Origin: Arthrobacter beigongshangensis
GTDB lineage: Bacteria; Bacillota; Bacilli; Bacillales_A; Planococcaceae
Direction of reading: 5' to 3'
DNA length: 64,000 nt
Assembly: GCF_016820585.1 (NCBI RefSeq)
Contig: NZ_JADHDX010000001.1
Coordinates: forward strand, 186,001-250,000
The notes beneath the pieces were generated by a model. That model searched no databases, was not told the DNA's origin, and worked only from the letters and a program-made list of their open reading frames with translations. Shown here in pieces: positions 1-64,000 of the stretch. A program made the position numbers and the translations under genes. Positions within the stretch are counted from its first letter, which is position 1, and each line of letters starts with the position of its first letter.

Positions 1-517
1 AGCTTTACTCTTATAGTTCAGGGGTTAACTCTGACAGTTCGCTAGCTTACTCTTACAGTTATGGCATTAACTTGTACAGTTTGGCATTACTCTTATAGTT
101 CGCGAGTTAACTCTGACAGTCTGCCAGCTTACTCTTACAGTTACGGTATTAACTCTTACAGTTCACGAGTTAACTCTGACAGTTTGCCGGTTTACTCTTA
201 CAGTTATGGCATTAACTCTGACAGTTCAGCTTTACTCTTACAGTTCACAGGATTACTCTGACAGTTTACCGACTTACTCATACAGTTCTCCCGTTCTCCC
301 TTACAGTTTCCGATATAGCCCTTACAGTTGGCAAAATAGCCATTAGAGTTCGACAAATAGCCCCTATAGTTTGCCTTCGCCATTACAGTTCACCTATTCT
401 CCCTTACAGTTCCCGAAATAGCCATTACAGTTAGCAAAATAGCCATTACAGATCGGAAAATCACCCTGACAGTTTCCCAATCCCCCTTGACACTTGCCCT
501 CCTTCTGATAGTTTCCA
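1..517 (+). repeat. ACAGTT tandem array 1 (left end off-window)
   Basis: Direct repeats with a core such as CTCTTACAGTT or CTCTGACAGTT recur about every 19-21 bases from base 1, so the left end is not visible. Copies are close to one another over roughly the first 300 bases. They then decay toward base 517, with variants such as CTATAGTT, TTAGAGTT and CTGATAGTT. The same family occurs at 28755-29770 in this orientation and at 46155-47000 inverted. Frames that stay open through the array, such as 61-261, give low-complexity Ser/Tyr-rich peptides and have no ribosome binding site, so I treat the array as non-coding. Function unknown. Confidence 0.9.
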
Positions 518-530
518 AGATTCTTTTACA

Positions 531-564
531 TTTCCTCTCATTATTTTGATACAATGAGAGGAAA
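531..564 (+). promoter_or_regulatory. minJ promoter with perfect 12-bp inverted repeat
   Basis: TTTCCTCTCATT (531-542) and AATGAGAGGAAA (553-564) form a perfect inverted repeat around a 10-nt loop. An extended -10 (TG-A-TACAAT, 547-555) sits in the loop and start of the right arm; no good -35 is evident. Transcription would start near 562, so the palindrome would lie mainly in DNA over the promoter and fits a repressor operator better than an RNA hairpin. Which protein binds is unknown. Confidence 0.5.
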
Positions 565-578
565 TGAGGTTGTGGAAG

Positions 579-1766
579 ATGGGATGGTGGCGGTTCGTGT
601 CCGAGAATATATTGGTTGATGTATTACAGGCGGTTGCACTATTTTTCTTAAATCCTTTACTCCTAGTGACACTTCTAGTTGCTGTTGCTTTAGGGTATTT
701 TCGTGTGAAGCGCGAGCGTCGTAGTTTTAAGGTGCGTTTATTGCCTGGCTTGACTGAGCTGAAGCGATTGTTGGCGGAGTCGTGGTTATATGCGCTTTTG
801 TTGTCGATTATTATTTCGGTGGCTGGCTTGCTCGTTGATCCAGGGTGGCTTGTACTGTTTACGGCGGCATCGCTTATTGGACTTGTTTCATTTTATTATA
901 AAATAACTTCACCTATCTATTTTGCAGCAACGGCTTTTTTCGCCCTTTATTTTATTGGGAAATATGCTGGGACATTTACATTTAGGGGCTGGAGTCCGGG
1001 ACACGTCGATTTGTTTGGTGAGCTGGCGATTACGATTCCTGTCATTGCTGGCTTGTTGCTTGTGGCGGAGGGGCTTCTCATTGGTCGTTCGACTACGAAA
1101 TATGCATCACCTTATTTAATGGAGACGAATCGCGGGCTGCGGGCGGCGGTATTTAAGGCGAAACGACTTTGGTTGTTGCCGATTGTATTTGTGATTCCTG
1201 GGGATATGATTTCGGCTTATCTCCCGTATTGGCCTCAGTTTACACTTGGAGAAAAGGCGTTCAGCTTTATTCCACTTCCGGTTATCATCGGATTTTCGCA
1301 AGTGGCGCGCTCGATGTACTCAGATGTTTTATTGCCAAAAGTGGGTCGTGCGGTTGGTTGGGCAGGTATTATTGTGATTGGTATAGGTTTAACGGCGATA
1401 TGGATGCCGATATTAGGATGGGTGGCGCTGTTAATTGGCGTAGGTTGCCGAATTACGATTTCCATTTTATTTTCTATTCGTGAACGTCAGGGAGGATTTG
1501 CAGCTAGTCCCCATCCTACTGGTGTTGTGATTGCAGGTATATTACCAGATTCTCCTGGGGAGAAGATGGGTTTAGTAGTTGGGGAATGTATTCGCTCTGT
1601 GAATGGTATTCAAGTGAGCAATGAAAAAGAGCTGTATGACGCGATTCAGATCAATGCAGCGCATTGTCGTATGCAGGTGGTCGATCGGAACGGAGAAGTG
1701 CGGCTGATGCAGCAAGTCATTTACAGACATGATCATCATCGCCTTGGCCTTCTCGTTGTGCGATAA
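579..1766 (+). CDS. minJ: MinJ-like cell-division topological factor (PDZ membrane protein)
   Basis: This is a polytopic membrane protein of 395 aa. Several hydrophobic helices fill about residues 10-165 and 200-300. A C-terminal PDZ domain follows at about 315-390, with the motif GVVIAGILPDSPGEKMGL and then a VNG turn. B. subtilis MinJ (about 397 aa) has this architecture and bridges DivIVA to MinD to restrict FtsZ rings to midcell. The next gene, csbA, is a small membrane protein from the same region in bacilli. I chose ATG 579 because GAGG at 566-569 is well spaced. ATG 564 also opens the frame but has its Shine-Dalgarno almost touching and lies at the likely transcription start. The alternative is a generic PDZ membrane protein. 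Confidence 0.72.
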   Translation: MGWWRFVSENILVDVLQAVALFFLNPLLLVTLLVAVALGYFRVKRERRSFKVRLLPGLTELKRLLAESWLYALLLSIIISVAGLLVDPGWLVLFTAASLIGLVSFYYKITSPIYFAATAFFALYFIGKYAGTFTFRGWSPGHVDLFGELAITIPVIAGLLLVAEGLLIGRSTTKYASPYLMETNRGLRAAVFKAKRLWLLPIVFVIPGDMISAYLPYWPQFTLGEKAFSFIPLPVIIGFSQVARSMYSDVLLPKVGRAVGWAGIIVIGIGLTAIWMPILGWVALLIGVGCRITISILFSIRERQGGFAASPHPTGVVIAGILPDSPGEKMGLVVGECIRSVNGIQVSNEKELYDAIQINAAHCRMQVVDRNGEVRLMQQVIYRHDHHRLGLLVVR

Positions 1767-1793
1767 ACCTGTATGCTGGAAGGAATGTGTGAC

Positions 1794-2045
1794 ATGGATT
1801 CATTTGAAACGAAATTGTTGCTAGCCTTTTTGCTGCCTGGGCTTCTTGTCATTTTCTTTACACGTGTGACTTTTCACCATGTCGTCGGTCTAATATTGAC
1901 GGTTGCGCTAATTGCTGCTTCGGTCTATGCAGGCTATACGCATAATTGGCTGTTATATGTGGCAGACGCGCTGTCGTTAACGGTAGGCTTCTGGTATGCA
2001 ACACGTATGGTGAATAAAGCCCGGCAACATACCGAGGATGAATAA
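1794..2045 (+). CDS. csbA: CsbA family small membrane protein
   Basis: An 83-aa protein with about three hydrophobic segments. The stretch LLVIFFTRVTFHHVVGLILT closely resembles B. subtilis CsbA, a small sigma-B-controlled membrane protein of unknown function encoded near uvrBA. GGAAGGA at 1778-1784 is ideally spaced from ATG 1794. The in-frame ATGs at 1773 and 1785 precede or overlap it and are less likely. It lies 27 bases after minJ and is probably cotranscribed with it. A strong terminator follows. No sigma-B promoter was recognised directly upstream. Confidence 0.7.
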   Translation: MDSFETKLLLAFLLPGLLVIFFTRVTFHHVVGLILTVALIAASVYAGYTHNWLLYVADALSLTVGFWYATRMVNKARQHTEDE

Positions 2046-2046
2046 A

Positions 2047-2092
2047 ATGCGAGACCGCTTCTTTTCGGAGGAGTGGTCTCGTATTTTATTCA
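2047..2092 (+). terminator. Terminator after csbA
   Basis: A GCGAGACCGCTTC / GAGTGGTCTCGT hairpin lies between A-rich and T-rich flanks. Because of those flanks it can serve csbA on the plus strand and azlD, which converges from the minus strand. Confidence 0.8.
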
Positions 2093-2122
2093 TCAAAAAA
2101 AGGACCGCATTTAAGCAGTCCC

Positions 2123-2431
2123 TTACATAAACAAACTATAAACAGCAAGTACGCCAATCGTACCGAGCACGACGGACATGACGCCGCCTCCCAAAATCGC
2201 AATCAAAAATGCAACCCCGGCACCAATGACGCCAAATAAAATATTGCCCTCCTGCACGAATAACACGGCGGGGAAGATGAGTGCACCGAGGACTGCGTAT
2301 GGAATATTACGCAAAACGCCTGATACGATGGGGGGCAATTCCTTACCATCTAAAAATGTCAACGGAATCATACGAGGTATGTATGTTACAAGTGCCATGC
2401 CGAACAGCATCCACCAATAAGTTGGTCCCAT
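2123..2431 (-). CDS. azlD: AzlD family branched-chain amino acid transport subunit
   Basis: A 102-aa protein with about four hydrophobic segments and an early R-M-I-P-L motif typical of AzlD. AzlD is the small partner of AzlC; together they export branched-chain amino acids and their analogues. Its ATG overlaps the azlC stop codon by one base, and AAAGGAGG lies in the end of azlC, so the two are translationally coupled. Length matches the family. Substrate in this organism is inferred only from family membership. Confidence 0.85.
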   Translation of the reverse strand: MGPTYWWMLFGMALVTYIPRMIPLTFLDGKELPPIVSGVLRNIPYAVLGALIFPAVLFVQEGNILFGVIGAGVAFLIAILGGGVMSVVLGTIGVLAVYSLFM

Positions 2432-3147
2432 TAAGCTTCCTCCTTTTGGCTATACATAGTGGCTTTACCGAGTCGAGCATAGACAATTTCGATTAAAATA
2501 GAAGAAACTAATGTTGCGATTAAAATGGACCATCCGGTTGATACACCCGTGACATACAGCAAACAGTGGGTAACTGCTGCTATGCCTGCCAGCATGACGA
2601 CTTTGCGGTTGCCTTTCATGGAAGGGACGAGCAGGCCGATAAACATCGCATAGAGCGCGATGGACATGGCGGCTTGTAAAAATTGCGGCAGGTTAGCCCC
2701 GATGACATGACCGATAGCGGTAAAAATGACCCAGCTTCCATAGGCGATGAGCGCGACACCAAATGCAAAGGCGGTCGGGATTCTGCCTTTTTTACTTGTT
2801 GCAAGGACAGAAAATGATTCATCCGTAATGCCGAAAGCATAGATAGATTTAATCCATTTTTTCGCGGGCTGCATCTTTTCATTAAGCGAAGCCGTCATAA
2901 GAAAGTGTCGAATGTTGACGACGAAGGTATTCATGATGATTAATAATGGATCGACTCCATATGTAATCAAGCTGAGCGACATATATTGCGCTGCGCCCGC
3001 ATAAACGAAAATGCTCATCGCTGTTGCTTCGACGATGGACAACCCTGCTGTTTTCGCAAGAAGTCCAAATGTGAGGGCAACGGGGAAGTAGCCAATAGCG
3101 ATACTTGTACCGGCTTTTAATCCGGCTGAAAAATGGTTATTCTCCAT
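2431..3147 (-). CDS. azlC: AzlC family branched-chain amino acid permease
   Basis: A 238-aa membrane protein with the AzlC N-terminal pattern G-x-x-P-V-A-L-T-F-G-L-L-A, followed by Y-A-G-A-A-Q-Y (about residues 50-56) and N-x-R-H-x-L (about 78-83). It is the large subunit of the AzlCD exporter. It is the first gene of a two-gene minus-strand operon starting at ATG 3147, with only a weak ribosome site (AAAGATGTG). No azlB-type Lrp regulator gene is adjacent, unlike the B. subtilis azl locus. Confidence 0.88.
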   Translation of the reverse strand: MENNHFSAGLKAGTSIAIGYFPVALTFGLLAKTAGLSIVEATAMSIFVYAGAAQYMSLSLITYGVDPLLIIMNTFVVNIRHFLMTASLNEKMQPAKKWIKSIYAFGITDESFSVLATSKKGRIPTAFAFGVALIAYGSWVIFTAIGHVIGANLPQFLQAAMSIALYAMFIGLLVPSMKGNRKVVMLAGIAAVTHCLLYVTGVSTGWSILIATLVSSILIEIVYARLGKATMYSQKEEA

Positions 3148-3307
3148 ATTGTCACATCTTTCTAAAGGTTTCCTGTGATTATACTATAATTCCGTGCTTT
3201 AATGGGTATATATAAGAGAATTCTAAATTAAAGACATCTTATTTATTTATAAGTAAAATTGGATAGAATGATTGGTGTAGAATTAAGTGTTTTGGGAGGT
3301 GTTTGGG

Positions 3308-3946
3308 ATGAATGAATGGCTAGATGTAGATAAAATTGTAGAATTGGCGCAGCATTACAAGGCGTTAGGGCCGTTCATTGGACTTTTATTGCCATTCATC
3401 GAGTCATTTTTGCCGTTCCTGCCCTTGTTTGTTTTCGTTTTTGCAAATGCAACCGCGTATGGTCTTTGGTATGGATTTATTTTGTCATGGGCTGGGGCGG
3501 TAGTCGGATCGTATGCAGTATTTCTAATTATCCGGAAATATGGTCGGAATCGACTATTACAATTTTTGACGAAAAAACCACGGGTCCAAAAATTAATTAG
3601 ATGGGTGGATGGGCATGGATTTGGCCCACTGTTTCTATTGATTTGTTTTCCGTTTACACCATCTGCACTTGTCAATCTCGTTGCGGCTCTATCCAATATG
3701 AAGAAAACATATTATTTGGTAACGCTAATGGCGGGGAAATTGGTAATGATTTTCACGATTAGTTTCATTGGCTATGATTTAAAAGCGCTGTTAACGCAGC
3801 CGGATCGGACGGTTATTGTTGTGCTGACGATTGTGTTACTATGGCTTCTTGGCAAAGGCTTTGAAAAGCGCTTGAATGCAAAGGTTGAAGCCGATTTTCG
3901 TGCAGTGGCAAGTCGTGGGGAGCAAAAAAGCGAAGCGCCTAAATGA
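3308..3946 (+). CDS. TVP38/TMEM64 (VTT domain) membrane protein
   Basis: A 212-aa membrane protein of the VTT/DedA-like group. It has an early P-F-I-E-S-F-L-P-F-L-P segment, a central G-x-x-x-G-S-Y-A-V-F-L-I-I-R-K-Y-G turn, and F-P-F-T-P-S-A-L-V-N near residue 122. The last motif is a re-entrant-loop feature of this family. Related proteins act in membrane lipid scrambling or undecaprenyl-phosphate recycling, but the exact role here is not known. GGGAGG at 3294-3299 supports ATG 3308 over the upstream GTG at 3287. Divergent from azlC. A hairpin terminator overlaps its last codons. Confidence 0.8.
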   Translation: MNEWLDVDKIVELAQHYKALGPFIGLLLPFIESFLPFLPLFVFVFANATAYGLWYGFILSWAGAVVGSYAVFLIIRKYGRNRLLQFLTKKPRVQKLIRWVDGHGFGPLFLLICFPFTPSALVNLVAALSNMKKTYYLVTLMAGKLVMIFTISFIGYDLKALLTQPDRTVIVVLTIVLLWLLGKGFEKRLNAKVEADFRAVASRGEQKSEAPK

Positions 3947-3964
3947 GGCTGCTCCGCTTTTTCT
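3925..3964. terminator. Bidirectional terminator between convergent genes
   Basis: AAAAAGCG / CGCTTTTT arms plus an inner GC/CCT stem span the stop codon of the VTT gene at 3944-3946. On the minus strand the hairpin is followed by a T run, so it can also end the yrhD transcript. Confidence 0.65.
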
Positions 3965-3976
3965 ACTATTTAGGGA

Positions 3977-4459
3977 CTATGCTTTCCCTAGCTCCTTCCC
4001 CATTCCCTTCAAGAAATCGAGTCCAAATTTAGCGGCGCGATTAATATCCGGGTCGTTCAAGGCTGTCATCAGCTGATAGATGCTTAGTTTTTCTCCGTTA
4101 CCACTGTAGAGCTCGGCTTCGTCGAGTCCTTTTTTAATGCCGTTTGCGAGTTTTTCTGTGATGGCAGGGTCGATGGACGATAGGGCTCCGGATGCTTTTA
4201 ATACATGGTTAATAAGATTTGTGACTGGTTCTCGTGAAGCCTGTGTGACTGCGATTTGTGCTAGATTTTCCTTCGCTTTGACCATTGCCTGTAATGCATC
4301 GAAAATGCCCGCGTCATCTAGCTCGCCTGTAATCGCAAGGATTTTTTGAAGCGCTTCGTCTTGTTCGGCAATGAATGACTGGAGCTCTGTCAGTTTCTGC
4401 TGTTTGATATCTTCGGGTGACAACTCATTTTTATGAATCGTCGTAATTGGTATCGCCAT
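3977..4459 (-). CDS. yrhD: DUF1641 protein, YrhD-like, formate dehydrogenase partner
   Basis: A 160-aa soluble protein of the DUF1641 family. The C-terminal part (about residues 100-155) carries a K-K-G-L-D-E-A-E and D-P-D-I-N-R-A-A-K-F-G-L-D-F-L-K-G-M-G-K signature. DUF1641 genes usually sit beside a formate dehydrogenase alpha subunit, as here and at B. subtilis yrhD-yrhE. The molecular role is unknown; a subunit or maturation factor is the usual guess. It starts 6 bases after the dehydrogenase stop codon and has an AAAGGTGA site. Second gene of the operon. Confidence 0.85.
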   Translation of the reverse strand: MAIPITTIHKNELSPEDIKQQKLTELQSFIAEQDEALQKILAITGELDDAGIFDALQAMVKAKENLAQIAVTQASREPVTNLINHVLKASGALSSIDPAITEKLANGIKKGLDEAELYSGNGEKLSIYQLMTALNDPDINRAAKFGLDFLKGMGKELGKA

Positions 4460-4465
4460 CGCTAA

Positions 4466-7402
4466 TCACCTTTCCTCCAAATAATCCGTTAAATGAACAT
4501 AACCCGGCCGTGCCCATTTGCGCTCCACTTCAACACCGTTTTGTGGGTGACGCACTTTATTGCGTGGATTGGATGCAGGCAGAGGATTTTCTCCGTCTTT
4601 TCGAAGGACCTCCATTCGCACCATCGTTTGTTTATAGGCAGGTGTATTCGTGCGCTGATCCACTGCAGGCCCTGTTAGGAAATTAATAGCTGATTCTTTT
4701 TCCACTGAATTCATCGGTAAAAATAATTCATTCTCCTTGACCCGGTCTGTGACGAGAGCGGGTAGTTTTAACGCTCCATACGGTGAAACTAAACGGACGA
4801 GTGAGCCGCTTACTACGCCGCGCTCTTTAGCAAGTTCAGGTGATACCTCGACGAAAATTCCTGGAACCTTCTCTTGAATACCATCCGACTTATTCGTCAA
4901 ATTGCCTTCATGAAAATGCTCTAGCAAGCGCCCGTTATTAATATGAAGATCGTATTCTATTGGAAATTCAACAGGCTCTACCCAGTCGGATAGTGCAAAG
5001 CGCGCTTTTTTATCTGGGAAATTAAAGCCATTCTCATACAGAAGAGGAGTGCTTGATCCATCTAAACTGCCCCATAAGAAACTATTCCAGCCTTCCATTA
5101 CACTATAATCTGCTTGACTGAATAAAGGAGATAGGCTTGCCATTTCTGCAAAAATATCAGCAGGATGGCTAAAATTCCAGTTCTGCCCGAGCCGGCTCGC
5201 TACCTCTTGAATAATCCACCAGTCCGCTTTGGCATCGCCGAGCTCCGGGAGTGCTTTGTACAAGCGCTGTACACGTCTTTCGGTATTCGTAAAGGTGCCG
5301 TCTTTTTCAAGCGAAGGCACTGCTGGTAAAATGACGTCGGCGTATTGGGCGGTTCTTGAAAAGAAAACATCCTGCACAACAAGGAAATCGAGCTTCGCCA
5401 ATATGTCATGCACGAAGTTGGAATTGGAATCGACAAGTGCCATATCCTCCCCAACAATGTACATGGCTTTCATGATGCCGTCATCTACAGAATGGAGCAT
5501 TTGAATATTATCAAGCCCCGGCTTATCATCGATTGACACACCATATGCGCGTTCGAATTTTTGACGTGCCGCGTCATCAGTCACATGCTGATAGCCGGGC
5601 AGCCAGCCTGGTAAAGTGCCCATATCGCAGGCGCCCTGCACATTATTATGCCCGCGCAGTGGGTAGGCTCCTGCGCCAGGTCGTCGATAGTTGCCAGTTG
5701 CAAGCAGCAGGTTCGAAATGGCGGCGGATGTATCAGAGCCACCTGTATTTTGCGTTACCCCCATGCCCCATAGGATACAAGTGCCATCTGCATCGCGAAT
5801 CAATTCAGCTGTTTTAATGAGCATATCTTTCGGTACGTTACAAATTCTCTCTGCATAATCGAGTGTGTATGTTGAAAGAACGTCTTTAAACTCTTCCAAG
5901 TAATGGACATTGTCATCAATGAAAGACTGATCATGCCAGCCTTGCTGAATGATATAGTTGGTCACAGCCATCAGCCACACCTGGTCCGTTCCTTGCTTCG
6001 GACTGATGAAAATATCGGAGCGCTCCGCCATTTCGTTTTTCCGCAAGTCAGCGACAATCAGTTTTTGACCATGCAATTTATGGGCGCGTTTGACACGCGT
6101 TGCGAGAACAGGATGACCTTCAGCTGGATTCGCACCAATAATAATGACAAGGCCAGCCTTGGCAATATCTTCAATCGTTCCGGCATCGCCGCCCATTCCG
6201 ACAGTACGGAAAAGACCATCCGTTGCGGGAGACTGGCAGTAACGTGAACAGTTATCGACACTATTCGTTTCAAACACTTGGCGGGCAAGCTTTTGAATGA
6301 CGTAGTTTTCCTCATTCGTAATCTTCGATGAAGAAATGATGCCGACAGCTTCCTTGCCATGCTCTTTTTTAATCGTTCCTAGTTTGAGCGCGACAAGGTC
6401 AAGCGCCTCCTCCCACGATGCCCCAACAAAGGAATCCCCTTTGCGAATAAGGGGCGTGGTGAGTCGTTTATCACTATTAATAAAATCCCAGCCAAATTTT
6501 CCTTTGATACAAGTGGAAATCGCATTGACGGGTGCATCGGAAACAGGTTGGATTTTTAAGATTTTACGGTCCTTTGTCCATACTTCAAATGAACAGCCAA
6601 CCCCGCAAAATGTACAAACGGTTTTTGTTTTTTTCGTCCGTGTATCGCGCATCGCTGCTTCCGCATCTGAAATGGCCATAATGCCGCTGTATCCTGGCTC
6701 GACATCTTTGACGAGGTCAATCATCGGCGTTAGGATGTCTTCTTTTAGTCCGGTCACGAAGCCAGCTTCACCAAGCATTGATTTTTCCATTAGCGCATTA
6801 CATGGACAAGCTGTTACACATTGGCCACAGCCGACGCAGGAGGAGTCGTTAATTTTTGCGCCGCCATCCCATAACACAATAGGACGATCTCGTTCCCAAT
6901 CGATGGACAAGGTTTCATTGACCTGCAAGTTTTGGCATACCTCGACGCATTGGCCGCAAGCGATGCATTGGTTCGGATCGTAGCGATAAAATGGGTGGGT
7001 AAAATCAACCTCATTTGTCGAACACTTCGGCTCAAACGGATACTTTTGGTGCTCAACTTCCATCAAATCTACTGTATTATGTATTTTGCAGTTGCCATTG
7101 TTATTGTCGCAAACTGTACAATACAGCAGGTGATTTTCAAGAATGCGATCCATTGCCTCGGTCTGCGCTTCCTTGGCGCGTTTAGAAGAAAGCTGGACAT
7201 CCATCCCAGCAACGGCTTTTGTAGAACAAGCCCGCATCAGTTGACCATTGACTTCGACAATACATGTATCACACGTCTCAATCGGGTCGACTTCTGGTAG
7301 ATGACAAATTTGAGGATGGGAAAATTGATGGTGGTTGATGAGCTCAATTAGCGTTTGACCTTCTTCAAAGTTGAAATCTGTCCCATTGATTTTAATTACC
7401 AA
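4466..7402 (-). CDS. fdhF: Formate dehydrogenase alpha subunit (Mo-bisPGD, Cys type)
   Basis: A 978-aa cytoplasmic oxidoreductase of the YrhE/FdhF type. The N-terminal [2Fe-2S] domain uses C33, C44, C47 and C59. A His-Cys cluster follows (H91, C95, C98, C105), then two ferredoxin motifs at C146-C156 and C189-C199. The molybdopterin domain begins with a CTFCGVGC motif. The metal ligand is cysteine in the NCSRYCQSP motif, so selenocysteine is not needed. It should oxidise formate to CO2; an NADH-linked diaphorase partner is not encoded here. I chose TTG 7402 because AAAGGAGGTG is 6 bases upstream; the longer frame to 7450 would put a terminator hairpin inside the gene. Confidence 0.92.
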   Translation of the reverse strand: MVIKINGTDFNFEEGQTLIELINHHQFSHPQICHLPEVDPIETCDTCIVEVNGQLMRACSTKAVAGMDVQLSSKRAKEAQTEAMDRILENHLLYCTVCDNNNGNCKIHNTVDLMEVEHQKYPFEPKCSTNEVDFTHPFYRYDPNQCIACGQCVEVCQNLQVNETLSIDWERDRPIVLWDGGAKINDSSCVGCGQCVTACPCNALMEKSMLGEAGFVTGLKEDILTPMIDLVKDVEPGYSGIMAISDAEAAMRDTRTKKTKTVCTFCGVGCSFEVWTKDRKILKIQPVSDAPVNAISTCIKGKFGWDFINSDKRLTTPLIRKGDSFVGASWEEALDLVALKLGTIKKEHGKEAVGIISSSKITNEENYVIQKLARQVFETNSVDNCSRYCQSPATDGLFRTVGMGGDAGTIEDIAKAGLVIIIGANPAEGHPVLATRVKRAHKLHGQKLIVADLRKNEMAERSDIFISPKQGTDQVWLMAVTNYIIQQGWHDQSFIDDNVHYLEEFKDVLSTYTLDYAERICNVPKDMLIKTAELIRDADGTCILWGMGVTQNTGGSDTSAAISNLLLATGNYRRPGAGAYPLRGHNNVQGACDMGTLPGWLPGYQHVTDDAARQKFERAYGVSIDDKPGLDNIQMLHSVDDGIMKAMYIVGEDMALVDSNSNFVHDILAKLDFLVVQDVFFSRTAQYADVILPAVPSLEKDGTFTNTERRVQRLYKALPELGDAKADWWIIQEVASRLGQNWNFSHPADIFAEMASLSPLFSQADYSVMEGWNSFLWGSLDGSSTPLLYENGFNFPDKKARFALSDWVEPVEFPIEYDLHINNGRLLEHFHEGNLTNKSDGIQEKVPGIFVEVSPELAKERGVVSGSLVRLVSPYGALKLPALVTDRVKENELFLPMNSVEKESAINFLTGPAVDQRTNTPAYKQTMVRMEVLRKDGENPLPASNPRNKVRHPQNGVEVERKWARPGYVHLTDYLEER

Positions 7403-7423
7403 AATGGCACCTCCTTTAATTAA

Positions 7424-7478
7424 TAAAAAACCACTATGAAAAAAATACACCGACGTAATGCGTGCACTTTCATAGTGG
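7424..7478 (-). terminator. Terminator-like hairpin in the fdhF 5' leader
   Basis: Read on the minus strand, CCACTATGAAA (7478-7468) pairs perfectly with TTTCATAGTGG (7441-7431) and is followed at once by a T run. The ribosome site and TTG start of fdhF come next. This is an intrinsic terminator between promoter and gene, so fdhF expression probably depends on readthrough or antitermination. The 26-nt loop has no riboswitch class I can name. Confidence 0.6.
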
Positions 7479-7507
7479 GTTCGTTTTGAACAAGGTAGGA
7501 TTATCTC

Positions 7508-7544
7508 TACTTTCTAGTATAATAGAAAGTAAATGAATCTACAA
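7508..7544 (-). promoter_or_regulatory. fdhF promoter with palindromic operator candidate
   Basis: On the minus strand TTGTAG (7544-7539) and TATACT (7521-7516) are 17 bases apart. TACTTTCTA / TAGAAAGTA (7508-7516 and 7523-7531) is a perfect 9-bp palindrome with a 6-nt centre covering that -10. On the plus strand the centre also holds TATAAT (7518-7523), usable by fdhD, though no good plus-strand -35 is visible. A shared regulator of both divergent genes is a reasonable inference. Confidence 0.55.
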
Positions 7545-7587
7545 TCTATTTTTTGATTATTGAAATAGTATAGAGGGGGAGAGGCGG

Positions 7588-8385
7588 ATGGAATTGGAAA
7601 AGGGGCGGACGGTCGTTCATTATACGCAGGGGAAGTGCGTGAACAAGGAAGTCCGTGTTGTGACGGAGCATCCTGTGACCATTCATATAAACGGGCAGGA
7701 ATTTGCCACTATCGTCTGCTCGCCGGAGTATATGGAGGATATGGTGGTTGGATTTTTGGCGTCGGAAGGTGTGATTCCAAAGTACGAATCGATTCAATCG
7801 ATTCGTGTGCAGGAAGAGACAGGGATTGTGCATATTGAAACGGATAAGCTGTATCCTTTCTATGAAAAATTAATGAATAAGCGCTATATTACTTCTTGTT
7901 GTGGCATGAGTCGCCAAGGATTTGTTTTTGCCAACGATGCTTTGACGGCCAAAAAGATGACGGAAACACGTGTGACGTTGACGCCAGACGATTGTTTTTT
8001 CTTAATGGATCAGATGGACCAATCGGCAGAGATGTTCCGTCAAACGGGTGGTGTGCATAATGCAGCGCTCTGTGATTCCGGTGGTATTGTGCTGGCACGG
8101 ATGGATATTGGCAGACATAATGCTTTAGATAAAATATATGGATATTGCTTGAAGCATCAAATTCCTGTCGGGGATAAAGTAATTGTATTCAGTGGGCGGA
8201 TTTCTTCCGAGATTTTATTGAAAGTCGCTAAAATTGGTTGTGAAATGGTACTGTCCAAGTCAGCACCTACTGAGTTGGCGTTAACGTTGGCGGAAGAACT
8301 GGGCATTACAACCGTTGGCTTTATTCGTCAGCAGTCTTTCAATGTGTACACGCATCCAGAACGAATTATTTTTGATGGAAAATGA
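7588..8385 (+). CDS. fdhD: Formate dehydrogenase accessory sulfurtransferase FdhD
   Basis: A 265-aa FdhD family protein. FdhD passes sulfur from a cysteine desulfurase to the molybdenum cofactor before it is inserted into formate dehydrogenase. Visible family features are E-Y-M-E-D-M-V-V-G-F-L-x-S-E-G (about 47-61), a cysteine loop T-S-C-C-G at 103-106, G-G-V-H-N-A-A-L and D-I-G-R-H-N-A-L-D-K. The redox loop has adjacent cysteines (C104, C105) rather than the CxxC of the E. coli enzyme. It is divergent from fdhF across a 185-base promoter region. GAGGGGGAGAGG precedes ATG 7588. Confidence 0.92.
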   Translation: MELEKGRTVVHYTQGKCVNKEVRVVTEHPVTIHINGQEFATIVCSPEYMEDMVVGFLASEGVIPKYESIQSIRVQEETGIVHIETDKLYPFYEKLMNKRYITSCCGMSRQGFVFANDALTAKKMTETRVTLTPDDCFFLMDQMDQSAEMFRQTGGVHNAALCDSGGIVLARMDIGRHNALDKIYGYCLKHQIPVGDKVIVFSGRISSEILLKVAKIGCEMVLSKSAPTELALTLAEELGITTVGFIRQQSFNVYTHPERIIFDGK

Positions 8386-8465
8386 GTGCATAGATTTCCT
8401 GAAGAGCTGCATATAATAGGGATAGCAGGACATTATGAAAGCTCCTGTCAAGTAGTATGCGGGTG

Positions 8466-8594
8466 ATGATTAGGCCCCGTGAAAAAAGTGATGGTCCTAC
8501 CAGACTTTGGGTGCTGGGCGTTGGGGAGCAATTTAAAAACGTGATTCACTTGTCGGACTGCGGGTGCCGGATGTTGGGCAGCAAACCTAATCAT
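8466..8594. repeat. Inverted repeat enclosing two imperfect 29-bp direct repeats
   Basis: ATGATTAGG (8466-8474) and CCTAATCAT (8586-8594) form a perfect 9-bp inverted repeat 111 bases apart. Between them lie two G-rich direct repeats, 8503-8531 and 8556-8584, matching at 23 of 29 positions (GGGTGCTGGG / GGGTGCCGGA core). No gene fits. It may be a remnant of a small palindromic element. Confidence 0.5.
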
Positions 8595-8599
8595 TATAG

Positions 8600-8640
8600 G
8601 GAAAAAGAGGGCGAGTAATTATACTTCGCTCTTTTTTTCT
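8600..8640. terminator. Terminator downstream of fdhD
   Basis: AAAAAGAG / CTCTTTTTTT arms with an inner CGAG/CTTCG pairing, followed by T residues. It probably ends the fdhD transcript before the addB region. Confidence 0.7.
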
Positions 8641-8664
8641 GGGTAAATATTTGTCTTCGCGTGA

Positions 8665-8761
8665 GTGTCCAACTAAATGCGTAAAGTTTCCAACCAAACT
8701 TGAAAAGTGTGCAACCAATTCCTCGAAGTGTCCAACCAAACTCAAAAAGTGTGCAACAATC
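8665..8761 (+). repeat. 21-bp tandem repeat upstream of addB
   Basis: Four full units and a partial one of exactly 21 bases start at 8665, 8686, 8707, 8728 and 8749. Each begins GTGTCCAACCAA or GTGTGCAACCAA and ends in an A-rich tail. On the minus strand the period gives heptapeptides such as LVGHFEE and LVAHFSS, but I see no start signal or family to support a protein. The sequence differs from the ACAGTT arrays although the period is similar. Confidence 0.85.
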
Positions 8762-8885
8762 GTGCGCTCTATAAGCAACAAGAAAAGATTCCATCTCCAA
8801 ATCAGTACCTCCCCCTCCAAACTTTCTGTACAATAGAAGTATAGATTTGAATACATACGTCATTACGAAAAAAGGAGGGACTTTC

Positions 8886-11800
8886 ATGTCATTACGTTTT
8901 ATAACAGGGCGATCAGGAGCAGGAAAAACAACGTTCATCAAACGAGAGATTGCCGCAGAACTTGAACGAAATCCGGTAGGGGCACCGATCATTGTCATTG
9001 TGCCTGACCAAATGTCGTTTGCGATGGAGCATAGCTTATCTGTCGATTTTGGTTTGCAAGGGATTATTCGTGCACAGGTGTTGACGTTTAAGCGGCTGGC
9101 ATGGCGCGTGCTGCAGGAAACCGGTGGCATTACACGTAAGGAAGTGGATGGCTTCGGTTACCGGATGCTTGTACGCAGCGTATTGGAGGACAATCGGGAC
9201 GAATTTAAATTGTTCCGGCAGGCGGCGGGTAAACGTGGATTTACGGAAATGATTGGGGATTTATTGAAGGAGTTTAGTCGTTATTGCTTGGATCATCAAA
9301 TGATGGGTAATCTCTACGACGAACTTGTGGCCGCTAATGCACCGCGTACATTGCTCGACAAAGCGAGTGACCTGTCGCTACTGCTGACGAAGATTGAGGA
9401 AAAGCTAGGGACAAGTTTTGTGGACAGTGAAGGACATCTTGCTCTTTTAGCTGCGCAAATTAACCATTCGGAGTTGCTGCAAGGGGCTGATATTTACCTT
9501 GATGGCTTTGAAAACTTTACGACACGGGAATATGAAATTGTCGCCGAACTAATGAAGCATGCCAAGCGTGTCACGGTTGTGCTACCAATGGAAGGTGCGC
9601 ATGCAGGCTTTGCAGACCATGAGCTATTTTTCAATCCAGTCAAAACTTCACTAAAATTACGTGAACTAGCGCGCGTTGAATCAGTAGACGTAGAAGAAGA
9701 TGTTTATTTGGCGCGAACTCAACGTTTTCAAAACAGGGACCTACAGCATTTGGAAGCAGAGTTTGACCATTATCCAGCGCAAGAGAAAGAGTCGGAAGGT
9801 CATGTTGTGCTTATTGAAGCGGCAAATCGTCGTGCAGAAATTCATGCGGTGGCACGCCAGATAAGGTCACTTATGCTAGCGGGTAAACGGTATAAAGATC
9901 TTGCCATTTTGTATCGCCAGCCTGAAAAATATGATGAACTCATTGAAACTATTTTTCCACAGTATGATATCCCGGTATTCATTAGCCAGAAAAAGCCGAT
10001 GCTGCACCATCCACTGATTGAGTTTTCACGTTCAATTTTGGAGGCGGTGACGTCGGGCTGGTCGTATGAATCGGTGTTTCGCGCGGTGAAAACAGATCTC
10101 TTTTTCCCGCATCGAGAAAATAAGCTACTCTGGCGTGATCGAGCGGATCGTCTTGAAAATTACGTTTTAGCGCATGGCATTTATGGCAAACGCTGGTTCG
10201 ATGACAGCCGTTGGCGGGTGAAGAAGTACCGAGGATTGGAATTATATACCGATGTACAAACCGATGAAGAACGAGCGATGGAGAAGGAATTGCATATCAT
10301 TCGCGATGAAATTCGTGAGCCACTTGCTGGTTTTGAAAAACGGTTGAAAGGTTCGAAAAGTGGGCGCGATGTAGCTGAAGCATTATTTTTACTGATGGAA
10401 AAGCTCCATGTCTTTGATAAAATTATCGATTTGCGTGCAGATGAGGAACGGGCGGGGCGATTGCTTGGTGCAACGGAGCATGAACAAGCGTGGAATGGCT
10501 GGATCAATGTGCTTGATCAGTTTGTGCTAATGTTTGGAGAAAAAGATATGCATCCAAAGGAAGCGATACGTATTTTGGATGAAGGCTTCGATTCACTTGA
10601 ATTTGCGCGCATTCCGCCGTCCCTCGATCAAGTGACAGTATCAAATATCGAAGTGTCGAATTTGATGGAAATTGATGCTGTATTTGTTGTTGGTGTCAAT
10701 GATGGTGTCTTACCAAAACGAGTGGACAATGAAGGGCTATTATCTGACGCGGACCGCGAGTGGTTTACGGATATCGGCTTTGAACTGGCACCGACTTCGA
10801 AAATGAAATTGATGGATGAAACATATATGGCGTATAGGGCGTTTACTGCGCCGCGCGAACAACTTTTTGTATCTTATCCGGTTGCCGATGAAGAGGGGAA
10901 ATCCTTAATACCTTCCCTGTATAGTGCACGTATTCAGCAGCTTTTGCCTGGCACTCAAACAATCATGGCAGTGACCGAACCATCTGAATTACCGTTTGAA
11001 GCCGATCAATTCGATTATATTAGCCATCCACGCGCAGCGCTGCCCTATGTTTCGATGAAAGTAAAGGAAGCACAGCATACGGGAGTAATAGAGCGCGAAT
11101 GGCGTGCGGTCCTGGCTTATTATGAAACCGATCCGTATTGGTCATCTGTCTTTAAACAAATTATTCGTCCTATGCATGACAATCATAAAACGGGCCGTTT
11201 GCGTCCAGAGTTGACGGCAGGCTTATACGGGGAGTCATTTGTCTCGAGTGTGTCCCGTATTGAGTCTTATTATAGTTGTCCGTTCCAGCATTATGCATCG
11301 TTTGGGCTCGGCTTGCGTGAACGGACGGAATTTACATTGGAGGCACCAGCTATCGGTGATTTATTCCACGCGGCGCTGAAGTGGGTGTCTGATGAGACGA
11401 TGCGTCTCGGGAAATCATGGGCAGAGTTGACGCGGGAAGAGTGCTGGCAGCTAGCAAGGGCAGCAGTTGACGATATTTCACCGTATTTTTTCAATCGAAT
11501 TTTATTGTCAACGAGTCGTTATGTTTATATTAAGCGTAAGCTCATGCATATTATTCAGCGCACGATTTATTCGTTGAGTACGCAAGCAAAAGTGACGGTA
11601 TTTAAGCCTGTTGCAATTGAAGCAGCTTTTGGACCAGGCGAAGAATTACCTGCGCTTGAAATTCCATTACGTCGTGGCGATGCTATGAAGTTACGTGGGC
11701 GTATTGACCGAGTGGATGCCTCAGAAATTGGTGGTAAAAACTATGTCCGTGTCGTCGATTATAAATCATCAGCACGGGGTCTGGATTTGACGGAAGTATA

Positions 11801-12383
11801 TTACGGCTTATCGCTACAAATGATGACCTATCTTGACGTGGCTCTTGAAAATGCCGATGAATGGCTCGGATTCCATGCAGATCCGGCAGGGGTATTGTAT
11901 ATGCATATCCATAACCCGATGATTCGTTCCGGTTCAGAATTAACACCTGCACTATTAGAAGCTGAAATTGCAAAATCGTATAAGATGAGAGGCTATTTAC
12001 TAGATAATCAAGAAGTGGTTATCGGCATGGACGCAGATATTGGGCGTTCCTCTGCTATCGTACCCGCTTCTATTAAAACAGACGGCACTTTTGCGAAATC
12101 ATCGAAGGTATTAGCTTCTGATGATTTGCAGATGATGCGCTCCTATGTGCGAACACGGCATCAAAAGGCGGGAGATGCCATGCTGGCAGGGGATACGCGC
12201 GTTTATCCATACAAATTAAGGGATAAGATGCCATGCCAATTTTGTTCGTATCGTGCCGTTTGCCAATTCGACCCAACTGATCCAACGCAGCCGCATCGTT
12301 CGTATGCGGAAATGGATACAGAATTGTCATTAGAGAAAATGCGTAAGGAGGTTGCCGATGATGCACATACCCGTGAAACCTGA
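8886..12383 (+). CDS. addB: ATP-dependent helicase/nuclease subunit B (AddB)
   Basis: At 1165 aa this is the usual AddB length. AddB joins AddA in the Chi-regulated helicase-nuclease that resects double-strand breaks for RecA. It has a Walker A at residues 8-15 (GRSGAGKT) and a C-terminal RecB-type nuclease domain with the VVDYKSS motif. The iron-sulfur cysteines are a single Cys in SCPFQHYASFGLG and C1117, C1120 and C1126 near the end. AAGGAGGGA precedes ATG 8886; longer upstream frames lack a ribosome site. It overlaps addA by 26 bases, so the subunits are made together. Confidence 0.96.
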   Translation: MSLRFITGRSGAGKTTFIKREIAAELERNPVGAPIIVIVPDQMSFAMEHSLSVDFGLQGIIRAQVLTFKRLAWRVLQETGGITRKEVDGFGYRMLVRSVLEDNRDEFKLFRQAAGKRGFTEMIGDLLKEFSRYCLDHQMMGNLYDELVAANAPRTLLDKASDLSLLLTKIEEKLGTSFVDSEGHLALLAAQINHSELLQGADIYLDGFENFTTREYEIVAELMKHAKRVTVVLPMEGAHAGFADHELFFNPVKTSLKLRELARVESVDVEEDVYLARTQRFQNRDLQHLEAEFDHYPAQEKESEGHVVLIEAANRRAEIHAVARQIRSLMLAGKRYKDLAILYRQPEKYDELIETIFPQYDIPVFISQKKPMLHHPLIEFSRSILEAVTSGWSYESVFRAVKTDLFFPHRENKLLWRDRADRLENYVLAHGIYGKRWFDDSRWRVKKYRGLELYTDVQTDEERAMEKELHIIRDEIREPLAGFEKRLKGSKSGRDVAEALFLLMEKLHVFDKIIDLRADEERAGRLLGATEHEQAWNGWINVLDQFVLMFGEKDMHPKEAIRILDEGFDSLEFARIPPSLDQVTVSNIEVSNLMEIDAVFVVGVNDGVLPKRVDNEGLLSDADREWFTDIGFELAPTSKMKLMDETYMAYRAFTAPREQLFVSYPVADEEGKSLIPSLYSARIQQLLPGTQTIMAVTEPSELPFEADQFDYISHPRAALPYVSMKVKEAQHTGVIEREWRAVLAYYETDPYWSSVFKQIIRPMHDNHKTGRLRPELTAGLYGESFVSSVSRIESYYSCPFQHYASFGLGLRERTEFTLEAPAIGDLFHAALKWVSDETMRLGKSWAELTREECWQLARAAVDDISPYFFNRILLSTSRYVYIKRKLMHIIQRTIYSLSTQAKVTVFKPVAIEAAFGPGEELPALEIPLRRGDAMKLRGRIDRVDASEIGGKNYVRVVDYKSSARGLDLTEVYYGLSLQMMTYLDVALENADEWLGFHADPAGVLYMHIHNPMIRSGSELTPALLEAEIAKSYKMRGYLLDNQEVVIGMDADIGRSSAIVPASIKTDGTFAKSSKVLASDDLQMMRSYVRTRHQKAGDAMLAGDTRVYPYKLRDKMPCQFCSYRAVCQFDPTDPTQPHRSYAEMDTELSLEKMRKEVADDAHTRET

Positions 12384-15300
12384 GGGACTGACGTTTACGG
12401 ATGCCCAGTGGAAAGCGATTTGGGCAAAAGGGAAGGATATTCTCGTTTCCGCTGCTGCTGGTTCGGGCAAAACGAAAGTATTGATCACCCGGATGATTGA
12501 AAAAGTATTGGATGAAAAAAATCCAATTGACGTTGATGAATTGCTTGTTGTGACGTTTACAAATGCATCTGCTGCGGAAATGCGTCATCGGATGGCGGAA
12601 GCGTTAGAGGAAGCGATTGCTGAAAAACCGGGGTCCGTTCATTTACGTAGGCAGTTGAATTTATTGAATAAAGCACAGATTTCTACTTTGCATTCATTTT
12701 GTTTAAATGTTGTGCGACAGTATGCTTATCTACTCGATATTGACCCTGGCTTTCGCATTGCGGATAGTACGGAAGCGGCATTATTGCGAGATGATACGAT
12801 CGGTGATGTATTAGAGGATGCATATAGTACGGAAAATCCTGATGCAATGTATCGACTCGCGGATAGTTTTACATCTGATCGTAATGATCAGTCAATTGAG
12901 ACGCTCATTGATCGGTTATATGACTATTCTCGTGTTCATCCATCACCAGAGCAATGGCTGCGCCTCATTCCACAGCAATATGAGCTTGAAGAAACGGTTA
13001 CGATTGACGACTTGACCTTCATGGAGCCGCTAAAAATGGCGATTCGCCATTCACTAGAGGAAGCGGCGGCACTAACGGGGGATATGAAGCATATTGCGCT
13101 TATGGTAGATGGACCAGAACCACTCGCGGCTACAGCAGACGCAGATTTACTTTGGATAAATGAAGCGAATCGCCGTATAACAGCAGGCACTTGGCAGGAA
13201 ACGTATGAATTTTTCGGCTCGCTGAAATGGGCGAAAGCAGGTACGATTCGGAAAGATTCATGTGATGAAGAGCTAGCTAAGCGAGCGAAAGCGCTGCGCG
13301 ATGCGGTGAAGAAAATTATTAATACATTAAAAGAATCCTATTTCACAAGAACTCCGGACCGTCTACTTACTGAAATTCGCTTAATGGCCCCAACCATGCA
13401 TACGCTCATTGAACTGGTCGTTGATTTTGGTAAACGCTATGAGCAGTTGAAAATTGATCGTGGGATTGTCGATTTCTCAGACTTGGAGCATTATGCACTG
13501 CGTATATTATCGCAAGAGCAGGACGGTAAGCTGGTAGCATCTGAAATCGCGGAGGATTATCGCAAGCGCTTTGAGGAAGTATTAGTCGATGAGTATCAGG
13601 ATGTCAACTTGTTGCAGGAGACGATTATTCAACTTATCAAGCGCGGTGGCGAACACGATGGCAATTTGTTTATGGTAGGCGATGTTAAACAGTCTATTTA
13701 CCGCTTTCGTCTAGCTGAGCCGATGTTATTTCTCGGGAAGTATAATCGGTTCACAGAGGGAGTTGGCGAGCAAGGCTTAAAAATCGACTTGAACGCCAAT
13801 TTCCGTAGTCGTAAAGAAGTGCTGGATGCGACAAATTTTGTCTTTGCACAAGTGATGGGGGCACGAGTCGGGGAAATCGATTACGATGATGCAGCGGCGT
13901 TAAAGTATGGAGCGCAGTACCCTGAAAAGGCTGTAACAGCAGGCTTGACGCTACTGTATGAGGAAGAGGAAGAAGAACTGGAGGAATCACCAGAGCTACC
14001 AGAACAAAGTTTAAAAAGCTCACAGGCAGAAGCACGCTTTATGATTAAGAGAATTCAAGCTTTAATAGAGTCTGGTGCTGAAGTGGCGGATGCGTTTAGT
14101 GGTAAAAAACGTCCGATGGAATACCGAGATATCGTTATTTTAATGCGGTCGATGACGTGGTCAGGTGAAATTGCAGAGGAATTTAAGCTGGCAGGTATTC
14201 CGATCTATACTGAATTGTCGCGTGGTTATTTCGATGCCCTTGAAGTAATGATTATGCTGAATACATTGCGTATAATTGACAATCCGTATCAGGATATTCC
14301 GCTAGCTTCTGTTTTACGTTCCCCGTTTATTGGCATGACGGAAAATGAATTAGCACAGATCCGATTGGCTGGAAAAAACGAGCCGTTTTTTGAAGCATTG
14401 AAACGTTTTGTACGAACGGGCGGGGCAGGTATGGCGAGTGACACGCAGGAGAAATTGCAGCGCTTCTTCATACAGTTTGAGGATTGGCGTAATTTGGCGC
14501 GACGAGGCTCATTGTCGGAGTTAATTTGGAAAGTGTATGCCGATACGCATTATTACGAAATGGTTGGTGCGATGCCAAATGGTAAGCAACGCCAAGCTAA
14601 TTTACGTGCTTTACATGATCGCGCTATTGATTATGAAAAAACATCATTCCGTGGATTATTCCGCTTCTTGCGTTTTATAGATCGGATGCAAAAACGGGGG
14701 GATGATTTGGGTGCCGCCCGTTCCATGAGTGACAAGGAAGATGTTGTGCGCATGATGACGATTCATTCATCAAAAGGATTAGAGTTCCCTTATGTATTTA
14801 TCGCAGGGGCTGGACGAAAATTCAATAAGATGGATTTCAATGAACCGTATTTATTTGACCAGCATTTTGGGCTTGCGGTGAAAGCGATTGACCCGGATAA
14901 TCGCATTACTTACACGTCCTTGCCATTCCTTGCGATGAAAGAACAGAAAGAGCTCGAAATGCGTTCTGAAGAAATGCGCGTGCTGTACGTTGCGATGACG
15001 CGTGCCAAAGAGCATCTTGAAATCATTGCCTCGGTCAAGGATATCGAGAAAACGATTGGAAAGTGGCAGGCTGCGCAGTTAATAGATCCACAGCTGATGC
15101 TGCCCGAATATACCCGGTCACGTGCCAATGGCTATTTGGATTGGATTGGTCCGTCGGTTGCGAGGCATGTATCGTTTGGGAAATTCGGCGGTATTCCAGG
15201 AGGTCAGCTGATGGTGGATCCTTCTGTTTGGCAAATTGACGCATTTCCGGTATCTTCATTACTGACGACGAGTGAGGAAATGACTGTGGAAGGCGAAGTA

Positions 15301-16053
15301 GGGATAATACCAGAAGAGGTCGATGTTGATCTATTGGCAGAAGTGAAACGACGATTTGATGTGAAATATCCATTTGACGCTTCTGTTTTGAAAAGGTCTA
15401 AGCAAACCGTGAGCGAGCTGAAGCGTTTAGCGATTCTTGAGCAGCAGCGGGAGGAAGATGTCGCTGTTGTGAAAAGTGACGAAGTGAGTACGGCTTATTT
15501 ACATGATCGTCCAGCATTCATGCAATCAAGGGCATTATCCGCCGCAGAAATCGGTACGGCCATGCATACGGTTATGCAGCATATTGCTATCGGACAACAA
15601 TGCACGGTTGGAGAGGTTGAGCAGTTGGTCACGGAATTGACGAATCTTCAGCTGCTGACTGCAGAGGAAGCGCAGATGGTTGATGTTTCATCTGTTGCAA
15701 CTTTTTTTGAGTTACCGATTGCAAAAAGACTGCAAAATGCTAAGCAGGTGTTGCGTGAATTGCCATTTACGTATGCACAAAGCGATATAGATGGGGATTA
15801 TCAAATTTTGCAGGGAATTGCGGATTGTTTATTCGAAGAACAAAATGGCTGGGTTTTGTTGGATTATAAAACAGATAAAGTTCTCGGGCGATTTAGTTCA
15901 GATGAGGATGTAGAGGTTGAAATGCAACACCGCTATGGCATTCAGTTGAATTTGTATAAAAAAGCAATTGAAGCGATTATGAAAATAGATATACAAGAAA
16001 TGGTCCTTTATTTATTTGATGGACAGAGGACCATCACAATTCGGGAGGAATGA
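12358..16053 (+). CDS. addA: ATP-dependent helicase/nuclease subunit A (AddA)
   Basis: A 1231-aa UvrD-like SF1A helicase fused to a C-terminal RecB-family nuclease. The Walker A is S-A-A-A-G-S-G-K-T near residue 35, and the Walker B region is V-D-E-Y-Q-D-V-N near residue 418. Other helicase motifs include F-R-S-R-K-E-V and T-I-H-S-S-K-G-L-E-F-P. The nuclease motif L-L-D-Y-K-T-D lies about 70 residues from the end. AAGGAGG at 12345-12351 supports ATG 12358; ATG 12361 is also possible. It starts inside addB and is followed by a closely spaced DUF418 gene. Confidence 0.96.
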   Translation: MMHIPVKPEGLTFTDAQWKAIWAKGKDILVSAAAGSGKTKVLITRMIEKVLDEKNPIDVDELLVVTFTNASAAEMRHRMAEALEEAIAEKPGSVHLRRQLNLLNKAQISTLHSFCLNVVRQYAYLLDIDPGFRIADSTEAALLRDDTIGDVLEDAYSTENPDAMYRLADSFTSDRNDQSIETLIDRLYDYSRVHPSPEQWLRLIPQQYELEETVTIDDLTFMEPLKMAIRHSLEEAAALTGDMKHIALMVDGPEPLAATADADLLWINEANRRITAGTWQETYEFFGSLKWAKAGTIRKDSCDEELAKRAKALRDAVKKIINTLKESYFTRTPDRLLTEIRLMAPTMHTLIELVVDFGKRYEQLKIDRGIVDFSDLEHYALRILSQEQDGKLVASEIAEDYRKRFEEVLVDEYQDVNLLQETIIQLIKRGGEHDGNLFMVGDVKQSIYRFRLAEPMLFLGKYNRFTEGVGEQGLKIDLNANFRSRKEVLDATNFVFAQVMGARVGEIDYDDAAALKYGAQYPEKAVTAGLTLLYEEEEEELEESPELPEQSLKSSQAEARFMIKRIQALIESGAEVADAFSGKKRPMEYRDIVILMRSMTWSGEIAEEFKLAGIPIYTELSRGYFDALEVMIMLNTLRIIDNPYQDIPLASVLRSPFIGMTENELAQIRLAGKNEPFFEALKRFVRTGGAGMASDTQEKLQRFFIQFEDWRNLARRGSLSELIWKVYADTHYYEMVGAMPNGKQRQANLRALHDRAIDYEKTSFRGLFRFLRFIDRMQKRGDDLGAARSMSDKEDVVRMMTIHSSKGLEFPYVFIAGAGRKFNKMDFNEPYLFDQHFGLAVKAIDPDNRITYTSLPFLAMKEQKELEMRSEEMRVLYVAMTRAKEHLEIIASVKDIEKTIGKWQAAQLIDPQLMLPEYTRSRANGYLDWIGPSVARHVSFGKFGGIPGGQLMVDPSVWQIDAFPVSSLLTTSEEMTVEGEVGIIPEEVDVDLLAEVKRRFDVKYPFDASVLKRSKQTVSELKRLAILEQQREEDVAVVKSDEVSTAYLHDRPAFMQSRALSAAEIGTAMHTVMQHIAIGQQCTVGEVEQLVTELTNLQLLTAEEAQMVDVSSVATFFELPIAKRLQNAKQVLRELPFTYAQSDIDGDYQILQGIADCLFEEQNGWVLLDYKTDKVLGRFSSDEDVEVEMQHRYGIQLNLYKKAIEAIMKIDIQEMVLYLFDGQRTITIREE

Positions 16054-16055
16054 GT

Positions 16056-17252
16056 TTGAAGATAACACCAACAACGCTTACTAATCGAATCGAAGTGCTT
16101 GATTTACTGCGAGGATTCGCATTACTAGGTATATTTATAGCGAATATGATTCATTTTCAGTCTCCTTATTTGTATGTGGATCCATATACATGGTTTAGTA
16201 GTCCAAGTGACGCGGCAACATTTAAAGTGATTGATATTTTTGTAGAAGGCAGCTTTTATCCGATATTTGCAATGCTGTTCGGCTACGGGCTCAATATGCA
16301 ATATGAAAAAACGTTGGCAAATAGGTCAGCCTTTGCACCAATGATGGCGCGACGGTTAGCTGTTTTACTAGGTATCGGTGTCATTCATGCATGGTTCGTT
16401 TGGTCGGGCGATGTATTGTTCACTTATGCGGCAATGGGCTTTATTATGATTGCATTTGTGAAAATATCTAAAAAGTGGATTTTGCCGATTGCAGCGCTTT
16501 TGTATATCATTCCAAATGCTTTCTTTTACGCTGCGACTCGCTTTTTAGAAGCAGTGAGTCCAAATTCAGTGTTGGCGGGTTATGTGGATATCCAGCAAAT
16601 TGAATTGGCGATCAGTGCTTATGGTTTAGGTTCTTTCGGCGAGATTTTTAGCTTTCGCTTTTTCGAGTGGTTAACATTTGGCTTGTTAGGTGCACTGAGT
16701 GGGCTCGTGCTTATTTTACCACTCATTATGCTAGGTGCAGGACTATCCAAAAGACGAATTTTCGAGCGTGCTGGGGAAATGAAAGGACGCATTGCGATTA
16801 TAACTGTCCTTGCATTAGCTGTAGGAATTTGGTTAAAAGCAGTACCGTTTATTGGAGAGCCAACGTTATCGGCTCAAATGCTGCAATCGGTGTTCGGTGG
16901 TCCCATCCTAGCTGCGGGTTATGTCGGATTGCTATTACTACTCAGCCAAATTTCATTGCTCCGCACGGTATTCCGACCGGTTTCTAAGGCAGGACGAATG
17001 TCGTTAACAACGTATATTATGCAGTCCATTGTCGCGACAACAATCTTTTATTCCTACGGCTTTGGCATGTATGGCAAAGTCGACTTGGAAACAGGTGTCT
17101 GGATCGCGGTTGGTATCTTCGTCATTCAGGTTATTATTGCTGAGATTTGGTTGATGAAGTTTAGAATGGGGCCGATTGAATGGGTATGGAGAAAAGCAAC
17201 ATACGGAAAAAAGTTGTCGAATAAAGAGGGAAAAGGTCATCGAATGTCGTAA
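16056..17252 (+). CDS. DUF418 family membrane protein
   Basis: A 398-aa polytopic protein. It begins with the E-V-L-D-L-L-R-G-F-A-L-L-G-I motif of the DUF418/YeiB group. A F-A-M-L-F-G-Y-G segment follows near residue 75. The last third (about 240-385) is the DUF418 domain with G-R-M-S-L-T-T-Y-I-M-Q-S. Relatives resemble acyltransferase-3 membrane proteins, but the substrate is unknown. GGGAGG lies just before addA's stop. I chose TTG 16056 because ATG 16050, which overlaps that stop, is only one base from it. Translationally coupled to addA; a link to recombination is not implied. Confidence 0.8.
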   Translation: MKITPTTLTNRIEVLDLLRGFALLGIFIANMIHFQSPYLYVDPYTWFSSPSDAATFKVIDIFVEGSFYPIFAMLFGYGLNMQYEKTLANRSAFAPMMARRLAVLLGIGVIHAWFVWSGDVLFTYAAMGFIMIAFVKISKKWILPIAALLYIIPNAFFYAATRFLEAVSPNSVLAGYVDIQQIELAISAYGLGSFGEIFSFRFFEWLTFGLLGALSGLVLILPLIMLGAGLSKRRIFERAGEMKGRIAIITVLALAVGIWLKAVPFIGEPTLSAQMLQSVFGGPILAAGYVGLLLLLSQISLLRTVFRPVSKAGRMSLTTYIMQSIVATTIFYSYGFGMYGKVDLETGVWIAVGIFVIQVIIAEIWLMKFRMGPIEWVWRKATYGKKLSNKEGKGHRMS

Positions 17253-17298
17253 CAGTAGAGGATAAGGGAAAACACTTACTGAGGGGATGGGTTTACAG

Positions 17299-18198
17299 AT
17301 GAAACTATTGTCGTTCCGTTATGAAGGTCAGACATTATTCGGTCCAAAAGTGAAAAGGGAAGATGCAGTATGGGATATGTTAGCGATAGCAGAAGCATAT
17401 GGAGATACTGATTTTCCACAAACAATCACAGAAGGTATCGCAGACGGAATGGATTTTGTTGAACGCGTGAGAAAGCTTGCGGAACAAGCACGAGCAGATG
17501 CTGACTCTGGTCGTTTTAAATATGCATTTACAGCTATCGAGTGGTTGTCACCCCTTCCAAGAACACCGAAAAATGTCCTGTGCGTCGGCAAAAATTACGC
17601 AGACCATGTGGCAGAAATGGGCTCAGATGCACCACCTGAAAAGCTAATGATCTTTACAAAATCTCCAACTGCTATTGCGGCAGATGAACAAGAGTTACCG
17701 ATCCATGACGATGTTACAAATAGCTTAGATTATGAAGGTGAGCTGGCAGTTGTCATTGGTAAAAAGGGACGTCATATTCCGAAACAATTAGCTTATGATT
17801 ACGTTTTCGGTTACACAATCGCTAACGATGTGACAGCACGTGATGTCCAAGCAGCCCATGGCCAATTTTTCCTTGGAAAAAGCTTAGATGGCTCTTGTCC
17901 AATGGGTCCATATATCGTCACGAAAAACGAAATTCCAAATGCACAAAATTTGTCGATTGTTACGAAAGTCAATGACGAAGTTAGACAAAATGGCAACACT
18001 GCCTCTATGATTTTTAAAATTGACGAACTAATCGCGGAAATTTCACGCTATGTAGCGCTTGAACCAGGGGATATCATTTTAACAGGTACTCCATCAGGTG
18101 TTGGTAAAGGGATGACACCACCAACATTCTTGAAAAAAGGCGACACGGTGAAAATTTCAATTGAAGGTATTGGTACGTTGGTCAATCGTTTTAATTAA
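17299..18198 (+). CDS. yisK: Fumarylacetoacetate hydrolase family protein (YisK-like)
   Basis: A 299-aa FAH-fold enzyme. It has the C-V-G-K-N-Y-A-D-H motif near residue 95. The metal-binding E-x-E-L set lies in D-Y-E-G-E-L-A-V-V-I-G, followed by N-D-V-T-A-R-D-x-Q and G-K-S-L-D-x-x-C-P-M-G-P. B. subtilis YisK decarboxylates oxaloacetate in vitro and associates with the elongation machinery; the same role is possible here. ATG 17299 fits the family N-terminus MKLLSFRYEG; ATG 17287 abuts its own GAGGGG. yisL follows after a long intergenic region, as in B. subtilis. Confidence 0.85.
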   Translation: MKLLSFRYEGQTLFGPKVKREDAVWDMLAIAEAYGDTDFPQTITEGIADGMDFVERVRKLAEQARADADSGRFKYAFTAIEWLSPLPRTPKNVLCVGKNYADHVAEMGSDAPPEKLMIFTKSPTAIAADEQELPIHDDVTNSLDYEGELAVVIGKKGRHIPKQLAYDYVFGYTIANDVTARDVQAAHGQFFLGKSLDGSCPMGPYIVTKNEIPNAQNLSIVTKVNDEVRQNGNTASMIFKIDELIAEISRYVALEPGDIILTGTPSGVGKGMTPPTFLKKGDTVKISIEGIGTLVNRFN

Positions 18199-18225
18199 GC
18201 TCGGTGCCAGGTGCAGCCGCAATAT

Positions 18226-18274
18226 GAAGAGCATGAATGATGTCTATACCAGGCATCATTTATGCTCTTTTTTT
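18226..18274 (+). terminator. Terminator after yisK
   Basis: AGAGCATGAATGATG pairs with CATCATTTATGCTCT around a short loop and is followed by a T run. Strong intrinsic terminator. Confidence 0.85.
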
Positions 18275-18336
18275 AGGTGTCTATCTGAATGTCGACTATC
18301 AAAAAGTTTATTCGAAAATATGTGAGGTCAGTGTAC

Positions 18337-18383
18337 AGCACACTAATTGGTAGCTATTCACTACCGATTAGCGTGCTTTTTTG
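18337..18383 (+). terminator. Second terminator-like hairpin after yisK
   Basis: AGCACACTAATTGGTAG pairs with CTACCGATTAGCGTGCT and is followed by six T residues. It lies about 60 bases after the first terminator with no gene between them. It may end an unannotated short transcript. Confidence 0.65.
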
Positions 18384-18537
18384 TAGTAAGGTAGCAGCAT
18401 GAACCAATAATGCGTAAAATTTAATTTTGAGGGGTGTTCAATTTCGTTAGAAAGTCCTTTGTAAAGGGGTTTAAAGCCTATTCACCTATAATTCACATCG
18501 CTTAAATTACACATTTAAGTGCCGAAAAGGTGGTAAA

Positions 18538-18718
18538 TTTAACTTGAATCAGCAAATTCTTTTGTACTGAAAGCGAAGCGTCAGCTACAGAAGTCCCCCA
18601 TTTCTATAGGGGAGGAATTTAGTTCCATTTCCCTTTAGTGCTGGGGTGAATGCCAGAAAAGTACTTCAAACAGGGGGAGTTCAAACTCCCAACGCAATTA
18701 CGCCGAGGCGTAATTGAT
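18538..18718 (+). repeat. Hairpin-rich element copy 1 (with structured insert)
   Basis: It opens TTTAACTTGAATCAGC like the other copies, but the left arm then diverges. A structured insert follows: GTCCCCCA pairing with GGGGG, a GGGGTGAATGCCAGA core and an AGTTCAAACT loop. The copy ends with hairpin 3, CAATTACGC / GCGTAATTG, and ATTGAT. The middle hairpin of the family is missing. No coding capacity. Confidence 0.7.
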
Positions 18719-18721
18719 GAG

Positions 18722-18784
18722 AAGCGGTGCAGGAGTAGTCACCATTCGAATGGTGGTTACTCCTGCACCGCTTATGCTTTTTTT
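18722..18784 (+). terminator. Long near-perfect hairpin upstream of yisL
   Basis: AAGCGGTGCAGGAGTA plus TCACCATT pairs with AATGGTG and TTACTCCTGCACCGCTT, a stem of about 25 bp. ATGCTTTTTTT follows. It looks like a strong terminator, placed immediately after element copy 1 and about 100 bases before yisL. Confidence 0.75.
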
Positions 18785-18889
18785 GAATGCCCGGGTACCG
18801 GGTTCTCAACCTTGTAACTAAATTTCTACCCAGTAGAATTATAATATGGTACGATTAGTAAAGTAGAATAAAAAAATGAGGTGGCTAAT

Positions 18890-19264
18890 TTGGATTTTTT
18901 AGCGAGTACAACCCATTTTCATATCCTTACATGGGTTGCAGGAATTATTATTTTCATTGTAACAGCAGGCTTGGAAAAGGGAACAAAAGGTAAGAAAATT
19001 GGACATATGATTGCACGCTTGTTTTACGTCTTAATTCTATTTTCAGGTTTTATGTTGTTTATGGAGTACTCTAGTATCGATGCAGCTCTTTACGGCGTTA
19101 AGTTCTTACTTGGACTTCTCACAATCGGTATGATGGAAATGGTTCTTGTCCGTTCTGCAAAAGAAAAAAGCGTCAAAGTTTTTTGGATTCTGTTTTTCGT
19201 TTTCATGTTAGCAACACTATTCCTTGGATTTGGAATAGGCATTGGGGTTAGTTTCTTATCGTAA
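18890..19264 (+). CDS. yisL: DUF1516 small membrane protein YisL
   Basis: A 124-aa protein with four hydrophobic helices and the family start H-F-H-I-L-T-W. It continues K-I-G-H-M-I-A-R-L-F-Y-V-L-I-L-F-S-G and G-L-L-T-I-G-M-M-E-M-V-L-V-R. It matches B. subtilis YisL (UPF0344/DUF1516), function unknown. GAGGTGG just upstream gives good spacing for TTG 18890; GTG 18881 lies inside that site. A 42-aa membrane peptide gene follows 19 bases later and may be in the same transcript. Confidence 0.85.
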   Translation: MDFLASTTHFHILTWVAGIIIFIVTAGLEKGTKGKKIGHMIARLFYVLILFSGFMLFMEYSSIDAALYGVKFLLGLLTIGMMEMVLVRSAKEKSVKVFWILFFVFMLATLFLGFGIGIGVSFLS

Positions 19265-19283
19265 TAAATAAGGAGGTATGGGG

Positions 19284-19412
19284 ATGGAAACAAGTATCGG
19301 ACCAATTTTACTTATAGTTGTGTTGATGCTGATGGCACTCTTTGCAATCTCCGTCTTCGTTCTTTCGAGAAGAAATACGCCCATTCAAGATGACGATATG
19401 TATGATGAATGA
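19284..19412 (+). CDS. 42-aa single-helix membrane peptide
   Basis: A short frame with an excellent AAGGAGGTATGGGG ribosome site before ATG 19284. It encodes METSIGP, then a hydrophobic helix of about 22 residues, then RRNTPIQDDDMYDE. The start signal, helix and charged tail make it a credible gene, but I do not recognise the family. It follows yisL by 19 bases and ends within a terminator, which suggests a yisL operon peptide. Confidence 0.65.
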   Translation: METSIGPILLIVVLMLMALFAISVFVLSRRNTPIQDDDMYDE

Positions 19413-19450
19413 AAAACCTGCTGGCCAATCGTGCCAGTAGGTTTTTCATT
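19410..19450 (+). terminator. Terminator of the yisL unit
   Basis: AAAAACCTGCTGGC pairs with GCCAGTAGGTTTTT around a 7-nt loop. Confidence 0.85.
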
Positions 19451-19571
19451 TATTCACAATATAGACCTATTTCAAGGGTTAGATTTTCAATTTTAAATTG
19501 AAATCATGGTAGTCCTGTGTTTGGTTTGGTAAAGTGAAACGAGAAGGACTTTTTTTGAGGAGGATTTTTTG

Positions 19572-21020
19572 GTGAGAGTGAAGAAATGGTTTGGACTAGT
19601 TGCAACTTCGCTGCTTCTTGTATCTACCCTCTATCCAGCGGGAGTTTTCGCAGAGGAAGATCGAACAATAGATGACGAAAGTATATATGATTTACTCGTT
19701 GACCGTTTTAATAATGGGGATGGGCGCAATGATTTTGACGTCAATACGCAAGATCTCAATGCTTTCAATGGTGGAGATTTCACTGGAATTAGCACAAGAT
19801 TGGAGCATATTGCGGGAATGGGCTTTACAATGATTTCACTAGGCCCGATATTTGCAACGGAATCCTATGATGGAAGTAAAGTGCTCGATTATACAAAGCT
19901 CGAGCCGCATTTTGGAACGGAACCTGAATTTAATGACATGATGAATGCTATTCATAAAAGAGAAATCGCTGTTATTGCAGATTTTCCATTTGCGGGCGTT
20001 AGCGCTAACCATGTGTGGGCAAAAGAAGGTAAATTTCAAGCGATTCCAGCATCAGATGGAGCAATCGACTGGGATCATTCGAATAAAGCCGTACAACAAG
20101 CGCTGAAGGAAGCAGTCGTTAATTTTGTAGAAACGTATAAATTAGATGGTATCCGTTTAACAAAAATCACAAAATACGACACTGCTTTCGTCAATGAAGT
20201 CATTGCAGCTGTTAAGGCAGTCAATCCAAAAGCCTATGTATTAACGAATGAAGAAAGTGCTGCAAACTTTGACGCTATGCCAAGTATGGACAAGATGAAT
20301 GCGTTAAGAAAATCGTTTGTCGTAACGGATGCAGATGTTTCACCTTTATCTTTATTTGCTAATGGAACTGGTAATGGCTTGGTCCAATTCGATGATTTAA
20401 CGGGACCACGTTACACATATGATATTGTAGAGGCAAGAATGTTCCCTCCGACAAGATGGAAACTGGCGGCCGTAGCGCTGTTTAGTATGCCGGGGACACC
20501 TATTATGCCTTATGGAACTGAAATTGCAGTGAATGGTAAGGCGGCTCCAGAAAATCATCAGCTTATGAATTATAAGATTGAACAGGAGTTAATGGAGTAT
20601 ATCGCTGATCTGAATACATTACGTAACCAATCCGAAACGTTCCGAAAGGGAGATTTCGAAATCTTACACAATGAAGATGGCTTTTCAGTTTTTAAACGTT
20701 CATCTGATAAAGAAACATGGATTATCGCTATCAATAATACAACGCATACGTCTGATTTTGCCATTCCTAAAGAAATCATTGGAGACAATAAGAAACTACG
20801 TGGTGTGTTGGATGGCGATTTAGTGCGAGAAGCTAAAGATGGTGTGTTCCGCGTCGTGCTTGATCGTGAAGTTGCTGAAATTTATATTGCGGATGAGGAT
20901 AAAGGGTTTAATATACCTTACCTAATCGCATCGATTTTAATTTATGTATTTTTCTTAGGGTTCCTCTTTACCGTTTGGAAAAAAGGGAAGCAAGGTAGAA
21001 AAAATAATACAGAGGTATAA
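19572..21020 (+). CDS. Membrane-anchored GH13 alpha-amylase-like protein, probably inactive
   Basis: A 482-aa exported protein. A signal peptide covers about residues 1-27 (V-F-A-E-E cut region) and a single C-terminal helix at about 447-468 anchors it, with a Lys-rich tail. The centre has the GH13 fold: Y-D-L-L-V-D-R-F-N-N-G-D near 39-50, D-F-T-G-I near 69, and M-P-G-T-P-I-M-P-Y-G-T-E near 300. In conserved region II the nucleophile aspartate is replaced by threonine (GIRLT, T197). I therefore infer a non-catalytic binding or structural role. GAGGAGGA supports GTG 19572; TTG 19569 is too close. Confidence 0.78.
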   Translation: MRVKKWFGLVATSLLLVSTLYPAGVFAEEDRTIDDESIYDLLVDRFNNGDGRNDFDVNTQDLNAFNGGDFTGISTRLEHIAGMGFTMISLGPIFATESYDGSKVLDYTKLEPHFGTEPEFNDMMNAIHKREIAVIADFPFAGVSANHVWAKEGKFQAIPASDGAIDWDHSNKAVQQALKEAVVNFVETYKLDGIRLTKITKYDTAFVNEVIAAVKAVNPKAYVLTNEESAANFDAMPSMDKMNALRKSFVVTDADVSPLSLFANGTGNGLVQFDDLTGPRYTYDIVEARMFPPTRWKLAAVALFSMPGTPIMPYGTEIAVNGKAAPENHQLMNYKIEQELMEYIADLNTLRNQSETFRKGDFEILHNEDGFSVFKRSSDKETWIIAINNTTHTSDFAIPKEIIGDNKKLRGVLDGDLVREAKDGVFRVVLDREVAEIYIADEDKGFNIPYLIASILIYVFFLGFLFTVWKKGKQGRKNNTEV

Positions 21021-21023
21021 TAT

Positions 21024-21066
21024 AGAAAACTCCAAGAACGGCAAATTTGCCATTCTTGGAGTTTTT
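21024..21066. terminator. Bidirectional terminator, GH13-like gene and degV
   Basis: AAAACTCCAAGAACGGC pairs with TGCCATTCTTGGAGTTTTT. A and T flanks suit both converging transcripts. Confidence 0.85.
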
Positions 21067-21077
21067 CATTTACTGTT

Positions 21078-21929
21078 TCACTTTAATTTATTCAAGAAAA
21101 AGATAGAGACTGTACCAGAGCCAGTATGGGCACCAATTGTAGAGCCAATCATATGCACTTCAATTTTTTTGGGACGGAATAATTCATCCACTAAACCTTG
21201 CAGCTCAAGGGCAATATTTTCATCATCGGCATGGCTAATAGCGATTGTCTGCTCAGATAGATGATCGCCGCGTTCTGCCATTAGCTCCGTCATACGGCGT
21301 AGTACTTTCTTACGTCCACGATGTTTTTCAATTGGTACGAGTTTACCAGCTTCGACATGAAGAAGTGGTTTAATATTTAATAATCCGCCGATGAACGCAC
21401 TTGCTTTCGACACACGTCCACCACGTGCCATATAATCCAAATCTTCTACTGTGAACAAATGCTCCATATGCTCGGCCATAAAACGAACTCTATCTTCAAT
21501 CGCCTGCAAATTTTCTCCAGCATCACGCAACCGAACGGCTTCTTGTACGAGCAAACCATAACCAAGTGAGGCGCATTTCGAGTCGATGATGACTAGATTC
21601 ATCGCTGGATTTGTTTCTTGCACTTGATTACGAATCATGACAGCTGTATCATGCGTACCCGATAATTCAGAAGAAAAGGCGATGTACATGCCTTCTTCTC
21701 CAGACGCTGCAAGCTCCTCCCACCTTTTCAAAAATAGTTCAGGAGAAACTTGTGATGTTTTTGGATGCTTGCCTTCTCGAATGGCATCGTATACTTCTTT
21801 AGGATGAATACCTAAAACATCTTCATATTCATTATCATCAATGAGGACATGCAATGGAAAAAGCGTGACATCGTTTTCTTCGAAAAATGATTTTGGTAAA
21901 TCACAAGCGCTATCAGCAAAAATTCTCAT
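21078..21929 (-). CDS. yitS: DegV family fatty-acid-binding protein (YitS-like)
   Basis: A 283-aa DegV fold protein. The N-terminus I-F-A-D-S-A-C-D-L-P and the later T-S-Q-V-S-P region, S-S-E-L-S-G-T (about 93-99) and G-A-H-T-G-S-G-T-V are the lipid-binding signature. Family members (FakB) hold a fatty acid for phosphorylation by FakA. The neighbours match B. subtilis yitS/yitU/yitV/yitW, so I use the yitS name. GGAGGG precedes ATG 21929, and it sits 27 bases after the HAD gene. Confidence 0.88.
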   Translation of the reverse strand: MRIFADSACDLPKSFFEENDVTLFPLHVLIDDNEYEDVLGIHPKEVYDAIREGKHPKTSQVSPELFLKRWEELAASGEEGMYIAFSSELSGTHDTAVMIRNQVQETNPAMNLVIIDSKCASLGYGLLVQEAVRLRDAGENLQAIEDRVRFMAEHMEHLFTVEDLDYMARGGRVSKASAFIGGLLNIKPLLHVEAGKLVPIEKHRGRKKVLRRMTELMAERGDHLSEQTIAISHADDENIALELQGLVDELFRPKKIEVHMIGSTIGAHTGSGTVSIFFLNKLK

Positions 21930-21956
21930 AAAAATCCCTCCAATGGAAACTTGTTG

Positions 21957-22766
21957 TTAGTTCAAGTGTAACCTCTCACTAAGCACCTGCGCAATACCAT
22001 CTTCGTTATTGGTAGCTGTTACCTCATCGGCAATCGACTTTAAACGATCTATTGCGTTGCCCATTGCGACACCAACACCTGCATAATCAATCATTTCAAG
22101 ATCATTATCTTCGTCACCAAATGCAATAATGCGTTCTTGTGGAATATCCATCCATTTAGCAACATGTGAAATACCGACTGCTTTATGTAAGCCATGTCGA
22201 ATCACTTCAATGACATGCCAAGGGGCGCCCCAACGTCGATGATCAATCACTTCGGCATGTACTTCGCCAAGGTGGCGGCGAATGGCATCGACGGATTGTT
22301 CCTCCGCTTGAATGAGTAAGCTCGTTGGATCCACCTGTAAATGATTGCGGATATCCCCCTCTGTAATCTGTGGATTTCCAAAGTTGAAAATATCGAGTAG
22401 CTTTTCATCATGGTAATGCATGTAGACATCATCCATCACTTCTGCCACGATATTTTGAACAGGAAATTGCTGTAGGGCATCTACAACTTCATTGACGACG
22501 GGCAAGGAAATTGTTTCATGAATCGTTTTCCAAGATGGATTGTCAGGATGGTGGACGAACGCCCCATTGAAATTAACAATCGGTGTTTGAAGACCAAGCT
22601 GGCGGTAATACACTTCACTTGCACGATACGGCCGACCTGTTGCAATCATGACATGGTGACCATGTTCTTCCGCTTTTTTTAGTGTGCGTGCAGTTTTATC
22701 GGATATCACTTTCTCGTCTGTTAGCAATGTCCCATCGAGATCAAGGACAATTAGATGTGGTTTCAA
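21957..22766 (-). CDS. yitU: Cof-type HAD hydrolase (YitU-like)
   Basis: A 269-aa haloacid dehalogenase superfamily phosphatase with a C2B (Cof) cap. Motif I is D-L-D-G-T-L-L near residues 8-14 and motif II is M-I-A-T-G-R-P-Y near 40. The C-terminal motif G-D-E-D-N-D-L-E-M follows near 219. Such enzymes dephosphorylate sugar phosphates or nucleotide cofactors; the substrate is not predictable from sequence. AAGGAGG spacing favours TTG 22766 over TTG 22769. Probably cotranscribed with the degV gene. Confidence 0.86.
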   Translation of the reverse strand: MKPHLIVLDLDGTLLTDEKVISDKTARTLKKAEEHGHHVMIATGRPYRASEVYYRQLGLQTPIVNFNGAFVHHPDNPSWKTIHETISLPVVNEVVDALQQFPVQNIVAEVMDDVYMHYHDEKLLDIFNFGNPQITEGDIRNHLQVDPTSLLIQAEEQSVDAIRRHLGEVHAEVIDHRRWGAPWHVIEVIRHGLHKAVGISHVAKWMDIPQERIIAFGDEDNDLEMIDYAGVGVAMGNAIDRLKSIADEVTATNNEDGIAQVLSERLHLN

Positions 22767-22911
22767 CAAAACGCCTCCTTCTATATAAAATAGTCTATCG
22801 TTAGTTAAGGTTCTAAGTCAAAAAATTCTGTTGAATAAAAACAACCTTTTTGTTTTTTTAGAAAAACTTTGATACGCTTAATAGACTAAATTGAAGTAGG
22901 GTGGGTTGCTT

Positions 22912-23682
22912 GTGTTTGTTCGTGAAGAAAAATGGGGTCATATCCCTTTATTGCATATAGTTGAGGAAGGGCTGCAAGACAAGCAGGTGCCTATTGTCAT
23001 TTTCCTGCACGGTTTTACGAGTGCGAAAGAGCATAATTTGCATTATGCACATAATATCGCAAAAAAAGGTTTTCGTGTCTTGCTACCAGATGCGCATCTA
23101 CATGGTGTCCGAGATGAAAGCTTAGATGAGGTCCAACAAAGCCTACGTTTTTGGGAAATTGTTTTGACTTCGATTGAGGAAGTAGGTTTCCTTCGAGAGG
23201 AGCTTATGAGACGTAAACTTATCGGAACGGAGAAAATTGGATTAGGTGGTACGTCGATGGGAGGCATTACAACACTTGGTTGTCTGACGGTGTATGACTG
23301 GGTTGACGTAGCTTCCGTTATGATGGGGGCACCTAATTTTGTGGAACTATCGACAGCGCAAATGGCTCAATTTGAACGTGGTGGCTTTAAGCTACCAATC
23401 ACAGATGAGGAAAAGCAAGGATTACTGGATACCTTATCAACATTTGATTTGGCAATACATTCTTCCGCATTGAACAATCGCCCTGTTTATTTTTGGCATG
23501 GCAAACAGGATACAGTGGTGCCTTATGAACCAACACGAAAGTTTTATGAGGCTGTGAAAAAAGACTATACAGCGAATCCAGAACGTTTTGTGTTTGTATC
23601 GGACGACACGGCGGGGCATGCAGTATCGAGAAAGGGTATGCTTCAAGCAACAGAATGGTTTGCTTCCTATTTGAAAGGTTGA
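22912..23682 (+). CDS. yitV: Alpha/beta hydrolase (YitV-like esterase)
   Basis: A 256-aa serine hydrolase. The oxyanion region is F-L-H-G-F-T-S near residue 31. The nucleophile elbow is G-G-T-S-M-G-G near 114, and candidate acid and histidine lie in G-K-Q-D-T-V-V-P and T-A-G-H-A-V. It matches the YitV group of short-chain esterases. GTAGGGTGGG is correctly spaced for GTG 22912; TTG 22906 is too close. It is divergent from the HAD gene and followed by a DUF59 gene, as in B. subtilis yitU-yitV-yitW. Confidence 0.85.
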   Translation: MFVREEKWGHIPLLHIVEEGLQDKQVPIVIFLHGFTSAKEHNLHYAHNIAKKGFRVLLPDAHLHGVRDESLDEVQQSLRFWEIVLTSIEEVGFLREELMRRKLIGTEKIGLGGTSMGGITTLGCLTVYDWVDVASVMMGAPNFVELSTAQMAQFERGGFKLPITDEEKQGLLDTLSTFDLAIHSSALNNRPVYFWHGKQDTVVPYEPTRKFYEAVKKDYTANPERFVFVSDDTAGHAVSRKGMLQATEWFASYLKG

Positions 23683-23772
23683 AGCGAACTCTGTTATGAT
23701 GAAGGTATTAACTTGATGTAGCAGGAAATCTAAATTTCTTGCGTAATTGATTAAACGGAAAGAGGGATAAAG

Positions 23773-24081
23773 ATGGATGAGGCGATGAAAGAGAGCATGA
23801 TGGGTGCTTTAGAAAACGTCATTGACCCAGAATTAGGTGTAGATATCGTAAACCTAGGTCTCGTTTATGATGTTGAGTTGGACGAGGAAGGTACGTCAAA
23901 AGTAACGATGACACTGACGTCTTTAGGCTGTCCAATGGGACCGCAAATCGTTGCGAATATTAAACAAGAACTGATGGAGCTTCCAGAAGTGAAAGATGTG
24001 GATGTCAATGTCATTTGGAATCCACCGTGGTCAAGAGATATGATGTCACGCTACGCGAAAATGGCGTTAGGTGTTCGATAA
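23773..24081 (+). CDS. yitW: MIP18/DUF59 family protein YitW
   Basis: A 102-aa DUF59 (SufT-like) protein. It has the family core D-P-E-L-G-V-D-I-V-N-L-G-L-V-Y and the conserved cysteine motif T-S-L-G-C-P-M-G-P (C near residue 56), ending with V-W-N-P-P-W. Such proteins assist iron-sulfur cluster maturation. A small standalone gene with AAAGAGGG before ATG 23773 and a terminator after it. Confidence 0.9.
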   Translation: MDEAMKESMMGALENVIDPELGVDIVNLGLVYDVELDEEGTSKVTMTLTSLGCPMGPQIVANIKQELMELPEVKDVDVNVIWNPPWSRDMMSRYAKMALGVR

Positions 24082-24094
24082 GTAAATAGTAAGA

Positions 24095-24137
24095 TTTAAG
24101 CTGTATGACTGATTTTAGGTCGTACAGCTTTTTTATA
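24095..24137 (+). terminator. Terminator after yitW
   Basis: AAGCTGTATGAC pairs with GTCGTACAGCTT and a T run follows. Confidence 0.8.
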
Positions 24138-24230
24138 TTCATAAATAAAATTAGAATACTTGACTGGGAGTAAACTATTTTTTTGAGGGTATAACAATAG
24201 AAACAACTATTCTATGAACAGGGGTGTAAA

Positions 24231-25982
24231 ATGATGAGAGGAAAGTCCTCACTAAGCCGGCAAATTACTCTCTACATAGCAGGGGCGATGATTGCTGTAT
24301 TAATTGCGGTCGGAGTAATCTTATATTTAAATACATCTAAAACAGTTACCAAGTCGATCAGTTTACAGGGAGTCAGCACAGCGCAACATATTGCGTCGTT
24401 GCTTGATGCAAAAGAGTATGAACAAGTGGCGAGTACGATGACTGAATCTGAATTATATTGGAAACTTCGTGCCGAATTATTGGATCTACAGATAAAAAGT
24501 GGAGTACTATTTCTTTATACAATGACAGTCCCAGCATCTTCGGAGGAACCGATACAATTTTTAATTGATGCTGCGGCCCCTGAAGCAACGGACGCGATTG
24601 GCATTGGAGAATCACATGAATTCACGACGTACAAAACCGTTGAAGGGGCAGTACAAGGCGAAGGTAACGCAGCGGATATTATCGACGACCCCGATTATGG
24701 AAGTTATCTTTCTGCATTCGCTCCAGTCTATAACGATCAGGGGGAAAAGATTGCGATTGTCGGTGTAGACATTGCGGCCGATTCAGTAGGTACGGTTCGT
24801 TCTGAAATATTAAAAGCAAACTTGCCGATTTATATTGGTATTATTTTGGTGATTGTTGCAATTGCCATGTTCATCATGCATCGATTTGTCGGACGTGCGC
24901 TTTATCCGTTAAATGGAATGGAGCAAGCTGCATTGGAGTTTGCAGAAGGTAATTTGACACAAGCCGAACAGTCGTTAAGGGCTGTCCAAACGATGGGGAA
25001 AAATGAAATCACTTCATTTAAAGAATCTTTCACGCGGTCGGTGCTTCAAATGAAACAGATGATGACTAACATGAACAAAACTGCATTCTCGCTTATTGAA
25101 GTGAATGGCGAATTGACACAAGTTGTCAATAATGTCCGAGGGTCAACTAGTGAAATTACGAACAGTATTTCCCAAATTGCATTGACTAGCGAGGTGCAAG
25201 AAACGAATAATCGTGAGGTGCTAACAGCTGTGGAGGAAATGGCAGTTGGGATACATCGGATTGCACAGTCATCCTCCAGTGTGGCAGAGGCTTCGGACAT
25301 AATGGAAAACCTTGTTGCATCCAGTGTTACAGATGCACAGCATGTTGTCGGTCAAATTCAGGAAGTAGGGCACTCCGTCCAAAAATCAGAATCGATTATG
25401 CATGATCTAGGATCCAACTTTAATTCTATAGAAGAAATGGTTGGTATCATTACAAGCATTGCGGAACAAACAAATCTTCTTGCATTTAATGCAGCAATCG
25501 AAGCAGCTCGTGCGGGAGAGGCAGGCAAAGGTTTTGCAGTTGTTGCAGGTGAGGTTCGAAAACTCGCGGAAATGTCACGTCATTCTGCCGAGCAAATTCG
25601 AGATGAAATTACTTCATTCCAATCATTGAGCTCTAATGCAATTGCGATGATGGGAACAAGCTCTACAGGTATGGTGGAAGGATTAAAAGCAGTGACAAAA
25701 ATTGGCAATGATTTAACAACAGTGTTAGATGCTGTGCAGAATGTTAATAATGAAATTCAAGATGTATCGGCCGTGACGGAAGAAATGTCTGCCGGTTCCG
25801 AAGAAGTACTCGCTTCAATGGAGGAAGTCATGTCCCTTGCATCGGAAAATGCAGGTCGAACGCAAGCCGTCGCAGCTGCCTCCGATATACAAAATGAATC
25901 GATTGAGTCGCTTGTTCATACAATTGAAATGCTGAACAGTTCATCAGCCAATCTTCAAGAAGCGCTTGAAAAGTTCAAGTGA
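24231..25982 (+). CDS. Methyl-accepting chemotaxis protein
   Basis: A 583-aa transmembrane receptor. A helix spans about residues 12-31. An extracellular Cache-like sensor covers about 35-190, with [14 protein letters not shown] and I-V-G-V-D-I. A second helix lies at about 198-218 and a signalling coiled coil fills the rest. The conserved hairpin tip is at about 415-435 ([19 protein letters not shown]). It would bind a small extracellular ligand and signal through CheA/CheW; the ligand is unknown. AGGGGTG precedes ATG 24231. A single-gene unit between two terminators. Confidence 0.92.
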
Positions 25983-26043
25983 AATAAATCAAACTGAATC
26001 GAATTGCTGTTATAGATTCATCCACGAATTCTGCCGAATCAAA

Positions 26044-26083
26044 TAAAAAACCATCTCCGCTTATTGGGAGATGGTTTTTATTG
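26044..26083. terminator. Bidirectional terminator, chemotaxis gene and yjzD
   Basis: AAAAACCATCTCC pairs with GGGAGATGGTTTTT around a 7-nt loop, between converging genes. Confidence 0.88.
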
Positions 26084-26087
26084 TTGA

Positions 26088-26273
26088 TTAATGGTCTGCA
26101 ACTTCGCCTTCTGGCAAAGCTTCACCAATGAAGATGACTAATAGCGCGGCAATAACCGCAACGATTAAACCACCTGTAAAATCGAACACAGGAATATTCG
26201 CAATTGACCCAGCTACGTAGTTTAACATTGAAACTAAAGCGATTGACCAAAAGAATGTCATGATATATCTCAT
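26088..26273 (-). CDS. yjzD: DUF2929 small membrane protein (YjzD-like)
   Basis: A 61-aa protein with two hydrophobic helices and the pattern F-D-F-T-G-G-L-I-V-A-V, then I-G-E-A-L-P. Length and motifs match DUF2929/YjzD, a B. subtilis peptide also encoded upstream of fabH. GAGGTG with 6-base spacing supports ATG 26273 over GTG 26282. Function unknown. Confidence 0.8.
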   Translation of the reverse strand: MRYIMTFFWSIALVSMLNYVAGSIANIPVFDFTGGLIVAVIAALLVIFIGEALPEGEVADH

Positions 26274-26385
26274 TGAATTCACCTCTACAATAGTATTTCA
26301 TCCTTCATCATATCATAGCAAACCGATTGTAGAAACAAATATCCGTGTAAATAGTCACTTTATTTGGCTAAAAAGTGTCGGTGGG

Positions 26386-26431
26386 TTGTAAAATGAGCGC
26401 ATTTCTTTTATGATTGATACCAGGTACTAAT
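26386..26431 (+). promoter_or_regulatory. fabH-fabF promoter with FapR operator
   Basis: TTGTAA (26386-26391) and TATGAT (26409-26414) are separated by exactly 17 bases. The 19-mer ATTGATACCAGGTACTAAT at 26413-26431 closely matches the FapR consensus TTAGTACCTGATACTAA. It begins in the -10 and covers the start point, the usual place for this repressor. FapR is released by malonyl-CoA and controls fatty acid synthesis in bacilli. Regulation here is inferred from the site; fapR is not in the window. Confidence 0.85.
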
Positions 26432-26459
26432 AATAGATGATAAGAACGGAGATGTTGGC

Positions 26460-27392
26460 ATGAATGCGGGGCTAATAGGCATCGGTAAATTCGTACCGCC
26501 ACATATTGTGACGAATGCGGATCTTGAAAAGCGTATGGATACGTCGGATGAATGGATTCGGACAATGACGGGTATAGAAGAGCGACATATTGCGGATGAT
26601 TCAACTGATACATCTGATATGGCATACAATGCAGCACTAGATGCGATTCAAAGTGCAGGTATTAAACCAGAGGAAATCGGTTTAATACTTGTTGCGACAG
26701 TTACACCAGATCGACCATTTCCATCTGTGTCGACGATGATACAAGAACGTTTAGGAGCAAAGAATGCCGCGGCAATGGATATTTCTGCAGCGTGTGCGGG
26801 CTTTATGTATGGTGTTGTGACGGCGAAGCAGTTTGTCGAGTCGGGTGTCTATGATTATGTACTTGTCGTAGGCGTTGAGAAATTATCGAAAATTACGGAC
26901 TGGGAAGATCGTAATACAGCTGTTTTGTTTGGTGATGGTGCTGGAGCTGCAATCGTCGGTAAGGTAAGCGAAGGTCGAGGGATCCTGTCATTTGAACTTG
27001 GCGCGGATGGCAGTGGCGGTAAACATCTGTACCAAGATAAGTATTTGCATATGAATGGTCGAGAAGTGTTTAAATTCGCTGTTCGCCAAATGGGTGAATC
27101 GGCTGTTAACGTTATTGAAAAAGCAGGACTGGCGAAGGAAGATGTCGATTTCTTAATTCCTCATCAGGCAAATATTCGTATTATGGAAGCTTCACGTGAA
27201 CGACTTGGTTTGCCGGTCGAAAAAATGTCGAAAACGGTTCATAAATATGGCAATACTTCGGCAGCGTCGATTCCAATTTCGCTTGTCGATGATCTTGCTG
27301 ATGGTAAAGTGAAAGATGATGATATACTTGTTCTTGTTGGATTCGGTGGCGGACTTACATGGGGTGCTCTGTGCATTAAATGGGGAAGATAA
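26460..27392 (+). CDS. fabH: 3-oxoacyl-ACP synthase III (FabH)
   Basis: A 310-aa beta-ketoacyl-ACP synthase III. It condenses an acyl-CoA primer, often branched in bacilli, with malonyl-ACP to start fatty acid synthesis. The catalytic triad is visible as C112 (ISAACAGF), H235 (IPHQAN) and N265 (YGNTSA), and the Gly-rich G-F-G-G-G-L-T-W-G end is intact. GGAG at 26447-26450 precedes ATG 26460. It forms an operon with fabF 61 bases downstream, behind a FapR-type operator. Confidence 0.96.
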
Positions 27393-27453
27393 TAATATGA
27401 AGTGAAAAACAGGGAATGGGTTCATTAACTAGATAGAAGGGAAGTATTGTCAC

Positions 27454-28689
27454 ATGGGAAAAAGACGTGTAGTCATAACAGGAATCGGAGCAATTTCTCC
27501 GGTCGGAAATTCGGCTGAGGAGTCATGGCAGTCGGTTTTAGCAGGGAAATCTGGTGTTGGGCCATTAACTAGGCTCGATAGCGACCAGTTTCCAGTAAAA
27601 GTAGCAGCGGAAGTAAAGGATTTTGACATAGAGGAGTATATCCCACGGAAAGACGCACGTAAAATGGACCGTTTCACGCATTACGCGTTAGCAGCTTCTG
27701 TCATGGCGATGAAAGATGCAAACCTTGAATTAGAAGGGGAATTGGCACTTCGGACAGGTGTGTGGATTGGTTCTGGAATCGGGGGGATGGAAACGCATGA
27801 GCAGCAATTTAAGACATTCCTTGAAAAAGGGTATCGTCGTGTGAGTCCATTTTTCGTTCCGATGATGATTCCTGATATGGCATCAGGTCAAGTATCGATT
27901 CATCTTGGTGCAAAAGGCATTAACTCTTGTACGGTAACGGCTTGTGCATCTGGTACAAATTCGATTGGGGATGCATTTGAAGTGATTCGTCGCGGGGATG
28001 CAGATGTGATGATTACGGGCGGGGCTGAAGCGCCGATTACAACGATGTCGGTTGCTGGTTTTTGTGCCAATACGGCGTTGTCATTAAATCCAGATCCAGC
28101 AACAGCTTCACGTCCGTTCGATGCAGAACGGGATGGCTTTGTTATTGGTGAAGGAGCAGGTATCCTAATTCTTGAAGAGTATGAACATGCGATAGCGCGT
28201 GGTGCAAAAATTTACGCTGAGCTAGTTGGCTATGGTTCAACGGGGGATGCACATCATATTACGGCACCAGCTCCGGGTGGAGAAGGCGGCGCACGCGCAA
28301 TGGCTCAGGCGATTGAACAAAGCGGCATCGCTCCGGATCAAATCGACTACATTAATGCACATGGAACGAGCACGCCGTATAATGATTTATTCGAAACGAT
28401 GGCAGCTAAAACCGTTTTCGGTGAACATGCGTATAAGCTTGCGATGAGTTCAACGAAATCAATGACTGGTCATTTATTAGGTGCGGCAGGTGGATTGGAA
28501 GCTATTTTCACAGTAAAGGCTTTGCAGGAAGGTATTTTGCCACCGACAACTAATTTTGTCAATGCGGATCCTGAATGTGACCTTGATTATGTGACGGAGG
28601 GTGCGCGTAAGGCGGAGATCGAGTACGCAATGAGCAACTCACTTGGCTTCGGCGGACATAACGCTTCGCTTGTTTTTAAGAAAATTTAA
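27454..28689 (+). CDS. fabF: 3-oxoacyl-ACP synthase II (FabF)
   Basis: A 411-aa elongating condensing enzyme. C164 ([10 protein letters not shown]) is the nucleophile. Histidines near 303 (NAHGTSTP) and 340 ([11 protein letters not shown]) complete the Cys-His-His triad. The [10 protein letters not shown] end is typical. It extends acyl-ACP chains after FabH. GAAGGGAAG lies before ATG 27454. A terminator follows directly, then repeat array 2. Confidence 0.97.
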
Positions 28690-28696
28690 GATGTAT

Positions 28697-28730
28697 TGGG
28701 CGTCCCAGTTAAATGGGGCGTCTTTTTTGA
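28697..28730 (+). terminator. Terminator after fabF
   Basis: GGGCGTCCCA and TGGGGCGTCT pair as a 10-bp RNA stem with three G-U pairs around GTTAAA, followed by T residues. It lies just before the repeat array. Confidence 0.7.
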
Positions 28731-28754
28731 TTTGAGTGAGGAGTGGGGTGTTTG

Positions 28755-29770
28755 TCATTACAGTTCGACATTTTATCCTTACAGTTTGTGCGTTTACACT
28801 GACAGTTCTGCGTTTTACTCTTACAGTTTACCTGTTTACACTGACAGTTCCGATTTACTCTTACAGTTCGCTCGCCTACTCTAACAGTTCTCCGTTTTAC
28901 TCTTACAGTTTGCCCGTTTACACTGACAGTTCCCATTTACTCTTACAGTTCGCTCGCCTACTCTAACAGTTCTCCGTTTTACTCTTACAGTTTGCCCGTT
29001 TACACTGACAGTTCCGTTTTACTCTTACAGTTTGCCCGTTTACACTGACAGTTCCCATTTACTCTTACAGTTCGCTCGCCTACTCTAACAGTTCTCCGTT
29101 TTACTCTTACAGTTCGCCCGTTTACACTGACAGTTCCGTTTTACTCTTACAGTTTGCCCGTTTACACTGACAGTTCCCATTTACTCTTACAGTTCGCTCG
29201 CCTACTCTAACAGTTCTCCGTTTTACTCTTACAGTTCGCCCGTTTACACTGACAGTTCCGTTTTACTCTTACATTTTACCTGCCTACTCTAACAGTTCTC
29301 CGTTTTAATCTTACAGCTTGCACGTTTACACTGACAGTTCCGATTTCCTCTTACAGTTTGCCTGCCTACTCTAACAGTTCTGCGTTTTCCTCTTACAGTT
29401 TGTCCGTTTACTCTGACAGTTCCGTTTTACTCTTGCAGTTCGCCTGTTTACACTGACAGTTCTCCGTTTTACTCTTACAGTTTGCCTGTTTACACTGACA
29501 GTTCCGATTTCCTCTTGCAGTTCGCCTGTTTACACTGACAGTTCCCATTTACTCTTAAAGTTTGCCCGTTTACTCTGACAGTTCCGTTTTACTCTTACAG
29601 TTTACCCGTTTACACTGACAGTTCCGATTTACTCTTACAGTTTACCCGTTTACACTGACAGTTCCGTTTTACTCTTACAGTTTACCCGTTTACACTGACA
29701 GTTCCCATTTTTCCTCTTAAAGTTCGCCAACCTACACTGACAGTCCATCAATTCACCATAATAGTTCCAC
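28755..29770 (+). repeat. ACAGTT tandem array 2 (about 1 kb)
   Basis: About fifty degenerate units share the core ACAGTT, spaced mostly 19 or 21 bases apart. Two unit types alternate: TTTACTCTTACAGTT and TTTACACTGACAGTT. They are joined by short linkers such as TGCCCG, TCCG and TCGCTCGCC. Longer blocks containing CGCTCGCCTACTCTAACAGTT recur at least four times between about 28850 and 29230, so a higher-order repeat has been amplified. It fills the gap between fabF (plus) and the 29856 gene and trpS (minus). Frames through it code for low-complexity peptides and I do not call genes. Confidence 0.92.
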
Positions 29771-29782
29771 CAGTCCTTCAAT

Positions 29783-29813
29783 AATAAAAGCCCCCTTCGT
29801 CTAAAAGGGGGCC
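29783..29813 (-). terminator. Terminator-like hairpin beside array 2
   Basis: On the minus strand GGCCCCCTTTT pairs with AAGGGGGCTTTT and runs into TTTTATTATT. It could end transcripts coming from trpS that read through the plus-strand 29856 gene. Confidence 0.6.
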
Positions 29814-29855
29814 ATGCAGTCATATAATTAAAGAAAATTCAAAGGAAGATGTACA

Positions 29856-31392
<1,537 letters not shown>

Positions 31393-31395
31393 AAA

Positions 31396-31424
31396 ATTAT
31401 AATACAACACTGATTGGTTTGCAA
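31396..31424 (-). promoter_or_regulatory. trpS promoter
   Basis: On the minus strand TTGCAA (31424-31419) and TATAAT (31401-31396) are separated by 17 bases. Transcription would start just ahead of the T-box stem I. Confidence 0.8.
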
Positions 31425-31443
31425 TAGACACGCTTCGTTTTAC

Positions 31444-31788
31444 TTAGAAATAATAAATAACAAGCCCAATCCCCATGACGATTAAAATAAGGGCGCCAGT
31501 TCCTAAAAATGGGGAAACGGGTGCTGAAAAAATTTCAGAGGGCGTTCGCATGGACATAACATCCTCCATTCGTCTCTTCGGTGTAAGCATTTTTCGCATT
31601 GTAACAGTGAATACATCAAAAAAACCAGTAGAAAATACAAAAATAACTAAACCAATAAACGTAATCGTCCCTCCGATAAGAAAAGATGAATTTATATAGG
31701 AGAGTAATGTCAGTTCTTTAAAATAGGCAAGCATAATCAAGACAATTACTAGATGTGCAATGAAGAAATTTCGAATCACTTTTTTCAT
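31444..31788 (-). CDS. DUF3899 membrane protein
   Basis: A 114-aa protein with three hydrophobic segments: about residues 7-24, 33-57 and 94-112. Between the second and third is a polar loop with T-V-T-M-R-K-M-L-T-P-K-R-R-M-E-D-V, then F-G/S-x-P-V-S-P-F. This matches the DUF3899 pattern found near opp/trpS loci in bacilli; the function is unknown. A GAGGTGAG site precedes ATG 31788. It is divergent from oppA. Confidence 0.7.
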   Translation of the reverse strand: MKKVIRNFFIAHLVIVLIMLAYFKELTLLSYINSSFLIGGTITFIGLVIFVFSTGFFDVFTVTMRKMLTPKRRMEDVMSMRTPSEIFSAPVSPFLGTGALILIVMGIGLVIYYF

Positions 31789-31955
31789 ATTCTCACCTCA
31801 ATTCTGAATAATAATATAGGATTACTACTAAAAAATCAATAAACTGCAGTTTATTCCGAAATCAGAAATATTGGAATATAACGTTATAAACGCTGATACA
31901 ATCAGTTTTTCAATAAAATATCTGTCGTAGAACACGATGAAATAGAAAAAAGGGA

Positions 31956-31983
31956 TGTACAACTAGAAGAATCATTGTATAAT
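31956..31983 (+). promoter_or_regulatory. oppA promoter candidate
   Basis: TGTACA (31956-31961) and TATAAT (31978-31983) are 16 bases apart, 45 bases before the oppA start. The -10 is perfect and the -35 is weak. Confidence 0.5.
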
Positions 31984-32027
31984 AATATTGTAAGTAGTTT
32001 TCAGACAATTTTGAGGAGGTCATTGAT

Positions 32028-33734
32028 TTGAAAAACCACAAATTTATGTGGCTTGTAAGCATTTTGCTTGTACTAAGCGCGTTCCTTGCGGCGTGTGGCG
32101 ACAAAACAGAAGATGCAGGCACTAAAGATCCAGTCAAAGAAGAAGACAAACCGGTTGCTGAGACTCCGGAAGCAGAACTACCACAAGTATTGAACCTGAT
32201 TGAATCTGCGGAAATTCCATCCATTGACTCATCAGTTTCAGAAGATGCTGTTGGTTTTAACGTACTAAACAACATCATGGAAGGGCTTTACCGTTTAGAC
32301 GCAGATAGCCTTCCAACACCTGGTATGGCTGATGGTGAGCCAGAAATTAGTGAAGACGGCTTAACGTATACGTTCAAACTTCGTGATGCACAATGGTCTA
32401 ACGGTACACCTGTTACTGCACATGACTTCGTCTATGCTTGGCAACGTGCAATCGATCCAGCTACTGGTTCTCCTTATGGACCATACTTGATGGCTGGTAT
32501 GATTAAAAATGCAACTGAAATCGGCGAAGGTACTGCAGAAATTGCAGATCTTGGTATTACAGCACAAGACGATAAAACACTTGTTGTTGAACTTGAACGT
32601 CCGGTTGCTTATTTCTTATCATTAATGTCTTTCGGAACATTCTATCCACTTAACGAAGAATTTGTAACTGCTCAAGGCGATGCATATGCATCTAATTCTG
32701 ACAGCATGATCTATAACGGCCCATTCTCATTAACTGACTGGGATGGTACGGGTAACTGGAAATATGTTAAAAACGAAAAGTACTGGGATGCTGCAACAGT
32801 ACAACTTGAAGAGATCGTTGTTGACGTTGTGAAAGAAACTTCAACAGCTGTTCAACTATATGAACAAGGTAAAAAAGACCGTGTAACACTATCTGCTGAA
32901 TATGCAATGCAATATCAAGATGATCCAAACATCATCAATGAGCTAGAAACAGCAGTATTCTATTTCAAATTGAATCAAGAACGTAATGGTGAAGCTACAC
33001 CACTTGCAAATGCAGATATTCGTAAAGCGCTTGCACGTGCATTCAATAAAGAAGAAATGGCAGAAGCAGTACTTGCAAACGGTTCTATTGCTGCTAACTT
33101 CCTAGTTGCATCAGACTTCACGTTTGATGAAAACGGTAAAGACTTCCGTGATTATAGCGGAGAGCACACTTCTTATAACCCAGAAGAAGCACTTGAATAC
33201 TGGGAAAAAGGTCTCGCTACACTTGGCGTAGACAGCTTAGAAATTGAAATTCTTGGTGGAGACACTGAAAACGCTAAGAAACAACAAGAATGGTTCAAAT
33301 CAGAATTCGAAAGAAACCTTCCAGGTTTGACAATCAAACTAAAAGAAGTACCTTTCGCAGTTCGTCTTGAGCTTGATGACACTAGTGATTACGATATTCA
33401 ATCAGCTGGATGGGGACCTGACTTCCAGGATCCAATCTCATTCATCGAATTGTTTGTAACAACTAGCCCGCAAAACAAAATGAATTACTCTAACCCTGCA
33501 TATGATGCGCTTGTAGAATCTACAAAAACAACACTTGCGAATGATCCAGTCGCACGTTTTGAAGCATTTGCAGAAGCTGAGAAATTACTTCTAGATGAAG
33601 ATACAGCTGTTATTCCACAGTACCAACGTGGAAGAATGGTTCTTATGAATCCTAATGTACAAGGTCTTGCTACACACCCATTCGGTGGAGACTACAGCTA
33701 CAAATGGACATATATGGCTCCAGAAGCGAAGTAA
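32028..33734 (+). CDS. oppA: Oligopeptide ABC transporter substrate-binding lipoprotein OppA
   Basis: A 568-aa extracellular lipoprotein. The signal peptide ends in the lipobox L-A-A-C with C23, followed by an acidic, Lys-rich linker. The remainder is the family 5 solute-binding fold, with Y-T-F-K-L-R-D-A-Q-W-S-N-G-T-P-V-T-A-H-D-F near residues 103-122. It captures peptides for OppBCDF. GAGGAGGT precedes TTG 32028. Codon use in this gene is smoother than in most neighbours (few rare codons), which fits high expression. A terminator separates it from oppB. Confidence 0.95.
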   Translation: MKNHKFMWLVSILLVLSAFLAACGDKTEDAGTKDPVKEEDKPVAETPEAELPQVLNLIESAEIPSIDSSVSEDAVGFNVLNNIMEGLYRLDADSLPTPGMADGEPEISEDGLTYTFKLRDAQWSNGTPVTAHDFVYAWQRAIDPATGSPYGPYLMAGMIKNATEIGEGTAEIADLGITAQDDKTLVVELERPVAYFLSLMSFGTFYPLNEEFVTAQGDAYASNSDSMIYNGPFSLTDWDGTGNWKYVKNEKYWDAATVQLEEIVVDVVKETSTAVQLYEQGKKDRVTLSAEYAMQYQDDPNIINELETAVFYFKLNQERNGEATPLANADIRKALARAFNKEEMAEAVLANGSIAANFLVASDFTFDENGKDFRDYSGEHTSYNPEEALEYWEKGLATLGVDSLEIEILGGDTENAKKQQEWFKSEFERNLPGLTIKLKEVPFAVRLELDDTSDYDIQSAGWGPDFQDPISFIELFVTTSPQNKMNYSNPAYDALVESTKTTLANDPVARFEAFAEAEKLLLDEDTAVIPQYQRGRMVLMNPNVQGLATHPFGGDYSYKWTYMAPEAK

Positions 33735-33758
33735 GAATTTGAAAGTTTGAAATCTCAT

Positions 33759-33803
33759 AGAAAAGAGAGTATATGGCCATTGCTGTCCATGTACTCTCTT
33801 TTT
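33759..33803 (+). terminator. Terminator between oppA and oppBCDF
   Basis: AAAAGAGAGTATATGG pairs with CCATGTACTCTCTTTTT. As an internal terminator it would let oppA mRNA exceed that of the membrane and ATPase genes. Confidence 0.85.
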
Positions 33804-33843
33804 CACTGAAATCAAACTGTCTCAAAATTCATTGTATTATCCT

Positions 33844-34018
33844 CGTTCAGCAGAAAACTTCCACTTCTATAAGTGGTGGGGTGAATGTAGTTTGGTCTAC
33901 TGTTCATCGGTTATCCTGAACGATGATAAAATCTCCGATGGATGTCACGGATTTTTAAGGGAGCTTTTCGAGCGTGTTCGAAAAAATCCGGACGCAATTA
34001 CGCTTTTGCGTAATTGAT
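33844..34018 (+). repeat. Hairpin-rich element copy 2 (divergent, with insert)
   Basis: A CGTTCAG / CTGAACG pair (33844-33850 and 33916-33922) encloses CCACTTCTATAAGTGG and a GGGGTGAATG core. The middle region retains GGATGTCACGGATTTTTAAG with a TTCGAGCGTGTTCGAA stem. Hairpin 3, CAATTACGC / GCGTAATTG, and ATTGAT end it. It lies between the oppA terminator and oppB. Confidence 0.75.
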
Positions 34019-34077
34019 TAGACTGTGAGAATTGAAAGTTTTATAGAGTGTATTGAAGATATTCAGGAGGTGCAAAC

Positions 34078-35007
34078 ATGGCAAAATATATTACTAAACG
34101 TGTAGTTTATATGTTCCTATCACTATTTCTCATAGCGTCATTTACATTTGTGCTTATGAAACTGCTTCCAGGTTCCCCGTTAGCTTCCGCAGCAAAATTA
34201 TCCATTGAGCAAAGGGAAGTTGTCTATGAAAAGTATGGCTTGAATGATCCAATTCCAGTGCAATATGTTCGGTATATGGGGAACCTAGCTAAAGGCGACT
34301 TCGGTGTATCATTCCAATATAAGAGTGCCGATGTAAAGGATTTAATTGTGAAAAAATTGAAATACTCAGCTCTATTAGGTAGCCAAGCACTTATTTTCGG
34401 GACGTTAATCGGAATTGTTCTTGGAATGATTGCAGCATTAAAACAAAATACAGTTTGGGATTACGGTAGTACAATTATTGCAATTATTGGTATATCCGTT
34501 CCCTCATTTGTTTTCGCAGTACTTTTACAATATGTCTTTGCAGTATGGCTCGAATGGCTGCCTGTAGGATTATGGGAAGGATGGAAGTCAAGTATTCTAC
34601 CATCTATCGCATTAGCTATGGGACCAGTTGCAATTGCTGCGAGGTTTATCCGTACGGAAATGATCGAGGTATTAAGTTCGGATTATATTTTGTTAGCAAG
34701 AGCGAAGGGCGCGAATGGCTTTGAAATCGCTTTCAAACATGCGTTTCGTAACGCGTTGATTCCGCTTATTACGATACTTGGCCCAGTTGCCGCAGGACTA
34801 TTGACAGGTTCTCTCGTTGTTGAGCAGATTTTCGCAGTACCGGGTATCGGTGAGCAGTTCGTAAAATCTATTAACTCGAATGACTTTGCCGTCATTATGG
34901 GGACGACGATATTCTTCTCCATTTTCTTAATTGTGATTATTTTAATCGTGGATATTTTATATGGGGTTATTGACCCGCGTATCCGTTTGTCTGGAGGTTC
35001 CAAGTAA
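34078..35007 (+). CDS. oppB: Oligopeptide ABC transporter permease OppB
   Basis: A 309-aa inner-membrane permease with six hydrophobic segments. The cytoplasmic EAA loop reads D-Y-I-L-L-A-R-A-K-G-A-N-G (about residues 202-214). It pairs with OppC to form the channel. AGGAGGTG precedes ATG 34078. Its stop codon overlaps the oppC start (TAATG), so translation is coupled. Confidence 0.95.
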   Translation: MAKYITKRVVYMFLSLFLIASFTFVLMKLLPGSPLASAAKLSIEQREVVYEKYGLNDPIPVQYVRYMGNLAKGDFGVSFQYKSADVKDLIVKKLKYSALLGSQALIFGTLIGIVLGMIAALKQNTVWDYGSTIIAIIGISVPSFVFAVLLQYVFAVWLEWLPVGLWEGWKSSILPSIALAMGPVAIAARFIRTEMIEVLSSDYILLARAKGANGFEIAFKHAFRNALIPLITILGPVAAGLLTGSLVVEQIFAVPGIGEQFVKSINSNDFAVIMGTTIFFSIFLIVIILIVDILYGVIDPRIRLSGGSK

Positions 35008-36026
35008 TGACGAATAATATGGAGAAATTACCGAAAGATTCATTTGAACAGATTACAGTCGATAGTTCACAAGCAGAAAAAATTTCAAAGCCAAGTTTAA
35101 GCTTTTGGCAGGATGCTTGGTTACGTATTCGTAAAAATAAAGCTGCGATTGTTAGTATGTTTATCCTCATTTTTATCGTGTTCATGGCTTTCGTTGGACC
35201 GTTTATGGTTGAGCATGATCCAGAGAATGTAAGAGTAACACATGCTAATTTACCACCAAAAGTGCCAGGTCTTGAAAAGTTAGGGATTTTTGATGGAGAG
35301 GGAAAACTTGGTTCAAAAACACTAGATCTTTATGAGTTGAAAAAAATAGATGAGTACTATTGGTTTGGAACGGACAGCCTTGGACGTGACCTATTTTCAC
35401 GTATATGGAAAGGGACACAAATTTCCTTGCTTATTGCTTTTGTAGCAGCTGTCATTGACGTTGTGATTGGTGTTATTTACGGTGGGATCTCCGGCTATTA
35501 TGGAGGAAGAACCGATGACATCATGCAGCGTATTGTTGAAATACTGGTTGGTATCCCAACGTTAGTTATCGTGATTCTCATGATTATGATTATGGAGGCA
35601 GGGATATTATCCATCATCATTGCGATAACGATAACCGGATGGATTGGGATGTCGCGGATTGTACGCGGACAAGTGTTGAAATATAAAAATATGGAGTTTG
35701 TCCTTGCAGCTAAAACACTAGGCGCAAGTAATACGCGTATTATTAGTAAGCACTTACTGCCGAATTTGATGGCAATCGTTATTATTAATATGATGTTCAC
35801 GATTCCGACTGCCATTTTCTTTGAGGCATTTTTAAGCTTCATCGGACTTGGACTGCAGGCGCCGCATGCATCACTAGGAACACTTATTAATGACGGGTAT
35901 AAGTTTATTGCGTATCAGCCATATATGCTATTATTCCCTTCATTGGTATTGAGTTTGCTCATGATTGCGTTCAACTTAATTGGAGACGGATTGCGTGATG
36001 CACTCGATCCGAAAATGAAAGATTAA
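35007..36026 (+). CDS. oppC: Oligopeptide ABC transporter permease OppC
   Basis: A 339-aa permease with a long cytoplasmic N-terminus, a first helix at about residues 48-68, and an extracellular region before the D-S-L-G-R-D-L-F-S-R motif (about 123-132). The EAA loop reads E-F-V-L-A-A-K-T-L-G-A-S. It is the partner of OppB. It starts on the last base of the oppB stop and is followed 14 bases later by oppD. Confidence 0.95.
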   Translation: MTNNMEKLPKDSFEQITVDSSQAEKISKPSLSFWQDAWLRIRKNKAAIVSMFILIFIVFMAFVGPFMVEHDPENVRVTHANLPPKVPGLEKLGIFDGEGKLGSKTLDLYELKKIDEYYWFGTDSLGRDLFSRIWKGTQISLLIAFVAAVIDVVIGVIYGGISGYYGGRTDDIMQRIVEILVGIPTLVIVILMIMIMEAGILSIIIAITITGWIGMSRIVRGQVLKYKNMEFVLAAKTLGASNTRIISKHLLPNLMAIVIINMMFTIPTAIFFEAFLSFIGLGLQAPHASLGTLINDGYKFIAYQPYMLLFPSLVLSLLMIAFNLIGDGLRDALDPKMKD

Positions 36027-36040
36027 AGGAGGAAAGCAAA

Positions 36041-37105
36041 ATGGAGAAAATTGTTGAAGTGAAAAACCTGGAGCTTTCCTTCCATACTTTTGCAGGTGAA
36101 GTGAAAGCAATCCAAGGTGTAAATTTTGAGGTGTTTAAAGGGGAAACGCTTGCCATTGTTGGTGAGTCGGGGTCAGGTAAATCGGTGACAACAAAATCGA
36201 TTATGCGACTTCTACCAAAATCGAGCACGGAGTATAAAAATGGTGAGATATTATTTGACGGAAAAGATCTGTTGAAAATATCTGAAAGAGATATGCAAAA
36301 AGTACGTGGAAAAGATATTTCGATGATTTTCCAAGATCCGATGACTTCACTTAATCCAACGATGCCAATTGGTAAACAGATTATGGAACCACTGTTTAAA
36401 CACCAAAAGCTTGGAAAAGGAGAAGCATGGAAAAAAGCAGTTGAATTGTTGGGTCTGGTCGGTATGCCACAACCAGAAATGCGTATGAAGCAATACCCTC
36501 ACCAATTCTCAGGTGGTCAACGTCAACGTATCGTTATCGCTGTTGCATTGGCGTGTAATCCGAAAATCCTTATTGCAGATGAGCCGACAACGGCACTCGA
36601 CGTGACGATTCAAGCCCAAATCCTTGAATTGATGAAGGATTTACAGAAAAAGATTGATACGTCGATTATCTTTATTACACATGACCTTGGTGTCGTGGCA
36701 AACGTTGCGGATCGTGTAGCCGTTATGTATGGTGGGCGGATTGTAGAAGTGGGGACGGTGGATGAAATCTTCTATAACCCACAACACCCGTATACTTGGG
36801 GACTGCTAAGCTCAATGCCTTCACTAGATGCAACAGAAGAGAAGTTATATGCGATACCTGGTACGCCTCCGGATTTATTGAATCCACCAAAAGGAGATGC
36901 CTTTGCGCTGCGTAGTGAATATGCGATGAAAATCGATATGGAACAAGTGCCGCCGTTATTTAAAGTAAGTGAAACGCATTATGCTGCAACATGGTTACTC
37001 CATCCGGATGCGCCGCAAGTGGAACCACCAGTAGCAGTTATCGAACGTATGAAGAGATTCCCGGGTAGCCGCTATTACGAAGGCAATGCAGGAGGTGTTC
37101 AGTAA
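36041..37105 (+). CDS. oppD: Oligopeptide ABC transporter ATPase OppD
   Basis: A 354-aa ABC ATPase. Walker A is G-E-S-G-S-G-K-S near residue 40. The signature F-S-G-G-Q-R-Q-R lies near 157 and Walker [11 protein letters not shown] near 177. The C-terminal oligopeptide-family extension continues to the end. The extension lacks the usual C-x5-C-x7-C iron-sulfur cysteine pattern. AAAGGAGGAAAG precedes ATG 36041. The stop overlaps the oppF start by one base. Confidence 0.95.
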
Positions 37106-38025
37106 TGGCTGAAAAATTACTTGAAATTAAAAACTTAAAGCAGTATTTTAATGTCGGTAAAAAGAATGAAGTACGTGCAGTTGATGACATTACATTTGAT
37201 ATTTATAAAGGTGAAACACTTGGGCTTGTAGGAGAATCAGGCTGTGGAAAATCAACAACAGGTCGAACTATTATCCGTTTGTATAATGCGACGGGTGGGG
37301 AAGTTATTTACGACGGTGTTGATGTCCATACAAAGAAATCGAGAACAGAGCTAAAGGCGTTTAATCGGAAAATGCAAATGATTTTCCAAGATCCCTATGC
37401 ATCATTGAACCCCCGCATGAAAGTGCTGGACATCATTGCAGAAGGGCTTGATATTCACGGCTTGGTGAAAAATCCAAAGGAGCGCACACAGCGTGTCCAT
37501 GAGCTTCTAGAAACGGTAGGATTGAACCGTGAGCACGCCAATCGTTATCCACATGAGTTTTCGGGCGGTCAACGCCAACGTCTTGGAATTGCACGTGCAT
37601 TAGCTGTTGAACCAGAATTCATCATTGCGGATGAGCCGATTTCCGCGTTAGATGTTTCCATTCAAGCGCAAGTCGTTAACTTGTTGAAAGAGCTCCAAGA
37701 GGAAAAAGGATTGACGTATTTATTCATCGCGCACGATTTGTCGATGGTCAAATATATCTCCGATCGAATCGGTGTGATGTATTACGGAAAACTTGTTGAG
37801 CTTGGTCCGGCTGAAACGTTATACACGGCACCGTTACATCCGTACACACAGTCCTTGCTATCCGCAATCCCGTTACCGGACCCTGACTACGAACGCAATC
37901 GGGTACGGAAAAGCTACGATCCAAAAGTGCATGAGTATAGTGAGGATGAAGAAGTGATCATGCGTGAAGTGACACCGGGACACTTTGTCCTTTGCTCACA
38001 ACGCGAATTTGAAACGTTTAACTAA
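37105..38025 (+). CDS. oppF: Oligopeptide ABC transporter ATPase OppF
   Basis: A 306-aa ABC ATPase with Walker A G-E-S-G-C-G-K-S near 39, the signature [10 protein letters not shown] near 152, Walker B and a C-terminal oligopeptide extension. It energises peptide uptake with OppD. The reading frame ends T-F-N-stop, where TTTAAC and the TAA belong to the start of element copy 3. The last residues and the stop codon therefore seem to be supplied by the repeat. Confidence 0.94.
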
Positions 38026-38211
38026 ATTCAGCAGAAATAATCCACTTCTATAAGTGATGGGATAATGCTAGATATACCTTCAAATTTAGTGGGGGTTCAA
38101 ACCCTAGCTGAATTAAGTTAAGCCTCCGGCGGATGTCACAAATTTTGAAGGGAGTTAATTGCGCAAGCGCAATTCAAAATTTGGACGCAATTACGCCGAG
38201 CCGTAATTGAT
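38017..38211 (+). repeat. Hairpin-rich element copy 3 (full, with insert)
   Basis: The most complete copy. TTTAACTAAATTCAGC opens it, and ATTCAGC (38026-38032) pairs with GCTGAAT (38107-38113) around the structured insert. AGCCTCCGGCGGATGT follows. Hairpin 2 has AAATTTTGAA / TTCAAAATTT arms and an inner AATTGCGCAAGCGCAATT. Hairpin 3, CAATTACGC / CGTAATTG, and ATTGAT close it. It overlaps the end of oppF. Confidence 0.85.
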
Positions 38212-38230
38212 TAAGAAATAAGCAGTAAGG

Positions 38231-38265
38231 CGGCCGGTTTTCGACAAGAGAACCGGTCTTTTCAT
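38231..38265 (+). terminator. Terminator after the opp operon
   Basis: GGCCGGTTTTC and GAGAACCGGTC pair around a short loop, followed by TTTTC. It lies just after element copy 3. Confidence 0.7.
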
Positions 38266-38329
38266 GTTTTTCTCTATTATTCGTCTAGCTGCTTTGTTAG
38301 AATGAAAGAATAGGAAGGTCGGTGTGAAT

Positions 38330-39535
38330 ATGAAAATAGTCAAGTGGATGTCAGCCGTGCTTCTTACAGCTGGATTGGCAATTCCGATGGTGGCCACTGC
38401 TGAAGAGGATCAGCAGATGGAAGATTTTGCACAACGTACATATGGATTTGAAGTGATTGATGAGCAACTGATTGCTGCGTCTCCGCTATTCCGCTTTGAT
38501 TCTGGACTGACATTTACGTATCCGGATGCTGTTCGTGGTGTTTACGTAACAGGGCACTCAGCAGGGGGACAGCGCTTTGCGTATTTGACAAATTTACTCG
38601 ATACGACAGATCTGAATGCCATGGTTATAGATATTAAAGATGATTTTGGCAATATTACGTATAAACCTGCGGATGATTCTCCTTTAAAAGCATTGGACAT
38701 TGGTAAGCCCTACATAAAAGACCCGTATGCAATGTTAAAAACACTTGAAGAAAAAGAGATTTATCCGATTGCACGAATTGTTGTTTTTAAAGATAGTGTA
38801 CTTGCAGAAAAACGTCCTGAGCTGTCTTTCATGGATGGTAATGAAGTATGGAAAAATGGACGAGGTGAATCCTTCGTTAATCCATTTATGAAGGAAGTAT
38901 GGGATCATAACATCGCCATAGCAATTGAAGCAGCCAAAATGGGCTTCCAAGAAATTCAGTTCGACTATGTGCGCTTTCCAGAAGGCTTTGAAAAGCGTCA
39001 TGATGCTTTGAAGTATACATTTGAAACATATGAGGCATCTGAACTTGATGCTGTCCAAAGACGTGTGGAAGCCATTACAGACTTTGTTGCGTATGCTAGA
39101 GAGCAATTGCAACCATACGGAGTTAAAGTCTCTGTAGATATCTTCGGCTACGCAGCAACGCTCCCAGAGGCTCCAGGGATTGGTCAAAACTTCTTGAAGA
39201 TTTCCGGAAATGTGGATGTCATTTCCTCAATGATTTACCCGAGCCACTGGACATCCTATTTTGGTATTGCGAAACCGGATCTTGAGCCATACAAACTTGT
39301 GTCAGAATATGCTAAGATTGAAAATGCAAAATTAGCTGAACTCGAAAATCCGCCTGTATCGCGGCCGTGGATTCAAGACTTTAGCGCACCTTGGCTTGGA
39401 AAAGGTAATTATTTGAACTATGGTAAAGCAGAAGTTGAAGCACAGATTAAAGGGCTAAAGGATAACGGCATTGATGAGTATTTATTGTGGAACGCAGGAA
39501 ATCGCTATTCTGAAGGTGTTAATTATAAACCGTAA
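38330..39535 (+). CDS. Putative glycoside hydrolase (DUF4015), exported
   Basis: A 401-aa secreted protein with a signal peptide (K-I-V-K-W, hydrophobic core, V-A-T-A-E cut near residue 25). The mature part fits the DUF4015 TIM-barrel family: V-R-G-V-Y-V-T-G near residue 67, V-I-D-I-K-D-D-F-G near 100, E-I-Q-F-D-Y-V-R-F-P near 208 and S-S-M-I-Y-P-S-H-W near 300. Relatives are placed near GH13/GH18-like hydrolases, but no substrate is established. ATG 38330 follows GGAAGG by 11 bases; GTG 38324 is an alternative. Confidence 0.82.
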   Translation: MKIVKWMSAVLLTAGLAIPMVATAEEDQQMEDFAQRTYGFEVIDEQLIAASPLFRFDSGLTFTYPDAVRGVYVTGHSAGGQRFAYLTNLLDTTDLNAMVIDIKDDFGNITYKPADDSPLKALDIGKPYIKDPYAMLKTLEEKEIYPIARIVVFKDSVLAEKRPELSFMDGNEVWKNGRGESFVNPFMKEVWDHNIAIAIEAAKMGFQEIQFDYVRFPEGFEKRHDALKYTFETYEASELDAVQRRVEAITDFVAYAREQLQPYGVKVSVDIFGYAATLPEAPGIGQNFLKISGNVDVISSMIYPSHWTSYFGIAKPDLEPYKLVSEYAKIENAKLAELENPPVSRPWIQDFSAPWLGKGNYLNYGKAEVEAQIKGLKDNGIDEYLLWNAGNRYSEGVNYKP

Positions 39536-39536
39536 A

Positions 39537-39569
39537 AAGAAAGTCCAGAAAAATTCTGGACTTTTTTGA
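39537..39569 (+). terminator. Terminator after the DUF4015 gene
   Basis: GAAAGTCCAGAA pairs with TTCTGGACTTTTTT around a 3-nt loop. Confidence 0.88.
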
Positions 39570-39815
39570 ATATAGATGAAACCTTTGCCCATTGATAAAC
39601 GTATTATATAAGTGTAGGCATCCTAATTATTTTCAATTAGTACTCACCTAAATGAGAAAAGTTTTTATTTGACAAATCAGATGTTTAAATATTCAACTCA
39701 CTGGGTATAACAGTATAGAGCCGAAATAAGTACGAGATGAAATTGCGATAAAGCCACTAACTATTGTGGAATTGTGACAAACCTATATCGTTTAGCAAAT
39801 ATTTTTCAAAAAGTG

Positions 39816-39844
39816 TATTCATCAGTAATGAATATGTGTATAAT
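39816..39844 (+). promoter_or_regulatory. spx upstream promoter with palindrome
   Basis: TATAAT at 39839-39844 is a good -10, about 95 bases before spx; its -35 (TATTCA) is poor. TATTCAT (39816-39822) and ATGAATA (39828-39834) form a perfect 7-bp inverted repeat with 5-nt centre, filling the promoter spacer. It does not match the PerR box I know. The rest of 39570-39940 is AT-rich and otherwise featureless apart from a TTGACA at 39669-39674 with no paired -10. Confidence 0.45.
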
Positions 39845-39940
39845 AGGGTTTAGTAATAACCACATTAAAATTATTCTAATTTAATTGTACAAATATAATT
39901 TTTACCATTCAATCCTACTGAAAGGAAGTGTCAGCATATG

Positions 39941-40336
39941 ATGGTTACATTATTTACATCTCCAAGCTGTACATCATGTAGAAAAGCCAAAGCATGGTTG
40001 GAGGAACATGATATTCCGTATACAGAACGAAATATTTTTTCGGAACCTTTGAATATTGACGAGATAAAAGAAATTCTTCGCATGACAGAAGATGGAACAG
40101 ATGAGATTATTTCAACGCGTTCGAAGATTTTCCAAAAGCTTAATGTAGATGTAGAAAGCTTACCGCTACAACGTCTATATGAGTTAATCCAAGAACATCC
40201 TGGCTTATTGAGAAGACCAATCATTCTCGATGAAAAAAGATTACAGGTAGGATATAATGAAGATGAGATTCGTCGTTTCCTACCGAGAAAAGTTAGAGCC
40301 TATCAGCTGCTTGAAGCGCGGCGCATGGTAAACTAA
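39941..40336 (+). CDS. spx: Transcriptional regulator Spx
   Basis: A 131-aa ArsC-fold regulator. It binds the RNA polymerase alpha C-terminal domain and redirects transcription under disulfide stress. The redox switch C10-T-S-C13 is intact. The long stretch from N-I-F-S-E-P-L to R-R-F-L-P-R-K-V-R is nearly identical to B. subtilis Spx. ATG 39941 matches the family start; ATG 39938 adds one Met. AAAGGAAGTG lies upstream. The ClpXP adaptor SpxH and the ClpC adaptor MecA are also in this window. Confidence 0.97.
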
Positions 40337-40348
40337 TCCGACAATAGT

Positions 40349-40406
40349 GAAAGCTGATGGGAACTGACATTGAAAAATGCCGTAAACCCGTCAGCTTTTT
40401 TATTTT
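40349..40406 (+). terminator. Terminator after spx
   Basis: AAAGCTGATGGG pairs with CCCGTCAGCTTTTTT around a long loop of about 25 nt. Element copy 4 starts at its T run. Confidence 0.75.
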
Positions 40407-40407
40407 T

Positions 40408-40540
40408 ATTCAGCGGACGATTTAACACGAGCTGAATAAACATAAAGCCTCTGGCGAATGTTACAGATTTTAATCCCTCATTCCTGAAGGGCTCAAGCTC
40501 GATTCAAAATCTGGAAGCAATTTCGCCGGGCGTAAATGAT
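40408..40540 (+). repeat. Hairpin-rich element copy 4 (degenerate)
   Basis: ATTCAGC / GCTGAAT (40408-40414 and 40431-40437) enclose only 16 bases. A decayed AAAGCCTCTGGCGAATGTTACAG block follows, then a hairpin 2 with CTCAAGCTCGA, and a damaged hairpin 3 ending AAATGAT. This is the most mutated copy. Confidence 0.65.
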
Positions 40541-40778
40541 TTCTCTTGCTTTCCCGGAGGATGTTTTCTACAATGCTATTACTATCAAAATTATTCATCC
40601 TGAGGCAGAACCCTTTCAAATTTGGCAGGATGGTCATATATTAAGTATAAGCATTGCAGGATTTTTACGAACATTGATTGAAGGGGACGGTCAGATCCTG
40701 TTTAACTTGAATCAGCAAATTCTTTTGCTGATTCAAGTTAAGCCTCCGGCGGATGTTAGGGATTTTGAGGAGAGTTAA
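40536..40778 (+). other. Open frame between two elements, doubtful gene
   Basis: An 80-codon frame starts in the last bases of element copy 4 and ends inside copy 5. The 160 bases that belong to neither repeat encode a segment such as F-P-E-D-V-F-Y-N-A-I-T-I-K-I-I-H-P, which has normal protein composition. No ribosome site precedes the ATG, though GGAGG lies a little downstream. It may be a gene remnant trapped between two element insertions. I do not recognise a family. Confidence 0.25.
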
Positions 40779-40832
40779 TTGTGCTGTGCACAATTCAAAA
40801 TCCCAACGCAATTACGCAGAGGCGTAATTGAT
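40701..40832 (+). repeat. Hairpin-rich element copy 5 (short form)
   Basis: TTTAAC is followed by a perfect 16-bp hairpin 1, AACTTGAATCAGCAAA / TTTGCTGATTCAAGTT with loop TTCT (40704-40739). AGCCTCCGGCGGATGT, hairpin 2 (inner AATTGTGC / GCACAATT, outer GGGATTTTGA / TCAAAATCCC) and hairpin 3 ending ATTGAT follow. It ends about 20 bases before mecA and has no insert in hairpin 1. Confidence 0.88.
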
Positions 40833-40852
40833 AGGAAGGGAGAGAATAAGAA

Positions 40853-41515
40853 ATGGAAATAGAGCGCATTAACGAAAATACAGTTAAATTTTTTCTATCA
40901 TATATTGACATTGAAGAACGCGGTTTTACGCGAGAAGAAGTTTGGTATAATCGCGACAAAAGTGAGGAACTTTTCTGGGAAATGATGGACGAAATCAATG
41001 ACGAATCTGAGTTCGAAATTGAGGGACCACTGTGGATCCAGGTCCATGCGATGAGCGGTGGAATCGAAGTGACAGTAACTCGAGCGCAGATGTCCGATGA
41101 TGGCGAAGCGTTAGACTCACCTTTCGGAATGGCTGATCCAAGAAAAATGTTTCCACATGAAAGTGAAATATTCGGCGAAGAGGAAGAAGTCATGCCGGAT
41201 ATGAGTGGTGGTACATTAGAATGGCTCGACAATGTATTTGTCTTCAAAGAATTTGATGACATCATTCCACTCGCTGAACGGATGAGTAGTTATAGCGTTG
41301 AGACTTCACTCTATTCATATGATGATCACTACTATTTGCATGTGGCATATGAGGATGAAACGATGGATGAAGGGCGTAAAACAGATTTATACAGTGTCGT
41401 ATCTGAATTTGGAATGCCATCTAATCTAACAATCCATCGACTCAAGGAATACGGTAAAGTCGTCATGAATTCTGACGTATTTACTACCATTCAACATTAT
41501 TTTGGAACGAAATAA
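40853..41515 (+). CDS. mecA: Adaptor protein MecA
   Basis: A 220-aa ClpC adaptor that delivers ComK and other clients to ClpCP. The N-terminal substrate domain begins M-E-I-E-R-I-N-E-N-T-V-K-F. It is followed by an acidic linker (about residues 100-125) and a C-terminal ClpC-binding domain with F-D-D-I-I-P-L and Y-Y-L-H-V near 140-165. GGAAGGGAGAG precedes ATG 40853. Element copy 5 lies directly upstream and so must be crossed by any promoter further up. Confidence 0.95.
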   Translation: MEIERINENTVKFFLSYIDIEERGFTREEVWYNRDKSEELFWEMMDEINDESEFEIEGPLWIQVHAMSGGIEVTVTRAQMSDDGEALDSPFGMADPRKMFPHESEIFGEEEEVMPDMSGGTLEWLDNVFVFKEFDDIIPLAERMSSYSVETSLYSYDDHYYLHVAYEDETMDEGRKTDLYSVVSEFGMPSNLTIHRLKEYGKVVMNSDVFTTIQHYFGTK

Positions 41516-41522
41516 CAAACAA

Positions 41523-41557
41523 GCAGCTATCTAGGTGTAGGATAGCTGTTTTTTTCT
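41523..41557 (+). terminator. Terminator after mecA
   Basis: CAGCTATC pairs with GATAGCTG (GGATAGCTG arm) around a short loop, then seven T residues. Confidence 0.85.
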
Positions 41558-41607
41558 TGCAATTAAATCGGAATATTTGTAAAATTGGGCAAAGGGAGGA
41601 GATTAAC

Positions 41608-42753
41608 ATACTAACAGCAAAATCGAAAAATGGAGAATTACTTATTCTAACGCCAGAGTTAACAAGGGATCAGTTAAGAAAATGGCGAAACTCACGTACA
41701 TTCTTATGTCCCCAATGCAATGCACCCGTTAAATTAAAGGTAGGTGACATCGTCATTCCGCATTTTGCCCATAAAAAAGATACAGCCTGTTCGGCTACTT
41801 TTTCAGAAGGGGAAACGCCGGAGCATTTAATGGGAAAACAACAACTGTATGGATTGTTAAAAAAACGGGAAAAGCATGTAGAACTCGAACCTTTTTTGCG
41901 TATGTTATCACAGCGCCCCGACATTCTCGTGATTACAAAATCTGGTACGATACCTATCGAGTTTCAATGTAGTACGATTCCTATCTCGGAAATGGAGTCG
42001 AGATCTAATGGTTATCGAAGTATTGGCATGAAGCCGATTTGGATTTTGCATACCCCAACAAAATTCACTGGATTCGCTTACGGTGTCGGCCTGTTTCATT
42101 TTTCCAAGTACCACGAAAGTTTTTTTACCCACGTACACCCTGAAGGCTATACATTACTCACATATAAACCCCAAAAAGAACGCTTCTATTATTTTTCTAA
42201 TCTTGTTCATGTTGCTGGTAAACGATATATTGGTATCCATCGTTCGTTATCAGTAGACAAGCAAGTATTTCCTTTTGCAAGGCCAAAAACACCAACTAAA
42301 GAAGAGCTTAAACAATATATATCTATCTATTTGGCAATGCGCAATGAATTTTTGCAATCTCGTATTTTATTGAGCAGAAGAGGTGTAAATGACCCTTTTT
42401 TAAGAATGTGTTATGAAATGCGTATGCACCCAACAAATCTTCCACAGTGGGTTGGGCTCCCAGTTGCTCATAGCGAGTCGTTTCGTGAACATGATTGTGA
42501 GTGGCAATTGAGTCTCATTTACTATATGAGACGTAAAGGGATGAGTTTCAAGGAGTTGACGGATGGCCACATTCGACACTTTATAAATAGAATGGAAATT
42601 CCAACTATGGGTAAAGAGAAAGCGTGCCAAGTATATCGCGATTTTCTAATCGCAGAAGGCATTGAGTCCTTTCAAAATCACCAAGTTATTGATGAAATGA
42701 TTATTTTTAGGCTATTTTCTGAAAGATTGCTTGCAAAGCGGTATGAAAATTGA
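41608..42753 (+). CDS. coiA: Competence protein CoiA, apparent ATA start
   Basis: A 381-aa competence factor. It contains a zinc-like C-P-Q-C motif and H-F-A-H near residues 30-60, then a PD-(D/E)XK-like nuclease core (R-P-D-I-L-V-I then P-I-E-F-Q-C). CoiA promotes recombination of transforming DNA. The family start MLTAKSKNGE aligns to an ATA codon at 41608, 6 bases after a strong AAAGGGAGGAG. No ATG, GTG or TTG lies in range. The only other canonical start is TTG 41557, inside the mecA terminator T run and without a ribosome site. pepF follows. Confidence 0.88.
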   Translation: MLTAKSKNGELLILTPELTRDQLRKWRNSRTFLCPQCNAPVKLKVGDIVIPHFAHKKDTACSATFSEGETPEHLMGKQQLYGLLKKREKHVELEPFLRMLSQRPDILVITKSGTIPIEFQCSTIPISEMESRSNGYRSIGMKPIWILHTPTKFTGFAYGVGLFHFSKYHESFFTHVHPEGYTLLTYKPQKERFYYFSNLVHVAGKRYIGIHRSLSVDKQVFPFARPKTPTKEELKQYISIYLAMRNEFLQSRILLSRRGVNDPFLRMCYEMRMHPTNLPQWVGLPVAHSESFREHDCEWQLSLIYYMRRKGMSFKELTDGHIRHFINRMEIPTMGKEKACQVYRDFLIAEGIESFQNHQVIDEMIIFRLFSERLLAKRYEN

Positions 42754-42804
42754 GAAAATAGAACTGATTCGCTTCCCGAAGTAACGGGAGAAGGGGGAAT
42801 AAAG

Positions 42805-44625
42805 ATGTCAGCAGAAACGAACAACAAAGTATTGACACGTGACGAGGTAATGGTGGAGGAAACTTGGCGTTTAGAGGATATTTTTGCATCAGATGAGGCA
42901 TGGGAAAAAGCCTACACAGAAGTCGAGGAATTTTCCAACAAAGCAGCAAGTTTTAAAGGGACGCTGCATAATGGAGCAGATGCGCTCTATGCTGCTCTCA
43001 CTTACCGTGATACGTTATCGGAAAGATTGCGCCGTCTTTATACGTATGCACATTTGAAGTCCGACCAAGATACGACAAACAGCTTCTATCAAGCGATGGA
43101 TAGCCGTGTGAAAACTTTGTATGTAAAAGTGTCCACAGCCCTATCCTTCTTCTTACCGGAGCTATTGGCGATGGACGAAGCTCAATTGGACAGGCTAGTT
43201 GAATCGCATAAAGGATTGGGTCTGTATAAACAAGAATTTGAAGAAATTAATGCACAGAGGCCACATGTCTTGCCAGCTGAACAGGAGGCCCTTTTAGCGC
43301 AGCTATCAGAGGTGACTGGAAAATCTTCAGAAACGTTTAGCATGTTGAATAATGCAGATTTAACATTTCCGACAGTGAAAGACGAAAATGGTGAAGAAGT
43401 TGAATTATCACACGGTCGTTATATCCGATTTTTGGAAAGTGATGATGCTCGTGTTCGGGAGGATGCCTTCAAAGCAACGTACTCCAAATATGGAGAATTT
43501 CAAAATACGTTTGCATCGACATTATCGGGGAATGTGAAGCGTGATAACGTCAATGCAAGTATTCGCAATTATTCCTCAGCACGTCAATCAGCCATGTCGA
43601 ATAATCATATTCCAGAACAGGTTTATGAAAATCTTGTATCGACCATTAATAAAAACGTGCATTTGCTTCAACGCTATGTAGCATTGCGTAAAAAAGTATT
43701 CGGCCTTGAAGAGCTTCATATGTGGGATATGTACGCGCCACTTGTCAAAGATGTGGATATGAAAATCCCGTATGAAGAAGCGGCTCAGACGATGCTTGCC
43801 AGCTTCCATCCGCTTGGTGCTGACTATGTTTCGATTGTTCAGGAAGGATTGGATAATCGTTGGGTCGATGTTCGTGAAAATAAAGGCAAACGCTCTGGTG
43901 CCTATTCTTCTGGCGCTTACGGTACAAATCCATATATTTTAATGAACTGGCAAGATAACGTCAGCAACTTGTTTACGTTAGCACATGAATTCGGACACAG
44001 TGTCCACAGCTATTACTCACGTAAAAGCCAGCCATTCGTTTACAGTGGATATTCCATATTCGTAGCAGAAGTAGCATCGACTGTGAATGAAGCTATTTTG
44101 AATGATCACCTGCTGAAAACGATTGACGATGAACAAAAACGTATTTATCTTCTGAACTATTGGTTGGATGGGTTCCGTGGGACGGTCTTCCGTCAAACGA
44201 TGTTCGCTGAATTTGAGCATTTGATTCATCAGCTGGATCAGCAAGGTGTTGCCTTAACGGCTGACAAGCTAACAGAAGAGTATTATGCGCTAAATAAAAA
44301 ATACTTTGGTGAAGATCTTGTCGTTGATAAGGAAATTGGTCTTGAATGGGCGCGAATTCCACACTTCTACTATAATTATTATGTCTATCAGTATGCGACA
44401 GGTTATAGTGCGGCAGTAGCGCTAAGCAATCAAATTTTGACGGAAGGTGAGCCAGCAGTCGAGCGTTATATTAATAACTTCTTGAAGGCAGGTTCTTCAG
44501 ATTATCCGATTGAAGTGCTTAAAAAAGCGGGCGTCGACATGACAAGCGCTGCTCCAATTGAAGAAGCTTGTCGTGTCTTTGAAGAAAAGCTAAACGAATT
44601 AGAATCACTTCTTTTGAAAAAATAA
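42805..44625 (+). CDS. pepF: Oligoendopeptidase F (M3B)
   Basis: A 606-aa zinc metallopeptidase that cleaves short peptides in the cytosol. The catalytic motif H-E-F-G-H is at residues 394-398, with the third ligand in the downstream N-E-A region (V-A-S-T-V-N-E-A-I-L). The N-terminal helical domain and the C-terminal catalytic domain are complete. AGAAGGGGGAATAAAG precedes ATG 42805. Its position downstream of coiA matches B. subtilis, and it complements the opp peptide importer nearby. Confidence 0.96.
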   Translation: MSAETNNKVLTRDEVMVEETWRLEDIFASDEAWEKAYTEVEEFSNKAASFKGTLHNGADALYAALTYRDTLSERLRRLYTYAHLKSDQDTTNSFYQAMDSRVKTLYVKVSTALSFFLPELLAMDEAQLDRLVESHKGLGLYKQEFEEINAQRPHVLPAEQEALLAQLSEVTGKSSETFSMLNNADLTFPTVKDENGEEVELSHGRYIRFLESDDARVREDAFKATYSKYGEFQNTFASTLSGNVKRDNVNASIRNYSSARQSAMSNNHIPEQVYENLVSTINKNVHLLQRYVALRKKVFGLEELHMWDMYAPLVKDVDMKIPYEEAAQTMLASFHPLGADYVSIVQEGLDNRWVDVRENKGKRSGAYSSGAYGTNPYILMNWQDNVSNLFTLAHEFGHSVHSYYSRKSQPFVYSGYSIFVAEVASTVNEAILNDHLLKTIDDEQKRIYLLNYWLDGFRGTVFRQTMFAEFEHLIHQLDQQGVALTADKLTEEYYALNKKYFGEDLVVDKEIGLEWARIPHFYYNYYVYQYATGYSAAVALSNQILTEGEPAVERYINNFLKAGSSDYPIEVLKKAGVDMTSAAPIEEACRVFEEKLNELESLLLKK

Positions 44626-44640
44626 ACTGTTTTGTTTGCC

Positions 44641-44683
44641 TAGCCTCCTTGTCCTATTCAGTGGATGAGGAGGCTTTTTATTA
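44641..44683 (+). terminator. Terminator after pepF
   Basis: AGCCTCCTTGTCC pairs with GGATGAGGAGGCT, followed by TTTTTATTATTT. Confidence 0.82.
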
Positions 44684-44790
44684 TTTCATAATAATTTTAG
44701 TGATCGTAATTGGTAAATTGGAATAGGCTGTTATATAGTAATGATATCTGTTGTATAACTATCAGTGATTGCTTCTTTCGAAAAATTAAT

Positions 44791-44872
44791 TGTGACATTC
44801 ATGTGAAATCGATTGTGAAAAGTTGCTGTTACTATTATTTTGTGATAAAGTAAGGATGTGAAATAGATCACA
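44791..44872 (+). promoter_or_regulatory. Cluster of TGTGA motifs with a perfect Fnr/CRP-type box
   Basis: TGTGA occurs on the plus strand at 44791, 44802, 44814, 44841 and 44857. The last is the left half of a perfect TGTGA-N6-TCACA box (44857-44872), the consensus for Fnr/CRP family regulators. There is no coding sequence between pepF and the NERD gene here. What it controls is unclear; a short transcript ending at the terminator at 44927-44973 is possible. Confidence 0.55.
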
Positions 44873-44926
44873 TACCAAACATACACCCCTTTTGTTTGAA
44901 CGTGAACATTTCTCCCATTCCCTTTG

Positions 44927-44973
44927 TAAAAGAGCATTCGCTTCCCCCCAGGAGCTGGATGCTCTTTTTTGTT
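44927..44973 (+). terminator. Orphan terminator in the pepF-NERD gap
   Basis: AAAAGAGCATTC and GGATGCTCTTTTTT arms form a hairpin with a T run. No gene ends just before it, so it implies an unannotated transcript starting in the TGTGA-rich region. Confidence 0.65.
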
Positions 44974-45013
44974 TAAAGATTTATAAATCTGGTGTAGATA
45001 AATCATGCAGCTA

Positions 45014-45042
45014 TTGTCAATTTCTATCCTTTTCAGTATAAT
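45014..45042 (+). promoter_or_regulatory. Promoter of the NERD gene
   Basis: TTGTCA (45014-45019) and TATAAT (45037-45042) are separated by 17 bases. The start point would be near 45049. Confidence 0.8.
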
Positions 45043-45072
45043 TAAATAGAATTATCAGTTTACTAAAAGGAG

Positions 45073-46056
45073 ATGAATCTCATAAGTACTACTATTCACA
45101 GAAAAAAACCTATTTTACTTCAAGAAATCCCTCGTTTGATTGCCCGGCTTCCCCCTGAACATCGAAAAGTCCAGTATTTGCAAAAACAACTTTATCGAAT
45201 TGGTGCCGGCTACTCAGGAGAATGCAATGTCGATTCTTATATTGAACGAACTCAATTTCCACAGGTAATGAAGATCTTTACGGATGTCCATTTGTGTAAT
45301 TCCCCAAAATTCACATTTCAGATTGATACTTTGATTATTACGGAGCGATACGTCCTAATTATAGAAGTGAAAACTCTGAAGGATTCAGTCCGATTTATAC
45401 CCAATCCTCCTCACCTTGTGCAAGTACTTGAAACCGGCGACGAAGTGGTTCTCGATTGTCCGGTCTATCAAATTGAATCGAATAAGTCGAATCTCGATGA
45501 ATGGCTTCGACGACGTGGAATTCATTTAAAAACACTTGGACTCCTTGTTCTCGCAAATCCAAATACAAAAGTGATAGATACCCCAAACGATTTCCCTATC
45601 ATTTATAAAAAACAAATTCCTTTCTATCTGCAAAAGTTAAGATCGGCTGAAAGAATTCTCACAATTGGTAAAATAGAAGAGTTATCAGAGTTGCTCCACG
45701 CTGAACAACAGCAATTCAATCCGTTTCCTTTATGTTCCTATTATCATATTCAACCGGAAGATTTACGAAAAGGACTGTTATGTTCTAATTGTCATGGACA
45801 ACTCCAACAGAAAAACAGAGAAACCTGGTATTGTCAGCGTTGTTCAAAGAAAGCCGAAGACCCTTATAACGATGGAATTCGGGATTGGTTTAAGCTTGTT
45901 AAAAATTCGATGACTAGCAGGGAATGTCGAAGTTTTTTGAATTTAAAAGATGGAAATGCAGCCTATTATATACTTTCAAAATCTACACTAATAAAACAAG
46001 GTAAATTCAAGTCTGCATTTTATATTGCGGATAGTCGAATAAATCGTCCGCGATAA
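45073..46056 (+). CDS. NERD domain protein
   Basis: A 327-aa soluble protein with an N-terminal NERD nuclease-related domain: G-A-G-Y-S-G-E near 48, D-T-L-I-I-T and V-L-I-I-E-V-K near 84-100. A C-terminal zinc-ribbon-like set, C-S-N-C near 235 and C-Q-R-C near 254, follows. NERD proteins are thought to act on DNA, but function is unknown. AAAAGGAG abuts ATG 45073 with no spacer; ATA 45082 would be correctly spaced and resembles the start of relatives. Start uncertain. A terminator and repeat array 3 follow. Confidence 0.82.
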   Translation: MNLISTTIHRKKPILLQEIPRLIARLPPEHRKVQYLQKQLYRIGAGYSGECNVDSYIERTQFPQVMKIFTDVHLCNSPKFTFQIDTLIITERYVLIIEVKTLKDSVRFIPNPPHLVQVLETGDEVVLDCPVYQIESNKSNLDEWLRRRGIHLKTLGLLVLANPNTKVIDTPNDFPIIYKKQIPFYLQKLRSAERILTIGKIEELSELLHAEQQQFNPFPLCSYYHIQPEDLRKGLLCSNCHGQLQQKNRETWYCQRCSKKAEDPYNDGIRDWFKLVKNSMTSRECRSFLNLKDGNAAYYILSKSTLIKQGKFKSAFYIADSRINRPR

Positions 46057-46061
46057 CAAGT

Positions 46062-46098
46062 TTAGGACCTTTCATTATTTTAGAAGGGTTCTTTTTAG
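46062..46098 (+). terminator. Terminator after the NERD gene
   Basis: AGGACCTTTC and GAAGGGTTCT pair as a 10-bp stem with two G-U pairs, followed by TTTTT. Confidence 0.72.
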
Positions 46099-46154
46099 TG
46101 TGGGAAAAAATAAAACTCCGTTATCGACATCGGGCAAAGGTGCTAGGTGAGAAA

Positions 46155-47000
46155 TCTGGCAGGCAATTAGAGAAAGACGATAGACTTTAAGAGAAAGTAG
46201 GTAAACTGTAAGAGAAAACTTGCAAGCTGTCAGAGTAACTTGATGAACTATCAGTGAACGAGCGAATTGTAAGAGAAAGTAGGCAAACTCTAAGAGAAAA
46301 CTTGCAAGCTGTCAGAGTAACTTGATGAACTATCAGTGAACGAGTGAATTGTAAGAGAAAACCGGCAAGCTGTCAGAGTAACTCGTTGAACTGTCAGTGA
46401 ACAAGCGAACTGTAAGAGAAAGCGGACAAACTGTAAGAGAAAACCGGCAAGCTGTCAGAGTAACTCGTTGAACTGTCAGTGAACGAGCGGATTGTAAGAG
46501 AAAGTAGACAAACTCTAAGAGAAAGTAGACAAACTCTAAGAGAAAACTTGCAAGCTGTCAGAGTAACTTGATGAACTATCAGTGAACGAGCGAATTGTAA
46601 GAGAAAGTAGGTAAACTGTAAGAGAAAACTTGCAAGCTGTCAGAGTAACTTGATGAACTATCAGTGAACGAGCGAATTGTAAGAGAAAGTAGGTAAACTG
46701 TAAGAGAAAACTAGTAAACTGTCAGAGTAACTTGTTGAACTATCAGTGAACGAGCGAATTGTAAGGGAAAGTAGACAAACTGTAAGAGAAAACTTGCAAG
46801 CTGTCAGAGTAACTCGTTGAACTGTCAGAGAACGAGCGAATTGTAAGAGAAAGTAGACAAACTGTAAGAGAAAGCGGACAAACTGTAAGAGAAAACCGGC
46901 AAGCTGTCAGAGTAACTCGTTGAACTGTCAGTGAACAAGCGAACTGTAAGAGAAAGCGGACAAACTGCAAGAGAAAACCGACAAACTGTCAGAGAAACCC
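46155..47000 (-). repeat. ACAGTT tandem array 3 (inverted orientation)
   Basis: About forty units of the same family as arrays 1 and 2 but on the opposite strand, seen here as AACTGTAAGAGAAA, GCTGTCAGAGTAA and AACTATCAGTGAACGAGCG. Blocks such as GTAACTTGATGAACTATCAG recur several times, showing higher-order amplification. The array lies between the converging NERD gene (plus) and spxH (minus). Internal frames are low complexity and rejected as genes. Confidence 0.92.
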
Positions 47001-47020
47001 CTCCCCTTGTCATCTCTACT

Positions 47021-47067
47021 AAAAAAACACTCCATCGACCGGTGAGATTCCGGTAAATGGAGTGTTC
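47021..47067 (-). terminator. Terminator of the spxH unit
   Basis: AACACTCCAT pairs with ATGGAGTGTT, with an inner CCGG/CCGG stem. On the minus strand it ends in a run of seven T residues. Confidence 0.85.
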
Positions 47068-47078
47068 ATATAAGTTCA

Positions 47079-47885
47079 TCAGTGTTGTTTTTTGCGCCAT
47101 AGGGTAGTGTCTTGGAATGACAGTCGTTCAACATGTTGTTGAAGCAGGCGTTTTTTGAGCTCGCGTTCGGCTGACTTTTCCGAAATGCTATAAATATCGG
47201 CAATTTCGTTTGTGGTAAGAGTATCGAAGCGACGGAACAAATCTTCTAGTGGTGGAGGAATATCGGGCATGATCGTCATGCCGATTAATTCCTCTAAAAT
47301 TTGTTCGTACACATCATAACTGTACAAGCCGCTTACTTTCAATCCTTCATCTTCAATATTTCCATTAAAGAATACGAATGTAGCGGGTTGATCGACTTCC
47401 ATTTCTTTGGCCATATACAAATCAACCTGTAAGGAGCGTAAGACGTTCTTAGAAGAAAAATCTAGGATAAATTCATCTACGTCTAGCTCCAATTTTTCGG
47501 CAATTTCAACGAGTACTGAAAAAGAGGAGACATTTCGAGATTTTAAAAATGAGTACTCAAACAATTTGGACAGGAAGCGCATTCCTGCACGCTTACCTTG
47601 GAATTCGGCTGCTTTTACGGCGATACTTGGGAAAGTAGGATGTACTTTGCTACAAGCTAGATCGTCTACTTGTTTTTTTGTGCATTGTAAATTCATCGTT
47701 GGTAATGAAGTACGCAAAGCAACTCGCAGTGTGAAGTAACGATCATACTCTAGTTGCAATTTCCGTAGAACAGGCTGAAGGGACCAGCTATCCGCGCACA
47801 AAGGATCAATGAAAACATATAATTCGATGGGTCTTGTACATGTAGAAGGAATCACCGAATTTTCCATTAATGTTTGTCGATTCAC
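47079..47885 (-). CDS. spxH: ClpXP adaptor SpxH (YjbH)
   Basis: A 268-aa DsbA-like protein of the YjbH family, which binds Spx and speeds its ClpXP degradation. It has the thioredoxin-like start E-L-Y-V-F-I-D-P-L-C-A-D-S-W. Here the metal or thiol motif is C-A-D-S-W rather than CxxC. A C-terminal helix-turn-helix-like stretch (E-I-A-D-I-Y-S-I-S-E-K-S-A-E-R-E-L-K) follows. The GTG start overlaps the globin stop (GTGA). GGGGAGG lies before it. Its client gene spx is about 7 kb away. Confidence 0.92.
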   Translation of the reverse strand: MNRQTLMENSVIPSTCTRPIELYVFIDPLCADSWSLQPVLRKLQLEYDRYFTLRVALRTSLPTMNLQCTKKQVDDLACSKVHPTFPSIAVKAAEFQGKRAGMRFLSKLFEYSFLKSRNVSSFSVLVEIAEKLELDVDEFILDFSSKNVLRSLQVDLYMAKEMEVDQPATFVFFNGNIEDEGLKVSGLYSYDVYEQILEELIGMTIMPDIPPPLEDLFRRFDTLTTNEIADIYSISEKSAERELKKRLLQQHVERLSFQDTTLWRKKQH

Positions 47886-48274
47886 AGATAATCCTCCCCG
47901 CTTCTGTTCACCATATGGTTCGCAGTTAAGGCGAGGCGATTGTAATAGATGTCCCGTAAGTTCCCTTCAAGTCCGACTTCGTCCATTGCTTGGGCCATGC
48001 AAGAAAGCCATGCTTCCGCTCGTACTGGTGTGATTGGAAAAGGATTATGACGAGCTTTCATCATTGGATGACCGTGTTCTTCTGTATATAAATTGGGACC
48101 GCCTAAATATTGTGTTTGAAATTGTTTCTGTTTACGTGCTGTTTCTGCCCAGTCACCCGGGAAAATAGGGTATAGATCTGGATGAACAGCCACTTTAGCA
48201 TAAAATAAGTCGATAAGTTCCGACAACTTTTCAGCACCGATCTCCTCATAAGGGATCAAAGGTTTTCGCATCAT
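47882..48274 (-). CDS. yjbI: Group II truncated haemoglobin (YjbI)
   Basis: A 130-aa 2-on-2 globin. The proximal histidine is H76 in the K-A-R-H-N-P-F-P motif, with Y63, G67-H-G/P loop residues and W89 as group II markers. It binds oxygen or NO, and the conserved pairing with spxH suggests a redox or nitrosative stress role. AAAGGAG precedes ATG 48274. It overlaps spxH by four bases and is cotranscribed. Confidence 0.93.
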   Translation of the reverse strand: MMRKPLIPYEEIGAEKLSELIDLFYAKVAVHPDLYPIFPGDWAETARKQKQFQTQYLGGPNLYTEEHGHPMMKARHNPFPITPVRAEAWLSCMAQAMDEVGLEGNLRDIYYNRLALTANHMVNRSGEDYL

Positions 48275-48378
48275 TATGTCAATCTCCTTTGCTCTGACTG
48301 TACTGATATTCTACCAACCCGATGTAATTTTCTCAAATAAATCGTACCGAGCCACATCTCACTACAGTTGGAAACCTG

Positions 48379-49059
48379 TCATGCTCTAGCATAATCAAGC
48401 ACTTTTTGAACATATTGCTGTGTTTCCTTGAAAGGTGGAATGCCGTCATATTTCTTTACATTTCCAGGGCCTGCATTATATGCAGCGAGGGCCAATTCAA
48501 TATTTTCATCGAACTGATTCAGCATTTGTTTTAAATATTTGGCTCCGCCCATAATGTTTTGCACAGGATCAAAACTATCCTTCACGCCGAGGAACTTCGC
48601 TGTACCTGGCATTAATTGCATAAGTCCTTCAGCACCAGCGCGACTGACGACGCTATTGTTGAAGTTCGATTCTTGTCTAATGACAGCGTTGATTAAATTT
48701 TCAGGTAGTCCGTATTTTTCTGCTGCTTGTCTGACGATGTCACTATATTGCTGAGTATCCATTGAGCGGGCTTGAGACTCCGACTGCTGTGTTGAATTAA
48801 GTATGGTTGCTAGTGCGGAAGGCTCAAAAACACGATTATTGCCTGTATAGCGCAAGCTATCTATCTGATTTGTATTGCTGAGTAGTGATGAAGAAAAGGA
48901 AGATAAGGAATTGGTGACAGATGATTGGCCTCCTAACTCTTCTAACATTATTTGAAATAGAGAAGTAGAGGAGTTTTGTCCTGCAGTCGATTGAACAGAG
49001 CCAAAAGATTGTAAGGCATTGATCTCCATTAATGTACGGATTGCACGTGTATCCATCAT
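48379..49059 (-). CDS. yjbJ: Lytic transglycosylase (SLT domain, YjbJ/CwlQ-like)
   Basis: A 226-aa muralytic enzyme. A low-complexity N-terminus (about 1-95) leads to a C-terminal SLT domain. The catalytic glutamate is E130 in [23 protein letters not shown] near 139-151 and [12 protein letters not shown] near 190-201 complete the fold. It cleaves glycan strands to anhydromuropeptides. There is no clear signal peptide, as in YjbJ. It is divergent from yjbL. Confidence 0.92.
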
Positions 49060-49213
49060 GATCTTTCCTTTCTGCTAATAGGGCCGTCATTTTCGAAATA
49101 GCACTCTATTAACCAGTATACCAATACTCGAAAGAAAACGCATATTCCAAACTGCAAGGCCGCCCTCTGTATGGTAAACTGAACGTAATGACATATGAAG
49201 GGAAGACGAAGTT

Positions 49214-49603
49214 GTGAGCATACAAATTCAAATTGATAGCGGAATCCAAGACGCAGAAGAAGTCCGCTTTTTATTGGCTACAACGGCTGATGACCTACAA
49301 GGAATTCCGTCGGGTAAAATGATAACTGATTCTGAAAACTTATCTTTTGTCTATTTATTGGAAATTGAAGAAGGCTACCGGCAACTCCATTTTACGCAGC
49401 CAGTGTGGCCGCTTATGCTGGAAGTGCTGAAGCTGGATGTGGATCCAGTATTAGCATGGCAAGACAAGATTGTGTCACTGAAGGGATTCAAAGATGAACT
49501 AAAGATGCTTATTTATAATATTGAGGGAAATGATAACTATGGGGAAGCATTTTCCTTAGCAGTTGAACAAGCATTCTACGATATACTTCACGATGTAGAC
49601 TAA
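49214..49603 (+). CDS. yjbL: YjbL-like protein (UPF0738)
   Basis: A 129-aa acidic soluble protein with no catalytic motif. Position before relQ-nadF and its sequence style (L-E-V-L-K-L-x-x-D-P-V, G-F-K-D-E-L, N-Y-G-E-A-F) match the YjbL group of unknown function. GTG 49214 follows GAAGGGAAG. In B. subtilis a CYTH gene (yjbK) lies just before yjbL; it is absent here. Operon with relQ, 18 bases downstream. Confidence 0.68.
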   Translation: MSIQIQIDSGIQDAEEVRFLLATTADDLQGIPSGKMITDSENLSFVYLLEIEEGYRQLHFTQPVWPLMLEVLKLDVDPVLAWQDKIVSLKGFKDELKMLIYNIEGNDNYGEAFSLAVEQAFYDILHDVD

Positions 49604-49621
49604 CAGCTGGGAGGGGTCCAG

Positions 49622-50284
49622 ATGAGGCAATGGAAACAATTTCTTGAACCTTATAAGCAAGCGGTAGATGAATTGAAGATAAAATTTAAGGGGTTACGTG
49701 CCCAGTATGACTTGGAAGATATACATACACCTGTTGAATTTGTGACAGGTCGGGTGAAGCCACTTGCCAGTATTTATGATCGAACACTTGAAAAAGGGAT
49801 TCCTTTTGAACCGTCGGCGGAGCTTGCGACGGAATTACCTGATATAGCGGGGCTTCGCATGATGTGCCAGTTTGTCGATGATATTGGTACCGTTGTCGAA
49901 ACGTTACGCCAACGAAAAGACCTTGAAATCATTGAGGAACGTGACTATATCTCACATAAAAAACCAAGTGGTTATCGATCTTACCATATGATTATTAAAT
50001 ATCCTGTTCAGACCATTCATGGGGAGAAAACGATTTTGGCAGAAATCCAAATCCGCACATTGGCAATGAATTTTTGGGCTTCCATCGAGCACTCCTTGAA
50101 TTATAAATATGAAGGGGAGATGCCGAATGAAATTCGTTTACGACTTGAAAGAGCAGCCGAGGCAGCCTTTCAATTGGATGAAGAAATGTCCCAAATCCGC
50201 GATGAGATTCAAGATGCACAACAGTATTTCAGCGCATTTAAAGAAACAGGGAGCTATGATGAAAAGGATCGAAGAAAGAGGTGA
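49622..50284 (+). CDS. relQ: Small alarmone synthetase RelQ (YjbM)
   Basis: A 220-aa single-domain GTP pyrophosphokinase. It makes ppGpp/pppGpp from ATP and GDP/GTP. The core includes [12 protein letters not shown] near 40-51, D-I-A-G-L-R-M-M-C near 75-83, [14 protein letters not shown] near 109-122 and E-I-Q-I-R-T near 141. A C-terminal helical tail may mediate tetramerisation. GGGAGGGG precedes ATG 49622. Its stop lies inside the nadF ribosome site. Confidence 0.94.
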
Positions 50285-50289
50285 GGAAT

Positions 50290-51090
50290 TTGAAATTTGC
50301 AATCCAATCACGCAATGATGAGTTATCGAATCGCCTAATGGAAGAGGCGAAGGGATATTTAACTGATTTCGGACTTGTATTTGATGAGGATGAGCCTGAA
50401 ATTGTACTATCCATCGGTGGGGATGGGACGCTGCTACATGCATTTCACAAGTATCAGCATCGTTTGCAGGATACGGCTTTTGTTGGGATTCATACAGGGC
50501 ATTTAGGTTTTTACGCAGACTGGAAACCGAAAGAAATGGAGAAGTTAGTGATTTCGATTGCGCGTACTGAATATGAAGTCATCGAATACCCATTGCTCGA
50601 GGTAACGATTAATTATCGTAATTTAGAAAAAAGTGCTACGTATTTGGCGTTAAATGAATCGACGATTAAATCATCTGAAGTAACGCTTGTCGTCGACGTT
50701 GAACTGAATGGCGAACATTTTGAACGCTTTAGAGGTGATGGTCTATGTATGTCAACACCATCTGGGTCTACTGCATATAATAAGGCATTGGGCGGGGCAA
50801 TTATCCACCCTTCGCTTCCGGCTATGCAATTGACGGAAATGGCTTCTATCAACAATCGTGTATTCCGAACAGTTGGTGCACCACTTGTGTTACCCGACCA
50901 TCATAAATGTATTCTGAAACCTGTGAAAGGTCCAGATTTTATGCTAACGATTGATCATTTGCAGTTATTGCATAAAGATGTCAAGTCGATTGAATATGTT
51001 GTCGCGAAGGAAAAAGTACGCTTTGCTAGGTTCCGTCAATTTCCGTTTTGGAAACGGGTGCATGATTCCTTCATCGATAGTGATATTTAA
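50290..51090 (+). CDS. nadF: NAD kinase
   Basis: A 266-aa ATP-NAD kinase, exactly the B. subtilis length from TTG 50290. It has the G-G-D-G-T-L-L motif near 37-43 and the Gly-rich [16 protein letters not shown] near 156-171. The end W-K-R-V-H-D-S-F-I matches orthologues. AAAGAGGTGA, overlapping the relQ stop, is well spaced for TTG; GTG 50281 lies inside it. It produces NADP from NAD and sets the redox cofactor pool. Confidence 0.95.
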
Positions 51091-51091
51091 T

Positions 51092-52003
51092 ATGTTAAGT
51101 AAAGATTTACGTTTTCGACTCGTTTTTCTCGTAGAGGAAGAAGGGATTTTGCTACGCGAATTTCTTCATTCGAAAGGAATTTCGAAAAGAACGCTAACTG
51201 CGACGAAATATGAAGGTGGTCATATTACTGTCAATGGGAATGAAAAAAATGTTAGGCATCCCTTGGAAGTTGGGGATGAGGTTGCGATTATTTTTCCACC
51301 AGAACAGCCGAGTGAAGGATTACAGCCAGAAAATGGTGTACTTAATATTATTTATGAGGATGAAGCATTGCTTGTTTTGAATAAACCAGCAGGGCAAAGT
51401 ACAATCCCCTCTCGCGATCATCCAGCAGGCACAGTGGCAAATTTCGTCGCTGGAAAGTTTGTCCGTAATGGTTTACCCGCAACAGTACACGTTGTGACGC
51501 GTCTAGACAAAGATACATCGGGCTTAATTTGTATTGCCAAAAATCGACATATTCATCATTTACTTAGTGAACAGATGATTGCTTCCGGTTTTCATCGTCA
51601 ATATGTGGCAATTGTAGAAGGTTCGGTTCAGGAAGAAAGATTCACAATTGAACAACCGATTGGTAGAAAAGATGGCAGTATCATTGAGAGAATGGTGCGT
51701 GAGAATGGACAATTCGCTCGGACAGACGTAGAAGTGCAGCAGTATTTTGAAAAAGATGGACATGAACTCACAACGATTGCATTAGTGCTACATACAGGGC
51801 GAACCCACCAAATTCGTGTGCATTTGCAATGGGCAGGTTATCCACTCGCTGGTGACGATTTATACGGTGGCTCGAGGCGCTGGATAGGTCGTCAAGCGCT
51901 ACATTGTGCGGTGCTTCGTTTCACACACCCGCTGACGGGGACTGATATGCAATTTACAAGTGATTTGCCAGCGGATATGCACCAAATTAGTCGAAAACCG
52001 TAA
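51092..52003 (+). CDS. yjbO: RluD-family pseudouridine synthase (YjbO)
   Basis: A 303-aa RNA-modifying enzyme. The catalytic aspartate lies in T-R-L-D-K-D-T-S-G-L near residue 137, and H-Q-I-R-V-H near 240 closes the active site. The N-terminal region (G-I-S-K-R-T-L then V-N-G) is S4-like. The target uridine is unknown. ATG 51092 follows the nadF stop by one base and has no ribosome site, so it probably depends on coupling. Its end overlaps convergent prpE by 17 bases. Confidence 0.93.
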   Translation: MLSKDLRFRLVFLVEEEGILLREFLHSKGISKRTLTATKYEGGHITVNGNEKNVRHPLEVGDEVAIIFPPEQPSEGLQPENGVLNIIYEDEALLVLNKPAGQSTIPSRDHPAGTVANFVAGKFVRNGLPATVHVVTRLDKDTSGLICIAKNRHIHHLLSEQMIASGFHRQYVAIVEGSVQEERFTIEQPIGRKDGSIIERMVRENGQFARTDVEVQQYFEKDGHELTTIALVLHTGRTHQIRVHLQWAGYPLAGDDLYGGSRRWIGRQALHCAVLRFTHPLTGTDMQFTSDLPADMHQISRKP

Positions 52004-52727
52004 ACTTTTCAGGAAGAAACGGTTGTTGTGAGGGTACAGATACAACATCCATTTCTGGGTAGCGTAATGCGGTGAGCTTGCCACCAAAAACACAACCTGT
52101 ATCGACGTTTACGGTCTGCTGCAAGAAGCGGGCCTCCTTGACGGGTGTGTGGCCGTAAACGATGCAAGCCTGTCCGTTGTACTGCTTTGCCCAATCACGT
52201 CGTACTGGCTTACCATTCGGTAATGTTTCTCCTGTAATATCGCCATATAATACAAAAACACGTACTTTTTCTGAGTAAGGAATGCCTATGAGACGCTCGG
52301 GAATACCAGCATGTGCAATAAGTAATTTACCGTCATTTAAGGTCTGATATAAGGGTAACGCTTCATAGAATTGGCGGTATCTGTTAAGAAATTGCTTGCG
52401 CTGTACTTTGGATAATGCGTTAATTTCAGCCGCGGTCGTTTCCAGTCCATGTGTGACTTGCACATTGCTACCTTTCACAAATCTATAGAGTTTATTGCAA
52501 TGATTTCCCGGGGAATAATGGAGGGCGTGAGCATCCTGCATATCAAATAATAGCTGCAAAGTCTTGAGTGAGTTGGGTCCCCTGTCCATTGCATCTCCGA
52601 CAAATGCAAGCTGTCTTCCGTCTGGATGAACGGGAATATCGTTTTTCATTGAATAGCCAAGTTTTTGAATTAAAACAATGAGTTCATCAAAGCAGCCATG
52701 AATGTCTCCAATAATATCGAATTTCAT
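51987..52727 (-). CDS. prpE: Bis(5'-nucleosyl)-tetraphosphatase PrpE (PPP family)
   Basis: A 246-aa metallophosphatase with the GDIHG, GDAMDRGP and GNH motifs near residues 6-10, 42-49 and 73-75. The C-terminal Y-G-H-T-P and D-T-G-C-V-F-G-G-K-L-T-A motifs follow. PrpE hydrolyses diadenosine tetraphosphate asymmetrically and affects spore germination in B. subtilis. AAGGGTGG spacing favours ATG 52727; ATG 52730 is possible. It overlaps the yjbO 3' end and is divergent from mgtE. Confidence 0.9.
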   Translation of the reverse strand: MKFDIIGDIHGCFDELIVLIQKLGYSMKNDIPVHPDGRQLAFVGDAMDRGPNSLKTLQLLFDMQDAHALHYSPGNHCNKLYRFVKGSNVQVTHGLETTAAEINALSKVQRKQFLNRYRQFYEALPLYQTLNDGKLLIAHAGIPERLIGIPYSEKVRVFVLYGDITGETLPNGKPVRRDWAKQYNGQACIVYGHTPVKEARFLQQTVNVDTGCVFGGKLTALRYPEMDVVSVPSQQPFLPEKFTVFD

Positions 52728-52811
52728 CATTTTTACCACCCTTTTATACGAAATATATGCTATTATAATACCCTATTTAGAGGAATATACGCTGGAAAGG
52801 AAGGTGTAGCT

Positions 52812-54185
52812 ATGAATGCACATGAAGAATACAAAGAAGAGGTAATTTTGAACAAAGAGAAATTGCTGGAAACGCTTGTTCAAGAAGATATTCAAGCTTT
52901 CCGAGATGAGTATCTTCTCCTACACCCTTATGACCGTGCGATTTTCTATGAGGAAGTCGGGATTGAACTTCGGAAGACTATGTACCAGTATTTATCTCCG
53001 AAGGAACTTGCCGAAATATTTGAGACAAGCGAAATTGATGAAAATGAATACAAACAGTTCCTTCAGGAGATGGACACGACGTATGCAGCGGACATGATTT
53101 CGTACATGTTTGTGGATAACGCGGTAGATGTCCTGAAGGAACTCGATAAATCACAGGCGGTTAGTTATTTAACATTAATGAACAAAATGGCAGCGACGGA
53201 AATTAAAGCACTGCTCCATTATGAAGAATATACGGCCGGCTCCATCATGACGACGGAATATGTCACGGTTCCTCAAAACTCGACAGTACGCTCGGCGATG
53301 ACTATTTTACGTAACGAAGCACCAAAAGCGGAAACCATCTACTATGTATTTGTCGTGGATGATGATAATCGATTGACTGGCGTCGTGTCACTCCGAGATT
53401 TAATTATTGCGCATGAAGATACGCTAATTAGCTCCATTATGAGTGAACGCGTTGTCAGTGCTCTAGTGTCCGATGACCAGGAAGAAGTTGCGCGGACCAT
53501 TAAGGATTATAATTTCCTTGCGATACCTGTCGTTGATTTTCAACAACATATACTGGGGATTATTACAGTCGATGATATTATCGATGTTCTTGATGAAGAA
53601 GCATCGGATGATTACGCTAAATTCGCCGGGGTTTCCAATATGGATACCTTTGACAAAAATTCTTTTTCTGCAATGAAGAAAAGATTGCCATGGCTCATTA
53701 TTTTGCTTGTGCTAGGGATGCTTACTGCAAATTTGATTGATTTGTTTACAGAAACGATTTCGAAAGTGGCGCTTCTTGCAGCATTTATTCCCCTCATTGC
53801 GGGGACTGCTGGGAATAGTGGAACGCAAGCACTTGCAGTTGCAGTACGCGGTATTGCGACAGGTGATGTAGAGGATGAAAGTAAATTTAAGCTACTGCTG
53901 CGCGAAGCAGGAACAGGGCTTATGACAGGAGGAACTTGTGCAATATTTGTTGTTGGACTCATTTATGTTTGGAAGCATGAATTCCTCATTGGCCTACTGG
54001 TGGGGGTAGCGATTTTTGTATCCATTTTTGTCGCAACAATATCTGGCTCGTTCATTCCATTACTCATGCATAAGATGAAAATTGACCCTGCTGTTGCTTC
54101 TGGTCCTTTCATCACAACATTGAATGATGTAATTAGTGTAATTATTTATCTTGGTCTTGCAACGATGTTCATCAGCGAATTGTAA
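52812..54185 (+). CDS. mgtE: Magnesium transporter MgtE
   Basis: A 457-aa Mg2+ channel. An N-terminal superhelical domain (about 1-130), two CBS domains (about 135-260) and five transmembrane helices from about 290 to the end, with P-L-I-A-G-T-A-G-N-S-G-T-Q near 330-342. GGAAAGGAAGGTG precedes ATG 52812; longer upstream frames run into the prpE promoter. Only 70 bases separate it from prpE, too short for an M-box riboswitch, so Mg2+ control at the RNA level is unlikely. Confidence 0.95.
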   Translation: MNAHEEYKEEVILNKEKLLETLVQEDIQAFRDEYLLLHPYDRAIFYEEVGIELRKTMYQYLSPKELAEIFETSEIDENEYKQFLQEMDTTYAADMISYMFVDNAVDVLKELDKSQAVSYLTLMNKMAATEIKALLHYEEYTAGSIMTTEYVTVPQNSTVRSAMTILRNEAPKAETIYYVFVVDDDNRLTGVVSLRDLIIAHEDTLISSIMSERVVSALVSDDQEEVARTIKDYNFLAIPVVDFQQHILGIITVDDIIDVLDEEASDDYAKFAGVSNMDTFDKNSFSAMKKRLPWLIILLVLGMLTANLIDLFTETISKVALLAAFIPLIAGTAGNSGTQALAVAVRGIATGDVEDESKFKLLLREAGTGLMTGGTCAIFVVGLIYVWKHEFLIGLLVGVAIFVSIFVATISGSFIPLLMHKMKIDPAVASGPFITTLNDVISVIIYLGLATMFISEL

Positions 54186-54213
54186 ATTGCTGATGAACAT
54201 CTTTTCTTTTTTG
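54164..54213 (+). terminator. Terminator starting inside mgtE
   Basis: GATGTTCATCAGC (54164-54176) pairs perfectly with GCTGATGAACATC (54189-54201), followed by TTTTCTTTTTT. The left arm encodes the last codons of MgtE. Confidence 0.9.
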
Positions 54214-54232
54214 GATAAAATTTTCTAATGAA

Positions 54233-54258
54233 CACCCATATTGTGGGCGCATATACTA
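54233..54258 (+). promoter_or_regulatory. Sigma-K promoter of cotO
   Basis: CATATACTA (54250-54258) fits the sigma-K -10 CATANNNTA. An AC pair in AACACC lies 15-17 bases upstream. This implies late mother-cell expression of the next gene. Confidence 0.7.
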
Positions 54259-54280
54259 TAGAAAAAAGGATGTGCCAATC

Positions 54281-54694
54281 ATGTTGAACAATGAGCCATT
54301 ACTGTTTGTTCAGGGACCACCTGTCTATATTAAAGTGGTAAAGAGGCAAGAGGAGAGCACGTCAGTTTTTATATTAAGTGGAGAAGAGCCTGAAATGGTG
54401 AGTGCTGACGAGGAAGTTGAGATTGAAATAGAGCAAGAACAGCCGGCAGCTGTAAAAGTGGCGGAGCCTTCCTTAGTGCGGAAAATTATGTACTTAGGAA
54501 CACCGTTTTCACGACAGGTTTATCGACCATTGCAGTTTGTATTAGAAGATGAAACGTTAACGGGGTCTATTGAAAAAATTGAAGGAGAGACGGTTTTGAT
54601 TGGGGTCGGGGAGGATGCGAGTGAATTAGTGTCTGTAGAAATGGCAAAAATTGAAGAAATCCTTTGGCGAGGCGATCCTTTTGTTGAGGACTAA
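54281..54694 (+). CDS. cotO: Spore coat protein CotO-like
   Basis: A 137-aa acidic protein with a short N-terminal motif P-L-L-F-V-Q-G-P and a C-terminal half (about 75-137) of alternating beta-like segments ending I-E-E-I-L-W-R-G-D-P-F. A Glu/Val-rich linker joins them. It resembles CotO (YjbX) in layout and position next to cotZ, but identity is low confidence. AAAAAAGGATG suits ATG 54281 better than GTG 54272. The sigma-K promoter just upstream supports a coat role. Confidence 0.65.
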   Translation: MLNNEPLLFVQGPPVYIKVVKRQEESTSVFILSGEEPEMVSADEEVEIEIEQEQPAAVKVAEPSLVRKIMYLGTPFSRQVYRPLQFVLEDETLTGSIEKIEGETVLIGVGEDASELVSVEMAKIEEILWRGDPFVED

Positions 54695-54702
54695 ATGTTA
54701 TT

Positions 54703-54738
54703 GGCAGGGCGGATATATCCGTGCTGCTTTTTTTGTTT
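54703..54738 (+). terminator. Terminator after cotO
   Basis: GGCAGGGCGGAT pairs with ATCCGTGCTGC and a seven-T run follows. Confidence 0.82.
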
Positions 54739-54759
54739 AGTTCAAAACAGCTCACTGCT

Positions 54760-54808
54760 TAAATAAAGCCCGCCTTATCGGTATGAACCGATAGGGCAGG
54801 CTGGGCAT
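54760..54808 (-). terminator. Terminator for cotZ
   Basis: On the minus strand GCCCAGCC...CTATCGGT and ACCGATAAGG...GGGC form a two-part hairpin, followed by TTTATTT. It lies beyond element copy 6. Confidence 0.65.
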
Positions 54809-54821
54809 TGCAGGTTAGTAA

Positions 54822-54955
54822 ATCAATTACGCTCTGGCGTAATTACGTCCAAATTTTGAATTGTGCTTGCACAATTGAACTCCCTTCAAAATTTGTGACA
54901 TCCACCGGAGGCTTGATTTACATCAGCAGGGGCTCCTGCTGATGTAAATCAATTA
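54822..54955 (-). repeat. Hairpin-rich element copy 6 (minus strand)
   Basis: Read on the minus strand it opens TAATTGATTTACATCAGCAGG, whose hairpin 1 arm pairs with CCTGCTGATGTAAATC. AGCCTCCGGTGGATGT, hairpin 2 with inner AATTGTGCAAGCACAATT, and hairpin 3 (GTAATTACGCC then GCGTAATTG) ending ATTGAT complete it. It begins at the cotZ stop codon. Confidence 0.85.
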
Positions 54956-55513
54956 GTCTTCGTCGCAATCGATGAAGACGTCTCTTACACATTGAATTGC
55001 ACAGAAGCACTTTAAGTCGACTGTGACACATGAACCAGTTGCCTCAAATCGTTCCACTTCACAAATTGCATCAAAATCAAGCTTACCGTGTTTGAATAAA
55101 TTTACTCTTCTCCCGTTTCTGTTACGTGGTTCGAGAACTTGTAGCGTTGCACAGCAGTTGTCAAATACATTTTGTACCCTAAAGAAGACTGAGAAGCAGC
55201 TTTCGCAATCTCTTTCATTTGCTTGTTCATTTGTTAAATTTCTGTCGTTATCACGGCGTCTTCTTCTATGATTGAACATTGCTTTGAATGGATCACCTTC
55301 ATCGTTCATTAGCATAAATACCCGAGTATTTGCCCGCTGGCGTGAAGGACTGACTAGGCTACCAAGCGGTGTTAAGAAACAATCAGTTCTGCAATCATCA
55401 CAATCTATGTCATCACGAATATCCTGTATTCGTCGAATCGCACGAACGACCTCGCAAATACAGTTATCATCCCGGCGAATATCCGCCACATCATCATTTC
55501 TTCCACATCCCAT
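54953..55513 (-). CDS. cotZ: Spore coat protein CotZ/CotY family
   Basis: A 186-aa cysteine-rich coat or exosporium protein. It has 18 or so Cys, C-x-x-C pairs such as C-D-D-C-R-T-D-C, and the CotY/CotZ core D-C-E-S-C-F-S-V-F-F-R-V near 105 and V-D-L-K-C-F-C-A-I-Q-C near 168. It self-assembles through disulfides. An Asp/Arg-rich insert (H-R-R-R-R-R-D-N-D) near 82-92 is unusual. ATG 55513 follows GGAGGTGG by 7 bases. A sigma-K promoter precedes it. The stop codon lies in element copy 6. Confidence 0.88.
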   Translation of the reverse strand: MGCGRNDDVADIRRDDNCICEVVRAIRRIQDIRDDIDCDDCRTDCFLTPLGSLVSPSRQRANTRVFMLMNDEGDPFKAMFNHRRRRRDNDRNLTNEQANERDCESCFSVFFRVQNVFDNCCATLQVLEPRNRNGRRVNLFKHGKLDFDAICEVERFEATGSCVTVDLKCFCAIQCVRDVFIDCDED

Positions 55514-55542
55514 TAATTCCACCTCCTTCTCTCAATTCTTTA

Positions 55543-55569
55543 TACTTTATGCACTAAAGTCGGCTATGT
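55543..55569 (-). promoter_or_regulatory. Sigma-K promoter of cotZ
   Basis: On the minus strand AC (55569-55568), 16 bases, then CATAAAGTA (55551-55543), an excellent AC-N16-CATANNNTA match. Confidence 0.8.
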
Positions 55570-55588
55570 TAGGGCGGACGAACCGGTT

Positions 55589-56035
55589 ATGAATAAAGTT
55601 GAGATGAAAAAGGCATACTGTGAAAAAAATGGAGGGACGCGTATCCGGAAATTTGGCCTAATGATTATTGTGCTTACTCTACTAGCGGGTTGTTCAGAAA
55701 ACGGAATCCGGATTCACAATGATTCAAGTGAGGATTCCACAAAGGTGGAACAAGTATTTAAGAAAGATCCGCATCTTACTGGGGCAGTTACCGTATTTCA
55801 TGAAAATAATCTATTGATGGGAGTTACGCTTAAAACATTTTCAAGGTTCAAAAAAGAAAAAATCGAAAAAGACTTGAAAAAACAATTAGAAAAACAATAC
55901 CCTGAGTTAGACGTTACGGTGTCAGCCGACGGAAAAATATGGATGGAAGCTAACAAGCTTATAAAATCGAGTCATACAAAAGACATGACGGAAAAAATCG
56001 ATAAGCTAAAACTATTGTTAAAGGAAGAGACGTAA
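55589..56035 (+). CDS. YhcN/YlaJ-type sporulation lipoprotein
   Basis: A 148-aa lipoprotein. A basic N-terminus, a hydrophobic stretch and the lipobox L-L-A-G-C (C40) precede a soluble domain. That domain has V-x-x-V-F-K-K-D-P-H-L-T-G-A-V-T-V-F-H, which fits the YhcN/YlaJ alpha-beta core. It is translationally coupled to spoVAC (TAATG). YhcN lipoproteins occur before spoVAC in spoVA-type clusters of the mobile spoVA2mob kind. The start is uncertain: ATG 55604 is an alternative and no strong ribosome site is evident. Confidence 0.7.
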   Translation: MNKVEMKKAYCEKNGGTRIRKFGLMIIVLTLLAGCSENGIRIHNDSSEDSTKVEQVFKKDPHLTGAVTVFHENNLLMGVTLKTFSRFKKEKIEKDLKKQLEKQYPELDVTVSADGKIWMEANKLIKSSHTKDMTEKIDKLKLLLKEET

Positions 56036-56490
56036 TGGATGAAAAAAAATATGCACAATTAGAGCAGCAAACGTCCCCTAAAACACCTTTGCTCCGGAAT
56101 GTCATATTTGCCTTTTTGACAGGTGGGACGATTTGTTTGATTGGTCAATTTGTCGCACTATTTTATATGGTGTTTTTTGATTTTACAGAACGGACGGCGA
56201 GTAATCCGACTGTCGCGACGATGGTGTTTTTCGCCATGCTTTTAACAGGATTTGGTTACTATAAGAATCTTGGTCAATTTGGCGGAGCAGGGAGTGCTGT
56301 GCCAATTACGGGGTTCGGCAACGCGGTTATTTCCGCGGCTATCGAGCATAAGTCTGAGGGCTATGTACTTGGAGTAGGAGGAAATATGTTTAAGCTAGCG
56401 GGGTCAGTCATACTTTTTGGTGTGTTTTCTGCATTTGCCGTTGCGCTAGTGAAAACGATTCTAGTTAAGTTAGGTATCGTATCATGGTAG
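56035..56490 (+). CDS. spoVAC: Stage V sporulation protein SpoVAC
   Basis: A 151-aa membrane protein with about four helices. The hallmarks F-L-T-G-G-T-I-C-L-I-G-Q (about 23-34) and F-G-G-A-G-S-A-V-P-I-T-G-F-G-N (about 82-96) are clear. SpoVAC is a channel component that moves dipicolinic acid into the forespore and out at germination. AAGGAAGAG precedes ATG 56035. It overlaps spoVAD by 7 bases. Confidence 0.93.
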   Translation: MDEKKYAQLEQQTSPKTPLLRNVIFAFLTGGTICLIGQFVALFYMVFFDFTERTASNPTVATMVFFAMLLTGFGYYKNLGQFGGAGSAVPITGFGNAVISAAIEHKSEGYVLGVGGNMFKLAGSVILFGVFSAFAVALVKTILVKLGIVSW

Positions 56491-57485
56491 CACGCGGTTT
56501 ATTGACATTCAAAACGACTCCCTCTATTGCGGCTACAGGTGTAACGGCTGGGCCACTGGAAAGGAAAAGCCCCTTTGTTGATCAGTTTGATAAAGTGTAC
56601 GACGATGAGCGGTGTGGCTTAAAGACCAATGAGCACGCCCATGCCAAGATGATTGAAGACGCCTGCATGATTGCGTTAAGTAAAATGGATCTTGTACCAA
56701 GTAATGCTGATTTTTTATTGATCGGCGATCTTGTGAATCAAATGACACCCTCCAATTTTAGTGCCTCTACTTTGGGTATACCATACATCGGTTTGTTTTC
56801 AGCATGTGCGACATCGGTGTCCTCTTTGCTGATGGCGGCATTGTTGACGGAAGCAGGTATGTCTACCTGTGCAATTGCTGGCGCGGCAAGCCAGCATAAT
56901 GCGATTGAGCGACAATTTCGCTATCCTGTTGAGTACGGTGCGCAAAAGGCTGAAACGGCACAATGGACGGTTACAGCCGCAGGAGTGGCGGCTGTAACTC
57001 CTTATAAAAAAGGAGTTCCTTCTATTAAATGTGCAACGATCGGATGTGTCACGGATCTTGGCATGACAGACCCACTCAATATGGGAGCTGCAATGGCGCC
57101 AGCGGCAGCGGATACATTAACTCGTCATCTTTCAGGTCATGGGAGTAAGGCGAGTGATTATGATTGTATTATGACTGGTGATCTTGGTAAGACAGGATTT
57201 GAATTATACAAAATATTGATAGGTAATCAAGGAGTCGAGGTGACCGAAAAGTTCCGAGATGCAGGTGTGGAATTTTACAGTGATGATCCGACATTTTTAT
57301 CTGGAGCGAGTGGAGCAGGTTGTTCTGCTACGGTTTATTTCACTGAAATTATCGGGAAAATGATGGCGGGTGAGTACAAGCGCGTTTTGCTTATTGCGAC
57401 GGGTGCGTTGTTGTCGCCCATGTCGTACCAGCAAGGCGATACGATTCCATGCATAGCGCATGCAGTTGAATTAACGATGAAATGA
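56484..57485 (+). CDS. spoVAD: Stage V sporulation protein SpoVAD
   Basis: A 333-aa thiolase-fold protein that binds dipicolinic acid at the forespore membrane. Typical features are T-A-G-P-L-E-R-K-S-P near 19-28, F-S-A-C-A-T-S near 108-114 and G-A-S-G-A-G-C-S near 273-280, ending with P-C-I-A-H-A-V-E-L. Length is normal. It is inside a tightly overlapping spoVAC-spoVAD-spoVAEb unit. Confidence 0.94.
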   Translation: MVARGLLTFKTTPSIAATGVTAGPLERKSPFVDQFDKVYDDERCGLKTNEHAHAKMIEDACMIALSKMDLVPSNADFLLIGDLVNQMTPSNFSASTLGIPYIGLFSACATSVSSLLMAALLTEAGMSTCAIAGAASQHNAIERQFRYPVEYGAQKAETAQWTVTAAGVAAVTPYKKGVPSIKCATIGCVTDLGMTDPLNMGAAMAPAAADTLTRHLSGHGSKASDYDCIMTGDLGKTGFELYKILIGNQGVEVTEKFRDAGVEFYSDDPTFLSGASGAGCSATVYFTEIIGKMMAGEYKRVLLIATGALLSPMSYQQGDTIPCIAHAVELTMK

Positions 57486-57494
57486 GTGGGCATA

Positions 57495-57857
57495 ATGATT
57501 TCAATTTTTATAACATCTTTTATTGTGGGTGGGTTAATTTGTGTCATAGGACAGCTATTATTTGATGTGGCGAAACTGACTCCCGCACATACGTTATGTA
57601 TATTGGTCGTCGCAGGATCTGTATTAGATGGGTTTGGACTCTATGAGCCACTAATCGATTTTGCGGGTGCTGGTGCAACGATACCAATCACATCTTTTGG
57701 TAATTCGTTAACACATGGTGCCATGGCGGAAGCCGAAAAGCATGGTTTCATCGGCGTGCTGACAGGTATGTTTGAAGTGACGAGCTCGGGAATTAGCGCA
57801 GCTATTTTATTTGGTTTTATAGCTGCCTTCATTTTTAAAGCAAAGGGAAAAATGTAG
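57495..57857 (+). CDS. spoVAEB: Stage V sporulation protein SpoVAEb
   Basis: A 120-aa membrane protein with [15 protein letters not shown] near the start, then [16 protein letters not shown] near 56-71. It is a paralogue of SpoVAC and part of the dipicolinate channel. ATG 57495 is preferred; GTG 57486 directly follows the spoVAD stop. No spoVAA, spoVAB, spoVAEa or spoVAF is adjacent, so this is a reduced spoVA set. Confidence 0.92.
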
Positions 57858-57871
57858 GGACATTTTCCCCA

Positions 57872-57899
57872 ACCCTTTCTTTCTTCTCCGCATAGGATA
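57872..57899 (+). promoter_or_regulatory. Sigma-K promoter of the YjcZ-like gene
   Basis: AC (57872-57873), 17 bases, then CATAGGATA (57891-57899), matching AC-N17-CATANNNTA. It lies 26 bases before the next start codon. Confidence 0.78.
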
Positions 57900-57924
57900 T
57901 GTGGAAGGGAAGGAGGGGTTTTTC

Positions 57925-58071
57925 ATGTATGGAGGATACAATCCTTATTATGGCGGATACGGCTGCGGTGGATTCGATGGAGGAAGAGGCTATAACTATG
58001 GCGGTTCGACATTTGTTTTAATTGTTGTTCTCTTCATCTTGCTCATTATCGTGGGCAAAAGTTTCTTATAG
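57925..58071 (+). CDS. YjcZ-type Gly/Tyr-rich sporulation peptide
   Basis: A 48-aa peptide: a Gly-Tyr-rich N-terminus (about 1-28, including G-G-Y-G-C-G-G-F) and a single C-terminal helix F-V-L-I-V-V-L-F-I-L-L-I-I-V-G. This is the layout of the YjcZ/YczN sporulation peptide family. AAGGAGGGG precedes ATG 57925. The sigma-K promoter fits a late mother-cell product. spoVIF follows 16 bases later with its own GGAGGGGAGG. Confidence 0.85.
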   Translation: MYGGYNPYYGGYGCGGFDGGRGYNYGGSTFVLIVVLFILLIIVGKSFL

Positions 58072-58087
58072 GAGGGGAGGATTATAG

Positions 58088-58342
58088 ATGAATGATTCAT
58101 TTTTCCGGAAAATCGAATCAAAAACGGGCGTCCCGATGGACGAAGTATTCGCCCTGGCTAATGCAATCCAATTCGCAGACTTCAATGATGAGCGGCAAGT
58201 GAGAAAAATTATTCAAAAGGTTGGAAAGCTGGCAAAACGCGAGGTACCTCAGCATACGGAAGATGAGCTCGTTCGGTCAATCATCAAGGATGGAAAGTCT
58301 GTTAATATACAAGATATCCAAAATATGATTGGCAGACAATAA
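58088..58342 (+). CDS. spoVIF: Stage VI sporulation protein F (SpoVIF)
   Basis: An 84-aa protein with the SpoVIF core: F-F-R-K-I-E-S-K-T-G-V near 5-15, R-Q-V-R-K-I-I-Q-K-V near 36-45 and an I-I-K-D-G-K-S-V-N-I-Q-D end. SpoVIF is needed for late coat assembly and lysozyme resistance through GerE-dependent genes. GGAGGGGAGG precedes ATG 58088. It is likely cotranscribed with the YjcZ-like gene from the sigma-K promoter. Confidence 0.9.
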   Translation: MNDSFFRKIESKTGVPMDEVFALANAIQFADFNDERQVRKIIQKVGKLAKREVPQHTEDELVRSIIKDGKSVNIQDIQNMIGRQ

Positions 58343-58430
58343 AGAATTCAGTGAAGACTAGGTTTTATATACCGATAATAAGGGTATACTAGTAATAGAA
58401 GATAGGTATAAGTAGAGAGGGGTGTTAACA

Positions 58431-58739
58431 ATGGGTTATCTATTGCCAATTCAACCAATTCAATCTCAGCAATATGCAAATCGGATGAATATGGAATCGT
58501 ATAATTTTGCACATATCAATCGGGTGAACAAAGTTAAATTCAATTTCAATTTTTCCGAGGATTCGCATGGTGCATTTCAACAGGAACGGGATAACAAGGA
58601 AGAGGAGGTAAAGGATATTGCTCATGTTGCCTCACCATCTTTAGTAGCTAAAGGGTTTATTTACCCAAATCCTGCAAATCTATCACCCGCGATTTCACAA
58701 GCGGTTGGTAAAGGCCTTTCGGTTAATGCATATGTTTAA
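58431..58739 (+). CDS. Hypothetical protein, unrecognised
   Basis: A 102-aa soluble protein with a Gln-rich start (L-P-I-Q-P-I-Q-S-Q-Q-Y) and a charged middle (N-K-E-E-E-V-K-D). The tail runs G-F-I-Y-P-N-P-A-N-L-S-P-A. I know no family. AGAGAGGGG suits ATG 58431; GTG 58422 is less likely. A TATACT at 58385-58390 may be its -10. Position among spore genes suggests a sporulation role but that is context only. Its stop codon is the TAA of element copy 7, so the C-terminus may be altered. Confidence 0.65.
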   Translation: MGYLLPIQPIQSQQYANRMNMESYNFAHINRVNKVKFNFNFSEDSHGAFQQERDNKEEEVKDIAHVASPSLVAKGFIYPNPANLSPAISQAVGKGLSVNAYV

Positions 58740-58845
58740 CTTGATTCAAGTTAAGCCTCCGGCGGATGTTAGGGATTTTGAGGGGAGTTAATTGTGCTGT
58801 GCACAATTCAAAATCCTAACGCAATCACGCCGGAGCGCGATTGAT
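58735..58845 (+). repeat. Hairpin-rich element copy 7 (short form)
   Basis: TTTAACTTG / CAAGTT is a collapsed hairpin 1. AGCCTCCGGCGGATGT, hairpin 2 (GGATTTTGA / TCAAAATCC with AATTGTGC / GCACAATT) and hairpin 3 (CAATCACGC / GCGCGATTG) ending ATTGAT follow. It overlaps the stop codon of the 58431 gene. Hairpin 3 carries paired changes (TTA to TCA and TAA to CGA) that partly keep the stem. Confidence 0.85.
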
Positions 58846-58850
58846 TTAAA

Positions 58851-58895
58851 TAAAAAGGTTCGCTGTGCTTGTATGCATAGCGAACCTTTTTTATT
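58851..58895. terminator. Bidirectional terminator, 58431 gene and yjcF
   Basis: AAAAAGGTTCGCTGTGC pairs with GCATAGCGAACCTTTTTT between converging genes. Confidence 0.9.
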
Positions 58896-59325
58896 CAGTG
58901 ATAATCTTTTCCATTGCACGATGAGGAATATCTGCATCCATAAATTCAGGTGATGTAATGACATATCCTAGCTTTTCATAGAAAGGAATCGCATAGCTTT
59001 GAGCATTTAAGATGATTTTATTCATCCCGGTCTCTTTGGCATGCTCTTCAAGTGCATTCATGATCAGATTCCCTAAATGCTGGCCTCGGCATTCGGCTAA
59101 CACACAAACTCGCTCGACTTTACCGATACCTGTACTCGTTTCGCGCAGTCGACCTGCTCCAATTGGTGAAGTCATCGAATAGACAACAAAATGGGCCGCA
59201 TCTTCATCGTAATCGTCTAGTTCGAGATGGAGTGGTACGCCTTGTTCTTCTACAAAAACTTTTCTTCTGACGGAAAATGCATCTTCCCGCTCGTGGTCAG
59301 AAGTGACAATTTTTACTGTAACCAA
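58891..59325 (-). CDS. yjcF: GNAT family N-acetyltransferase (YjcF-like)
   Basis: A 144-aa GCN5-related acetyltransferase. R-R-K-V-F-V-E-E-Q-G-V-P near 21-32 and the acetyl-CoA loop V-C-V-L-A-E-C-R-G-Q-H-L-G near 73-85 are visible, with F-Y-E-K-L-G-Y near 113-119. Substrate unknown. TTG 59325 follows the yjcG stop by three bases and uses GAGGATAAC in the yjcG end, so it is coupled. Order matches B. subtilis yjcF-yjcG-yjcH in reverse. Confidence 0.87.
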   Translation of the reverse strand: MVTVKIVTSDHEREDAFSVRRKVFVEEQGVPLHLELDDYDEDAAHFVVYSMTSPIGAGRLRETSTGIGKVERVCVLAECRGQHLGNLIMNALEEHAKETGMNKIILNAQSYAIPFYEKLGYVITSPEFMDADIPHRAMEKIITE

Positions 59326-59328
59326 TTG

Positions 59329-59844
59329 TTAGTTATCCTCGTCGAGGCGGAAAGTCTCGTACACTGTCCAAGAACCGTCCTCGAGCTGATAGAGAAGATG
59401 GAGGCGGTCAATTGTTTCTGTGTGGTCCACACCAACCATTTTCAGTTGACCAATAATGTCATCGTGTTCACCGGAAGTGAGCTTTTGTGCAATTGTCACG
59501 TGCGGAACAAATGCAAACTCGGGTTCATCGCCAGGAAAATTGTAGTTTAGGTCTTTATGCAATGCTTCTAAATCGTCGTTTAATTCTGCTTTGAAGTAAA
59601 TGGTATTTGTAATAGGAGCAAATGAGCTGACCTTTGAAACGCTCAATTCAAAGGGTTTATGCTTATTTGTCACTTTTTTTATTGCTTTTGCCACTTCTGC
59701 GATTTCTTGATCGTTCGCTTCGAATACACCTTTTACTGTCATATGTGGAGTGATAAGTGCATAATGCGGATCGTATCTTTTACGGTAAGCATTTGCCAGG
59801 TCCTGAAGTTTCTTTGAAGGGAATGCAACAACGCCGTATTTCAT
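59329..59844 (-). CDS. yjcG: 2H phosphoesterase (YjcG-like RNA ligase family)
   Basis: A 171-aa 2'-5' RNA ligase-like phosphoesterase. The two catalytic H-x-T motifs are H-M-T-V near residue 34 and H-V-T-I near 117. Such proteins hydrolyse cyclic phosphodiesters in RNA or nucleotides; the natural substrate is not known. AGGAGGTAA precedes ATG 59844. It forms an operon with yjcF. Confidence 0.9.
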   Translation of the reverse strand: MKYGVVAFPSKKLQDLANAYRKRYDPHYALITPHMTVKGVFEANDQEIAEVAKAIKKVTNKHKPFELSVSKVSSFAPITNTIYFKAELNDDLEALHKDLNYNFPGDEPEFAFVPHVTIAQKLTSGEHDDIIGQLKMVGVDHTETIDRLHLLYQLEDGSWTVYETFRLDEDN

Positions 59845-59894
59845 AATGTTACCTCCTAGTAAGGGTGATTTGGTAAAGGCTTTTATTAGTATTG

Positions 59895-59923
59895 ATTATA
59901 CCAGAATGTTCGACAAATGTCCG
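59895..59923 (-). promoter_or_regulatory. yjcG-yjcF promoter
   Basis: On the minus strand CGGACA (59923-59918) and TATAAT (59900-59895), spacing 17. The -10 is perfect and the -35 matches four of six. Confidence 0.65.
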
Positions 59924-59939
59924 TTTTGTCCGAAATCAA

Positions 59940-60056
59940 TTAACTAAATTCAGCCAAAGTCCCCACGACTAAGGAGAAAGTTCCATTTCTTCTTAGTGAT
60001 GGGATGAATGCTAGACATGCCTTCAAGCTTAGTGGGGTTCAAGCCCCAGCTGAATA
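59940..60056 (+). repeat. Hairpin-rich element copy 8 (insert module only)
   Basis: TTAACTAAATTCAGC opens it and GCTGAAT (60049-60055) closes hairpin 1. The insert has GTCCCCAC pairing with GTGGGG, a perfect ACTAAG-GAAA / TTTC-CTTAGT stem, the GATGGGATGAATGCTAGACA core, and GGGG-TTCAA-GCCCC. Hairpins 2 and 3 of the other copies are absent. The remaining 60057-60114 holds nothing I can name. Confidence 0.75.
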
Positions 60057-60114
60057 ATAGAACTCAGGCTTTAGAACGCCGCAAGTGCCTTGATTTCTGC
60101 AAATCTGGCTGCAA

Positions 60115-60843
60115 TCAGTTTGACAAATTGTAAGTTTTTTGAATAGCACGTCGGACATCGGGCTGCCAATACTTCCAAGTATGGTCTCCTTCAAATTCTT
60201 CATAGAAGTACGGAAACCCTTTTCTTTCGATTAAATCTTTTAAAACGCGATTAGGAGTGAGAAAATCCCGAACACCGTCGACTGTCGTTTTCACTTCTGT
60301 TTCACCCTGTCCGATGACATGATAAATCGATAAATGTGAAGGGTTTTGTGCAGTTTCAACAGCTTCCAGTACGTGTTCATCGACAAGAGGTGAATGAAGG
60401 ATGACTTGTCCGAAGCTGTTTGGATATTTTAGTGCGGTTAGTAAAGAAACGGTTGCTGCGAGAGAGTCGCCAATGAGTCCACGACCGGCACCAATCTGAT
60501 AGGTCGGGTAATTATCATCCATATAAGGAACAAGCTCATGTGCTAGGAAGCGAATATAAGCCTCGAGGCGATCCCCCTCAGGATGGTACATGCGTCTCCG
60601 TTCCGAAACACTTTTATAAGGGACACCAACGACAATGACGTTTTCAATGTCTCCAGCATCCATTAGCTCATCGACAACGCGTCCAATTCGTCCGTACTGA
60701 AAATAATCTTTGCCGTCCGATGCGATAAGCACTGAGTATTTATATAAGGGAGAATAGTTATGCGGCAAGTGAATGAGTAGCTGCATCTCCTCGTCAAGTT
60801 CTTTACTGTAAATCGTGACATCTTCAATTTTCCCGTATTTCAT
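60115..60843 (-). CDS. yjcH: Esterase family protein (YjcH-like)
   Basis: A 242-aa alpha/beta hydrolase of the enterochelin esterase-like group. The nucleophile elbow is G-D-S-L-A-A near residue 126, and the C-terminal catalytic histidine lies in E-G-D-H-T-W near 220. Substrate unknown. ATG 60843 after AGGAGGTC is chosen; the 15-residue extension upstream has no ribosome site. It is separated from yjcG by element copy 8. Confidence 0.85.
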   Translation of the reverse strand: MKYGKIEDVTIYSKELDEEMQLLIHLPHNYSPLYKYSVLIASDGKDYFQYGRIGRVVDELMDAGDIENVIVVGVPYKSVSERRRMYHPEGDRLEAYIRFLAHELVPYMDDNYPTYQIGAGRGLIGDSLAATVSLLTALKYPNSFGQVILHSPLVDEHVLEAVETAQNPSHLSIYHVIGQGETEVKTTVDGVRDFLTPNRVLKDLIERKGFPYFYEEFEGDHTWKYWQPDVRRAIQKTYNLSN

Positions 60844-60954
60844 TTTGAAAGACCTCCTAGAAGAGTATGTGTACTGAAAGTGTAACATATCGTTAACTAT
60901 AGGTATAATGGTTATATTGCATTTTTAAAAATTTAAAAAAGGAGTTGAACGGAA

Positions 60955-61539
60955 TTGTTTAATAACCAAAAGAGTGTCCATTCAAAAGTAGTGACGGAAG
61001 CGACGAAAGCAGCGCTGGAGAGACGCGGAGTAACAATAGAGGCGGTAGCTGAAATCGTTTTTGAATTACAACAACCATATAATAAAGGACTCGAAATGGC
61101 GCATTGCATTGAGTCCGTTGAAGGTGTGCTACGCAAACGAGAATTACAGCACGCAATATTGGTTGGTATTGAGTTAGATGAGCTTGCAGAGCAAGGGAAG
61201 CTATCAGCTCCGTTGCAGCAAATTGTGGATTCTGATGAGGGATTGTTTGGGGTGGATGAAACGATTGCACTTGGTGCTGTGTTTACATATGGCTCTATTG
61301 CGGTAACGACATTTGGTCATTTGGATAAAAATAAAACCGGTATCATTCATGAGCTTGATACGAAAGCGGGAAGCGGGGTCCATACATTCCTTGATGATCT
61401 TGTGGCAAGTATCGCGGCATGTGCGGCATCACGTATAGCGCATAGAACTCGTGACTTAGAAGAAGCAGGAGAAACGTTTGAAGATATTACACCGGATAAT
61501 ACGATGCCTGAAACGAAAGTGAAAGGCGCACAAATCTGA
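60955..61539 (+). CDS. Phosphatidylglycerophosphatase A-like protein (YutG)
   Basis: A 194-aa protein with the PgpA-type core: F-G-V-D-E-T-I-A-L-G near 98, F-G-H-L-D-K-N-K-T-G near 119 and H-T-F-L-D-D-L-V-A-S near 141. Bacillus YutG is the nearest type. Catalysis on phosphatidylglycerophosphate is a family inference; hydrophobic helices are weaker than in E. coli PgpA. TTG 60955 follows GGAG by about 10 bases. TATAAT at 60904-60909 is probably its -10. Confidence 0.75.
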   Translation: MFNNQKSVHSKVVTEATKAALERRGVTIEAVAEIVFELQQPYNKGLEMAHCIESVEGVLRKRELQHAILVGIELDELAEQGKLSAPLQQIVDSDEGLFGVDETIALGAVFTYGSIAVTTFGHLDKNKTGIIHELDTKAGSGVHTFLDDLVASIAACAASRIAHRTRDLEEAGETFEDITPDNTMPETKVKGAQI

Positions 61540-61563
61540 ATCGAATGTAAGTATATATTGACA

Positions 61564-61602
61564 CGAGCAGCGGAGGATTCTATTTCGGGCTGCTTTTTTT
61601 GT
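61564..61602 (+). terminator. Terminator after the YutG-like gene
   Basis: GAGCAGC and GCTGCT arms around a loop of about 17 nt, with a seven-T run. Confidence 0.75.
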
Positions 61603-61614
61603 TATCAAAACAGT

Positions 61615-61628
61615 TGAATGCGCTTGCA
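61615..61628 (+). promoter_or_regulatory. Candidate cre (CcpA) site upstream of the TRAP operon
   Basis: TGAATGCGCTTGCA matches the cre pattern TGNAANCGNTNNCA at all fixed positions but one. It lies 100 bases before the TAXI gene, where carbon catabolite control would be plausible. No confident -35/-10 pair was found between. Confidence 0.5.
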
Positions 61629-61727
61629 AAAAACTGAGTAATCATAAAAGTGGTAGCTAAAGGTCTTGTATTCATGATAGAATGAGTTTTAAGTTTACTT
61701 TTAATCTAAAAAGGGGGAAGAAATGAA

Positions 61728-62720
61728 ATGAAAAAGACAAAATTACGCTTACTAGGTTTTGTAACATTAATGGCGCTACTTGTACTTGCAGCATGTAATA
61801 CTAGCGATTCAGGTAGCTCTGGGAAAGGTTCTGAATCTGGCAAGACAAAAGAGGATTACGATTTTTTAAGTATTTTAACAGGTGGGACGCAGGGGACGTA
61901 CTACCCATTAGGTGGATCATTTGCAGATTTCATCACAGAAGCTACGGGCATTAAGACAACAGCGGAATCTTCACAAGCATCGGCTGCAAACATGACAGCT
62001 CTTCATGATGGAGATGCTGATATTGCTTTCGTTCAAACAGATATTGCTTATTATGCTTCAAAAGGTGAATTGATGTTTGACGGTGAAGTCATTGATGGTG
62101 TGTCTGCTATTGGTGCACTTTATCCTGAAACTGTTCAATTGATTACACTTGAGAAGAACGGAATTAAAACATATGCAGATTTGAAAGGGAAGAAAATTTC
62201 TGTTGGTGCACCTGGATCAGGAACATACGCAAATGCAGAGCAACTTCTTGAAATCCATGGATTGACAATGGATGATATTAAACCACAAAATCTCGATTTT
62301 GGTGAGTCACAAGAAAGCTTGCAGTCTGGTCAAATTGACGCTGCATTCATCACAGCAGGTACTCCGACGGGTGCTGTTGAAGGGTTGAACGCAGTTGCAA
62401 ATGTCTACGTCGTTCCGGTTGAAGATGCAAAAGCTGATGAATTGATTAAAAAATATCCATATTATGCAAAAGAAATAATTCCGGCAGGAACTTATGGACT
62501 GGCTGAGGACACGCCAGCAGTTTCTGTAGGTGCTATGCTCGTTATTCAAAATGAGGTTCCCGAAGATTTGGGCTATGAAATTACGAAAGCGATTTACGAT
62601 AATGCTTCAAAAATTCAGCATGCTAAAGGAAAACTAATCAAAGCTGAAACAGGACTTGATGGAATTGGAATTCCAGTTCACCCTGGAGCACAGAAATACT
62701 TTGATGAAGTAAATAAATAA
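61728..62720 (+). CDS. TAXI family TRAP transporter solute-binding lipoprotein
   Basis: A 330-aa lipoprotein (lipobox V-L-A-A-C, C23) with a Ser/Gly/Lys linker. The TAXI core reads I-L-T-G-G-T-Q-G-T-Y-Y-P-L-G-G near 50-64 and V-G-A-P-G-S-G-T near 159-166. It binds a carboxylate or amino acid and hands it to the fused TRAP permease at the window end. AAAAGGGGGAAG precedes ATG 61728. A terminator follows, then a DUF1850 gene. Confidence 0.93.
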   Translation: MKKTKLRLLGFVTLMALLVLAACNTSDSGSSGKGSESGKTKEDYDFLSILTGGTQGTYYPLGGSFADFITEATGIKTTAESSQASAANMTALHDGDADIAFVQTDIAYYASKGELMFDGEVIDGVSAIGALYPETVQLITLEKNGIKTYADLKGKKISVGAPGSGTYANAEQLLEIHGLTMDDIKPQNLDFGESQESLQSGQIDAAFITAGTPTGAVEGLNAVANVYVVPVEDAKADELIKKYPYYAKEIIPAGTYGLAEDTPAVSVGAMLVIQNEVPEDLGYEITKAIYDNASKIQHAKGKLIKAETGLDGIGIPVHPGAQKYFDEVNK

Positions 62721-62736
62721 TACATTGTAATCTAAG

Positions 62737-62781
62737 CGGGGCGGTGAGGCGTTAGGCTTCGCCGCCCTATTCTTTTTTATT
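62737..62781 (+). terminator. Terminator between solute-binding protein and permease genes
   Basis: GGGCGGTGAGGC pairs with GCTTCGCCGCCC, followed by TATTCTTTTTTATTTT. Partial termination would leave more binding protein than permease. Confidence 0.8.
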
Positions 62782-62818
62782 TTGGTTAGCTGAATGATTG
62801 TAAGGAAGGAAGAGGCGG

Positions 62819-63346
62819 ATGAAATATAAAGTAATAGTTCCGCTTTTTCTTTTTGGTGTCGTGGTAATCTTTTTTCTACCTTTTAAACAAGCGTTTACGT
62901 TCACTGAGCATAGAACGGAAAATCCAAAGCTCTACTATCTTCCAATAAAAAGCGATAATAGCTTTCGAATTCGGTATGTCCATTCCATTCATCTAACTGA
63001 TGTTATCGAGTCTTATGAAATAACCGCAGATCAAAAAATCCGACTCGTTTCAATGCAATATGAAGATTTGGCTATCGGTTTACCTGGCTATGCGGAAGAA
63101 GGAGAAACATTGTCGGTGAATGACGGTGTGTACACGCTTACATATGATGATAATGTCATTGACTCTTTTGTTATGCTAATTGGTAATGTAGATGCGGAAT
63201 TAGCTTTTCAATATGTTGGAACTGAATTGAACTTAAAAAAGCAGCTAGTTAGGGGAAAGTCATACACATTTCACGTGAAAAAACTATCCGCCTATCAAAT
63301 GCTGAAGGGGGTTAATATGAATGGGAAAAGAGATAAAGCAAAATGA
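62819..63346 (+). CDS. DUF1850 protein of a TAXI-TRAP operon
   Basis: A 175-aa protein with one N-terminal helix (about 5-24) and the DUF1850 motif R-Y-V-H-S-I-H-L-T-D-V-I-E near 57-69. A beta-rich domain follows. DUF1850 genes sit between TAXI binding proteins and fused TRAP permeases, which is the case here. GGAAGAGGCGG precedes ATG 62819. Its last 26 bases overlap the permease gene. Confidence 0.85.
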   Translation: MKYKVIVPLFLFGVVVIFFLPFKQAFTFTEHRTENPKLYYLPIKSDNSFRIRYVHSIHLTDVIESYEITADQKIRLVSMQYEDLAIGLPGYAEEGETLSVNDGVYTLTYDDNVIDSFVMLIGNVDAELAFQYVGTELNLKKQLVRGKSYTFHVKKLSAYQMLKGVNMNGKRDKAK

Positions 63347-64000
63347 TTCAGAAGTTCTAGAATCAGAGCAAGAAGAGTTTAAAATGCTATCAGAAGAGGA
63401 ACAGCTAGAAATACTTCAAAAATATGATCCTGAATCGAACACCCGAAATGTTACCGGGATTTTTAAGAAAATTGTCTTTTTTGGTTTACTTGCCTTTTCT
63501 ATTTTCCAATTGTATACATCGATTGGTACGCCTTTCACCGCCTATATTCAACGCTCGATTCACTTAGGATTTGCACTGGCACTTATTTTTATCCTATTCC
63601 CCGCTAGAAAAAAAGTTGGCGTTAAAAGGAATAAAGTACCTTTTTACGATATAATCCTGTCACTTCTTGCAATAGGAGTTGGCTTGTATTGGCCATTACT
63701 TATTGACGAACTTGTGCTACGGGTTGGTCGTGTTTCGCCACTAGATATGGTTGTAGGTGTAATTGCTATTCTACTTACTTTGGAGGCAGCAAGGCGTGCG
63801 GTAGGATTACCGATTACAATTATTTCGGTGACGTTTTTAGTCTATGCATTTTTGGGACCCTATTTCCCTGGTTTTCTTGCACACCGTGGGCAAGATTTGA
63901 AAAGTGTTGTTCAACTGATGTTCTATACGACGGATGGAATTTTAGGTACACCGATTAGTGTATCGGCAACCTTTATTTTTGTGTTCTTGTTATTTGGAGC
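63321..64000 (+). CDS. Fused TRAP transporter permease (partial, cut by window)
   Basis: The frame is open from ATG 63321 to the window end (226 codons seen). A charged N-terminus (E-V-L-E-S-E-Q-E-E-F) precedes several helices with L-L-T-L-E-A-A-R-R-A-V-G-L-P, then F-L-G-P-Y-F-P-G near residue 180. These are signatures of the fused 4TM/12TM TRAP permease paired with TAXI proteins. GAAGGGGG is spaced for ATG 63321 inside the DUF1850 end. The C-terminal part lies outside the window. Confidence 0.88.
   Translation, partial: MGKEIKQNDSEVLESEQEEFKMLSEEEQLEILQKYDPESNTRNVTGIFKKIVFFGLLAFSIFQLYTSIGTPFTAYIQRSIHLGFALALIFILFPARKKVGVKRNKVPFYDIILSLLAIGVGLYWPLLIDELVLRVGRVSPLDMVVGVIAILLTLEAARRAVGLPITIISVTFLVYAFLGPYFPGFLAHRGQDLKSVVQLMFYTTDGILGTPISVSATFIFVFLLFG

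Follow-up and report, generated by a model that had tools for sequence, protein, structure and literature searches.

A hairpin-rich repeat family in Arthrobacter beigongshangensis, probably PATEs related to IS200/IS605 transposons

The window analysed here is a stretch of 64,000 nucleotides from Arthrobacter beigongshangensis (Planococcaceae in GTDB; contig NZ_JADHDX010000001.1, positions 186,001 to 250,000). It contains an open reading frame at 37105-38025 whose last codon and stop are provided by a hairpin-rich element at 38017, one of a family of repeats found along the window. In the related genome G014, a different copy at the same place would prolong this frame into the element. A previous, sequence-only reading had listed eight such sites as sharing up to three hairpins, a common block and the same ends. 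Related hairpin-rich sequence is present at all eight, and the features of the window are as follows.

38017..38211, plus strand: full copy, with the flanking target TTTAA at 38017-38021 and the element at 38022-38211; it consists of H1 (loop containing module A), a TTAA segment, the block, H2, and H3 ending in ATTGAT
40701..40832, plus strand: short copy of subfamily I, with TTTAA at 40701-40705, the element at 40706-40832 and a short H1 loop
58735..58845, plus strand: short copy, with TTTAA at 58735-58739 and the element at 58740-58845
54822..54952, minus strand: copy with the left flank TTGA (54952-54949), matched by an internal TCAA
33845..34018, plus strand: older copy (site 33844), module A present, left end lost
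40402..40540, plus strand: decayed copy at the site listed as 40408
18538..18718, plus strand: chimaeric copy reduced to the left arm of H1, module A and H3, block and H2 lost
59940..60055, plus strand: module A only
about 23708-23750, plus strand: ninth site, a mostly deleted remnant keeping only the two ends, recognised by eye
31074..31139, plus strand: Bacillaceae-1 RNA (RF01690) lying outside the elements, 47.2 bits against a gathering score of 35

The family is modular, its parts following one another from left to right as flanking TTTAA, H1, a 4-nt segment, the block, H2 and H3. The H1 loop is short in 40701 and 58735 and elsewhere contains module A, at least about 75 nt long, while the 4-nt segment between H1 and the block reads, for example, TTAA or TAAA. 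The block GCCTCCGGCGGATGT includes a small GCC-TCC-GGC hairpin, and H3, of the form CAATTACGCC...GGCGTAATTG-AT, terminates in ATTGAT. Elements measure about 105-260 nt; subterminal hairpins lie at either end, and terminal inverted repeats are lacking. Extra hairpin modules are housed in the H1 and H2 loops; they differ between orthologous copies and travel with the element. The sharing of parts is less uniform than first listed, with the block AGCCTCCGG missing in 18538 and 59940 and 40408 being decayed. The sequence AGCCTCCGGCGGATGT is exact in 38017, 40701 and 58735, near-exact in 33844, 40408 and 54822, and lacking in 18538 and 59940. The left end TTTAA^C is common to 18538, 38017, 40701 and 58735, but not to 54822 (TTGA), 33844 (left end lost) or 40408 (degenerate), and the right end is missing from 59940.

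A covariance model spanning the block, H2 and H3, of the kind that the sequence-only reading had proposed as a check, was built from 31 copies, seven of them window copies or overlapping ones, and with search filters off it matches seven of the eight sites in the window (E 7.5e-21 to 0.0008); 59940 is unmatched because only its left module is present. The density of one copy per 8 kb holds within the window but is local, since a 464-kb part of this contig contains 24 covariance-model matches, about one per 19 kb. The location between genes is borne out on 464 and 480 kb from two genomes, that of the window (G000) and a relative (G056), where three of the 44 copies fall largely within open reading frames of at least 150 aa, as against 82% of random positions. 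Repeats of other kinds occur in the same window. Long intergenic arrays of units of about 20-21 bp around ACAGTT (TTACAGTTyrCC-like) lie at 1-500, 28689-29790 and 46098-47095, the third on the opposite strand, and are present too in syntenic parts of G014; a short array whose 21-bp units are AGTGTCCAACCAAA-like occupies 8664-8768.

Recent mobility of a MITE-like kind, as first proposed, is supported by orthologous sites that are empty, re-used or inverted in relatives, and by copies in the source genome up to 98% identical to 40701. G056 and G014 are both syntenic with the window, G056 being 89% identical across 38320-40360. At 38017, no copy occurs in G056 or G043, and G014 carries a copy of another subfamily behind the same GTTTAA. 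Site 58735 is empty in G014 and holds a longer, reversed copy in G056; its joined flanks read TTTAATTAAA, and each copy (G000, G056) follows TTTAA on its own strand to within one base. The copy at 40701 is common to G056, where its counterpart has an additional 69-nt module in the H2 loop, and is lacking in G014 (empty site, off by 1 nt), and the copy at 33844 is common to G056 and absent from G043 and G014. The copy at 54822 is absent from G056, where the site is altered, and G014 has a longer relative at the same place; 59940 is without an aligned counterpart in G056 or G014, the G056 site being altered. At 40408, the G056 and G014 copies include Bacillaceae-1-like modules. Over the longer stretches, 464 kb of G000 and 480 kb of G056 differ by many insertions which are whole copies or internal modules. 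The element family is mobile. Between copies 40408 and 40701, the segment 40506-40783 may be a conserved regulatory region, as suggested by its 96% identity to G056 compared with about 89% around it.

Copy number is high in the source genome, with at least 100 matches among 105 scored candidates under covariance model R1 (block, H2 and H3), and apart from 40701 itself the twelve copies of this genome most similar to it are 91-98% identical over the aligned part. G056 and G014 have at least 118 and at least 132 matches respectively, 150 candidates having been scored in each, and the remaining 38 genomes of the genus have 0 to 31. At E <= 0.001, 30 of the 41 genus genomes, G000 counted, contain at least one match to R1. 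An exact-pattern scan of named genomes, with at least 101 matching stretches, has among its matches listed Sporosarcina, Lysinibacillus, Psychrobacillus, Metasolibacillus, Solibacillus, Rummeliibacillus, Siminovitchia, Bacillus norwichensis and B. ndiopicus. No copies were found with a DNA query in 16 genomes from other families of the class, and the 132-nt copy had no match in phage and plasmid collections.

The manner of insertion was read by eye from 25 junctions picked from the comparison of G000 (464 kb) and G056 (480 kb), numbered by position in the compared stretches. Six are clean and without duplication (G056 3534, 25244, 242377 and 331486; G000 224724 and 261825), five are resolved within 3 nt (G000 38021, 158831 and 309135; G056 164234 and 286766), one is duplication-like (G056 335309, 8 nt) and thirteen could not be resolved, including one that has 14 additional nt and another whose empty site retains part of the left arm (9 nt). 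Three of the comparisons with G014, for which the eight window sites were viewed, agree: 58735 is clean, 40701 is off by 1 nt, and the G014 copy at 38017 is clean against the empty site of G056. On the filled side, seven of the eight clean cases have TTTAA or TTTAT, and 25244 has GTTAT; on the empty side, the exact motif is present in four (3534, 224724, 242377 and 38017) and the others are one to three letters off. The element thus usually lies directly 3' of TTTA[A/T], and target duplication is absent at cleanly resolved junctions. A TTAA target duplication had been hinted at by 38017 and 58735, and was discarded in view of the clean duplication-free sites. The same sites make a classical MITE, moved by cut-and-paste through a DDE transposase with TTAA duplication, extremely improbable despite TTAA being found in both flanks at 38017 and a few other copies, as does the lack of terminal inverted repeats at the two ends. 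A bias towards the lagging strand was also considered, 105 of the 148 listed G056 and G014 copies running with the replication fork (p 3.6e-7), and was set aside, unused, because gene orientation confounds it: where 82-83% of open reading frames are on the plus strand, 29 of 44 copies are too, and 26 of the 31 copies between two plus-strand frames are themselves plus.

The target is related to a segment inside the element. The internal 4-nt segment lies immediately 5' of the small GCC-TCC-GGC hairpin and is fully complementary to the 4-nt flank on the left in 76 of 111 copies, compared with 29.5 on average and never more than 45 over 10000 shuffles; related copies are not independent in this count. 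Some of the loci scored came from a pattern requiring the segment to end in AA, a bias which the shuffles keep. The 111 remain from 118 copies in which the H1 right arm directly before the block was matched to the left arm, after exclusion of seven with a 5-6-nt interval. The commonest flank/segment pairs are TTTA/TAAA (40) and TTAA/TTAA (26), and rare matched pairs include TTCA/TGAA, GTAA/TTAC, TTGA/TCAA, TTAT/ATAA, CTGA/TCAG and TTAG/CTAA. Part of the signal could come from repair extending H1 into the flank. Published work on IS608 describes a guide, 5' of the left hairpin, with which the target pairs; when the guide is altered, so is the target (PMC5934647). The order of target, spacer, guide and hairpin is the same in the element, whose internal segment (TTAA, TAAA or variants) may likewise act as a left guide choosing the target.

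Folding and covariation indicate that the hairpins are maintained. As single-stranded DNA, 38017-38211 folds at -36.3 kcal/mol, compared with -18.3 in shuffles (z -5.6; 0 of 200), and 14 of 32 stem pairs show changes on both sides (shuffled mean 6.5), with 97.8% of cells paired. Stem changes that keep pairing, which the sequence-only reading took as a hint of RNA or single-strand structure, are therefore real, for example in H3 of 58735, but do not single out RNA; the covariation is strong, yet demonstrates only maintained pairing, and suits the hairpins of single-stranded DNA transposition at least as well. Those compensatory changes, together with the intergenic position and a nested Rfam RNA, would also be expected of a structured RNA under selection, either an sRNA or a 3'-UTR element, whose spread is incidental. 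This explanation appears quite unlikely, considering that orthologous copies come and go, that their modules differ, that H1 varies with the flanking DNA, and that the entire element is without a match to an Rfam family, the nested module alone matching. The loss of whole hairpins, the change of H1 with the flank and the insertion polymorphism fit DNA hairpins.

Kinship has been sought among the IS605-type elements of the genus. Several left ends of tnpB elements, with or without tnpA, were seen by eye to approximate TTTA[AT]C...CAGAAGxCTCCCACTTC...AAGTGGGAGATGAATGTCGG. A module-A profile of 65 copies, searched against 63 loci bearing tnpA or tnpB, matches the left ends of three separate elements (L164/L069, E 0.0025; L183, E 0.004; L179, in the source genome, E 0.0046); its other matches are weaker (E 0.47-0.77), apart from stronger ones in L181, which are element copies, and the reversed loci gave no match up to E 1. 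These matches suggest a modest resemblance of the element's left half to the IS605/IS1341 left ends of the genus. In Sulfolobus islandicus, the insertion site of IS605 is given as TTTAA in part of one report (PMC11043419). No H3-like right end was seen by eye beside the tnpA and tnpB genes of the genus, and this is the main gap in the case for kinship. Among 269 core matches searched for an autonomous version, none had a later H3 and a transposon-like open reading frame with no intervening core, three candidates having been inspected.

A matching transposase, which the sequence-only reading had advised looking for, was not found intact in G000, G014 or G056. The single Y1 match of G000 is a broken RAYT (L031:1060-1800), with CCGGTrCCAGTCAyTCA-type repeats on both sides, and the Y1 matches of G056 and G014 are all broken or partial. 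TnpA profiles run against six-frame translations of most loci returned the RAYT remnant of G000 only. G000 is a draft assembly (3.65 Mb, 49 contigs), so that a repeated insertion sequence could be missing from it; G056 is one contig, 95% complete. Elsewhere among the 41 genus genomes, nine have a complete, high-scoring Y1, and many have a longer RAYT-like match. Across the 41 genomes, in correlations that ignore kinship and use element counts that are lower bounds in three genomes, element number follows OrfB_IS605 (rho 0.51, p 6.5e-4) and RF01690 (rho 0.75); the correlations with Y1 (rho 0.27, p 0.09) and RVT_1 (rho 0.09) are not significant.

These data bear on two further explanations. Mobilisation of the palindromes by a RAYT (TnpA-REP) would agree with the remnant in G000 and with RAYT-like genes being common across the genus, and is very unlikely given that the remnant is broken and adjoined by other repeats and that several genomes with RAYT-like genes, such as G008, G022 and G024, have no element match. 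The RAYT was rejected as mobiliser on these grounds, and the label REP-like, offered at first, is not supported in its strict sense. The strong structure and constant 3' end would also suit a retroelement, with RNA copies inserted by a reverse transcriptase. Such an origin is hardly to be expected, as RVT_1, present in G014, is unmatched in G000 and G056 and, as noted, does not correlate with the element.

The link with RF01690 is considerable. At gathering score, Rfam finds only a T-box and one Bacillaceae-1 RNA in the whole window; the latter (31074..31139) adjoins the T-box leader (31168-31379, minus strand), and a second, decayed copy possibly precedes it (from 31040). Two G056 copies contain an RF01690 module above the gathering score of 35, with 81.6 bits for the one within the counterpart of 40408 and 43.9 bits for the one within the reversed copy at 58735. 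The family is itself multicopy; it is matched in 34 of the 41 genomes, with 28 matches in G000, 68 in G056 and 94 of 94 scored in G009. Model R2, built from 19 RF01690 copies, finds 23 in the two stretches of G000 and G056; fifteen have, on the same strand, the block within 160 nt or H3 at most 160 nt downstream, compared with 34 of 2000 random positions. Of the other eight, L140 is nested as judged by eye and seven lie elsewhere. Nested copies occupy the H2 loop or the interval separating H1 from the block, and can in turn contain another module, AAGTGCCTTAATTTCTGC.... At least in these stretches, the so-called sRNA is thus for the most part a mobile hairpin in nested position, and Bacillaceae-1 RNA is likely a travelling DNA module, because many element copies contain it. 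In the parts of the literature available to us, RF01690 appears in a table of candidate RNAs (PMC2864571), its reverse strand has been proposed as CsrA-binding, with the strand uncertain (PMC4333381), and it is listed among abundant sRNAs (PMC9029176); no text terming it mobile was found in such portions of the open-licence literature. Bacillaceae-1 RNA copies also lie beside apparent very small open reading frames in other species (L301:1501-1567, L312:1501-1567), and a GGAyGTAGTTCAATCC hairpin recurs within modules (L116:14114-14207; L125:1245 onwards), possibly as a further small nested repeat.

Taken as a whole, the family is best explained as PATEs, transposase-less relatives of IS200/IS605 that would be transposed in single-stranded form by an HUH (Y1) TnpA acting in trans, a reading to which a probability of about 0.72 is given. 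Confidence is limited to this level because the right-end match is incomplete and the transposase was not found. The TnpA would be supplied from elsewhere, H3 would be the right-end hairpin with the cleavage site, and a TnpA now lost or unseen would have performed the mobilisation. A bolder and unlikely version has the PATEs moved by a non-Y1 enzyme which the 4-nt DNA guide would serve, with Bacillaceae-1 RNA a mobile hairpin spreading by nesting and not an sRNA gene. G000, G014 and G056 have about 100 or more copies each, no intact Y1 was found in them, and the insertions are younger than the species split. Were the non-Y1 version true, any change of guide would give a copy a new target. Under the PATE reading, a bacterial family whose natural copies vary segment and target together could make guide-directed single-strand insertion readable from genomes, and a possible explanation is obtained for the orphan Rfam family RF01690. 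The case also advises caution, in that strong covariation in intergenic repeats does not imply RNA function. Searched by title and the start of abstracts, the open-licence literature yielded no paper on this element family or on bacterial PATEs.

Among known systems, the closest likeness is to the PATEs of Haloquadratum walsbyi. According to the sections consulted of their description (PMC3119063), these occur in high copy without terminal inverted repeats, have near-terminal palindromes related to IS605-type transposons, use a short target oligonucleotide without target duplication, contain nested smaller repeats, and moved although nearly all tnpA genes are broken. Insofar as those sections describe them, the element shares the lack of terminal inverted repeats and of a transposase gene, the near-terminal palindromes, the short target left unduplicated at resolved sites, the high copy number and the nested repeats, and has likewise moved though an intact tnpA was not found; it would be a second case, after Haloquadratum, of recent PATE movement in genomes where intact TnpA is not seen. 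It differs in being bacterial, in showing IS605 resemblance for the left end only, in having a known Rfam RNA as its nested module, and in that the match of segment and flank has been tested copy by copy. With IS200/IS605 transposons, as represented by the portions of the IS608 work cited above, the element would share a target on the left, a left hairpin with a 5' guide, a right-end hairpin and target choice by pairing, and it differs in having no transposase gene, in its plain Watson-Crick pairing and in a right end unmatched to known insertion sequences. Regarding Bacillaceae-1 RNA, the nested module belongs to RF01690 and constitutes part of the element only. REP/RAYT sequences are, like the element, intergenic, high in copy number and hairpin-bearing. 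Pneumococcal BOX repeats are also intergenic, of high copy number, built of hairpins and modular. The element is set apart from both by its target rule and its IS605-like left end, and from the former also in that RAYT does not track it.
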